Shown here piece after piece: positions 1 to 64,000 of a stretch of 64,000 nt of DNA; position 1 is the first letter of the stretch, and the number at the start of each line of letters is the position of its first letter. Position numbers and translations under genes: made by a program. The notes below the pieces were generated by a model. The model was not told where the DNA came from. It did not search any database and saw only the letters and a program-made list of their open reading frames with translations. The DNA comes from Pegea sp. RAD2-039 (Eukaryota > Chordata > Thaliacea > Salpida > Salpidae), in assembly GCA_034620365.1 (NCBI GenBank), contig JAQGEQ010000090.1, forward strand, positions 186,001-250,000, read 5' to 3'.

Positions 1-1199
1 CAATGGAATTAAAATTCAGTTTTATTTATCTTAAAAATATTGAAATGTAAAAGTCTTCATATATCTTTAAATATTTGGAAACTTTCAATGAGTCTGTTAT
101 TAGCTCTTCAAACTGTTTAAAGATTAACTTTCTAATATCTTTATATTTCTAAGTTTCATTTGCAGTTTTTACAAATATTTTTGAAAACAATTCTTTAATT
201 TTAAGTATCTTTTTATTGTAACAGTAATTTTCATTCTCTGCTTATAAATCAATTTATTTCTTTTAATAACTTTAGCAACGGGATAAATTGTCAAAATAAT
301 CACTCAAAATGAAATAAAATAACAACAATTGTAATTTGATCTCATTTGACGTCTCCATAAAACGAAATTAACTTATTTTTAAGTCAGATTCAATTACTAT
401 AAAAAAATATCATAAAATACAAAAAACAGGAATTTTTATCACATAAATATTAGAAATTTGTTTCTTTTCAAAACTTATAATCACTATTGAAACTGCTTGT
501 TGAGGGTAATTCAAGAATAGAGTTCTAATCGAACTTTTTGTTAGTATCTTAGAATACTTAAAGAGTTTTTTGATCAGTTGCTATTCACTAAGAGTCATAT
601 ATACAGTTGGTTTTAACATCAGATAGATTTACTAAAGTACTTAAACGATCACAAGTGAGAAATGTTTAGTTTTCAAAATTCATAATCTGTATTTAGTGTT
701 GGATTTTGATGATATATTTTCTTGAAGTTTTTAAAAGTGAAGAAGATCAATTTGATTTCTTTTTAATAGAAGATTTAAAGATCGTTTTAAAGAAGTTGAA
801 AGAAATTGACAATTGTAGAACTATATCTCCTGAAAAGTAAAAGATTTTAAAGTAAAACTTCTTAATTAATTTCAGTTATTTTCATAATAATTTGACTTTT
901 CTAATTTTGTAAAAAAGACGTCTATTTTAAAAAAGAATCATAAAACATTTTTTATTCTACTTAAAACTATTTAAAAATTATAGTTTATCGATATTATAAA
1001 CTGTTTTAATCAATATTTCTGCTAAGGCTTGCAAAACAAAACAGTTATTTGCTCCCATTTTCAAAAACAACTCATTCATATCAATTATTTCAAAAAAAAA
1101 ATCTTTAAGTCAAATTACTTTTGATGGTTTGCTGTTGTTCTTAAACTTTTAAAAAGTTATAAACAACAAGTTGTAGAAAAACATTTGTGAAACCCTGAG
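1..1199. other. AT-rich intergenic DNA, no gene seen
   Basis: I see no open frame with coding character, no structural RNA and no repeat family here. The stretch consists of A/T runs with scattered short repeats. It ends where the sequence becomes richer in G+C ahead of lin-28. Confidence 0.6.
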
Positions 1200-2047
1200 C
1201 ATGCAGTAAACCTAAAACCGCCAGAAGGTTATATCGTCATCATCACGTGACATAGTCACTTCCTGTCTGAAGCAAGTGATGACGTCATTACGACTCATGG
1301 GTGAGATAGGAATCAATTTCAGATGATTAAAGAAAATCAATAAAATGAAATAATTAATAAAAAGTTGGAATCTTTTGATAAAAGTTTTTTTTTTCTAATT
1401 TGGGTCAAACAGATTCAAACTTTTCAATTTTTCGCTTTCATTTGACTCTTTTTTTCGTTTTTCTCTCTTATACATCGATGGTTGATGATTCAGCCGCCAC
1501 TCATTTCACCTTCAATTCGCTTAAAACTGTTTCAATTCTTCCAAATAGACAGTTTTGTAAATACTCAAAGTTTATCAACGTGTTTGATTCAGTGTTTACT
1601 ACGTCATCAGAAAGTCATGATGTATTTTGTTTTATTTTAGTTTAAGAAGAGAGTAGCTACATCAACAACGATTATAAATCAAATTATAAATCAGTCTTTT
1701 TACTGCTATCAGTAGTTAGCTAATGGGCAGTCAGTCACAGTTGAGTAAACACAAGTGAGTTGACCAATGAGAGAAAGGCTTAATGTTGCTAGTAAGCAAC
1801 AACAATCATATTATAATCAAACAGTTTTTTATAATATGCTGACATCATTGATAATCAGTAAGAGCGGTTTATTGTTCTTTTAACGTCATCACATAAACCC
1901 GCAGCGCTGTTTCATTCACAAAAAAGAGAGTCAAACTCACAAGATGGTATGACATCATAAGACGCGCGCGTTTTTTGCTCCTCTTTTTATCGATGACTCA
2001 TCACTTACAGAGTTAGTTTATAAAATGTCTTCTTTTAAGATCAAGGA
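1200..2047 (+). promoter_or_regulatory. Probable upstream regulatory region and leader of lin-28
   Basis: This stretch is less AT-rich than the DNA to its left and contains several CpG-bearing motifs. There is a CACGTG E-box at 1244-1249, a full palindromic CRE (TGACGTCA) at 1280-1287, and CRE-like half sites near 1600 and 1882. A GC-rich patch with repeated CG dinucleotides lies near 1961-1971. It ends at the lin-28 start codon. I saw no clear TATA box and cannot place the transcription start. A possible splice acceptor (ttacag, 2005-2010) lies 37 bases before the ATG, so part of this may be a 5' UTR intron or a trans-splice site. The short open frame at 1400-1645 is not supported as a gene. 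Confidence 0.4.
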
Positions 2048-2051
2048 ATGA
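2025..2051 (+). promoter_or_regulatory. Eight-codon upstream ORF overlapping the lin-28 start
   Basis: ATG at 2025 opens a frame of eight codons (MSSFKIKE). It ends with TGA at 2049-2051, which overlaps the lin-28 ATG at 2048-2050 as ATGA. If it is in the mature leader, ribosomes reading it would finish exactly at the lin-28 start, an arrangement suited to termination and reinitiation. Whether it is transcribed depends on where the 5' end lies. Confidence 0.4.
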
Positions 2052-4126
2052 GTGAAAACTTTGAAAAGGAGGATACCGGTAAGGACATTGATTCAAATGA
2101 TACCTCGGACCTGATCCAAGCTCTTGGTGATTAACCGTTTTTTATCATCTTTTGAAAATGAGGGAAATACTTTGAATCAAAATCTCTTGAAACCTCTTTG
2201 AGTCGACCCAAATACTGATGAGTTAAAACTCTCTTCTAGACTCTATCTTTTGATCTTCATCATCTGCTGCTCATCAATACGTTTTCTGATCTTCATCACT
2301 CCTAATTTATAATCTTCTGATCTTTTCAACCATTATCATCTAAACATTAGTTTAATTCTTCATCATCTGATCTTCATTTTATCTTTTGATCTAAATCACC
2401 TAAAGATCTAAGAATCGATCCTTAACCACGTGACTCTTTACAGGGAAATGCAAATGGTTCGATGTGCTCCGAGGATATGGATTCATCGCCCCGGATGACA
2501 CCAGTACCCCAGAATCATCTTCATCCACATCCGAAAAGCAATCTCTCAAATGCGATGTATTTGTCTATCAGGTAGGATTTCCTGCTCAATCGAGCGTAAC
2601 GACCGCCGCGAAACCATTGAAGCAGTGACGTCATACGTTGATTCCGTTTTCAACCAGTGACTAAAACTCGGACGCGTTACACTTGAGTGATTACAGAATC
2701 GCTGAAGCGCGATGAAGAATGTAAAGAATGTTTTGTGAGCGAGTGGGCGGGATAGTGGACCGCTAGTGGGCCTGGGGGTCAAGTAGACTGGTCAGTAATG
2801 ACCGGAAGAGGTTTTAATATCGATAAACATCAAGCAGATCTGCGATTTGATTGGTAGTCGGGAGCAATTGGATCAATCTTAAAGTGATTCAAATTAAAGA
2901 GTTTTGGATAAGTTTCTGTTAGAAGTTTTGATTGTAGAGATTCTTTCTGTTACTAATTCTTTCTGTTACTAACTCTTTCTGTTACTAATTCTTTCTGTTA
3001 CTAATTCTTTCTGTTACTAATTCTTTCTGTTACCAATTCTTTCTGTTACTAATTCTTTCTGTTACTAATTCCTTCTGTTACCAATTCTTTCTGTTACTAA
3101 TTCCTTCTGTTACTAATTCCGCTGTCTCAATTGTTTTTGTTTTTGAGATTGACTTGGGGTTTTTTTTTAATTCGAAAGCACTTGAAAGTAGAAGTAGTTT
3201 AATCAAATCGATTTTTTGAACTTAATTAAATTCAACAAACCAGGATTAGACCTCTTGATGATCTGATGACGTCATTGATGACGTCATTAAACACTCAAAA
3301 AACTTTCCCGCCACTGAGATTAGTGAAGCGTGACAATCACAGGGAATTGTTGTTGGAATTTCCAGTTTGCAGAAAAAACGAAGCCATCAAGCGAATATGA
3401 CGTCATCAAGCGCACATGACGTCATCACGTTTGTCTTTTGCCAACTCGAAATAAGTCACATAAAAGTTTGATCATCCAGATAAGAGGAAGATATGAGATT
3501 GAGAGCAAAGATGAAAGAGGTCTTCAGAAGAAGATAAAAATCTTTTTAAAAAATTAATTTTCTTTTTTTCTTTTTTTTTTAAATAATTTCTTTTCTTAAT
3601 AATTTGAAGCTTTTATTCGACTCTTGAATCAATTTAAACTTTCAACGAGCTTCAAAGAAACAGTGACGTCATCACCAATTCTCTTTCTGTAGTCAGCCAT
3701 TCAGATGTCAGGGTTCCGATTCCTTCGCGAAGGCGAACGCGTCCAAGTCTGGTACAAAAGGTCCCATCGTGGTCTTGAAGCTGCCAAAGTTTGTGGACCA
3801 GATGGTCAGGACTGTCAAGGAGCTGGAGCAAAGCAGAGAAAACGCAAGAGAAAACCTTACAGGTAGAGAACAAAATGGTCGATTTTAGATTTGGATTTTA
3901 AAACTTTTTGATTGACAGATGTTACAACTGCAACGAGCTTGGTCACCATGCGCGCGAGTGTACTGAAAGCCCGATGCCAAAACGCTGCCATAGATGCAAA
4001 TCAACCGAGCATTTATTTGCTATCTGCCCGCTTAGAAAACTCTCAAGCCCGCCAAATGGTTTAAAATCTTCCGATCAAGAAAAATCCCTGCCAGGAAGTC
4101 ATATAGAAATCTCCGATGAGTCATGA
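2048..4126 (+). CDS. lin-28: LIN-28 homologue (cold-shock domain plus two CCHC zinc knuckles)
   Basis: RNA-binding developmental timing factor; in other animals LIN28 binds let-7 precursors and blocks their maturation. Exons by phase-consistent GT-AG junctions: 2048-2078, 2444-2571, 3693-3862, 3919-4126, giving 178 residues (human LIN28A has 209). Residues about 11-88 form the cold-shock domain, with the RNP1-like GYGFIAP and RNP2-like DVFVYQ. A Ser-rich loop of about 20 residues between them is longer than usual. A basic stretch (KQRKRKRK, about 100-107) leads into two zinc knuckles: C111, C114, H119, C124 and C133, C136, H141, C146. This order of domains is diagnostic of LIN28. Intron 1 is 365 bases, intron 2 is 1,121 and intron 3 is 56. 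Intron 2 carries a minisatellite and several CRE octamers. Confidence 0.93.
2941..3120 (+). repeat. 16-bp minisatellite in lin-28 intron 2, about 11 copies
   Basis: A tandem array with period 16 (unit TTCTTTCTGTTACTAA) runs for about 180 bases. Unit variants are single C/T changes, for example TTACCAA for TTACTAA and TTCCTTC for TTCTTTC. The unit is pyrimidine-rich and contains CTAA, which resembles a branch point, so the array offers many possible branch or pyrimidine-tract sites inside the intron. Copy number is likely to vary between individuals. Confidence 0.95.
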
Positions 4127-4230
4127 TAGAAGATTTCTGACGTCATGTCTTCTCGTCTATTTTTTTTGACTCACAAGGATGTTGCTTCGGTACAAAAAAC
4201 GAAAAAATATTTTCGTATTTTTTGTTTATA

Positions 4231-4236
4231 AATAAA
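4231..4236 (+). terminator. Proximal poly(A) signal of lin-28
   Basis: AATAAA lies 105 bases after the lin-28 stop codon and is followed by a T-rich stretch at 4255-4285 that could act as a downstream element. Use of this site would give a short 3' UTR. A second AATAAA is at 4664-4669. Confidence 0.6.
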
Positions 4237-4325
4237 CGCTGTAAATATTTTGTTCTTTTTTTTTTGCGATTTTTTCTACTTTTTTTACTGATTTTTTAAA
4301 GGAATCAGTTTGAATATATTAACAT

Positions 4326-4333
4326 CTACCTCA
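4326..4333 (+). promoter_or_regulatory. Perfect 8-mer let-7 seed match in the distal lin-28 3' UTR
   Basis: CTACCTCA is the complement of let-7 positions 1-8 (UGAGGUAG). It lies 200 bases after the lin-28 stop. let-7 sites in lin-28 3' UTRs are known in nematodes and vertebrates and form a feedback loop with LIN-28 block of let-7 maturation. Here the site lies between the AATAAA at 4231 and the one at 4664, so only the longer transcript would carry it. I see no strong extra pairing to the let-7 3' half. Confidence 0.65.
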
Positions 4334-7300
4334 AAAGTGCCCTAAAAGGCCGGCTATTAATTGCATACTCAAATCTTGGGGATATGTTTTTCATGTTAAT
4401 CTATTTCTTTGTGCTTTCTGATTCAATTTATTGTAGATACCAAAGTTGTTTTCCAAAAATCTTTGTATGCCAAATACAGGTCTACTTTCTATCCATTTTT
4501 GTAGATTTTTTATGCTTTAAAACATTTATTTTTAGCTTTTTGTAACTATTGCTACCAGTAATTGATATTACGTTTGTTTGTGTAATTAAACAAAATACTA
4601 AGATAGCCATTTTCGACTGTTTATGAATTACTAAAAAGTCCATTTTTGAATGTAAATCATCAAAATAAATCGAAATTTAAAGCATGTTACTTTTGTTAAT
4701 AATTTATAAAAATAGCAGTTACGTTAGAATCAGAATTATTTAGTTATGCTTTTTAGAAATTAACTATTTATATTTAAGTTGCTATTTAGTATACAGTATG
4801 AAAAATTTATACAAAAAGCTTTTTTTTTGGGGATTTTTTCTATCACCCACAAATTATTTATAAAAAGTTTTTTACTTTTGATAGAAGTGTAAATTTAATA
4901 TTTCTGTTTTTTAGTTGAACTAATCATCATAAAAATCAGTTAAATTACAAGGTTTGTAAAAGTAGTTTAAAAAGTTTTTCGTTTTTGAGTTTTTATTTTA
5001 ATTATAAAAAAAATAAGTACTTCAATTAAAAAGTATAAAATTTAATGAAAATTGAAACAGTTTTTTCACTCTAAAAAACTCTAATTGATAATGAGCTACT
5101 TTTGTAAAAAGGAGTCAAATTTACAAATAAAATTACAAGTTCTATTATTAGTGAAATTTCAAACCAATTTCAAATAAAAAAATTTTAAATGCGTTATTAG
5201 AATTAAATAAATAATTTTTAGTTTATTAATTTTGTTTTTCTAAGTCACTAACTAATTACACAAGAAAGTGAGAAAGTTTTAATCTAAAGAGAGATGATAG
5301 ATAGAATAAAACAAAACTTAATATCTCAATCAAACAATCTATACTTCCAACATCTTCTATTTCTGTAAACTATTTTCTTTTTTGCTATTTTAAAAGAAAA
5401 CAACTTGGTTCTTTTTTGATATTAGCTCTCATAGTGCTTGTCCATCTCCAAGCTTTTATCATAAATTTTATCATCAATCTTATATTTTGATTGAAATTCC
5501 ATACCTTAATACATTTGACTTTTGTTAAAGTCCTCAGCTATTGGTTGATTTCAAAAGCGTTCCTAACAGTCAATTGTGGGACTTTTATCATCTAGAAGAG
5601 TCAATAAAATATAAAATCAAGAAGTTTTATAAAGATTAGAAATTAAATTTGTAAATATTTGATATTAAAAGGTCTGGTCAGTTATTCTTCTACTCTTCAG
5701 GCCCGATGATCAGTGAAACAATCCAGTTTATTTGGGACAGTGGCCTTAAAGTCATCAGATTGTTTAAGTTCTATTTGAACATTTGCCAGGACTGATGAGA
5801 AACATTTATTTTCAAGCTAATAGTTGTGAAGATTAAACTTACTTTTTAAAGATTTCTTCTCTGATGATAATGTTAGGAAGTAGATGACAAATACTCGATG
5901 AAATAATTTGTTTAAAAACATACCTCAGTCATCATCATCTGTACATCACTTGTGATATCTGTTGTCGCGTCTACTTTCAAATTAAGTCTTTCACGGAGTC
6001 TTTACTCATCCTATTCTGCATTTTTTAAAAGTGCTAATGACAAAGAAACTATTTCAAATAATTAGGAATATAAAACTTTCTCTATCGATTTTGGGTGAGT
6101 AATTTCCTATTGCAATAACAAACACTCACTACATGACTTTGAAAATAAATTATATACTTAAACATTAAACAGCTAATTTGGCTTTGCTTTACTTGTTACT
6201 TTTTTATTTTGAATAGAATTTATCAAAATTTGCATTTAAACAGCTGTTTGCTTAAAATGTCAACCGCGAGTTTAATTTCTATACTATTTAGAACTGAAGT
6301 AAATTTAAACCTTAACTATTCATCATTATATGTAAAATTTGTTTTCAGTATTTTTTAATCTTGCTCTGTATACCTGATAAAAGTAACTTTTATTTACTTT
6401 ACTTAATATCGTGGCATACAAGTTAATATATTTTAAACCAGACACCTTGAAATGTCATTATGCGGCGGGCATCGCATACATTTTCAAATTTTTTTTGGAC
6501 TTTATTTTATAAAACTAGTTTATTCGCATTTTCCTTTATTGTTATTTGAATATTGTCTAATCTTTTAAATTCTTTGATTTTTGATAACTGACTATTAGCA
6601 GATTATAAATCAACTCATTAAAAGTTTTCGTTAAGAAGCTTTAATTGTTAGAGTTAAACCAACAAAAGCTATATGCAACAAATAATGTTTACCAATATTT
6701 ACCAATCAGTAGTAATATATTTATTTACTTATCTTTAAACATACACTATTCATTTAGCTATACAATAAGTAATGAAATATTTTATTTATTAAGAAATATT
6801 TTTGCTCAATACAAGCATGACTTGAAGAAAACATGTTTAATGAACATATATTTTACAGAAAGCTTTTTAATTAAATATACAAAAAAGTATGAATTCATTT
6901 CCTTAGTAAAGCGATTTATTTCGATATCAATTCATTTTCATTTTAAAATTGCTTTTTTTTATGATTTGCGAAATTTTAGCTTTTAAATACCGAGCCTTAA
7001 AAGTAGCTGTTTTAAAATTTACTCTAGCCAATTTTGTTTCCTCTTTTTTAATCATTTTGAAACCAAAACAAAACATTTTCTCACAAATTTCTTTCCTCCA
7101 TACACTTTCAAGCATTTCAGTAACTTTTTCATAAAGTTTCTTTGATATTTATCTTATATCTCAGTAAATGTAATTATTTATAAAAGTAGATTTAATATTA
7201 AAAATGTTTATTAGTTATTTAATTTTCTAAATTTTCTGTGTAATTGATTGTTAATATTTATAATAAGCATTTAATAAGTAAAAAATAAATAAATTTATTG

Positions 7301-9196
7301 GTGCTTTATTGTTTTCGTTTAAATTATAAATAAATTGAATATTAAAATGAGCTGAGAGATGAATAATTTTATTATTTTATTGTTTTCTTTTTAGCATGAG
7401 TCATCAACATGTTACTTTATTAGAATTGTCAAATTCTTTTTTTTAATGAAATAACACATGGCTTCAAATAAAAACTCCTCAAATGAAAATTTTTTAAGTA
7501 TTTTTAATAAATTTGCTAAATTTAAAGAATTCTTAAAAGTCCTTAGTTAAGTAAACAAATGAATTATCATGATTTTATTATAATTATTTACAGTTTATGA
7601 TTAATAATACTTATAAATTAAGTACACTAGGCAAATTATAATATTTAATTTCATATATGCTTCAATTAATTTGGACAAATTTCTTTAGATTTAATAATAT
7701 TTGGTTTCTTATGCAATCAATAAATTTACTAAAACTTAATTTTTTTAGTTTTGATAAGGCAAAAAGGTAAAGATTTTCTTTAAAGGTTATTATAATTATT
7801 AATTTATCATTTAGCTTTATAATTTTATGATCAGTAAAATTTCTGCTAACTTAGATTTAAGCAAAACAAAGTTTTCATAATGATAAATATTATTTTTAGA
7901 CTCTATTAGTTTATGTTTTCCAAATATTTCAATGAAATAATATACTTTGAAAAGTTTTTATTTACATTTTTATATTTCTCATAAAATTATTACAATTTTT
8001 TTATTTTAATTAATAATAGCAGTACAAAAAGTATATAAATATGTAAATAGATATAAACGAAATTAAATAGTTTATAAAATAATATAAAAACTATTTTAAA
8101 CTTTAATAAATTTTAGATACTATTTTAGAATTATTTTTTGAGCTTTACTTGAAAAGTTTTTCAAGTTATTCCATTTTAGATAATTAGTTGTTTTTGTATT
8201 TTTGTTACAAGTATTTTTTCCAAAATGTTTGAAAGATTAAATGTTTTTAATTTCTTTCATAATCTTATTCTAGATTTATTTTGTGTTTCATATTTTTAAA
8301 CATAAACATTTTTTTAGAGAATTTTTAGTGTTTATTTTCAATAAAAAAGTATGATATAACATAAAAAAAACAAATTCTTACTTTTGATTATGCAGTTATT
8401 TCATATTTTAACGTTTTAATTCTTAAGTTTTGAAATGTAAAAAGATTTATTGTATATGTTCATTTAACTGACTGAATTATTGCTCACTTAAACAAACAGA
8501 GTTTAAACAAACAAGTTGAAAAGTGAGAACAAAAAATAAAAGATTGAATGTTAGCTTACCAATAGTCGATAATATTGTAGATCAAAACGTTGAATTTTTT
8601 TCTATAAATTGACTTCTTTAAATTTTTTAAATTATTTGTCAAATTATTATATCCAAAAGAAAGTATGCTAATTTTTTATGAACACTTAAGCTAACTACTT
8701 AATAATTTTTAGCATCAATTTATTGACTAATTTCAATTTTATTTAAAAATCTTTTAAATTAGAAAAAGGTTTTTAAAACTTAACAATTATTTTGAATTAT
8801 AAAGAAAAAAGTTGTTTTGTGTATGTTAGTTTAATTTACAATATTTTGAAAGTGGTAGTTATAAGATTTATATTTCTTAATATTATAATATTAGAAATGC
8901 ATTTTATGTTTAAAAAGATATAAAGTTTATTCTTTCATGAAATAATATCATTTTATGTCAGTTTATTTATTGTTTTAGCAAATTATAATTCTTAAGATAA
9001 TTTAAGATGTTTATAAAACTTTGTAATTTCATTTTTAAACAGCTCACAGATTTAGTTTGCTTCAAGCTATGAAGATCTTTTTTTTATTTTTATAGATTTT
9101 ATTTTTTTAGGATTGCTTCTCTAATTGTGTGACAAAATTTTACTTACCTATGTATTAAACCTGAAACTTTTTATTTGAATTTGTGTTTGTTCCACC
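4334..9196. other. Intergenic AT-rich DNA, about 4.9 kb
   Basis: The first few hundred bases probably belong to the distal lin-28 3' UTR, with an AATAAA at 4664-4669. Beyond that I see only AT-rich, low-complexity sequence. Open frames at 6645-6986 and 6927-7134 overlap on both strands and have no recognisable domain or coding bias. I see no structural RNA and no mobile element I can name. Confidence 0.5.
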
Positions 9197-11394
9197 ATGC
9201 AAAATATGTAAGTTATATTAACAGTTTTAAAAGCTGAATACAACAAATATGTTTCTGATACAGACAGCATACAAAAGTTGGAGACAATGAAGTGCTACTT
9301 AGTACGGAGTTCACATTGTATCCCAAAAATAAACTTGCTTTAGTCCAATTAACAAATCATTCAATCTGTATCAACAGTCATTCAAGGATTGAAAAAATAG
9401 AACTGAATGATGTAATTGGTAAATGATTTGATTTCTATCTCACAAAACACAAGTGAAAGTTAATTTTGATATAAACAGGTTGTCATATTTTGGAAGGTAA
9501 CAAAACAACATCGTCAAAATTATTTATTTGTATATTTTATTATCCTATGCAAAAAAGATTATTCCAAGGTACCAGTAGATATAGATATACAAGGTAAATA
9601 TTTGTTTGGTTATCATTCACAAACATTTACAAGAACCCCTTTCATATTATAATATAATTTGTAGTTTTATTTTGAGATGTTATTAAACACCTTTAGATAA
9701 TTTTATTTAATCATTTTCACTTTCTAAACTTTTTTTTTGACCTAAAAGTTTATTTGTTGAATTATTTCCTAGGTCACTTGGTATTGAGGACAGTTTTCAA
9801 TCTAAAGATGGAAGAACAACTGCTGAAGTTTGGAAAAAAGTCATTAAACTGATAATTAGTGGCAGAAAAATGACAACAGCTGATAGTAAGTTTCTTTTTA
9901 CTGTTTCAAATATTCACCAGATTACTCTCAATTTGATTTCTGTGTTTATATCTCCTAAAAATCAACAAACCCACATACTGTCGCTAACAAAATATTCAAA
10001 CAAATGATAGTCGCTAATCTGGACGAATTGGAGACGCCGACCCGCAATTACCTCGTCTATGTCAACCCGTTTAGTGGTTCTGGGAAAGCGATCCGGATGT
10101 ATAAGAGCTACCTCCGTAAAGTCCTAGCTGAAGCTGAGATCACTCACAAATGCATCCAAACCGGTTTGTCATCACCTCTACTAGTCTCATCACTAACATC
10201 ATCTTCTCAGAACATGCTGGTCACGCACGTGATGACGTCAAACAAGTCGCGCTTCAAGATTACGATGGAATTGTGATTGTGTCTGGAGATGGATTGGTAC
10301 ATGAGGTGAGTCCTCATCATCTGGAATTTGTTTAAAATGTCCTTGTAGATCATCAATGGGCTGATGGATCGGCAAGACTGCGAAGAGGCAATCAAGACAC
10401 CTATTGGAGTTGTTCCCGGAGGTTCTGGGAACGCTCTAGCAGCTGCAATCATCTACGCATCTTTCAGGTAATTCAAACTTCCAACTTATTGTCTGCTGAT
10501 TGGTTGATAAATGGATGACGTCACTAACCTGTCTACAAGGTGAATATTGATAAAATCGCCCAATCACAGCCTTCAATTCTGCACTTTTACTGATCACGTG
10601 ACTTGCTTTAATTTCTGGTTTCCATGTCAACCGCGATTACTCGCTACTCTTTACGCCCTTTAGTTGCATTTCTGTTGCTCTGAAATCTTCTATTGTTAAA
10701 CAGGAAACACCCAATACCGTTCATGTCTCCCTACCTGTCCATATTTGAAGTGGTCCGCGGCAGAGCTGTTGGTTTGGACCTGATGAAGGTTCAAGTTGCC
10801 AATGATGGGCCAAATGTTATTACCAGATATGGCATCTTAGGACTTGTTCATGGGATTATCTCTGACGTTGACATAGAAGGGGAAAATCTGCGGTTTTTAG
10901 GGGGCCCTGTTCGAAACACAATCCTTGGGTTGCTACGGACTCTGTTGCTACGAAGATATCAAGTCCAAATCTCTTATCTACCCACCACTGATGACGTCAT
11001 AGTGCCATCATTGAATGAACCAACCACAAAAGCTTGGAGAAGAGTGAAAGATGACAGTTTCATCAGTATCTCAGCACTTTTACTAAGTCATGTTGGTCAG
11101 AAAGAGATGATGCATGCTAATGAACAACTTTCTACTGGTTCTATAAAACTCACTTTACTTAATTCTGATTTATCTGCCAGCCAAATGTTAAATGTATGGA
11201 ATCAAATTGGAACTGAAACTGGAATCGTCAATGAATCATTCAATTCTGTATCAATTATTAAATGTTCAGCTGTCAGAATCTCTCCTATAACTCCTTATTC
11301 TAAGATTCTAACTCTAGATGGTGAAAGGATACCTTATCGACCAGTACAATGCAGTATCCTGCCTTCTGCTGCTAGAGTTTTAGCAACAGCATAA
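9197..11394 (+). CDS. Sphingosine kinase, form A (shared catalytic half plus intronless module A)
   Basis: Phosphorylates sphingosine to sphingosine 1-phosphate. Exons: 9197-9207, 9264-9418, 9479-9593, 9773-9885, 10011-10163, 10211-10305, 10349-10467, 10704-11394; 483 residues. All phases agree. The ATG sits in CCACCATGC. The N-terminal region (DVIGCHILEG, YYPMQKR) resembles the lead-in of animal sphingosine kinases. The catalytic domain shows the family motifs VNPFSGSGKA (about 149-158), SGDGLVHE (207-214) and PGGSGNALAA (237-246). The C-terminal half from residue 254 keeps the sphingosine-contacting DVD motif (GIISDVDIEGE) and ends with LTLDGERI, matching the FAVDGEL region of the human enzymes. 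The C-terminal exon has no introns and is more diverged than module B. AATAAA motifs at 11570 and 11574 close this form. The first exon (3.7 codons) is the least certain. Confidence 0.88.
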
Positions 11395-11673
11395 GAGTTT
11401 TTAGATTTTTTTTACAATTGAGTCTTTGATCCATCTGATGGATTTATATTTGCACTTTCAAATCCAAATTATTCTAACTTTTATCTGCTTGTTATTTATT
11501 ATTATGTCTGTTTAGTTAATTTCCATATTTATCTTTAGAAGTAGAACCGAATTTTCTGTCGCTTTCCGAAATAAATAAAACTTTTTTCATCAATCTCAAA
11601 ATTGCGATTTATTTAAATGAAGCAAGCTGCATCTTTTAGTTAGAGATGACACAAGACATTATTGACTTTCTAG

Positions 11674-12845
11674 AAAAAAGAAGACTAAACCGAAAGAGCT
11701 TTTGATGGATTCGCTCTTTGAGATCTCACGTGGGAGATCACGTGATCTTGCTCTAATGGAGGTTTCTCAACAAGATCGGAAGTTCATCTCGTTTCTAAAC
11801 ATCGGTTGGGGTTTCGTTGCAGATGTAGATATCGAAAGCGAACGTTACAGGTGAATGACGTCATCATGCATCGATCATGACGTCATTTGTGGTTCTTTTG
11901 ATAGGTTATTTGGTGATGCTCGGTTCACGATTGGATGTGTACCGCGCGTGATGAATTTGAGGAGATACCGGGGTTCAATCTCGTATATTCCCGCCACTGA
12001 CTCGAATTTCACTCCCATTAACTCTCCTCTCTTAACCGTGAGTCTTTTCATCTCAACTTTCACTTTCAATAATGACGTCATCATTCAGGAAAATCTGGAA
12101 TACGGACGCTACCGAAGACTCTCTCAAAAGTAAATTCATAAAATGAAATTTGAAATTTAATTTCATCAAATTCGCCAAATTAATCAGAACTTTTCAGCCA
12201 ATGCAGATGAAATAGAATTAATTGAACTTTTCCAGTGTTTATTTGTAATTTTTGAATTTGTTTCAAAGGTTGAATAATATTTTTCTTAAATGTTGCAACT
12301 TACATTAAATATTTACTTTCAAGTCTTGCTTTTTACTAAAACTTCAAACAAATCAGTTATTTTCAACATAAATAATATTTGAAGCTCCTCATTTGACCCT
12401 GAACAAGTCAGCTTAACAAATGATGATAACTGGATCAAATTAGACGGAGATTATGTCTTCGTGATGCCAATTTATCTTTCCCACATTGGTAGTGACATGT
12501 ATGCTATGCCAGAAGCTAAATTAGAAGAACCAATTGTCTATTTATATTGCCTCAGATACGGAATTGTAAGTTCTTGATTTCCTAGCTCTAAATTTAACTT
12601 AATCTTCATCTAAATAGTCGAAATGGATGTTGATTCGATCGCTGTTAGCATTTGAATCAGGCAAACATATTCATATCGGTGGTGAATATGTGACTGTTGT
12701 TCCATGTACAGCTGTTCGTATTGATCCTTACAACAAGTTTGGACATGGTAACTTGACTATTGATGGCGAATCAGTTTCTTATCAATCATTACAAGTTAAC
12801 ACGACTTCGTTGTATGCTCGTGTCATGTGCAGCTCTGCTAATTAA
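11674..12845 (+). CDS. Second sphingosine kinase C-terminal half (module B), probable alternative 3' exons
   Basis: Five exons (11674-11850, 11905-12037, 12089-12129, 12385-12565, 12618-12845) encode 253 residues homologous to the C-terminal lipid-binding half of sphingosine kinase and closer to the human enzymes than module A: GFVADVDIESERYRRL, LRRYRGSISYIPA, YLSHIGSDMYA and LTIDGES. There is no second ATP-binding half, and only 279 bases separate it from the stop of module A. Its first acceptor (tttctag before 11674) completes an AG-ending codon, exactly the phase left by the shared exon ending at 10467. Joined there it would give a 506-residue enzyme with no stop or frameshift. The simplest reading is a mutually exclusive 3' module selected by splicing and poly(A) choice. 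A stand-alone truncated protein from ATG 11704 is less likely. AATAAA is at 13030. Confidence 0.8.
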
Positions 12846-13219
12846 TTCGTTTTCTTCTTAAAAACAATCTTTTTGCTGTTTTTAAGACTATGCAAGTTTC
12901 GTCAATATTTTGGCGTTGGTTCCTGATAATTTTTTGATCTGTTTTTATTTATTAAAAATTCTGACCACGTGACATCATTCACATTTTAATTATTGTGTTT
13001 TTATTAATTTTTTTATCAATTAATAGTTGAATAAATCTGACCTCAATCACTAAAGTTAAATCTATTTAAACTTTGAAGCAACTTTTGAATATATCGACAA
13101 ATTTTTCACAAATATCAAACCGATATATTCAACAATCTATTTGTTCCTATTTACATATCAAAGTTACAAAAATATACAAATGATAAAAGATATTTCTACA
13201 ACAACCTTTATAAACTCCA
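12846..13219. other. Tail-to-tail 3' flank between sphingosine kinase and the natriuretic-type receptor
   Basis: 374 bases separate two convergent stop codons. AATAAA for the plus-strand gene is at 13030-13035, and TTTATT motifs (minus-strand AATAAA) occur near 12946 and 13002. The 3' UTRs of the two genes probably overlap. A CACGTG E-box lies at 12966-12971. Confidence 0.5.
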
Positions 13220-16200
13220 TCACCACAACTGAATTCTGTAGTTCTTATAAGAATCCTTACTAGAAGTCGAAGTCTCTTCTTCTAAGTAAGACATTCTAGT
13301 TGAAGAGGAGTTCTCATCTCTCCTGTTCATCTTCTCATCTTTTTTTTCTTCCTGATTTTTCATCTGATTCTCAGTGTTCCTTTTACTCAATTCTTTCCAA
13401 TGTCTGTAAATAAATGAATAATCATCTAGTAAAGATTAGTGTCGTCATGATACCTGATGCAAATTGGAAGAACTATGAATAAAGAGCAGGTCAATAAAGC
13501 ACCGAAACAACTAACAACTACAAGCAACTTGCTGTTTGACTTGCTATCTGCTACTGTTTCAAGATTTAGAAGATATTTTCATGATGTAAGGACTCACCTT
13601 TCAAGAAGTTAATTCGATGATGCACTAAAAATTGAATAAAAGATTCAATTACTTTTAGGAGTTATCTTTTAACTAATTAACCAGTTAGATTTAGATATTA
13701 AACTCAAGATTTTTATATTTTAAATATTCAATATACTCAACAAAACACGAATCAAGCTTGTTTAGTTTTACTAAATTGTTGAAAGTGTTTTCTTAATTGT
13801 AGTTATAAAAGTTTAACAAATTTTTAATGATCCGTCTTTAGATGTTTCAAAATAAACTAATAGATTTTAAAAGAATGAAGAAATTATGGTTGAAAATATT
13901 TTCACAATTCTAGAAAGCTTAGAAAGTATTTTTCAAAAAGAGTTACAAATTCAGAACGTTTTTTTTTGTAATTATCATCTAAACAAACAACTTAAATATC
14001 AAAGAGTTTCATGAGATTCATCTAAGGCATTGATAACGATTACACCATGAGTAAAAATTGAAACAAGAACTCATTAATAATACAAATATTTCAATTATAT
14101 ACCAAAAGCAATAAAATTCTTATTTCCTGGTTCATTATAAAAGTCTTCATATTTTGGTGATTATGATTCTACATTAGATGTTGGTTTTTGTTTTTTTGTA
14201 TTTATTTAATTTCTTTTGTAGAGTAAACATGAATAATGTTGTTTAAGTAGTGAGAAAATTTTCCTCAAAGTTTAGAAAAGTAATTTTCATTCATTTAAAT
14301 TCAATTCATTATCTTTTATTCTTCAGAAAACTTTCATAATAAAATTGTAAAAGAAAAAAACTTAAATGTTTTTAAACTTTTGTGTCAAGTAATCTACATT
14401 TAATAGGATTTAATTATCGATTCGATTTTAGAGTAAAAAGTAACTTTTCTGGATGAAATCAAAACTTATTTTATTGTAATTCACTACATACCTTTGCATA
14501 TTTTAAGTCCTTTGTTTCCAAGAGTCTAGATTAAGATCTAATTAGATTAAAAAAGAAATAGAGACAAATACCAAACCTCAAACTTTCCATCTTTCTTATC
14601 AGTCAAAATTGAAAAGTCAAAATCGCCTATTCTATCTCCATAACTATCAATTGTAATATTTCTATAAAATCCTTGAAAAAAATTGAATAATTATTTATTA
14701 AATATTCGTTTTTATAACCAGTTTCTTAAAATAAGAATTTAAAACCTATTATACAACAATCATTAAATAACAAATTTCAATATGAAAATTACATTTTATC
14801 GATTTATTTGTTTATCTTTTATACACCAAGCTTTAAAGAGTTTAAATAAAAACTAATATCAATATAAACAAAAAATTTAAGTAAATTGAAAAAAATGACT
14901 TCAAACCTTTTAAAGTTGTATTACACATGTGTTTAAGTAGAACGCTTCGGTTATAAAAATCTTGTTTAAGTAAAAATGCTTTTTTCAAAGCATACCCATA
15001 CAGCAAGACTGACTCTTGAAAGTTTTGGATGTATTCATTGACCTTAAAATCAAAAGTTTACGATAATAAAAGTAATAATAAAGTCACAAAAGTATTTCAA
15101 CATATATATCACAGTAGTGTAGATATAACATTTAGTGTTTTGGTGTGTATGGCATAATTACTTGAACTAAACAAAACTTAGTTTATCAAATTAAACATAT
15201 ATGTAAAAATGTAAGTCCTAAAAATTATAAAAATATTGTATTTTAAGTTTTAAATAAATTGTAACATGATCCTACAATGAAACTATTACATAAACTACGA
15301 CTTGTATTGTGTTTTGCAACTTACTGTGTTTTGCTTTATTAGTTCCTTTACATAAATAACAATATACCACAACAAGTTTTTATTTGAAACGTTTTTAAAT
15401 TGATTGAATTTTATGTAAAAAGATAACTGCTTTTATTATAACAAAAAGGACTTAGCTACAGATAATGGACAGATAAAAATAAATACTTAATATAGTTCAA
15501 TATGGATTAAATTATTTTTGGATTATCCACAATTAAATAAATCGTTTAGAAAATTAAGAAAGCTTAGTTATATTTTTAAGTTTTCAGAAAAAATATCTTC
15601 ACCAACCTTATCGACATTTTTTATTCCCAGTTTTTTATATTTATTTAGAAGAAGCTGAGACATTGTTCCATTTGAATCTTTCAATGTTAGGACTATTAAT
15701 TTTTCGTAAGCTCTAATTGTTTCAACATCTACTGAACTTTCTGTAAATTTGAAAAAAATTTCTTTTTAATTTGACATAAATTTTAGGATGACACAAATTT
15801 TTAGTTTACAAGTGAATTCAGTTACATTTGGATAAAAACTAAGTATGAAAATTTATTTATTACAATAAATGCGAAAGAGGGTGCCTGAAGAGAGCACCTC
15901 TCGCTAACACACATTCTCATAAATAAAATGTGGAATAAGTCATGCTAACATAAATCATATACTAACTTTACTTAAATCAATTTTTTAAACTATTACAAAA
16001 TATATAATTAAACTAAAACTTAAATATGTTACAAACTATTTTAATTTAAAGAATAGATTTTGGATAAACTCAAAATTGGCTTATTTTCAAGTTACAAAGT
16101 CTATCTAGTTTACAAATTTCGAAATATTGTTTCTACGAAGTATAAGAGACCTGATTTCCAGATCCCTGTTTTATATTTGTTGTTGACATCTATCGCAAAC

Positions 16201-17498
16201 CATTTGTATCTTGTACATCTCAACATATTAGTGTGTTTAGCTGCAACCAGCACTTTCCTGACATTATCATCAGACCCACAGATTATGATTGCTTCTATAA
16301 ACATTGAAATTGTCAAGTTTTGTTTCGATCATCTAAGTTAACAAGTTGTATTATTGTTTTATCACTTCAAACCTCTATCTTTCTTTAGCTTTTCTAAATC
16401 TTTTTTTAATGCATCTTCATTTTTACCACTAATGTCTTTAAGTATGATATTGTGTTTGTAAATAGCTTCAATAGCTTGAGCAAGATGAAAACATTGTCTA
16501 GAAGATAATTGTTAAATTTAAATTTAATTTCTTGTATAGTGATTTAAGTTTTAAACAAATAGTAATTAAATAACAGTTTAAAGGGGGAAAATAAATCTAG
16601 ATATCAGTGTTTTTGAACTATTTATACAATCATAATGAATTATAACTTAAATAAAAACGTGTTAATGTAACGAATAAAAAACTTTACTTTGAAATGTTTA
16701 TTTATTTCCATATATTTCAATTATATTACAATATGATTATCAGTGAATCAATTTTTTGAAAGTTTATTTGGTTCACTATGTAAATATTATTCAATTTTAA
16801 TTCGATTAAAACCAGATAATTTAAACTAAATTAGAAACATTCTGTTAATTTCAAAAATAAACAAACTTTTTCCAGGAAGCATTTGAACTAGAGTTTTGAA
16901 ATAAAAGAGCAATACCATCTCTAATATTCACTCGATACAAAAGCTGTTTTAAAGAGTAAGCGGTCTCAAGATAAGGTGGTGATATCCGAATGACATTGTT
17001 GCCTGAGTTATGAAATCCTGCGATATTTACACCAGGAGTTATGATAGGCATATTAAAAATATAAGCAAAAATCCTAGTCCAATGAAAAAGCTTAAAACAA
17101 ACGGGTCCCAGATAAAAAGAAATTTGATTAGAATCAATGTTGCCTATAGAAGTCCACTTCATCTGATTTGCTTGACTGATGTTGCATGATGTAAGACTGA
17201 AATAATAACTTTTAGTTAAGATGTCAGAACTGGTTTGTTTGATTAACAAGAAAGTTTGGAATACTTACCCATATTGAACGACAAATTTGAAATTGTTTTT
17301 GATAACAGGCTCGTTTTTCAGTAAATAGTTTACAGCTAGATTTATAGCTGGTTTTACTAGCTTCTTTCGAAAAGGACATTCTGGACTATTTGGTAAAATA
17401 ACTCTAACTATAACAGTTGTTTTATTATTTTCCAACAGCAACTTAGAACATTCAGCCGATAAAAAGATTAAACTAAAAATGATTGATCTTGTAATCAT
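13220..17498 (-). CDS. Natriuretic-peptide clearance-type receptor (ANF-receptor ectodomain, one TM, short tail)
   Basis: Cell-surface peptide-binding protein of the NPR-C type. Exons from the 5' end: 17269-17498, 16867-17196, 16373-16497, 16151-16294, 15607-15740, 14907-15042, 14577-14671, 14492-14525, 14103-14126, 13598-13624, 13454-13553, 13220-13403; 520 residues (human NPR3 has 541). A signal peptide (MITRSIIFSLIFLSAEC) precedes a periplasmic-binding-type ectodomain. Recognisable landmarks are LGPVC, IIICGSDDNVRKVLVAA, VNEYIQNFQESVLLYG and ITIDSYGDRIGDFDF. A transmembrane helix lies at about 436-457 (LLVVVSCFGALLTCSLFIV), followed by a charged tail of about 60 residues ending NYRIQLW. 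No kinase-like or guanylyl cyclase domain follows; the stop is in the tail exon. The three tiny juxtamembrane exons (34, 24 and 27 bases) were chosen because they alone keep the frame and are the weakest part. Confidence 0.82.
15845..15930 (-). mobile_element. Solo LINE 3' tail inside a receptor intron
   Basis: About 85 bases match the 3' end of the LINE fragments at 19.7-20.9 kb, in minus orientation, inside the intron between receptor exons 4 and 5. It includes the stem-loop at 15871-15904: GCGA..GAGGGTGC pairs with GCACCTCTCGC around the loop CTGAAGAGA. A 5'-truncated insertion containing only the tail is typical of LINE retrotransposition. Confidence 0.75.
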
Positions 17499-19744
17499 TA
17501 TATCAAAAGACCTTTGAAAAATATTGTAATTAAAGAATTGTATTAATGTAACTTTATACAAAATATTTGGATAAAACTTTTCAATATCTTTCTACAATTG
17601 AAGCTTTATTGGATTATCTAAATTCAATGGAAAATTTTAAATTGTTTAACTTCAGTTTTTTATGCTTGAATATAATAAAGAGATTACGTTAAATTGATTA
17701 ATATCTTATCTGTATCTTATTAGAATGAAAAAAACGAATTAGGAGTTTTTGAAGCTAAAAAATATTCTTAAAGTTTCTAGTGTTATAAAAGTAGAAAAAA
17801 ATATCTGATACAAAAATTATTGCTCAAAATTATTGTTATTCATGAAGAGGTGTTGTATATACAAATAAAACTTATCCAAGAAATATTCTATCTCTTTTGA
17901 AAATATATAATTTGAAAAATTTCAACTAAAATTTGATTTTTGAAAAATGACAAATCGATTTTCAGTTTGAAAAACAAAACTTTTTTCCTTTAAAAATCAA
18001 ATTGAAAAACTTTGAAAGTTGATATAAAATTAAATTTAAAACTCTTCTAACCAAAATTTAATAAGAAAAAATTTCAATTCTTTTATCTTAGATGTATTTA
18101 TAATCTACAGGAGGTAGAATAATGTTTTATTACCGATGTTTTTTGTCACAGAGTGTTTATCTTTAATAAAGGCCTAAGCCAATTAAACTCTGGTTTATAA
18201 AAACTAGATGAATGTTTTAAGCATTTTGGGACTTTCTATAAACAGAGTTTATATAAATATTTGTAATTGTAAAAAGGTATTATAACGTTCTTACATACAT
18301 TTATTTCAAATTGTTGCTTTCAATATAATCTCGATTACAGTTATGTCATTAAATTCGCTAAATAACTGTTTTAAGTTGTTTAAATTAGGAATAATAAAGA
18401 CGATTATATAAATTAAAAATAACAAAATTTAAATAGATACAATTTAACTTTTTTTTTCAATTTAAGATACATACTTTTCTGATTCAAGTAGTACTGTCGG
18501 CTCCTAAAAACCTATCAGTTTCTTGAACTTATAAATCATATCTTGTGCTAAGCAAGGTTGATCTAAAGCAACATTAGTACTCTTCTACAAACAAAAGATT
18601 TCTCCCAATAGCAAATTACTTTCCAATGACAATATTTTTCTGACTACTTTTTCTACTTTCCTATCAATTTGAGTAACTGGTTCTTTTTGCCTACATAGAT
18701 GTCTTTCTGTTTAATGTTGTAGCACATCATGCGGCGAATCAAGTAGGAAAACTTCTTATATTTAAATCAAAGATACCTCCAATACTAAAATTTTATTGTT
18801 TATTAGATGCTAACTCATATAAACTTTTTATTGATATGTTTTATTCACTAAAACTGTTTTCAGTTCAGATTGTGAAATCTCATGAAGCAGGAAAGATCAT
18901 TTCTATAAATTATTTCTTTCAAATCTGTTTGTACTTCTGCTCAAACTTTGTATTAGTATTCTTTTACTAATTCCTTTGCTTAACTTTTTTATTTATGGAT
19001 CAAATCTTGAAAGTTATTACAATTAAAAGCTTTATGTGGTAAGTATTGTTCTTTATTTGGTCAAGTTTATTTTTATTGAAGATTTTGAATTCTTACTAAA
19101 TGAACTTACTGAAGAGCAAACAAATGCTAGCAGTTTAAAACAAGAAAACAAAATAGAAAAGAAAGTTACTTCAGCTGCTGGCAGTTTGAACATAAAAAAA
19201 TCACTTGATACCAAAAAACAAAACATTAATCTTTTATACTGTTTGCTTTAATGCGCTAAGTTTTTTTAGAAAGCTTAAGTTTTCTGTAATTTATATTTCT
19301 TTGATTGATTTTATTTAGTAGTTTGTTTTAAATATCAAAGTATATAAAAGGTCTTAACATTCTAAAAGCAAATGTTAAGGTTTTAAGTCTTTGTTGCACC
19401 AGGTGCTACAGCTTCAAATATGATAAGTTTTATTGACTATTTGCTGGATGATACGTGAAGACTATTTTTAAAATCTCTAATGATTATTTATGACTTCTAC
19501 AGAGCATTTACAAGATGTTAATTGGTGTTCACATTTCATTTAATGGAAAAAAACTATTCTGAATTTTTGCTACTAATGTATTTAGTGGAATTATTTTGAT
19601 TAATTTAATACTTATACCAAAAAGTTATATTTTTATTCTATAGAAAATGATATTGTACATACTGCACCATACATTTATAATTCTAAATTATAGAAATTCT
19701 TAATCCATAACTAAATTATATTTCCAGCTTTTCAAATTATTCAT
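17499..19744. other. Intergenic DNA between the receptor and the LINE cluster
   Basis: Presumed promoter side of the minus-strand receptor, then AT-rich sequence. The 71-codon open frame at 19036-19251 has an ordinary lysine-rich composition and no recognisable domain or splice partners. I see no other gene. Confidence 0.5.
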
Positions 19745-20085
19745 TTTATTTATTTATTACAATAAATGCGAAGGAGGGTGCCTGAAAAGAGCACCTCTCG
19801 CTAACACACATTCTCACAAATAATATCTATTAAGTTAGAAATATAGAAAGCAAAAGATGTAAAACATGGCATTTCAGTAGTCATCAAAGCATATAACAGT
19901 AAACAATTACATGCAATCTTAATAATAAAAAAACAAGTCACAGGATAGAAATGGCAGTGTTGGTAATATTAAAACAGTTCAACTTCTGCTTGAACAACGC
20001 GAGTGATTCCGACATGACAATGTCTGATGGCAGCTGGTTCCAAGTACTAATTGTGCGGTATGAGAAAAAAAATCAATCTGATTAA
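19745..20085 (-). mobile_element. LINE 3' fragment, minus orientation (left arm of an inverted pair)
   Basis: The reverse complement of this stretch matches 20605-20930. It contains the end of the reverse-transcriptase ORF (a region translating like STWNQLPSD) and the same 3' UTR with the stem-loop at 19768-19801. Together with the right arm it forms an inverted repeat of about 320 bases per arm around a spacer of about 520 bases. Scattered mismatches and small indels show it is old. Confidence 0.8.
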
Positions 20086-20109
20086 TATACTAAGAGATAT
20101 AGATTTATT

Positions 20110-20925
20110 ATTCAACGAGTATCTTCTGTTCTAGACCTTGGCACTACTCTATCATCTGACTTTAAATGGCGCAATTATGTTTCCAAAATCTTTGGAAAAT
20201 CAATCAACCTTGTCTTTCTTATTATAAAGACCTTTAATTCTAAGAACCCATGCTTTTTTATCAATCTTTTCAAATTGTACGTACGTCCAACTCTTGAATA
20301 CAATATCAGTGCATGGATGCCATGTCAAGTTAGTGATATCAAAAAAATCGAATCTGTTCAGGCGACATTTATGAGATTAGTATGCAGGAAACTTAATTAT
20401 AAATATCGTCGTAATTTCTTAAACTTTGGAAATTTGAAGAATTAAATACGACTTAATTCTTATTTTTTAAATTATTCACAAATTAGTTGACCTTCAATTC
20501 GATGATTTCTTTTCTATTAGTCTTTCTCTCAAGTTATATCAACTCAGACGATACACATTACATCTTAATAAGTCCATATCACCTGGTACGTAAATCAGAG
20601 TAAATTTTTTCTCATACCGCACAATTAGTACATGGAACCAGCTGCCATCAGACATTATCATGTCGGAGTCACTCGTGTTGTTCAAGAAGAAGTTGAACCG
20701 TTATAATATTGCCAATACTGTCATTTCCAAACTGTGATTTTTTCCTTTTTTAAACATTACTATAGCTATATGTACTTGTCCATTGTTATATGCTTGGAGG
20801 ACTACCGAAATACCATGTGTTACATCTTTTGCTTTCTATATTTTTGACTAAATAAATGTTATTCGTGAGAATGTATGTTAGCGGGAGGTGCTTTTTTCAG
20901 GTTTGAAATAAATACATAAAGCAGA
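20110..20925 (+). mobile_element. Decayed non-LTR retrotransposon 3' end (reverse transcriptase remnant)
   Basis: Translation of about 20125-20440 gives a block typical of the thumb region of CR1/Jockey-like reverse transcriptases: DLGTTLSSDFKW, LFKLYVRPTLEYNISAW, then DIKKIESVQATFMRLV. A second block near 20605-20735 gives FFSYRTISTWNQLPSDII and LFKKKLNRYN, the usual C-terminal end of such ORF2 proteins. The frame is broken between the blocks, so no protein can be made. The 3' UTR ends with the shared hairpin (starting 20881) and an AT-rich tail near 20920. No endonuclease or palm motifs remain, so it is 5'-truncated. Confidence 0.85.
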
Positions 20926-21693
20926 AACTGATAATATGATTTTATAGCACAGTCGCTTAAATAAACTTTAAAATACATATCATAGTTAATCATTATGTTT
21001 TTTTTATTATTTTTTAAGATTTATTATTATATATTTTTACTGAAATCATAGTTTAAATTATTTTGAAATATTTTTAAATAACGTCATTATATAAAAACTC
21101 CAATTTATCTACACACTAGTTTTACCAATTGTTTACTTTTATAGGAACTTTTGTACAAAAATACAAAATAAACAATTTTAAAATGCTTGCATAATAAATT
21201 TTCTTGATTATATCTTGAGGTAATATATTAAAACATTTTATGATAACTTTGTTAAATTTTATGATTTGATTAACTCACAAGCATTTTATTAAACTAGTTA
21301 CATTTTTATTATCAATTTGTGCAAAAACTGAATTTTTTTATTTTTACTTTTCCTGCTAACTATGAAAATGAAAAGTGTTTAATCTTTTTTTAATAATTTT
21401 GCATAAATTAAACCTTTTAAGGTTTTTAACTATTATCATCAGTTATATATTATGATAACTCTATATTTACAAAGTATTTTTAATGATAAGTAATATTTTA
21501 AAAAATAGTAAAAAACATTCTATCATTGATTTTGAGTTTCATTTTAGTTCTATAATTATTTTGTGTTTAACTAGTTGCATATATTTATTATTGTTGTTTT
21601 AAAAAAATCCTTAGAAATGTTGTTTATAAATTTAATAGTAAATATATTAACATATTTTAGAATATTAAGTCACCAATTTTTTAACTTGGAGTA
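20926..21693. other. AT-rich upstream flank of the AP-4 mu gene
   Basis: I see no coding sequence. The region must contain the promoter of the AP-4 mu gene, but no TATA box or other core element stands out from the A/T background. Confidence 0.5.
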
Positions 21694-23013
21694 ATGATTA
21701 CATCCGTGTTTTTTCTTACTAAATCTGGAGATGTCATACTTTTTAAAGAACTGTTACCTTCAAATCAACCTACAAACCCAGTAAAAATTGGATTAATATA
21801 TAAAAAAAATGGTAACTCACTGTCTACTATAATACAAAAAGATGGAATCTACTATACGTTTAGTGAACAAGACAAAATAATTGCTGTAGCAGCTTCAGAT
21901 GATAATGACTTTTCATCTATCATTGTTTTACAAAGTCTCTATAAGATATGTAGTATTTTACAAGATTTTATAGGACTGTTAACTGAACAGACTCTACGCT
22001 CAAATATTGGACTTGTAATTGAGGTTATAAATTCTAGTTTTTGTTCTGGGATGCCTGTAACTGTTGATACAATGCAACTAAAATCTGCTCTTGCTAATCT
22101 TGCGTCTTTGAAGTATCAACAAAATAATATTTGGAGTTCATCTACTAATCTTTTTTTTAAACAGAATAAAAAACCACTGAGTTCTGTATCTGGTGAAACC
22201 TCGAAAAAACCTATTTTCACACACGCAGAAGAAGAAGAGATATTTGTAGATCTTACAGAGAAGATTAACTTATCAATGAACAGCAAAGGTATTATTGACT
22301 TGTGTGAAATTCAAGGGGACGTTAAAGTGAAAAGTTGTCTCAATACACCAGCAAAAGTCTTTCTTCAATTCTCTGAAACATCTTTAAATTTTCTTAATAT
22401 TGCAGAATTTAATTTAAAAGTAAAACAAAATAAAAAGAACCCCTTGGAACTATCATTAGATGCTGATCCTGGTATTTCAAAAATATTATCCTACAAATCA
22501 TTTGATTATAGTAAAATCAATTCTGTTCCTTTTTCAATTTATTCAAACATTCAACCTAAACTTGATGGTAAAACTATTGATATTCAATTTAAGGTTCATT
22601 GTGAGCTTCCAACTCCAGTTATCAATTTCAAAGGTATATTGAATTTACCATCTAATGTAGTCAGTTGCCAGGGTAAATCCAAATTGTTTTCAATGAAATT
22701 TGAAAGAGAAAAAGAAAAATATGTTTTTACTTGTCCTGAATTCCCACCTAAATCTCATTTCCAAGTAGATATTCAAGTTTCAGTAAGTTCAATAACTCCT
22801 TTGACCTCTTTGGAGTTATCTACTGTTGTTCTAAAGTTTGAAATTCCTATGTACTCCTTATCTAAAATGAAAATTAAGCGCTTGGTGGTAGAGAAAGCAC
22901 AATATAATCAGATACAAGACTGTAATTTTGTTAAATGGATAAGACAACTAACTCATACAGATTCTTATGAGTTTTCTTTGGACACTAGTAAACTAGAAGC
23001 ATTGACAAACTGA
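21694..23013 (+). CDS. AP-4 adaptor complex subunit mu, intronless
   Basis: Medium (cargo-binding) subunit of the AP-4 complex, which sorts cargo such as ATG9 from the trans-Golgi network in other animals. One uninterrupted frame of 439 residues, close to human AP4M1 (453). Residues 1 to about 140 form the longin-like domain, starting MITSVFFLTKSGDVILFKEL. A linker follows, then the mu homology domain from about 187 (IFVDLTEKINLSMNSKGII, then IQGDVKVKSCL). The end, KWIRQLTHTDSYEFSL, matches the KWVRHLSHSDAYVIRI end of AP4M1 rather than AP-1, AP-2 or AP-3 mu chains. The lack of any intron is odd beside neighbours with 4-12 introns. AATAAA follows at 23290. I found no poly(A) remnant or target-site repeat that would prove a retrocopy. 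Confidence 0.9.
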   Translation: MITSVFFLTKSGDVILFKELLPSNQPTNPVKIGLIYKKNGNSLSTIIQKDGIYYTFSEQDKIIAVAASDDNDFSSIIVLQSLYKICSILQDFIGLLTEQTLRSNIGLVIEVINSSFCSGMPVTVDTMQLKSALANLASLKYQQNNIWSSSTNLFFKQNKKPLSSVSGETSKKPIFTHAEEEEIFVDLTEKINLSMNSKGIIDLCEIQGDVKVKSCLNTPAKVFLQFSETSLNFLNIAEFNLKVKQNKKNPLELSLDADPGISKILSYKSFDYSKINSVPFSIYSNIQPKLDGKTIDIQFKVHCELPTPVINFKGILNLPSNVVSCQGKSKLFSMKFEREKEKYVFTCPEFPPKSHFQVDIQVSVSSITPLTSLELSTVVLKFEIPMYSLSKMKIKRLVVEKAQYNQIQDCNFVKWIRQLTHTDSYEFSLDTSKLEALTN

Positions 23014-23837
23014 TTTTAATTTATTAAATGGTGGGAAAAGTTCTCTTTTCAATGGTTGAATCTTGCTTTTATTATCACATGATTTTTCTTTTGTACTCAT
23101 ACTTTACTATATCTGTTTTGAGTAAAATATTTTCATTGAATTTTGTATTTATTATTTCCATAGTTTGAGGCAAACTTTTGTTTTAATTACTGAAGCCATT
23201 ATTTTGAGAGGAAAACATTGTTGGTTGTTAATTTATCACAGAGTATTTAACCATTTTAAACAGAATGAAGGTGCTACAGTTAATCTTTTAATAAAGTTAT
23301 TTTTAATTTATATTTGAAGGTTTTTACTTAATGCACAACGGCGTCAGACAAAACAACTTTAAAATGATTTTTTTGTGAATCTTTTTTAAATTTTGTTTAA
23401 TGTATTTTAATTCAGTTCTATTTTAAAGTATTTTTTTTTGTTATTTGGTCTTGTAGTCAATTTAAACAAATAAATTTATCATTAATGAAAACTCCATAAT
23501 TTCATTATCAAAATTGTTTTATAAAGTTCTTCGCAAATAAACTTACACATATTTCTAAATATAAAAATTATTAAATAGCGAACAACTTTTCAAACGTTAA
23601 TGGAGTTTTTAAGCTCAATCAACAAAATAAAAAGTATAAACATAAGTTTTATAAAAACTGAATTCTAGTGATTTATATCGAACTGAAGCAGTATATTTTT
23701 GTTGTTAAATCTTTAAGTTTTTGGAAAAGTATCAATAAAAATGATTAGTTTGCTGATGAATAATTAAAGTAGTTACTCTTATACAGATATGAAATATCTA
23801 AACGAGAAAAAAAACAGAGTTGTTAAAAGGTTGTTTT
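23014..23837. other. Tail-to-tail spacer between AP-4 mu and the LRR gene
   Basis: Contains the AP-4 mu 3' UTR with AATAAA at 23290-23295 and presumably the 3' UTR of the minus-strand LRR gene. No further feature is seen. Confidence 0.5.
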
Positions 23838-26800
23838 TTATCCTCTTAAACTGTTAAGATCGCTTCTTCGTCCATTGGGAACGTTATAAACCTTTTTGGG
23901 CGATAGTAAAGAGGTATTCTGTCTGACACAGTGGTTGGGTTTACAGTCTCTCCAACTCACTTCAGTACCCGCACTGTTTTGTCTCATTGGTCTTGAATGA
24001 AACTTTTGGTTTAAATTTTTAGGTTGAATCTTATTTCTTATATCATTATCACTTGTACTAACACAGATACTTCTTTGTTTCTTCTTGTTTCGTTTTGAAT
24101 TTCGTTGTTTGATTGTCAAAACAAATGTACAAATGCCAAACACAAGGCTCATTAGTAATGCAAATGGAGCAACAACAGCCAGGAAAATGAATACAGTAGA
24201 AAGACCTTTTCCATTCGCCAACTTCATCCAAAAACCATTTTGCAAGCATAAATCATCTTTAGATGTTGCAGAATTTTTGGAACCTTGATATGAGTCAAAT
24301 TATTTAAAAATTAGATGAAATTCATAAATAATTTTTTGAACAAGAAAATGTGTAAAAACAATTTTGTGGATTAAATTTAATTCTTACAAGCAATATTTAA
24401 ATTATTAATCATTTTATAAGAGTTATTGTTTGATTAAAACAACAATTTTGAGATAGATTATTTTGCAACAGGTTTAGAAAAGTCTTAAACATAATTTCAA
24501 TAACATAACTAATTGGTATAATTATGAAATAGTTTAAAATATTTCAATACTTACAAATAACAAAATAAGGTTGGTATCAATAAATTGAATAAAAAAATAT
24601 TGTTACTTATATTATGTTACATCATTAAATCAATCGAAATTGGTAAAAGCAGATATTTTTATATATCATAGGTATGATGGTTTGGCTTTTATCATGCTAT
24701 TTAACAAAACATTATTTTTTGTGTTCAAGAAAATCGTTCGTGATTGAAACTATTACTTAAAAAATAAAATTTAGATATTTATAAAGATTTATTAAATACT
24801 TTTTAATCTTATTTTTGTATTCAGAGCATATAAATTAAAGTTAAATTTAAAAAATCAAGCCTAAAAAACTTTTTTGTTCGTATACTCATGAAAAATTAAT
24901 TAAAATTTACTTATAAACAAGTCTGTCACAAAAGAATAGAATTTTACTACAAAACGATACAAATTATTTATAATGAAACATTAAGGAAACATTAGAATGT
25001 GTTTACACAACAAATAAATCTCTTTTTTGACTTGCATATCAATATTGTTTTTATTTATTTAACCTTATGAATAAATGTCTTTATAAACAAATAAACAAAT
25101 ATACCTGACTTTGTGACTGGACTATGAGTTGTTTTCAAAGTAACTCTTGGTTGGTTAGGATGAGAAATATGTTTTTGTTGATTGAAGCAACTATTTATTT
25201 GATTCAATCTTGCAAAGTTTGTTGCGTTTTGTGACTTGAAAAAAAATGTTGAATTAAGTTATATTTAAAAGTCAAAAAACGAATATTTCAGAAAAGGAAA
25301 AGTTAGTTAAAGAAAAAAGCTGATTAAACCTTAAACAATTTGTTTGATAAAGAATAAAAGATTTATAACAACAATAAAACTATTTTTATAAATTATATAA
25401 ATTTCAGTTTCTAAAGGAAAGTTTTATAAAAGAAATTTCGGAAATTTAAACAGTAAGTTGAAACCTTTTAATAAACTTGTTTTGGACTAACAAAGAGGTC
25501 ATTAAAATTTTAACAAAAATAACATCATTGTTGAAATTTACATTAACTTTTCTAGTAAATTTCTAATTTTTAATACGAAGTTTTTAATAATAGATAGAAC
25601 ACGACATCATTTCGACATGATGATAACCACCGTTAAATAAGATGAAGGCTTTTATTTGAGAATTGTTTAAAATATTAATAATTAAAGCTTTCAAAAGGAA
25701 GTTTTGCTCATATAATCCATTAATTTTAATTTATTATGGATTATGCTTGTATATGCTATTTACCCTTAATTTTCTCAATTAATCTAGAATTTTGTTTTAA
25801 TATATTATTAAATCTATATTTAAAGAAAACAAATTGATGAGAAAAATTAGATAGTGTTTGTGATTTAAATCAAAACAGGTTATTAAACTTTTAAGAATTA
25901 AAAAGTAGTTTTTTAACAAATACATTTAAATAAGTTGACGTGATAAATTCTTGAAAAATATATGATTGTTCTTAGTTTTTTCTTTAAAGAGAAATCCTAT
26001 AACTAATTGATAAGTTTGACTTTCATCTATAAATCATACTTTATCGATTTATAATCGTCAACTTTTTTTCTGGCAGGTCTTTTTGAATACCAGCTAAGCA
26101 CATTTTAGTTATAAAATTAAGCTGAATTATATAGAAGGTTTTAATAATTTTTTAATTTGAATTGATTACTTACAATCAGTTTAATTAAAATATCAAAAAA
26201 AAAACATTTTGTATATTCATGAAACTCTCTAAAAGCCGTCTTCAGTTTTTTTAGCAGCAAATATAAAACAAAAAACAGTTTTTTTTTAATCTTAACAAGC
26301 AATCCAGAGTAACACCGCTTTTTGGAAACCAGAAAACCACTTCCTTTTTAACTTTGGTCATTTATCAAAAGAGCAGTTATGAAACATTACAAGGTTCAGA
26401 TTTAAAGCATGATCTATTAAAGAATCATCAGTTACTTTATTTCCACACAGAAGACATAAACATTTGAAATAGAATTAAAAAGACTAAAAATCAATTGAAA
26501 CTTTTTCTAAAGATATATTTACTGATTTAATATTGTTAGATTTTTGCGATCGCATCAGCACCCAGAAATAATTGTTCTTCAAGCTGAAGACTTTTGCTAA
26601 ATAATTCATTATTTGCAAATAAGTTAGCATATGACAGCTCTCAATTTTATACTTGCAAGAAAGAGGAACTGATGAAGAAAACAAGAGAAACGTATAACAT
26701 TCATTTATAAGTTTTATCAGAAGATGTACTTTGAAGTGTAAATAATTTCAAAGTATCTTATTTAAAATTTTAAAGCCTGGTTATGACTAGAAACAATAAA

Positions 26801-29042
26801 AATCTCATTCTTATCATAAACTTTGTATATATTTGAATAAGATTACCTTAGAACAAGAATCTAATGAGCATGGTGATGTATTTTGTAATCTACCAAACAC
26901 TCCCGTCACCACAGCTGGGTTACCGCAGCATTTTAACCACTCAGGTAAATTCTTTTTATCTTCTCTGAAAATTTCATGCGCATTGACTAATTGTAAAGTT
27001 TCAGGGCAAATAATTTGCAGGTGAAGTCTTTCATCTCTAGTGCAAGAAGATCTGACACAGGCTCCTCCGGAGATATGGAATGTTTTGAGAGTTCTTAAGC
27101 CGCGTAAGAAGCTGTAATAAGGTATGTCTTTAAAACGCAAACATAAAAGATACAACTTTGAATCAAGAATATTTTTATCAAAACTATAAGTAGTTTTATC
27201 AAATTAAAAGTACATCTTACTTAATTGGTAAATAAAGAAATGAATTTCCTTGTAAATCAAGATATTTTATATCTGGTGAAGATTTAAAAGTATTTGGAAG
27301 CAATGCTATGATGCGATTGTGAGAAAGGTCCAGTTTTATTAACTTAGAAGGAAATGTGTTCGGTTCAATTATCCTAATTCGGTTCTTGCTTAAATTAATC
27401 ACTTTAAGAATGCCACAGAATCTGTTAAAACATAATTCAAGTTTTATTCAGATAATTAGAAGAATGTTTGTACATGCCAAATTGTTAACTAAAAAAACGG
27501 AGAAAATTTATATTTTTTCAAACACTTTTTATATAAGAAAGAAAAAAGGTTTATGGCTCGTTTCAACAGCAATTGGAGTTTTAATCTTATGATTGAAGAT
27601 CTGGGCCGGAAGATCAGTAAACGAATTGTTATTTTCTCATTTGTCATTACAAAGCAATTTCAGTAAAGTTTACTCAATTAGTAATACAACACCTTCTGTT
27701 GTTAAAGTTTGAATGATTATATAAAAATAAGTAATAAAAGTTTTACAGATAAATTTAAATTTTAAATCTAAAGAAAAAAGCTGTTTAAACAAATAGTCAT
27801 TTATACAAAATCAGCATAATTTCATTTTAAACTTTATTTTAAAAGCAAACTTCTGTTGCAAATTAGTTTTTGAATAACATGGACAGTAGAAATGTCAAAG
27901 TTTTTTCTGACTGATGGAACAATCAAGTTTTTAGCATTTATACCATCAAGCTACATTTATCTATCTAGCTATTTGCTTATATGACTGATTTTTAAAGCTT
28001 TGTGTTGTTAGCTAAATAGTTCTTCTAGAGTAAAGTGTTGCATTGAGCGGTTTGGTTTTTCTTCAATTATTTGATCTTTATGAAATTCCAACAAAAGTTG
28101 CTGGTTTACAAATCAATATTACCTTGCCAGACAGGCTCATTGCAATATAACTAAATCTATTATTCTAATTCTTTATAATCAAACTAAAGTTGAACATTTT
28201 TGTTTTAGTTACGACTAAATAATAATGAACTAGAAAGTATTTGACTTCTAATTAAAGCTTTTTAATTTTTGTTGTTTATTTTAAAATTATTAATTTATGA
28301 CCTGAATAATTAAGTGGAAAGGGTTGTGTAGAAAATTTCAAAACGGTTTTTAGCAGTTTATTAATCTATTGTTCAACAGTAAGACGAAAAAAATGAATAG
28401 GTTCCAGTTTAATATTTTTGATTTACATAACATTAAAACCTTTTGTTGAAAAAACAAATTAAAAATTTAATACTTAAAATTGTTTAGATAAATATTAATA
28501 AACAAAAAATTGAAATACATGATATTATCAAATTCAAAACTGAAAAAAAACAAAGTTTATATTTTCAATAATTTTTTCAAGAATTCAAAATTATACACTT
28601 GCGATTACTGACCAAGAAAAATGGTTTGTTAAAACTGACTAAAGCTTTTACAGAAATATACTTAATGCTTACAAAACTAAACTTACCTAAATGTAGATTG
28701 ACTGACTGAAACAATATTCAATCTGATTAATTCCAAAGATATCAGATTGATTCTTTTAAAACATGTTTCGTTTAGGTTTATTTGCTGGTCCATATAATTA
28801 TTTTGAACATTTAAATGTTGGACTGTTTCAGGTAATAATTTTCCCATCAAATATTCAAATGAAACTTTCAATCTTATACAAGTGACATTATAATTAATTT
28901 TATCGCATGTACAATAACCTTCACTCCAAATACAGGTATCATCTGAAGATACTTTTGCTAGACTCACAGATATCCTGCTTCCTGACACAATAATAAGTAA
29001 GAGAATTGAAAAAAGTACCATCTTGTTTAATCCAGAAAACAA
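23838..29042 (-). CDS. Leucine-rich-repeat single-pass membrane protein, short cytoplasmic tail
   Basis: Exons from the 5' end: 28687-29042, 27221-27421, 26847-27111, 25105-25234, 23838-24283, with matching phases throughout; 465 residues, or 458 from the second Met, which better fits the signal sequence MVLFSILLLIIVSGS. A Cys-rich N-terminal cap (CIWSEGYCTCDK) is followed by LRRs spanning the first three exons, for example LKVINLSKNRIRIIEPNTF, LIKLDLSHNRIIALLPNTF and IKYLDLQGNSF. A C-terminal cap has several cysteines (CTRDERLHLQIIC, LKCCGNP, CSLDSC). A Ser/Thr/Asn-rich stalk leads to a TM helix (VFIFLAVVAPFALLMSLVFG) and a basic tail of about 100 residues (KQRNSKRNKKKQR). There is no TIR, Ig or kinase domain, so it is not a Toll receptor. 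The ligand and role are unknown. Confidence 0.75.
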
Positions 29043-32000
29043 ATTTCTTTAACTTTGATCTATAAGCTTTAAAAATCTAGAAATGCAAACGTTAAAACAG
29101 ATTTTATATATACCCAGGACTTTTTTTAAGTCTCTCTTTGTGTTATAATTTTTTCTACCATCGAATATAAAATCTAGTTTTACAAATGTAAAAGTTCAAT
29201 GAGAAAACTTACTGATATCAAAAGTGTTGAGAAATTAAGTCTTTACTTTAAGCTTTAATAGGTATTAAAGAGATATTTTACAATATATCAACAATGTTTC
29301 ATATAGCAATTTAACTTTAGAATCATTTTACATTTATTAGGAATATAATATTATGTATGAAATATAAAGGAAATGTTATTTAAAGTTCTCGATAAAACTT
29401 ATTTCATAAAACTTAAATCTACTTTAGCTTTCACTTATCAATTTACATTTTCGAAGATAAGCTGTATAGGACTAAAAATTTGCAAGCCAATAAAAACTGT
29501 CTTATTTGATTCCACAAATATAAATCTAAGAAGCTATTCTTTAAATCAATAACAACTCTACAAACATTTGAAAAGTTTTTAAGTTATTTATACATGAAAA
29601 TGTGGTACTCTAGAGAATTTGAACAGTTTGCATGATAAAGTTCAAGCATCACATATTTTCTTTCTCCTAGTTTCAAGCTAGTGTAATAACATGTCACTTG
29701 AAGTTAAAAAAGTGAAATATTTATTACATTCTCCTCAAGGAACCACTTCCTTTGCATCAGCAAAACGAAAGTATTTAACTTAAGTTAAAAAATTCCATTT
29801 GAATCTTTCAAAAGCCGTTGATAAAAATTAGAAGAAAAAAAACAGAAAAATTTTTGAGTTCAATTCATCAGTAATCATATTTTCCATAAATCCGAGAAAA
29901 ATTGAAAGAGTAAATCATTGGAAGTAGTTACCTGGAGTATCTTTACATGCAAAATTGATGGTAATCCCGGCTTCAGTCACCGCTTATTAGTAACATCTGC
30001 ATTTTGTTTAAATTCAGTAACGCTCCTCCAATTTTTCTTCAAATAATCTTAAAGATAAGCTGGTTACCATCATGTAAATTGCAATGAACAAGTGATGTTG
30101 ATTTGTCGTTGAAACTCATTAAGTTTAAATTATGTAAGGGTTGATTTAATATATCATAAAATATTTTCAAAATTTGATAGTTTTTTGAAAAGGATTTTTC
30201 AACTCAAGCAAAAATCTAATGCCCTAAAAACTTTGTTATAAAATGCTACAATGTTTGATCGAGAAAATTCAGATGAAAATACTTAAATAAAAAATTAAAG
30301 TTAGACAAAATGTCATAAATATTCGATAACTTTTTGGTGTACCATAATAGAGTTTATCTTCATAACTTCTTTTTCAAACTAAAATGTTAGGTTAACTGAT
30401 AACACAAATTAATTTCAGTGCGGAGTTTTTTATGTTTTAGATAAACTTTTTAATTATACTTTTATTGCATACAATAATTACAATTTTTTTTCCAAAAATT
30501 TCTTCACAAATTCACTTTATCAAATAAACATTAAATGTTTATAACTTGGCAGAATTGATTCTAAAATTTTATTTCCTCAAAACTTTTTTTGTTGAGTTCT
30601 CTCATGAAAGAATTTTTTTCATTTGATAAAAAACTGAACAAGTTAGTTCATTTAGTTGTTAAATTAGTAAATTTAATAATAATTAATAATAATAAGTAAT
30701 AATAATTTAATAAAGTAACAATATTAAATTATAAACTTTAATGGATACAACTGTCTTACTTTAAATGTTGTTTTTGTAGCTTATAAATTAGAATTAAAAT
30801 TTAGTTTTAGTCCGAACACACAAGAACACTTTTTTGCATTTACTTTACTACAATTACAAAATTAAAGATTTATTTCAGTCAAAACTTAATGTTATTATTA
30901 AAATCAACTTATACAAACAGTGCAAAAACAGAAACAATTTGATAAACTAAAAGTAAACGCGTTTTAAAAGTTTTAAAGTCAAATAAATAATTTTAGAAGA
31001 CATTTTATGAAATGTTCTAAGAAATCATAACTTTTTAATTTACTAAATTAACTTAAAATATTTGTTTTATAAACAGTAGCAAATTATTAAATTGATAGTT
31101 TATCTGAAAGTACAATTTCTTGTAACTTCTTTGATTTATTTTCACTTTATATTTCAGATACTTTAAAAGTCACTTATTTTCAAAACCTTAAAAACATGAT
31201 GTAATTTTTTGTCCCAAAATAAAAGGATTTGAAAACTGTATAGAAAAAGGAACTCAAAAAAAGGAACTAAAAGTTTTTATTAGTTTCGAAATCAATAACA
31301 AGCTTAAAAGTGTTTGATCTAAAATGTAATTGTTCGTTTGAGATGTTAAAAATTCCTTTGTGTAAATCTTTTGTCTATCAAAAGATTATCGTTGGTTTTT
31401 TCAAAATGAAAATGGTAACACTTTGATGCTAAACACGTCACTGTAAAATCTAAAATTCTAACAGCTTACTTATTATAAAGAAATGATTTTTTTTTACTTT
31501 TTAGATGTTAACTTTTGATCATATATTTACTTTCATATAAACATATGTATACATCAATAATAAAATTAAATTTTACCGATTTAATATTTTATCAAATTCA
31601 AGTTTTAGAATCATTTAAAACTAAAAACAAACCTTTTCTGAGCAGCATCTAAAAAAATCCCAAAAATAAAACTATTTTAATAATAATTATTCTGTTGAAG
31701 TTTTAATATCTTTGTTATAAACACAATTTTTTTTAGATCAACTATTGAAATGATTTTTACGAGTAAAGCACATAAAAAAGTTGTTAGAGTAGCTACAAAA
31801 TTTTGTATAAATAGATTGAATTGTTACTACAGAAATAGCTTGAAGCCTCATTCATTTGTTATTATATACAAGTAAAATAAAGATAGTATCAACATTAGGA
31901 ACATTGATTTAGTCATAAAAAAGATGACATTTGCTTTCTAGTAACACTGGTATCCAAATTTGTATTTTGTTTTTATCAAAATATTCAACTTTCAAATAAG

Positions 32001-34387
32001 CAAATCTAATTTTGTGGTAGTAATCTTTTCAAAATAGCTATAAGATGTTCATTTTTTGTAAGTAAACCAAAGCTTTTGTTCTACTTACTTTAAAAACAGC
32101 TTTATATAAATCTGATCTCATTATAAATTACATTTTAAAGTAAAATTTAGTCTGTTTTTTTTGTGACTAATCAATACATGTTTGTTAAACTGCTTTTTAA
32201 AGATTAGTTTTAAATCTATAAAGCATTTAAAACTCTCTTGTAAGCTAAATTTGATACACAAAATAATTAGTAGGCCAATAAAAGAACTACTTAATCTTTT
32301 TAATAAACTATTTTGGAGACTTATGTTGTGTTTGTTGTTTTTATTAACATTTGAAAATATTTTTAAGTTGTACGTCAAACCTTAAGACTGTCATAGTAAT
32401 ATTTGAACTTTCTTACTGAACATGCTTAAATTTAAGTTTGGTTTATTCATTCTAAGCTTACGTATTGCTTAAATAAAGTAATCCATTCCTTTAAATATAC
32501 ACTTATTATTTTACTCTTTCTAATTCACAAAGAAAATTTTGAAAACTTTTCAAATTTAAGTTAATTTCTTTCACATTTTCGAATAATTTCCTGTAGTCAA
32601 TTTATCTTAAATTTTAGTAGTAGTTACTCTGATTAAAGTATTTCAAAAGTTATTTTATTTCAATTTACGTTTTTAGTTTTATAAAAACTCAGAATTTTAT
32701 TCTTAATTTTATCGTTTATTAATATTGAGAAAAAGTTAAAACTTATTATATTATTCTGATAAATCGAAAACTTATTTTGAAATCAAATAATTTTATAATC
32801 TATTATAGTTAAGGTGATTTAGTGTATCAGGTTTTACGTCGTCTTTTCCTTTGAATATAATCTTGATTCGTTATTGGATATGATTACTTTATGTTCTAGT
32901 ATTTATCTCAGCTACAACTGTTTAATTTTAGGATTAGTTAATAAAAAAATTTTAAAATGCTCTTGTATAACCAGGTAACGTTTTGTAAGATAAGTTTTCT
33001 TGTAATGATTTAGAACACTTCACTTTATTTAAAAACAAGCTATAAGTAGACAAAAAATTTTCACAATTTATTTCAAATAAAATTAATTCCAAAACTTCAA
33101 TTAAAATGTTGATTTAAATTTTTTCAATAATTTTGTGTTGAATAAATAAATCCTTATTACAAGAAGTTTGTATTTAAGTTCTCGTTTAAAAGAATGTCAA
33201 AGGTGTGTTTGCTGATAACAATATCAAGTTTGATCGTACACAGCTCGCTTTTACCATCTCGTAAGTTGATTTTGTTTGACTATACACATTGAGAGTATGC
33301 CTTAACGCTAACAATACTATAACATCAGGTATCAAATGTATCAGAGTAGGTTTATTTGCTGAAATTTTCAAGTTGAAAGTATCACAAATATTACTTTCTA
33401 ATCAACTTTTTATAGTTAAACTAAAAGAGAAGTTTTGATACTATAGTAGACTTTATATGCAGTTAGGAAGAAATTATTTGACATCTAGATACTTTGAGTT
33501 AATACTTAAAAAGTTCATTGAACGTTTTTCAATTCTTTTATTAGTGAGTTTTTATTTAGTTTGATAGTTTTTATGTTACACTCTAATTTTGATCTGTAAA
33601 GTTGTTTAAGTTTTAGTGATTGAATTAGTTGGTCATTGAATAGATTTTGAAAGACTAAAGTAGGTTGGTTTGATTTGCAATATTTGTTTTATTACGCTGT
33701 ACAAACAATCTACAAACTCCTTAAAGTTTTATTTATTTGAGTAGAAAAGTAAATAACTTCAATTACAATTTACACTTCAAGTAAAATTTTTCTAGAAATA
33801 AGAAATATTTTTTGGACTCGAACCATTTTCAAAAGTTTATTATTTATACAAAAATAATATTTATCTTTTAAAAATTAATTATTTTTTATATTCAAAAGAA
33901 ACAAATTATTTCATGAGCTTTTGGTAAACACTTGATTAATTTAAGATTAGTTTATAATTACAATTTTCATTTATATGCTTTTTCTTACCGTTTAAAAAGT
34001 GACATTTGTTTTAAACCAAATTGTTTTTAGGTTTTTTTAAGAATAAAACTTTCACATTTGATGATTGTTTATTCTAGCTTTTATTATCTTTCAGTTACAC
34101 TTTTCAGTGTAGCATAAAATATTGTTTCTTACAAAGAAATAAGAATTTTGTGATGCTTGTATAGATTTCATGAAATTAGAAGTTTTTTATTTAAAAAAAT
34201 TAATTTGATTTATTTCACTAAAATATATTTGTTGGGCCAAAAAGCATAAAAAGACAAATAGTCTCACAAATTGATAAACACCAACAAATAATCAGTATTT
34301 AAGATTATATCTATCTAATTATTTTCATCACAATTAGTTCTCTTTATAATTTTTAAGACTCATATTGTTTGCAATGTACATTTACTG
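29043..34387. other. Intergenic DNA, 5.3 kb, between divergent genes
   Basis: Lies between the 5' ends of the LRR gene (-) and the giant repeat gene (+), so it should hold both promoters. I see only AT-rich sequence. Open frames at 32121-32385 exist on both strands at once and look like chance. No repeat family or structural RNA is recognised. Confidence 0.5.
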
Positions 34388-37300
34388 ATGACTGAACAAA
34401 CTGAAAAAGGAAAATCCGACAATAGCTCAACTTTGAATGACGTCACGTTACAAGCCATAGGCTTGTCGTCAGGTGTACGATTAGATGAAGATGACAAAGC
34501 AAGCCAATTTTTTGAAATCCTGCCCGGACCTATGGAGTGCTTGGATGCAAGAATATCAAGATTAAAACAAGGTTTTTGATCAGCTAAAATTGATTTTCTG
34601 AAATTCAAAGTTTTATCAATTTGTAGAATTTCAATTTTTTGATACAAGTTTAAATAACTTCACTAAATAATAAAACCAATAAAAATCTCTAATTAGAAAC
34701 TAATTTGATCAAAGTAAAGACTACTTTTATATCAAAAGTAAATACTAAAGTATCAACGTAACTTACATTTTTTTTAAACAATTATAAACGTTTGTTGGCG
34801 ACCACAAATTATTAAAACTTTTTTATCAAGTATTTCTTTATCACTATTAACTAAACAATCTACATTTGCGTGTTTTTCTTTTATCGCTTATCTTTTTTAA
34901 AGTTGATTATTACTGATATAGATTACTATAAAAACAACTTATCATATTTTAGGTCGTTCAGACTCCGCAGTCAACATCCTCGCAGATGCAGTGCTCACTT
35001 CAATGACGTCTGATATAAGAAAGATTTCAAGAATTTCAACTCCTAGAATAGAAAATCGTCAACATTTTAAAACTTTGCACCTCAAGCCACGTAAATATTT
35101 TCAATTTTTAGAAAAACATTTTTAATTTTAAGTTCACAAAAAATTGTGGAAATTAGGGCTCAGAAGGTCATCATGCCCAGCAAGGTTGGTTTCAAATGAT
35201 AACTCATTAAAACAGACGATATCAACTGAATCTAAGAAGTTGTTTAACTTACAAAAGTCTTGCAAAGGTATGATTTAATTGATCCATTTATCTGTGAAAA
35301 TTTTTTTTCAAATATTCTTCCGATAATAGAATAAATATTTTTATTCTTTTCAATTTAACTCATAACTCTTCAACAGAATCTTTATTTTTTATTAATTATT
35401 AGGATTTCATTTACATTTTTCTTTAACTTAATTGAATTTTTCTTAAATGAATTTTTGATCTAGTAATTAATTAACATATTGTAATTTAGTTGATTATTTA
35501 CAATTTAAAAACTAATTTTAATTTATTTGTTAAACTTTAATCTTTCTTATAAAAGACTTTCAAACAAAAATTCATTTCAAATTTTATTTCTTTTTTAGTT
35601 GACTTTAATTTACATAAATGAATTATTTAATTTACATCAATTGAATTTGAATCAAACTTATTTTATATTTTCACTTTGGTTTTTACATTTAACAAATATT
35701 TAAAATTTCAAAAATTTTCAGTAAATAATGAAACTGTTTTAAAATTTAGAAACCAGAAAATCATTTGAAAAACAAAATCACGTGACAAGTTTAGCATCTT
35801 TACTTGTATCTCAAATATATGATCAATCTGAAGAAAGAACAGATTATTCAATTCAAAGTAAAACTGATAAACATGACCAAACTCCTATTGTAAACGAAAT
35901 AATCAACCCTTCGTCAAATATGACTGAAAAGTCAAAAAGTGAGAAATTCTTTTATTGTTATCTATTTATTAGTCAAGAGTTAATTAAACTTATTTTAAAC
36001 TATCAATATAACTTTTTCTACCAAGAAATCCTTGATTAAATTGTTACTTAAATAAAACTAAAATTGAATAATGTAGGAAGTTCTTTGATTGATTAAAATA
36101 CTCATTGATGATTTAAAGATAAACATCTAAATGAAAAATTAAATTTCTAACTTCACCTTTATTAACTTTTGAAGGTGGACTGTTTGTGAAAATGACTTTT
36201 TTAATCTTTAAAGATATTTAACTACAAATAAGATTTATAGAATTAATTACTGATTGCTTTATCACACAGATGAAAGTATAAGACGAAATCGAGAATCTTT
36301 CAGCAGCTTCACGATGTTGCTGACTGACGAAATCATGAAACCTCCACAAGACATCAAAGTTGATGAAAGCTCATCTGGAAGTTACGTTGAAGAACCAAAA
36401 CATGTCACAAGTGAAAGACAAATTTGGAGGAATGAAAGTAACCAATGGAAAGGTCATTCTGCCTGTTCCTGTGGTTATATCTCCCCAGCACCAACTCGAC
36501 TTGAAACATTAAACCCTTTTCAAGGCAAAACAGTTCTACAACTCGTACACGGTCCTTTTGATCTAAACTCAAGTCTCAAAGAGCATATTCTGAGAGCTCC
36601 ATCACCGAGAGTAAGTCTAGATATTGATAATCGATGCCCTCAATGTGGAAGCGAAGAGGAACGCCAAAGATACTCCACAGTGAATTCTGATCTCAGTCAA
36701 TCACTTGATGATCTTACCTCTCAAGAGAGCGATGAGAATTTTAAGATGGAAGATTTATATTTTTCTTCCGATTGTGAATATCCGAATGAGATATTAAATC
36801 GAAGTCTTGATAGACAATCAGGAGAAATATCTTTTAAAAATCTTCAAGAAATAAACTCAGCAATAGATGAGATTTACAGCAAGAAGATTGAATCAATTGC
36901 AGCTAGCTCAGACACTGATTCATCTGATCTTACGATTCCTTATATCGACGAAAATATGAAAATTTCTGATTTATTTACATCAAGAGAAACGATCGAAGAA
37001 GATCAATTTAAAATCAAAAATTTTGTCAGTAATCAAATAAATGAGGTTAAAACAATTACAGGAGTGAGTAAAAGTGAATCAATTGCTGATAGTAGTGATG
37101 CTGCAACCGATGAAGAACTTAAACAAACATTTTCATCAGCTACAACTTTCAAGGATAAAAATTCATCTTCATTAAGCAATGAGGTTGAAGACAAGTTTCA
37201 ACTTGTTCAAATCACACTGAGTAATAAAACAACTGAAACTCATACAAGATCTAACTTGTTCGAGCAAATAAATCCTGTTACTTCTCACACAAAGACTACA

Positions 37301-40300
37301 GTAAAGTCAATCACAAATTATAAAAATTTAAAAGAAAACCCGCAGAAGGAAACTTGTCAGACAAGTTCAACAAGCGATGAGTCCTCTAATTGTAGCATAT
37401 CAACGATAAAAGGCTTCAAAACGTCAATCTCACAGTTTGTTTCATCACCAATTTCAATATCACCAAGTCTATCCAATGAAGAAGAAGAAGAATTATATCA
37501 TCTTGCAGAAGAAGATGTTGAACCTATTTCAAATCCTGAAAACATTAACAATAATAAAGTAAATACTCAGACACAAAACTCATATGAAATCCCATTATCT
37601 TCATCAAAATCATCTGAAAACGAAGATCAGAAAAAGGATTCATCAGAAAACACGTTTGAAGATCTCAAAAAAGATTTAAAGAAACCACAGAAAAAAGAAG
37701 ACGAAGAAATGATTCAATATTCAGAAAGTGAAGAAAAAAATCAATTTGTGGTGAAACATAGAAACGTGTCTTCTTCTTCATCTTCTTCTTCATGTAAATC
37801 TCATCAAGAGTCTGATCAACAAGATGAAGATGTATCTAATCAACAAAATCTGATCTTAACAAAAGATTCAACTGACTCAGAAGAAGATGAAGAAAATAAA
37901 AGAGATTCTGATCTTGATTCTAATAATGAAAATAAAGAAGAACAAAAGAGTTCATCTTCATCTTCATGTGAATCTGGAGATGAGATGAAAGATTCTGTAA
38001 AAGAATCATCTTTTGAATCGACTTTTAATAAAGAATCTCATCAAGAATCACATCAACAAGATGAAGATGTATCTAATCAAGAAGATCTGATCTTAACAAA
38101 AGATTCAACTGACTCAGAAGAAGATGAAGAAAATAAAAGAGATTCTGATCTTGATTCTAATAATGAAAATAAAGAAGAACGAAAAAGATCATCTTCATCT
38201 TCATGTGAATCTGAAGATGAGTTGAAAGATTCTGTAAAAGAATCATCTTTTGAATTGACTTTTAATAAAGAATCTCATCAAGAATCTCGTCAACAAGATG
38301 AAGAAGTATCTAATCTAGAAGATCTGATCTTAACAAAAGATTCAATTGACTCAGAAGAAGGTGAAGAAAATAAAAGAGATTCTGATATTGATTCTAATAA
38401 TGAAAATAAAGAAGAACAAAAAAGTTCATCTTCATCTTCATGTAAATCTGGAGATGAGATGAAAGATTCTGTAAAAGAATCATCTTTTGAAATGACTTTT
38501 AATAAAGAATCTCATCAAGAGTCTGATCAACAAGATGAAGAAGTATCTAATCAAGAAGATCTGATCTTAACAAAAGATTCAACTGACTCAGAAGAAGATG
38601 AAGAAAATAAAAGAGATTCTGATATTGATTCTAATAATGAAAATAAAGAAGAACAAAAAATCTCATCTTCATCTTCATGTAAATCTGAAGATGAGATGAA
38701 AGATTCTGTAAAAGAATCATCTTTTGAATTGACTTTTAATAAAGAATCTCATCAAGAGTCTGATCAACAAGATGAAGATGTATCTAATCAAGAAGATCTG
38801 ATCTTAATAAGAGATTCAACTCACTCAGAAGAAGATGAACAAAATAAAAGAGATTCTGATTTTGATTCTGATAATGAAAATAAAGAAGAACAAAAAAGAT
38901 CATCTTCATCTTCATGTAAATCTGAAGATGAGTTAAAAGATTCTGTAAAAGAATCATCTTTTGAATTGACTTTTAATAAAGAATCTCATCAACAAGATGA
39001 AGATGTATCTAATCAACAAGATCTGATCTTAACAAAAGATTCAACTGACTCAGAAGAAGATGAAGAAAATAAAAGAGATTCTGATTTTGATTCTGATAAT
39101 GAAAATAAAGAAGAACAAAAAAGATCATCTTCATCTTCATGTAAATCTGAAGATGAGTTGAAAGATTCTGTAAAAGAATCATCTTTTGAATTGACTTTTA
39201 ATAAAGAGTCTCATCAAGAATCTCATCAACAAGATGAAGATGTATCTAATCAAGAAGATCTGATCTTAACAAAAGAATCAACCGACTCAGAAGAAGATGA
39301 AGAAAATAAAAGAGATTCTGATTTTGATTCTAATAATGAAAATAAAGAGAAACGAAAAAGTTCATCTTCATCTTCATGTGAATCTAGAGATGAGATGAAA
39401 GATTCTGTAAAAGAATCATCTTTTGAATTGACTTTTAATAAAGAATCTCATCAAGAGTCTGATCAACAAGATGAAGATAAATCTAATCAAGAAGATCTGA
39501 TCTTAACAAAAGATTCAACTCACTCAGAAGAAGATGAAGAAAATAAAATAGATTCTGATCTTGATTCTAATAATGAAAATAAAGAAGAACAAAAAAGATC
39601 ATCTTCATCTTCATGTAAATCTGAAGATGAGTTGAAAGATTCTGTAAAAGAATCATCTTTTGAATCGACTTTTAATAAAGAATCTCATCAAGAATCACAT
39701 CAACAAGATGAAGATGTATCTAATCAAGAAGATCTGATCTTAATAAAAGATTCAACTGACTCAGAAGAAGATGAAGAGAATAAAAGAGATTCTGATCTTG
39801 ATTCTAATAATGAAAATAAAGAAGAACAAAAAAGTTCATCTTCATCTTTATGTGAATCTGGAGATGAGATGAAAGATTCTGTAAAAGAATCATCTTTTGA
39901 ATCGACTTTTAATAAAGAATCTCATCAAGAATCTCATCAACAAGATGAAGATGTATCTAACCAAGATGATCTGATCTTAATAAAAGATTCAATTGACTCA
40001 GAAAAAGATGAAGAAAATAAAAGAGATTCTGATCTTGATTCTGATAATGAAAATAAAGAAGAACGAAAAAGATCATCTTCATCTTCATGGAAATCAGAAG
40101 ATGAGATGAAAGATTCTGTAAAAGAATCATCTTTTGAATTGACTTTTAATAAAGAATCTCATCAAGAATCTCATCAACAAGATGAAGATGTATCTAATCA
40201 AGATGATCTGATCTTAACAAAAGATTCAACTGACTCAGAAGAAGATGAAGAAAATAAAAGAGATTCTGATCTTGATTCTGATAATGAAAATAAAGAAGAA

Positions 40301-43300
40301 CGAAAGAGATCATCTTCATCTTCATGTAAATCTGAAGATGAGATGAAAGATTCTGTAAAAGAATCATCTTTTGAATCGACTTTTAATAAAGAATCTCATC
40401 AACAAGATGAAGAAGCATCTAATCTAGAAGATCTGATCTTAATAAAAGATTCAACTAGCTCAGAAGAAGATGAAGAAAATAAAAGAGATTCTGATCTTGA
40501 TTCTGATAATGAAAATAAAGAAGAACAGAAAAGATCATCTTCATCTTCATGTAAATCTGAAGATGAGATGAAAGATTCTGTAAAAGAATCATCTTTTGAA
40601 TCGACTTTTAATAAAGAATCTCATCAACAAGATGAAGAAGTATCTAATCTAGAAGATCTGATCTTAATAAAAGATTCAACTAGCTCAGAAGAAGATGAAG
40701 AAAATAAAAGAGATTCTGATCTTGATTCTGATAATGAAAATAAAGAAGAACGAAAAAGATCATCTTCATCTTCATGTAAATCTGAAGATGAGATGAAAGA
40801 TTCTGTAAAAGAATCATCTTTTGAATTGACTTTTAATAAAGAATCTCAGCAAGAATCACATCAACAAGATGAAGATGTATCTAACCAAGATGATCTGATC
40901 TTAATAAAAGATTCAATTGACTCAGAAAAAGATGAAGAAAATAAAAGAGATTCTGATCTTGATTCTGATAATGAAAATAAAGAAGAACGAAAAAGATCAT
41001 CTTCATCTTCATGGAAATCAGAAGATGAGATGAAAGATTCTGTAAAAGAATCATCTTTTGAATTGACTTTTAATAAAGAATCTCATCAAGAATCTCATCA
41101 ACAAGATGAAGATGTATCTAATCAAGATGATCTGATCTTAATAAAAGATTCAACTGACTCAGAAGAAGATGAAGAGAATAAAAGAGATTCTGATCTTGAT
41201 TCTGATAATGAAAATAAAGAAGAACGAAAAAGTTCATCTTCATCTTCATGTAAATCTGAAGATGAGATGAAAGATTCTGTAAAAGAATCATCTTTTGAAT
41301 TGACTTTTAATAAAGAATCTCAGCAAGAATCACATCAACAAGATGAAGATGTATCTAACCAAGATGATCTGATCTTAATAAAAGATTCAATTGACTCAGA
41401 AAAAGATGAAGAAAATAAAAGAGATTCTGATCTTGATTCTGATAATGAAAATAAAGAAGAACGAAAAAGATCATCTTCATCTTCATGGAAATCAGAAGAT
41501 GAGATGAAAGATTCTGTAAAAGAATCATCTTTTGAATTGACTTTTAATAAAGAATCTCATCAAGAATCTCATCAACAAGATGAAGATGTATCTAATCAAG
41601 AAGATCTGATCTTAATAAAAGATTCAACTGACTCAGAAGAAGAAGAAGAAAATAAAAGAAATTCTGATCTTGATTCTAATAATGAAAATAAAGAAGAACA
41701 AAAGAGTTCATCTTCATCTTCATGTGAATCTGAAGATGAGATGAAAGATTCTGTAAAAGAATCATCTTTTGAAATGACTTTTAATAAAGAACTTCATCAA
41801 GAATCTCATCAACAAGATGAAGATGTATCTAATCAAGAAGATCTGATCTTGATAAAAGATTCAACTGACTCAGAACAAGATGAAGAAAATAAAAGAGATT
41901 CTGATATTGATTCTAATAATGAAAATAAAGAGGAACGAAAAAGATCATCTTCATCTTCATATAAATCTGAAGATGAGATGAAAGATTCTGTAAAGGAATC
42001 ATCTTTTGAATCGACTTTTAATAAAGAATCTCATCAAGAGTCTGATCAACAAGATGAAGATGTATCTAATCAAGAAAATCTGATCTTAACAAAAGATTCA
42101 ACTGACTCAGAAGAAGATGAACAAAATAAAAGAGATTCTGATCTTGCTTCTAATAATGAAAATAAAGAAGAACAAAAAAGTTCATCTTCATTTTCATGTG
42201 AATCTGGAGATGAGATGAAAGATTCTGTAAAAGAATCATCTTTTGAATTGACTTTTAATAAAGAATCTCATCAAGAGTCTGATCAACAAGATGAAGATGT
42301 ATCTAATCAAGAAGATCTGATCTTAATAAAAGATTCAACTGACTCAGAAGAAGATGAAGAAAATAAAAGAGATTTTGATCTTGATTCTGATAATGAAAAT
42401 AAGGAAGAACAAAAGAGTTCATCTTCATTTTCATGTGAATCTGAAGATGAGATGAAAGATTCTGTAAAAGAATCATCTTTTAAATTGACTTTTAATAAAG
42501 AATCTCATCAAGAATCTCATCAACAAGATGAAGTTGTATCTAATCAAGAAGATCTGATCTTAATAAAAGATTCAACTGACTCAGAAGAAGATGAAGAAAA
42601 TAAAAGAGATTCTGATCTTGATTCTGATAATGAAAATAAAGAAGAACAAAAGAGTTCATCTTCATGTAAATCTGGAGATGAGATGAAAGATTCTGTAAAA
42701 GAATCATCTTTTGAATTGACTTTTAATAAAGAATCTCATCAAGAATCACATCAACAAGATGAAGTTGTATCTAATCAAGAAAATCTGATCTTAATAAAAG
42801 ATTCAACTGACTCAGAAGAAGATGAAGAAAATAAAAGAGATTCTGATCTTGATTCTGATAATGAAAATAAAGAAGAACAAAAGAGTTCATCTTCATCTTC
42901 ATATAAATCTGAAGATGAGATGAAAGATTCTGTAAAAGAATCATCTTTTAAATTGACTTTTAATAAAGAATCTCATCAAGAATCTCATCAACAAGATGAA
43001 GTTGTATCTAATCAAGAAGATCTGATCTTAATAAAAGATTCAACTGACTCAGAAGAAGATGAAGAAAATAAAAGAGATTCTGATCTTGATTTTGATAATG
43101 AAAATAAAGAAGAACAAAAAAGTTCATCTTCATCTTCATGTGAATCTGAAGATGAGATGAAAGATTCTGTAAAAGAATCATCTTTTAAATTGACTTTTAA
43201 TAAAGAATCTCATCAAGAATCTCATCAACAAGATGAAGTTGTATCTAATCAAGAAGATCTGATCTTAATAAAAGATTCAACTAGCTCAGAAGAAGATGAA

Positions 43301-45318
43301 GAAAATAAAAGAGATTCTGATCTTGATTCTAATAATGAAAATAAAGAAGAACAAAAAAGATCATCTTCATCTTCATGTAAATCTGAAGAAGAGATGAAAG
43401 ATTCTGTAAAAGAATCATCTTTTGAATTGACTTTTAATAAAGAATCTCATCAAGAATCACATCAACAAGATGAAGACGTATCTAATCAAGAAGATCTGAT
43501 CTTAATAAAAGATTCAACTCACTCAGAAGAAGATGAACAAAATAAAATAGATTCTGATCTTGATTGTAATAATGAAAATAAAGAAGAACGAAAAAGATCA
43601 TCTTCATCTTCATGTAAATCTGAAGATGAGTGGAAAGATTCTGTAAAAGAATCATCTTTTGAATTGACTTTTAATAAAGAATCTCATCAAGAATCTCATC
43701 AACAAGATGAAGATGTATCTAATCTAGAAGATCTGATCTTAACAAAAGATTCAACTCACTCAGAAGAAGATGAAGAAAATAAAAGAGATTCTGATCTTGA
43801 TTCTAATAATGAAAATAAAGAAGAACAAAAAAGTTCATCTTCATCTTCATGTGAATCTGAAGATGAGATGAAAGATTCTGTAAAAGAATCATCTTTTGAA
43901 TTGACTTTTAATAAAGAATCTCATCAAGAGTCTGATCAACAAGATGAAGAAGTATCTAATCAAGATGATCTGATCTTAATAAAAGATTCAACTGACTCAG
44001 AAGAAGATGAAGAAAATAAAAGAGATTCTGATCTTGATTCTGATAATGAAAATAAGGAAGAACAAAAGAGTTCATCTTCATGTAAATCTGAAGATGAGAT
44101 GAAAGATTCTGTAAAAGAATCATCTTTTGAATTGACTTTTAATAAAGAATCTCATCAAGAATCACATCAACAAGATGAAGATGTATCTAATCTAGAAGAT
44201 CTGATCTTAACAAAAGATTCAATTGACTCAGAAGAAGATGAAGAAAATAAAAAAGATTCTGATGTTGAATCAGATATTGAGTCTGTTCTATTACCTCAAT
44301 TGTCTTTTTCCTCTTCTTCTTCTTGTTCAAGTAATCTTGAAGCATCAATTATTGATTCTCAAAGATTTAATGTTTCTAATTCTGAAATTGGAAATCTTGG
44401 AAGTTTGATTTCTTCTGATTCTTTTAAAGATAAAGAAGTTTTGAATCTTAAAATTGAAGAAAGATTAGATTCGTCTGATATCAGTCATGTTGTAAAAGAT
44501 GATGAACTTGGTTCTTCAGAGACACCTATTCTTTTTGATGAAGCAATGAACTCTTTCAATCAAGACTTTGATTATGAAAATGATTTTTCAAACGATGAAC
44601 TTAATGAAGAACTAGTCAAGTCTTTTAATTCTTTCAATTTAAGTCATTTACAAAATAGTTCTTATAAATATAATGTTTCCAAATATCATAACAGCTTCAT
44701 GTCTTCAATAAAAGAAGATGTTGATGAAGATGCAACATCTTCTTGTACTTCTTCATCTTTTATTCCTCGTATTATAATCACTTGCGAAGAAGACTGTTCT
44801 AATGAAACATTTGAAGATAACTTTGAAGATCAGATTGAAGACTTAAATTCACAAACTAGAGATTCTGATTCTCAAGACCCAGGTTTGTTTTAAGTTTATA
44901 CTTCTGTATTCTTCTGTATTCTTTATGTTTGTAGTCGATTTCAAATCTACAGAAACTTTTTCTACTAGCGGATAAACATTTTCAGATCAATTCTTTTATT
45001 TTCTCTGATTTTTTTTTCATTTTTTACTTGTTGTTTTTTCAAGACAAAGTTATTTCAATCTTAAATAATTAGTTTTATTTAAACTTTTTTTCTTGGAGTT
45101 TTCTGATTTTGAAACATTTCTGTTATTTATATCAAACTTTTAAAAATATTTTTCTAATTCATGACTTGGTTTTAGAAGCCTTTCAAAATAAAGAGAAACC
45201 AGAAAAAAAATTTTCAAACTCTCAACAAGACTCATTTTCAGAATTGCAGGAAAATATTAGAGACATTTTTAAGGACTTCATTTCTTCAAATGTAAGGAAC
45301 ATTTATTTTATAGTTTAA
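34388..45318 (+). CDS. Giant acidic/serine repeat protein, about 3,125 residues
   Basis: I do not recognise the family. Exons: 34388-34571, 34953-35090, 35157-35267, 35750-35938, 36270-44882, 45176-45318, all junctions phase 1. Exon 5 alone is 8,613 bases. The first 210 residues or so are ordinary (starting MTEQTEKGKSDNSS) with no signal peptide. Exon 5 begins with a unique region including CSCGYISPAP and CPQCGSEEE, two short Cys pairs that could bind metal, then Ser/Asp/Glu-rich sequence. From about 37790 to 44260 come 27 copies of a repeat of about 79 residues. A unique acidic tail rich in Ser and Asn closes the protein (IRDIFKDFISSN). TDSEEDEE-type sites suggest heavy CK2 phosphorylation and a disordered, intracellular protein. 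The last exon reads to a stop at 45318 with AATAAA at 45405. Splicing on at the GT at 45292 instead is possible. Confidence 0.8.
37796..44260 (+). repeat. Coding tandem repeat, 27 units of about 237-243 bp, in one exon
   Basis: Each unit is marked by one copy of KDSVKESSF; I counted 27. The unit reads, in order: a dyad rich in His and Gln (KESHQESHQQDED), VSNQEDLILIKDSTDSEEDE, ENKRDSDLDSDNENKEE, a Ser run (SSSSSSC), KSEDEM, then KDSVKESSFELTFN. Variation is limited: Lys, Glu or Arg swaps, Cys/Trp/Tyr at one site, loss of HQES (12 bases) in three units, and a Ser run two codons shorter in two. Synonymous sites are also nearly the same between units, so copies are recent or kept alike by unequal exchange. 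The coding strand is strongly purine-rich. Confidence 0.95.
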
Positions 45319-46864
45319 ATCAATATATTATACTAAGAATATGTTTTTTGTCGTCAACATTTATTTATCTAGCTTAGTTATTATTGATAATTTAAATTAA
45401 AAGAAATAAAAACAAGTTATTGACTCAATTATTTTTCATTTATAAGATATAATAAAAAGAAAATATTATTAACTTTTCATTAAATATATTATAAAAACAA
45501 AAAGTCTTCGAATATTTTAACGAATTCCTCTACTGTAAACTCTCTCACTGTTAAAAGTTATTCGATTTTTATTTTTTTTAAACTTTATGTGTGATGTAAC
45601 TTATCTCTATTGAAATGAAAGGTTTAGTTTGTTATCAAAACAACTTTGTTTCGTTTGTATGGTGAGAGTTGTTCTTCTAAGTATTTTTATCATTTTCAAC
45701 CGTTTATTAGACTGAAAGGTTTTAACGTTTATTCATGTAAAAAGTTGTTGATGTAGTAGTTTGCTATTAGAACGTAAAATATAGAATACAAGAGCTCGAA
45801 TACTATTAATCTCTAACTTAGTACTTAGTAAAGGTTGTCTTTATTAGCTCAGTTTAATGAGTTTTTAGTCCTTTTATAGGAAAGCATTTCTTAATTAAGT
45901 TTTTTAAACTTTTTTAAAAAATACATTGTAAATGAAGTTTCAATATTTCATAGAATTATAAACCGTCATCTTTTATACTTTCATTATTTAAGGTTTAAAC
46001 AACGGTTTTTTATTCTTAGTAATTTATTTTATATTTCTATATATATTTTTCTAAATGATACATAAAATATTCTGGTATAAGCAAAGAAAATGAATCGTTC
46101 AACGTTTAGTTAGAAATTCTTTTATAAACTTCTTTTTATTGAGTTTAAGTTACTTACTTTTTTGTGAAATACTTAAATTCACCGCTAAAAAATTTCAAGA
46201 GGTTTTTCTACTGTTTTCACTGGAAGTAAGTCTACTAGTTGAAATCTTCAGTTAGCTCTAAATGAATACGTACTTACATAAGTGCCGATGGTACAAGAGC
46301 TATGTCACTACGATTAGCTTTCACTTTTTTGTTGATGAAAGACCTATAGTAGTGCAAGTAAGGCTAAAAAGTGTTTCTGTTTTGGGGTCTTTGGCTCTTA
46401 AAACAAAAAGTTAAATTTATGATTATATATTTTTTTGTGAAATTGTAAATATATTTTGTTGCTGTCAGATACTAACAAGAATATGAAACTCTTCTTTTAA
46501 TTTAGACAAAAAGTTTCAAATTCATTTTTACTCAGTTGAAACATTTGTTAATAATTAAATACTAAAGATGATGCCGTGGTGAGGTATAATGAGTGTTTAA
46601 TGCTTTAAATATCAAAATTATTTGATTATTTAATAATTTTCAATAGAATATTAAAAGTTTCTTATATAAAATCAATCACAGCTTTTAATAATTTGAAGAA
46701 ATGTATTTTTCAGTCACTGATATGCTTTTAATAATCAAAGTAAATCACAATACAAGAACTCATTAAATTAAGTTATTCAGTTTTTGCCGCTTGTTTTAAA
46801 GCAATTGAGAAAGTTCAACAATTGTTCAAACGTCGTTCAAAATTCTTTTAGAGTTTAAAAAAAG
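45319..46864. other. Spacer between the giant repeat gene and the CAP-Gly gene
   Basis: Holds AATAAA at 45405-45410 for the giant gene and presumably the promoter of the next gene. No coding exon is seen. If the two genes can be spliced together, this stretch would be an intron from 45292 to 46864. Confidence 0.5.
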
Positions 46865-49800
46865 ATGTCATGTGATAAAAGCAAGGAGAATTACCGCCCA
46901 AATAAAGTTCGAGCTCTCGAAGAAGTGGTTTCTCTGCTGAAGAAGCATGTCAGGCAGAGAGAGTCTGAAATTGAAGGCCTTGGCAAGCAATTGAAAGAGT
47001 CTAGTGATCGAATTGTTGATCTTGAAAAGCGACTCGGCGAAAAAGAATCTGTAAATAAAATTGATTTCAAAAATTAGAAATTGAAGAAGCCAAAAATGTT
47101 TTTGTTTAGTTCGTTTCATTTAACAGTTTTTTTTTCGATTTCTTTATCTTAGTTGATAAACTTGTTATTTGCTTCAACAAATATATTATTTCTATAGAAT
47201 CAAGACAAAGAATCGTCGAGTACTGACAAAGAAACGCTTATTGATCGATTGAAAGAATTGGAACTAGAACGTGAACATCTTCAAGTGAGTCTTAAACAAC
47301 TAACTCGTAAAAATTCAGATAAAAATTCGAATATAAAATGACTTTTAGTATAATTGTCGCTAAGATTACTTTAAACTTTTATTAAAATTAACTTCTATAT
47401 TTTGATAGCTTAATTAGTATTTTAATTTTGATTGGATAGAAAAAAATTGTTCGAAGTAAGCGCGAAAAAAATGACGCACAAAAGGCGACTAATCGAGCAG
47501 CCAATGATCTAGAAGCCGAAAGAAGCAGAGACTCAAGAGAGGCTGAATTGATGAAAAGATCAGGAGCTGATATCTCAAGTATGTAAAGAAAATCTATCTT
47601 TAAAGTAAAAAGTATTTTAATCATATTTTATTGCTTTAGATTTTAAACAGTAAAAAGCTTCCTATAAAAGCTTAATCGTTTTATTTGTTTAGTTTGACTT
47701 TATTTACGTTTTTAATAATTACATTTTTTAGAAAGTTTTGAAATTTACAACACACTAAATAAGAAACTAAATGGACTTTGATGCTATGAGGTCCATTAGT
47801 TTTATTCTTATTTGTAAAGGCGTAGTTTATTAGTAAAGAATTGAATTAAAGCTGATTATGATAACAGGTGGGTCTAGAGAGTATAAATTTTTTAACCGCA
47901 AGCTGGCAGTAAAGAGCTAAATTAAGTCATAAAGTTTAATCATTTGAAGCGATATCTATTACATTTAAGTAGATATAATCGTGTTAAATAAAGAAAAGTT
48001 TATAGTTGAAGAACTCTTAACTGGTTTATAAGAAATTGAAGTTTTATTGAAATGTTTTTTTGTAAGAAAAAGAAAATTTGTTTTAGCAAATCTTAAACAA
48101 ATTATGTAAGTTAATCAATTTTTTTTTATAATGTAACTTTTTTGTTGTTGTTGATTTTATGCAATTTATGAGTGGGCTATTATAATAAAAGTGATAAGAA
48201 TCTACTAAAATTATTAAATAGTTTTAAGGTATGAATTTGCTTTAAATATGTAGATATTTAAAGAACATTTTTTATTTGAATTCTTGTTTTATAAAACTCT
48301 ATAAATCTTTTACTTTGAGAACTAATTTAAAAAATCTTCTTGTTTCAAAAGTATTTACAAACTAAGTATTTAAAAAAATCTCTAATCTTATGCAAATTTT
48401 AACATTTATTTGCATATTTCTGAAGCTTTTAATTCATAAGTTCAAATTGTTGATCTAATTATATCGTAAACTCGATAAACATCTTTCTTTTTATTATATT
48501 CAGTTTTTTAAACAGTAAAAATAATTTTGAAATAGTAAATAAATAAGATACTATTTTATTAGAATTTCATGTACCGTTATAAAATTATTTGAATCAAACT
48601 TTTGTAACAGACAAAATGAATTGAGACAAAACTATACAAGAATTTTAAAAGTGTGTTGACATAACATGAACGGTTATATGAACATCATTCACCACCTAAT
48701 ACTTACCGTGTTCAGACTTGTTATTTAACATATATTTGAATTAAAAATATTCATTCAAAATAGTTTCAATAACGAAAAAAAAATGTTACTTGCCTAGACT
48801 AGTAGCTTTTCAACTTGAACAGTTTTTTGAAAGCAATTAAAAAACTGTCTAATCGATAGATAAAAATACTCAGTTATCTAATACTTCAATAAATACAACC
48901 TTTGTTGGCATTTTTATTCTGTCATTTGATAACCTTTATATGGTATAATAATTTTTAAATAAAATTTAAATGAATTAAAAGTTATATTCTTTAATATTAT
49001 AAACAAAATTGTTTTTTAATTTCGTTTTTACTGTAAATATCCATAAATATATAATTAAACGATAAATATTTTTCGTTTATTTCATTAAATATACATAAAG
49101 AAATTGTGTATTTCACAAGATAAAGCATTTCACTTAATATAATCTCTACAACATAATCTTTCATATCATTATTTTGCTACTTATTGTAAATAAAGTAAAT
49201 TAACTTTATAAACTGATTTAGAATATTTGAAAGTCTTAAAAAGATTTATATTTAGAAAGCTGATAACAGATTAACTTCTTATATGTAAGTTGTAAGCTTA
49301 TTTTACGATTTCTTAAAGAGAAGGGATACTTAGCAACAGTCAACTAACAAGATATTTACAAGTAAACATCTTTTTTAAATAAGAAACTTCTTCAAAAGAT
49401 TGGATGTTGTCTTAAAGTATTTAAGACTTTCAGTAAATTTGAATCAGAAACGTCAGATTAGTGTTTACTCAAATTAAGGTTATAACCGAAAACGCTTACA
49501 CCGTTGCTATGCCTACAGAGATTGCCACATACAAGTTTAATAACTTTCGTGATTTAAACGCGTTTTCTCAATAACTCAAAACCGTCTTTTATTTGTTTGC
49601 TTGAGTAACCGTGGTCAACGAGATTCAATTCACAAAAGTTAAAGATTAACAAAAACCAACAGTTGGTTTTTTGTCGTTTTTATTTTCATTTATTCCGTTG
49701 TTACTTGTCGTATATCTTGAGACAAGTTTAGCGTCTTTAACAAGAAGACACCCATTTTCAAACTGCGATGGTTGATAGATAGTCGCTTAGCTGGTAGAAT

Positions 49801-52217
49801 ATGGAACGTAGCTAGATGTTTAGTTGATAGATTGTAGTTTGACAAAGCTGTTCCAATCAGCTATGTCTTCAGAGGATAGTTTAAATGATGTAGATTCTAT
49901 TTTATCAAATGATTCTCTTGGTAAGGGTATGAATTATAATTTTATAATTTTTTTTGTATCTATTATTTTTTTAATCTTATAAAACTAGGATAGATATTAT
50001 ACAGATTGTGTTTGAGATATCGATTAAAATATTATTTTATCTGTAATAAATTAACGTTAGAATGAAGCTATTTAAAAGCTTTTTAAGAATTGTAGTTAAA
50101 AATATCTTCATTTTGACTTTCACTGAAGTACACTTGAATAGAACTTTTGTTAAAACAATAGAAGTTTAAAATAGAAACGAGAAAGAAACAATTATTTCAA
50201 ATCCGTCAATCATAATATCAATAATATTTTTTAGAGAATCCAAAAACCGATGAAAAAGTATCAAAAGAATTAGAAGTAAAAAAAATCGAATCTCCTGAAG
50301 ACACAGCTTCTGAAAAAAGACAGATTACCAAAGTAAAATCTAGAACAATGTCATCACGTGACCAGCAAATGTTGGATTTATCAATGGATAATGAGATAAT
50401 GAGAGAAAAGGTTTAATTTGATTTTCTGGGACTTAAAAAGAAAACAAACAAGATTTTAAGATTCTATTAGATACTCTAACCAAAGATCTTATGCAAGCGG
50501 GTTATTTAACTGCATTTTTTTATATTCTAGTTGGACCGCATGCATGAGATCTCTGCAGAAAATCTTCTCCTGCAATCGGATGTTGCGGATTATCATGCGG
50601 AGTTAAGCGAGCTACGAGCTGAAGCTAAAGAGCTCAGAGCGAAATGTTACGAGTTGATTGAAGATAATAGAATCTATAAAGCTGAGGTCCGTGATCTGAG
50701 AAGATATATTGATCTACAAAAAGCAAACAAAAGTGGAGGTAGCAGATCAGGGAGATTATAGGACTCTTCTCATCATATATTTGCAGATACGCGTCAAGAT
50801 CTATTGAATAAAATTGAATATTATCAAATGGAGCATGACCGTCTTCTAGATGAAGTTAGAAGACTCAAAAATCGTTTAGGTGATCTTTCTCCTCGTCGGT
50901 CACGTGACTCTTCACCAAGATCATTGGCAAGAAGAAGTCCTAGAGATACAAAAGTAGTTCGGATCAACTTCCTGAATTATTTATTTAAAAGGTTTACTTT
51001 TCAGGCCGGAGTTCGATTCAATGACTCTGCTGAGCGTTCAAAATCTCCAATCTCAGATGCCATTGCAGCATCCACCGCCTCATCTCATGCAGCAGTAAGA
51101 CTCTCTAGAGATCGGAAAACTCTTTCTCCGTCTGCTGCCTTAAACTTAAGAGATCTGACAATGGAAAGATATAAGACTCATCTTACAAGTAAGACTTCTG
51201 TTAATTTTATCAAAGATTAAATTTGATTTTCTGTAGGAGCAGAATCTCATTCCTCAATTAATAGTGACAACACAGAAGTTCTTCTTAAGTCTCGACTTCC
51301 TCCAGCGGTATCTGCTCCTTCAGCTGCCGATGAATTTGATAGGACATCTAGTGATGAAGAAGAACCTGAAAGTGAGTCTTAAATGATCCAACTTTTCGAG
51401 TCTTTATACTCAAAATCATTTTAGATTGCGACCTAAAAGCTGATCAAAAACTTCCTGAACGTTATCGTTCTTCATCTCGATGTAGAAGTCCTGCTTCCTC
51501 TTATCGAAGTGGATTCAGATCCTTGAGTCCACGGATGACATCAACGCAGAATGACGTCAAAGACACTGCAAGGGAGTAAGTGATCTTTCAACAATAAAGT
51601 CATCAAGTGCAAAAACTTCCATCTTTTCAGTCGTTATGCAACTCTTTTAAAAAGATCTTTACCACGAAGAGCTTTTGCTCCAAGATCTCCCGCTGACCTT
51701 CGGCTTGGATATGCAATTAAGTTTACTAGACCCGGAGGCAAGCTCAGTCGTGGTACGGTCCGGTATATAGGTCACTTGGCGTCCAGAAATGAAATTTTTA
51801 TCGGTGTTGAATTGGACAGCACAGGTGGGTGCCAGTTCTTTGTTCTTTTTAAGATTAGGAAGTTTCTGTTTGACTTTAGCAAACAACAAAATCAAATATT
51901 TTGTTGACTTACTTTTCTTATCGTTTTTTTTTCGGTTTAAACAAATTCTTATTTTTAATTCGAATTTTTTGAATAACTCTTACAAAATTACAACCAAACT
52001 ATTTGCAGATGGAAAACACACAGGAACATTCCAAGGAGTTAAATATTTTTCATGGTAAGTACACAGCTGTAAAACAAATTTAATTAGTGCTGGACAAGTA
52101 TTAAAAGTTAATCTTCAAATATTTTAATCTTTAATTAATTAAATAATTATTTTTTGCAGTCCAATCAACAAAGGAATCTTCACCCCATTCAGTAAAGTGA
52201 TTATGGCGTGGGAATAA
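46865..52217 (+). CDS. Coiled-coil protein with C-terminal CAP-Gly domain
   Basis: Probably microtubule-associated, since CAP-Gly domains bind tubulin or EB-protein tails. Exons: 46865-47050, 47198-47284, 47440-47578, 50235-50410, 50531-50738, 50787-50953, 51005-51188, 51237-51371, 51425-51575, 51631-51824, 52009-52054, 52160-52217; 576 residues. The first three exons and exons 5-6 have heptad-like Leu with Glu/Lys/Arg (VRALEEVVSLLKKHVRQRES, then ELRAEAKELRAKCYELIEDN) and should form coiled coils. A Ser/Arg/Pro-rich linker follows (DSSPRSLARRSPRD). CAP-Gly fills the last 90 residues or so: LRLGYAIKFTRPGG, RGTVRYIGHL, IFIGVELD, GKHTGTFQGVKYFSC, GIFTPFSKVI. The usual GKNDG core reads GKHTG. The start at 46865 follows AAAAAAAG and was chosen as the first Met. 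A 2.7-kb intron splits the N-terminal exons from the rest. AATAAA is at 52562. Confidence 0.82.
49863..49920 (+). CDS. Alternative first exon of the CAP-Gly gene
   Basis: ATG at 49863 opens 19 codons (MSSEDSLNDVDSILSNDSL) plus one base and ends at a good donor (G|gtaagg). The phase left matches the acceptor at 50235, which also receives the long-form exon ending at 47578. The exon is not in frame as an internal piece of the long form (phase 1 in, with a stop upstream of its ATG), so it looks like a separate start giving a 458-residue isoform without the first coiled coil. CCAATC at 49852-49857 lies just upstream. Confidence 0.55.
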
Positions 52218-54051
52218 ATTAGATATGCAAGATGTTTTCATTTAATGTGTCTTTAGAAGACATTTTCACTATCTTTGCTAGATTTGATATTTTTCATAGA
52301 AAATTAGTTATAATTTGTTTTTTTGTAATTTTGCAAATTAGTTTTTTTTTTCTACCTCTCTTTTTGTAATTCATTTGGTAAAAAACTTTTTGAATAATTT
52401 CTGAATTGTAACAAATTTTATGATTTTTTTCTATTGTAATTTTTCACTGATTTGTATAAATTGCTGTATATGATGCTTTGTAAAAACTTTTTTGTTAAAT
52501 TTACTTTTTTAGAAACAAATACTTTCAAAGGTAGCCTCTATATAGAGTGTTTAAAGACTTAAATAAATAATCTTACAAGAAAATTGAATCCAATTAAAGT
52601 TATAAACAAACTTACAAACCTAAATTTGACCATTTAATTTTGGAAATAACTTTTTTTATAGAATTTGTGATCAGTTGTACAGTTAAGTTGCTAGCGCTAG
52701 CTTATTTTTTGTATATATTGAACTTTTGTAAATATTTCTGTGCCTGGCATCCAATAAATTGTAGCTTGGAATTCCGTAGTCATTATCGGGCCCAACAAGG
52801 CAACCCAAACAAATACACTGTGAATAAATGTAGTTTATGTTTATACTAGTATTGAATAAGGTACTTGTTTTTTTTATGTAGTAAAAATATCTTTGAATTT
52901 ATTTATAAAAATTGTACAGCAAATTAATTCTAATTTTTGATTTTTTTTTATTACACATTCTCATTATAAGCACAAAGCACTTGCTATAAGCAGAGATATG
53001 ATTTGTATATATGTATCTGGAAACCCAAACCACAAGAGAATTAGAAAAGCTTGTTTTCATATTTTTACGTCTAAACCGACGTTTTAGTTACTTGTATATA
53101 TTTTCAATTTATTTTAAACAAGATTATTCACTGTACGTTAAGTAGCTTTTTTTGTAGCTTAATAAAATTGTATATATTAAGCTTCACATTACACTTTAAA
53201 ACGCAAATTTTTCACCAAATTTTTTTGTTTTAATATATCCTAATCGTTTTTATTCATTTGTTTTACTTTTATTTACCTTTTCTTGTGCTTAAATTGCATC
53301 TAATAATATTCGTTTACACCTACTAATATGTATATACGCTTGAATACGTCCTTTAATTCACGGAGGTTAATGTACTAAGTTTTTGAGCTTTACGTTTTTT
53401 TCTACGATATTATTTTTTAGTATTAGATTATTGTATACGTTATTACATGAGAAAAAATCCAATTTTGACTTGTTAGTTGTTTTTTAAACGTTCGCAGTAT
53501 ATTAATGTGTTGCATATTTAATTCAACATGTTTTTTAGTATATACTTGTTGATTATTTACAAAATAAAAAACAGCATTACTAAAGAGTTACTAAATCAAT
53601 AAACACAGGATCAAGGTCTTTAAGAGCTTGGCTAATGAAAATAGAAGATGAAAATTGGATAATATATTTCATATCTTTCATTAAGCAAATAAAATTGTTA
53701 TCAATGATATAAAAATTTTTATGAAATAATAAAATTTAATTTTTATTACAATGTTTTTTAGCAAAAGTAATTTAAAACTTGCCACTAAAAGTAAAAATAC
53801 TTGAAATATAAGTAAAAGGAAATAAGTTGTAACTGTATGATCCCAAAAAGCTTTTCTATACTAAAACACTAAACAGCTGATAATATTAGAATCAATTTTA
53901 AATTTATTGATGTAAATAAATAGCAAATGAAAGTTGATATATCAAGAAAAAAAAAGAATACTTTCTGATGCAAACAATAAAACTCAGTAAATAACTAAAT
54001 TAGTTGTAAATATTTATTGAAAATTAGAAAAGTTACAAAAATTGAAGTAAA
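52218..54051. other. 3' flank of the CAP-Gly gene and spacer before CMC2
   Basis: The CAP-Gly 3' UTR runs to about 52,580 (AATAAA at 52562-52567). The frame at 52640-52849 shows no domain and no splice context that I trust. The rest is AT-rich, with the CMC2 3' UTR expected near its right end. No other gene is seen. Confidence 0.5.
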
Positions 54052-54610
54052 TTATGATGATTTGGAGCTACTTGCTTCTTCATTGAGAGTTTTAGACCAT
54101 TCTTCAAACTTCTTTTTGTTTTTAAAAACATTTTCTCGTCTTCTTTCTCCTTTTTCATGTGAAAGAATCCTCTTCTGAAGCCGCTACAAATCATAACAAA
54201 AAGTTAAAAATGAAATAAATCTAAACATTTAGATTTGAAGTCTTTATAATATTACAAAAAATCTTATTGTAGCTTGATAATCTACAGAAGCTTCTTTTAA
54301 ATTGAATTTGGGACACAAAATCACTATAATCTCAGAGAAACTTACTTCTTCATTAAAGCATTTTTCCATTTTTCTATGAATATCTGTACAACCTCCAAAA
54401 TATTTGCTGAGAGTTTTCTGAATATTTTAAAGTTTTTATCAAATCTTTATGTAAAAAATACATTTAAGATGATGAACATTAGTATAACTATAAATGAAAA
54501 ATTTACTATACAAATATATAAGAAGTTACTTGATTATAGCATTCATCCAATAAGTAGGCAATTTTATCACATTTTTCAGAATGTCTTTTGTATTTTGGAT
54601 GCCAAGGCAT
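54052..54610 (-). CDS. CMC2: CMC2-like twin Cx9C mitochondrial protein
   Basis: Small intermembrane-space protein needed for cytochrome c oxidase assembly in other species. Three phase-0 exons: 54530-54610, 54346-54417, 54052-54183; 94 residues (human CMC2 has 79). The N-terminus MPWHPKYKRHSEKC resembles the MHPDLSPHLHTEEC start of CMC2. Two Cx9C motifs are present, CDKIAYLLDEC (residues 14-24) and CTDIHRKMEKC (about 36-46), with KYFGGC between them as in CMC2 (KFFGYC). The C-terminal part is charged (RLQKRILSHEKGERRRENVF) and slightly longer than usual. Such proteins are imported by MIA40 and carry two disulphides. The gene lies in the same orientation as the dioxygenase 3.5 kb upstream, with no sign of shared transcription. 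Confidence 0.88.
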
Positions 54611-57600
54611 TTCACAAAATTTCCTTTTGTAAATTTAAATTCAAAGTAAATAATATTTCAAACAAAGTCTTAAACAAGAAAAACTTAAGTTTTAGTTCAA
54701 ATAAAGTAAAAACTAATTTATTAGAACTAAATTTTAAATTCTTTTAAATGTCTTATAAAAGATTTATGACTAAAGTTTTAAACAAAAACTCAAGGATCTA
54801 TTTGAAGATTTTAAAGATATTTATATTTAATTTGAAGATTACAGACAAAATTAAACTAATATTTGAATATATTATCAATAAATTTAAAGAATTTGAAAAT
54901 ACCCAACTTTAATATCTGAAAATAAACTTAATTAGTTAATAAAATAACTAATAAAATAGTTAGATACATAAAAATATCTTTATTATTTTTATAAGAAAAG
55001 CTGTAATTATATCTAAAACTATATTTATATAAAATCCATTGATAAAGATATCAGATTAAACTTTTTATATAAAAGATTTTAAAAGTCAAATATTGTTTAG
55101 TTTAACCATAAATTTGTTTAAAGTTTATTTTTGAAACAATAAAATAAAAATAAACAATTAAATCAAAAAAATTATTAAATTATCGATGATTTTTCAGATG
55201 GTGAAAAATAAATTACAAAAAAAACTATATTAAGGTAATTATGGAAATAATGACTAAAAAATTAAAGTTTTCTATTAAATTTGAAAAACAACAATTATTA
55301 AGGATATTTCTATTTTTAATAAAATTTTAAAATATTAAATAAAAATAAATAAGAAGAATTTTTTTAAGTATTTTTTTTAATAAACTTATAAAAAAAATAT
55401 TAAAATTACAAAGAGCTATCGTAGAGATATTTATTACATAAATAAGTTGCAATTAGTTTAAAGTACAATTTTAAAGCAATAAACACTTTCGCACATTCTA
55501 CTTAATTTCTTTCAACTTAGTAAAAATTATGAAAATATAATTTAATTAACAAAGTTAATATAAGGTTAATAATATCAATAGAATATACAACAAAATTGTT
55601 AACTCTAAAATTCTTTTAGCTTTGTAAACAAATTCAGTTGTTTAAAAAAGCTTGTTTAATAACAATTAACCTTAAAATTTACTAAAGATATTTTCTTCTC
55701 AATAAAAAGGTTAGTTATAGTTGACTATAAGATGCTAAAATATGTTGACTACTTACTTTAGTAAAGAACTCTGACCCCTTAAACTTTAGCTGGAAGTTAA
55801 CTATCTCAAACTTTGTTAAGCTCAAATCTGTAATCCAAAATGCAATTTGTAAATAATTAAACTCCACAAATCTATCCATTAGGCAATTTAAAACATATTT
55901 TAATAAAAATTTATATTGCTAAAATAATGCTAAAGGCTTTGCAAAGATTAAAAAAATGATTTAGATAAAATTGTTACTTCAACAAAATTTCGTTACTGCC
56001 TTATTAATTTTCATTAAAATTTCTGTTATATTTTTGCATAAAAATATTTGAGTTTTACGTCTAAAACTCTTAAGAGGTAAAACTTAAGAAGTTATACAGT
56101 ATTTCTAATCATAGATTAACAAAATATCAATTTTCAAAATTATTTAACAAGAGCTTAGTTTTAACTTGGGAAACGGCAAGAACCGTTTTGATGAAAAATA
56201 TAAAATTGATTCAAAACTTTCAATTGTTTGAGTTTTCTAAAGATACACAAATTGAAGAAACATTTCGAGTCTAAAAGAGCCAATTTATCTCTACTATGAC
56301 CTTCAATCTTATTTGTCACAAAAAATCATTGGTAAAAAAGAAACTATAGAATAAGGGATTAGAATAAGAATTATTCTAGCAAAAGACACTTAAAGCTAAA
56401 AAATATACTGAAAAAAACCTTACTTTGTATGAACTAATTAAAGAAGTTAAGAAAATCTAGTTAGTTACAATTATCTTTTGTAAGAAGCTATTTTACATTA
56501 TCAACTATCATCGCATTTTCGTAAACTGATAAAAGTTAGCCTTTGTTGACCAACATAAATCAACTACTAAAGTTACTTCGACTTTACAAGTTGTATAACC
56601 CAAAGTTAATCAATTTAACTAGCTTATAGATAAAATAAAAAATTGTTTGACTAAAATCTGTGAATTTAAATGAATCTTATTAAGATACGCACCGGGAAAC
56701 ATAATAGAAACTTTGATTAATAATATTAGTAATATTGATTTGAATTCACTTGGAGTTTGAAAATTCATTAAAAAGATTTTTGAATCAATGCATCTTATAT
56801 CTTAGAAGTAACAAGTTTTAACAGTTTATTTAAAGTGGAATTGAAACAGTTGTGACTTTCTTATCTTACTCACTTTATCTAAAAAGTTTTTTAGGCAGCT
56901 TAATAGGATTACATAGCTAACTCTAGCTTACACCAATTTATAAATATATAATCTATTGTTGAATAATGATTAAGAAAGTTATAACCAGTTTTTACGTATG
57001 ATTATATCGAAATCAAAAATATTAAACATGAAAATAAGTTTAAGTTATCTAAATATTTCAAAGTTCCATTCTGTAAATGGCTATAAGATAGTTTCTCTTG
57101 AACTACTTTACTTCTCAAATCAATTCTTACTTGTCTTTTAATTTTGATTTAACTTAGTTTTAAAAATAAGCTAAAATAACTTAAACAAATTTTAAAAAAT
57201 GTCTTACAGCCGTATATTTGAAGCTGATAAGCTCTCATTCTTAGCTTAACTTTTTTTTTCTTAAATTTATTATTACTATTATCATTTTTTAAAAGCTTTT
57301 TGTTGTAATACTAAATAAGTTTTATTATAACTTCTTACAAAATGCCTATAAGTTTTTCAAACATTTTAAAATTTAGGTTGAACTGTCATACATGAAAGCT
57401 TTTAAATAAAATCATTGTTCTGGAAAATAACTGATATTAAAATATTATAGTTGATGAAAGAAGGTAAGATGAAATTGTTTGTAGGCTTAATGAAATGAAA
57501 AAAAAAGATTTTATTTCAGGATTAAAGTAAAACTTCTAGATTTATTTTTCTGTTTAGAGTAAACAATCGTTGTTTGTAAAAGCAAAATATCTTAAAAATA

Positions 57601-58085
57601 ATTAAATCAAATTCGTTTGAAAGAAAATTGAAAGAAACTAGATATCTCAACATTAGAAAATGAATTTTTCGTCAGTTCCTGTCAGTTTTAATAATTGAAA
57701 CACTAACTTAATTATAAATACTTTCTACATTAAAAGTTAAAATGATTCATACTTAAATATTTGTATAACATTGATTTTATTTAATATCAAACCTAAAATA
57801 CTGAATATATGTCAGACTCCTATAAATTCAAAACTGTTCTATTTTATCGAGTCTTTAAACTATTTTTATTGATCACTAATTGAGTTATCATTATTTGCTT
57901 ATAAGAGTTTTATACAAATTTTATACAAAACAGCTGTACAAAAGTAAATAGAATGTAAAAGCAAACCAAAAAATATTTGTTCTTTAATTTAAAAGTCTGA
58001 AAATCCACCAAAAGCCTTAAAAGATGAAATTATAATTGAAATTCAGTTTTAAAGTGATATGTTAGTCCACAACAAAAGTGAACTT
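54611..58085. other. Intergenic AT-rich DNA, 3.5 kb
   Basis: Between the 5' end of CMC2 and the 3' end of the dioxygenase gene, both on the minus strand. It is mostly A/T with many short repeats of TAAAT type. No coding exon, structural RNA or mobile element is recognised. Confidence 0.5.
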
Positions 58086-60298
<2,213 letters not shown>

Positions 60299-63200
60299 TT
60301 TCACTGATAAAAGTGTTTTTTAGCTTAACAGTATATTAGGTTACTCGAAAAAGAAAGCTAAGCACGTAATCTGCAATCTGCCAAAAAAATTGAATTAATC
60401 TTATTAAACAAGACAGAAATACTATAAATAATGATTCATTTTATTGATTTTTACATTACAAAACACATTAAATTTACTGATAAACTTAAACTTTAAAAGT
60501 GAAAAAGAAATCCTGTCATTAATTTGTTTCGAGTCAGAAAAAGTATTAGTTCAATTTTATAAAAGTGATAAAAGTAATTATCAAATTTGATTGGACGATA
60601 AAAGGGCGTGAAAAGTAAAAATTATTTCCTAACTGCACTAAAGTGTTATCACTGACAAACCATTAATTAAACTACTGGGTTGTTGAAAAGTTAAAACTAC
60701 AGACAGTGTATTTTAGCTAAACATCATTTACATAGCTTATATTAATTAGAGCTGGTTTGCCTTTTATAAAAATAATATTTTCATTTTTTGAAAGATAATG
60801 TATTCAAAATTTTCAGGTCTCTTCTTTTTTAATTAGCACTAAAAGTGTAGATTTTTCAGTATATTTTAGATGGTATTCTTTAACAATGCCTTTATGTAAA
60901 TGCTTTGTAAATAGAAATATGACCAAAATACATAGATAGAACGTTTTATGTTTTGAAATGTCACTGTTGCTCAAAACCACATCCATTTTTGTTTATTTAA
61001 GCATACAGCATTTAATAACAAAAATTTCTGTATAAAAAACTATTTAATAAAAAAACCAGTCAGAACAACATCAGTAAACACAAAATTCCTTTTTTCAAAT
61101 AATACTAAAAGTTTTTAGTAAATGCATTAAAAAATTAAAAAAGTTGAAATCTTTTAATAATATTTACAAAACTTTCTACTTTCACTTTGAATAAAACTTT
61201 AATTTTTTAAATTTAAAAATCATGATTTAATTACTGGCGTACTTGTCACACGTCTTTGCATGTGACAATCAAGTCATTTGTTACTTTAAAAGTTTTACAT
61301 CAACCCTAACTTATGTATCGTGCGTGATTTTGTTGCAATAAATATATTTTTTTGCCATGTTCTTCATTTTGTTTAAGATAAAACTTTACTTTTTAGAAAT
61401 AAATCCTCTGAAATACTCTAAATAAATTCTAATAAGTAGGTTAACATTACTTTGTTTAAACAGATATCTAAAAAAACAAATTGTCTGTGTTATTAAGCTT
61501 TGTTCTGTTGGTCTAGAAGTTTTTCAGTTCTTTCATTTCATTTAACATTTTATACATTTTTGTTGAAGAATTTAAATTAAGTATTGTCTTTTTAATCTAG
61601 AATATTATTGTAATGCTTAAAAGTTTAGAAATTGTTTTTTAAGTATATTAAAACTTAGATAGTTAATAAAACTAATTTTTTTTAACAGTTAGTTGATCTA
61701 TTAACATTTTGTATAACCATATTTTATAAAATCAAATTCTATTTATGCTAATATAACTCATTTGCTTGTTAGACTGCGTTCAAAAATTCCAGTTAAAATA
61801 TATTTTACCAGCAAGTGGAAAATACAAATGGATCAATTTTGTAAAATGTATTTGAAGCAAAACTATTGTTTTATCTACTAACTCACTTGATAGTTGCTCA
61901 TAATCTCTCAAATAATGATGATTAATGGCATACACTAACTTATGTTATGCGCAATAACAACAAGATACAAGTCAGGCCAACTTAAAGCGAAATTAGAAAA
62001 TGAAAAATTATGTTTGAAGTAAACCATCTTCTATTGAAGCAAAATATTACTAGTGCTACAAACAAATAACAGATATATTTATTTATACAATTAGATAAAA
62101 TATGTAAATATAAACAGCAAGTTTTAAAGTGATATAAAAGTTTTGAAGATAAATAAAATGAAAAAATCTTTTGATTTGATAGCTTGTAATTAAAAACTTT
62201 TATCCAATAAATATTTGTATTCAATTTTGAAATGTTAGTTAGTACACCATTATGAATAAAAACAAATCTTATCGATTTTTATTTTATGTCTGATAAAGAC
62301 TTTATTTAAAATGTAAATTTGCTGCTTAGTAAAAATCTGTCAATTGGATTAGACAATTTGTCTTTAAAAACAAAGTTGACATTTAAATTATTAGCTTTAA
62401 GCTAACAATGTATGTTCTTCATTGAAATGTATAAACTAAAGATAAAAAAATTTAAAATTGTTTTAGTATGATTCAAGCATATTGAAAATAAGATGGTTCT
62501 TACAATAATTCATGTCATATAAATATTCAAAATATCTAATTAATGCTCGTAAACATAGTCTTTACACACTCAAAACTCAGTAGAACATAATTTTATATCA
62601 ATAATTGTGTAAAGTTCCTGAAAATGCACTTTTTTCCAACTATTTTTATTTATTATAAAAATGAAGCTTGAGTAAGTGTTTAGTTATATGAAATGCTGTA
62701 TAAAAAATTCATTATTATTGCTGTTAGTCGTTTTGTTTGAATTCTGAAGTATATAACTTCTATTTAATCTATTTTAATTTGTTATGTTTAAAAATTGATT
62801 TATTTTTTCTGTTTCATTTTTTATTTATACAATTCTAAACTAAAGTTAAAAAAACAAAGCTGGAATTTTTAGTAATGTTTTTGAAGAAACAAAAACATTT
62901 TTTATCTAAAAATGATTAAATATTTATAAGATGTCTTTCCCTAATTTCAGCTATAACACAACCACCTACATTTGTAAATATCATTTTTCTTTCAATCTAA
63001 AATTTCTTTCATGTTTATGCCTTAAACACCTGCTTATAACAAATACAACCATAATCCATATTTTTAAGTGGTTTTGTTCTATTATTAGATTTTAAAAGTA
63101 TTTCAACTTATTGTAAAGATGTATTCTGACAAGTCAAAGTTCGAGTTCTTTAACAAGTACTATTAATCTGTACTATTTTTAATCTATTATATGAAGATAA

Positions 63201-63840
63201 GCCACTATCTATAACATAATACTAAGCTTACATCTTTTGCAAGCAAAAAGTGTTCAAAACAGTTCTTAGAAAAGTAATATATAGATTTATCAGGAAAGTA
63301 TATTAAGGTAACTTGTAACGATATTTATAAAACATAAATACTTACTAATGCTATAGAGCTTGTGAACTGTTGAACTAGTTTATTGTGTTACCAGTTGGTC
63401 TACTTTCAGTTGTGTTGGTATAATAACTATTTTTGTGATTATTATAACAACCATACACTTTGAATACAAGTCAAATTATTGAATTGGATTATAACTTTCT
63501 GTAATGAACAGTTAAGTTGAAAAGATAACAAGATGTATATCTCACATTTGCTTGTTGGATATAAGCGCGTTGTTTAAAAAAAATTCGATGAAATAACAGC
63601 ACTCACAAACTTAGAACTAGAAATTTACAGTTTCAATAATTCAAACTAATCTATCTGAAACAAACTTTCTCTCTAACATTTATTAATCTTCTTATAATCG
63701 TTTAAGTAGTGTTATTTATACTTTCTTTTCTTATCAAATACTTGTGAAACATAAAACGACAAAAACAGAATTTCTAGATTTGCTTCTTTAACGTAAATCT
63801 TTCTCTGAACTTTCATTTTTAACAACAGCAATTTGACAAT
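60299..63840. other. Upstream flank of the dioxygenase gene and AT-rich DNA
   Basis: The dioxygenase promoter should lie just right of 60298. The rest of the stretch shows no coding region I can support. The 80-codon frame at 61982-62224 on the minus strand is not backed by domain or splice evidence. Confidence 0.5.
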
Positions 63841-64000
63841 TGAAATTTCCGGGCAGATTTTACATGTTTATTGAGGGAACCGCAACAACGGAAGAATACA
63901 AACATATAAAAGTACAAGAAACATCGAAGCGATCATACAAAGTCGAAGAAAAAACAAACAAAAAGTTGTACAACAACAAAAACTACAACAAAAAGTTTCT
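63841..64000 (+). promoter_or_regulatory. Possible TATA promoter and CAA-rich leader running off the window
   Basis: TATAAAAG lies at 63905-63912. From about 63935 the sequence becomes unusually poor in T and rich in CAA and AAC runs up to the window end, like an unstructured 5' leader of a highly translated mRNA. Two CG-containing words (catcgaagcgatc) lie about 20-35 bases after the TATA. No ATG-led coding frame is visible before the window ends, so the gene itself is not identified. Confidence 0.3.

Follow-up and report, generated by a model that had tools for sequence, protein, structure and literature searches.

Alternative C-terminal exons behind a common N-terminal end, and a switch of lipid substrate by exon choice, are both already known. 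In the parts of the report cited here, the Drosophila gene lola joins common N-terminal exons to unique C-terminal exons in cis and in trans (PMC1947980); lola differs in encoding not an enzyme but a transcription factor, of which there are at least 20 isoforms, some of them made by trans-splicing. According to the cited portion of the source, exon choice changes the lipid on which a single human enzyme acts, giving the forms CYP4F3A and CYP4F3B (PMC12380495); there the choice is between exons 3 and 4, and no complete terminal domain with a separate poly(A) site is involved. In Arabidopsis, two sphingosine kinases (SPHK1/SPHK2) lie at At4g21540, a locus once assumed to yield one transcript; the sections of the paper used here describe two distinct genes (PMC4327526), whereas no second ATP half was found at the locus described below. 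In the literature on sphingosine kinase gene structure and splicing, judged mostly by titles and the beginnings of abstracts, we found no report of one sphingosine kinase (SphK) ATP half with two C-halves.

In human SphK1, R185, R191, and E343 serve ATP binding and catalysis. D81 and D178 contact an amino-alcohol inhibitor, as stated in the part of the source cited (PMC10903003). The locus in Pegea sp. RAD2-039 resembles this enzyme in its DAGK_cat ATP lobe, its SGDG motif, and the C-lobe equivalents of D178, R185, R191, and E343, and differs from it in that its one ATP lobe is followed by a choice of two C-terminal lobes. Judging from the sequence, we propose that the locus forms one sphingosine kinase gene whose last exons are used alternatively, and give this reading a probability of roughly 0.75.

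Structure of the gene

The window, namely the whole 64-kb stretch that was analysed, corresponds to positions 186001-250000 of contig C78 in an assembly of 105.7 Mb and 387 contigs. All features of the gene lie on the + strand. Shared exons 1-4 (9197-9207, 9264-9418, 9479-9593, and 9773-9885) were placed by GT-AG introns and frame and encode an N-terminal region of about residues 1-131; the first of them, only 11 nt long, is tentative and the least sure piece of the gene model. Shared exons 5-7 (10011-10163, 10211-10305, and 10349-10467) encode the ATP-binding DAGK_cat half with the motifs SGDG and GSGNALA. Residues 145-248 matched PF00781 (DAGK_cat) with 86.1 bits against a cut-off of 23.6, the match to human SphK1 began at residue 143 in both full-length forms, and a Pfam search with residues 1-144 gave no match. 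The shared exons had been described as a single ATP-binding set; one set is indeed present, but its ATP-binding part starts only from about residue 143.

The donor of exon 7 is in phase 2 (TCT TTC AG followed by gtaatt), and the acceptors at 10704 and 11674 both complete the split codon, so that either can follow the shared exon in frame, as was originally proposed. An intron of 236 nt (10468-10703, G+C 0.386) leads to module A, a single terminal exon of 691 nt (10704-11394) that ends in TAA, encodes 229 residues past the split codon, and corresponds to the C-terminal lobe of SphK1. Two overlapping AATAAA signals follow at 11570 and 11574 (11570-11579). The intron leading to module B is 1206 nt long (10468-11673) and encloses all of exon A together with its poly(A) signals, whereas the ten introns outside the A/B choice measure 43-255 nt. 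Module B comprises five exons (11674-11850, 11905-12037, 12089-12129, 12385-12565, and 12618-12845) encoding 252 residues past the split codon, and is followed by ATTAAA at 12951 and AATAAA at 13030-13035. The locus thus has the layout of alternative last exons: one donor, two in-frame acceptors, and two different 3' ends with poly(A) signals of their own. All 12 splice pairs (six shared, one to A, one to B, and four within B) were GT-AG and kept the frame; the two-module layout and exon coordinates of the preliminary description were borne out with small refinements, as were the product sizes of 483 residues for form A and 506 for form B.

Module B had been said to start about 95 bases past the AATAAA motifs of A, and the distances from the two signals are 98 and 94 bases. 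This spacing is close to that of known trans-spliced operons, and would suit two cistrons, one consisting of the shared exons and A, the other of B, a C-half without an ATP site that receives a spliced leader at 11674. We consider this arrangement very improbable. Module B has no ATP lobe of its own, yet keeps the equivalents of R185, R191, and E343; its phase matches the shared donor; and its first in-frame ATG is codon 11, from which a product without an ATP site would be made. A search with a bdelloid rotifer spliced leader found no occurrence with up to three mismatches, which is a weak test, as this animal may use another leader or none. It is still harder to believe that B is joined in trans to shared exons from a separate pre-mRNA, in the way that certain lola isoforms arise. 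In the cited parts of that report, lola likewise has a constant N-end followed by alternative C-terminal exons (PMC1947980), but nothing here demands such joining: B is found 1.2 kb past the donor on the same strand, and skipping in cis would be enough.

Base composition around the gene was also recorded. The CpG observed/expected ratio was 0.14 in 11001-11500, compared with 0.68 and 1.42 in the adjoining 500-base blocks. The palindrome TGACGTCA occurred 16 times in the window, 14 copies falling in the G+C-richer stretches 1280-4145 (eight) and 10233-12080 (six); the interval 9700-12900 held six copies against 0.05 expected under a first-order model. The palindrome is present in both exons and introns.

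Coding capacity of the two modules

The frame of module A contained no stop in 229 codons, against 16 and 18 in the two remaining forward frames, and that of module B none in 252 codons, against 16 and 21. The probability of such an open frame by composition alone was approximately 6e-7 for A and 1e-7 for B. A codon model for which the shared exons and B served as the training set scored A at +20.8 in its own frame and below zero in the five others. The two open frames are not due to chance. Modules A and B aligned with each other at 29% identity (E 6e-23), and each alone matched human SphK1, in agreement with their earlier description as homologous halves.

These data bear on a competing explanation, that only one C-half is normally used, a partial tandem duplication or tandem genes having left the second as a young relic. 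The weakness of A's acceptor under our ten-intron matrix and the unusually long intron required by B would both fit it. However, both modules are open over their full length with their active-site positions kept, despite the low identity between them, and none of 500 simulated copies with 20% of sites redrawn remained stop-free. We therefore regard a relic as unlikely, although it is the most probable of the alternatives to a single gene with two usable last exons.

Search for further sphingosine kinase halves in the assembly

When the ATP half was used as a query against the assembly, the matches were the sphingosine kinase locus itself and two loci, C42 and C37, which we take from features of their sequences to be ceramide kinase-like and acylglycerol kinase-like, respectively. 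A search with PF00781 added C35, C101, and C221, whose sequences read as classical diacylglycerol kinases. With B as the query, all matches fell inside the sphingosine kinase locus; with A, no further SphK C-half was found, the strongest match elsewhere being on C43 with an E value of 0.121. The search scored the best candidates and saw genes exon by exon, and the single-copy result is accordingly strong but not complete. A separate ATP-binding half belonging to B was looked for, and no second SphK-type ATP half was present among the assembly matches found.

An assembly artefact, in which two tandem full genes lost or collapsed the second ATP half, has a precedent of a kind in At4g21540, whose one assumed transcript was later recognised, in the cited portion of the paper, as two SPHK genes (PMC4327526). 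Against such an artefact, only 94 bases separate the second AATAAA of A from the start of B. Moreover, 9000-13100 contains no N, the contig is 777,965 bases long, and the phases fit exactly, all of which make the artefact scarcely credible. The claim of one gene with two exchangeable C-halves stood as to anatomy, frames, active-site residues, and the single ATP half found, while the use of both splices is a prediction.

Elsewhere in the window, lin-28-like pieces were seen at about 2440-4000 (+), with a cold-shock match to PF00313 of 26 bits, just below the cut-off of 27, and a CCHC knuckle (PF00098, 32.5 bits), a resemblance that points to an animal genome; a 16-bp tandem repeat lies in this region at 2940-3119. 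An adaptor complex medium subunit family protein (PF00928, 98.7 bits) is encoded at 21685-23013 (+), and an open frame of 2879 aa, rich in Ser, Glu, and Asp, at 36254-44893 (+), inside which a 237-bp tandem repeat (37797-44280) runs for 27.6 copies with 94% matches. Rfam and tRNA scans of the 64-kb window gave nothing, and COX1, sought in the assembly for the mitochondrial code, was not found.

Comparison with human SphK1 and the lipid pocket

Against SphK1, form B scored 225 bits and form A 143 bits, and the identities of the C-halves were 75/226 for B and 49/204 for A. Identities to the incomplete ceramide kinase-like open frame of this genome were lower (A 29/152, B 33/171), and an assignment of the C-halves to ceramide kinase was rejected, since both were closer to SphK1. 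An alignment-based structure model was used for module A, a single-sequence folding (pLDDT 31.3) having been set aside. In this model, the predicted fold of A is that of an SphK1-type C-terminal lobe. For the C-terminal lobe, human SphK1 (structures 3vzb, 3vzc, 3vzd, 4l02, and 4v24) was the nearest among solved lipid kinases; weaker hits in the Foldseek and VIA-align lists included lipid kinases from bacteria and elsewhere, NAD kinases, and PI3K.

In the alignment, the equivalents of D81, which is D209 in the shared half, and of D178, E182, R185, R191, and E343 were kept in both forms. At the position of D178, the ceramide kinase-like protein of this genome has L.

The halves were then compared at a list of positions that we assume to form the hydrophobic lipid pocket of SphK1. 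In B, these were mostly conservative (F173, V174, F192, M272, Y288, L299, and H311), with changes such as C196 and S302. Module A was conservative at 173, 174, 177, 268, 299, and 319 but carries N192, G196, T200, S259, E272, T288, N302, and Q303, with a gap at H311, the later part of the alignment being less sure. At these positions, A departs further from SphK1 than B does. The pocket of A may therefore be more polar or differently shaped, and its greater divergence is compatible with a different substrate or control but no proof of it. By sequence comparison, A is the diverged lipid half, and B is more conventional and stands nearer to human SphK1.

Origin of the two halves

Partial tandem duplication, or tandem full genes minus the second ATP half, both fit the arrangement. 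In a free tree of C-halves, A grouped with bacterial sequences at a support of 59 and was separate from B and human SphK1, for which the support was 70. Topology tests rejected none of the arrangements: p-AU was 0.19 for A and B as sisters, 0.58 for B with human, and 0.54 for A, B, and human together; the program warned of too few replicates for these values, and the row L030, a misread of only 4 residues, was left out of the final tree. The lack of introns in A does not on its own point to a retrocopy, since long intronless open frames (452 and 436 aa) are likewise present at the ceramide kinase-like and acylglycerol kinase-like loci. No target-site duplication was seen around A, the intron before it and the stretch after it sharing no 9-mer.

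Scans of viral_contigs gave no relative. In a scan of genome_contigs, 444 of 567 candidate stretches proved to be relatives; the best 80 of these all carry bacterial titles, with no animal relative among them. The best genome_contigs match to the SphK alignment (E 1e-44) was a 322-aa SphK-like protein on an Arthrospira chromosome (L027:5001-5912).

Predicted use of the alternative last exons

In the proposed model, shared exons 1-7 would supply the N-terminal region and the ATP-binding lobe. Use of the near acceptor at 10704 with cleavage past the AATAAA at 11570/11574 would yield form A of 483 aa. If exon A and its poly(A) site were skipped, removal of the 1206-nt intron and splicing of the five B exons, with a 3' end at the 13030 signal, would yield form B of 506 aa. 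Either C-half would complete the same ATP lobe to a full kinase fold, giving the lipid pocket and the phosphate-contacting residues.

The splice sites were scored with a matrix built from the ten introns outside the choice, a small set that makes a poor matrix and favours its own members (acceptors 4.8-11.7 bits, donors 6.8-11.7 bits). Both the shared donor, at 6.6 bits, and the acceptor of A, at 4.5 bits, fell just under the weakest of these. The acceptor of B (6.2 bits) was within the range, and other AG sites in 10490-11850 scored equally or higher, up to 8.1 bits. The intron to B has almost five times the length of the longest of these ten introns, and its removal would have to bypass the nearer acceptor and the poly(A) signals.

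Since B is closer to SphK1 than A, production of the conventional enzyme would depend on skipping A. B is probably made, because the searches of the assembly brought up no other SphK, and A probably also, because it is still open with its active site kept at about 30% identity to B. Both mRNAs are thus probably produced, as far as genomic sequence can suggest. We infer that both proteins would be active and that the forms may differ in lipid base, location, or control. More tentatively, and with the odds somewhat against it, terminal-exon choice might switch the lipid substrate of the animal's only sphingosine kinase: A, with its more polar pocket, would act on another sphingoid base or lipid or be held inactive, conventional B would appear only if splicing passed over A together with its poly(A) site, and S1P output would be controlled by splicing.

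If both forms are made, the same ATP lobe would be combined with either of two lipid lobes. This would amount to a natural domain swap within an enzyme that determines S1P levels, and pocket residues could be compared against a constant ATP lobe. Splicing and the choice of poly(A) site would then govern the output of the only sphingosine kinase found in this animal.
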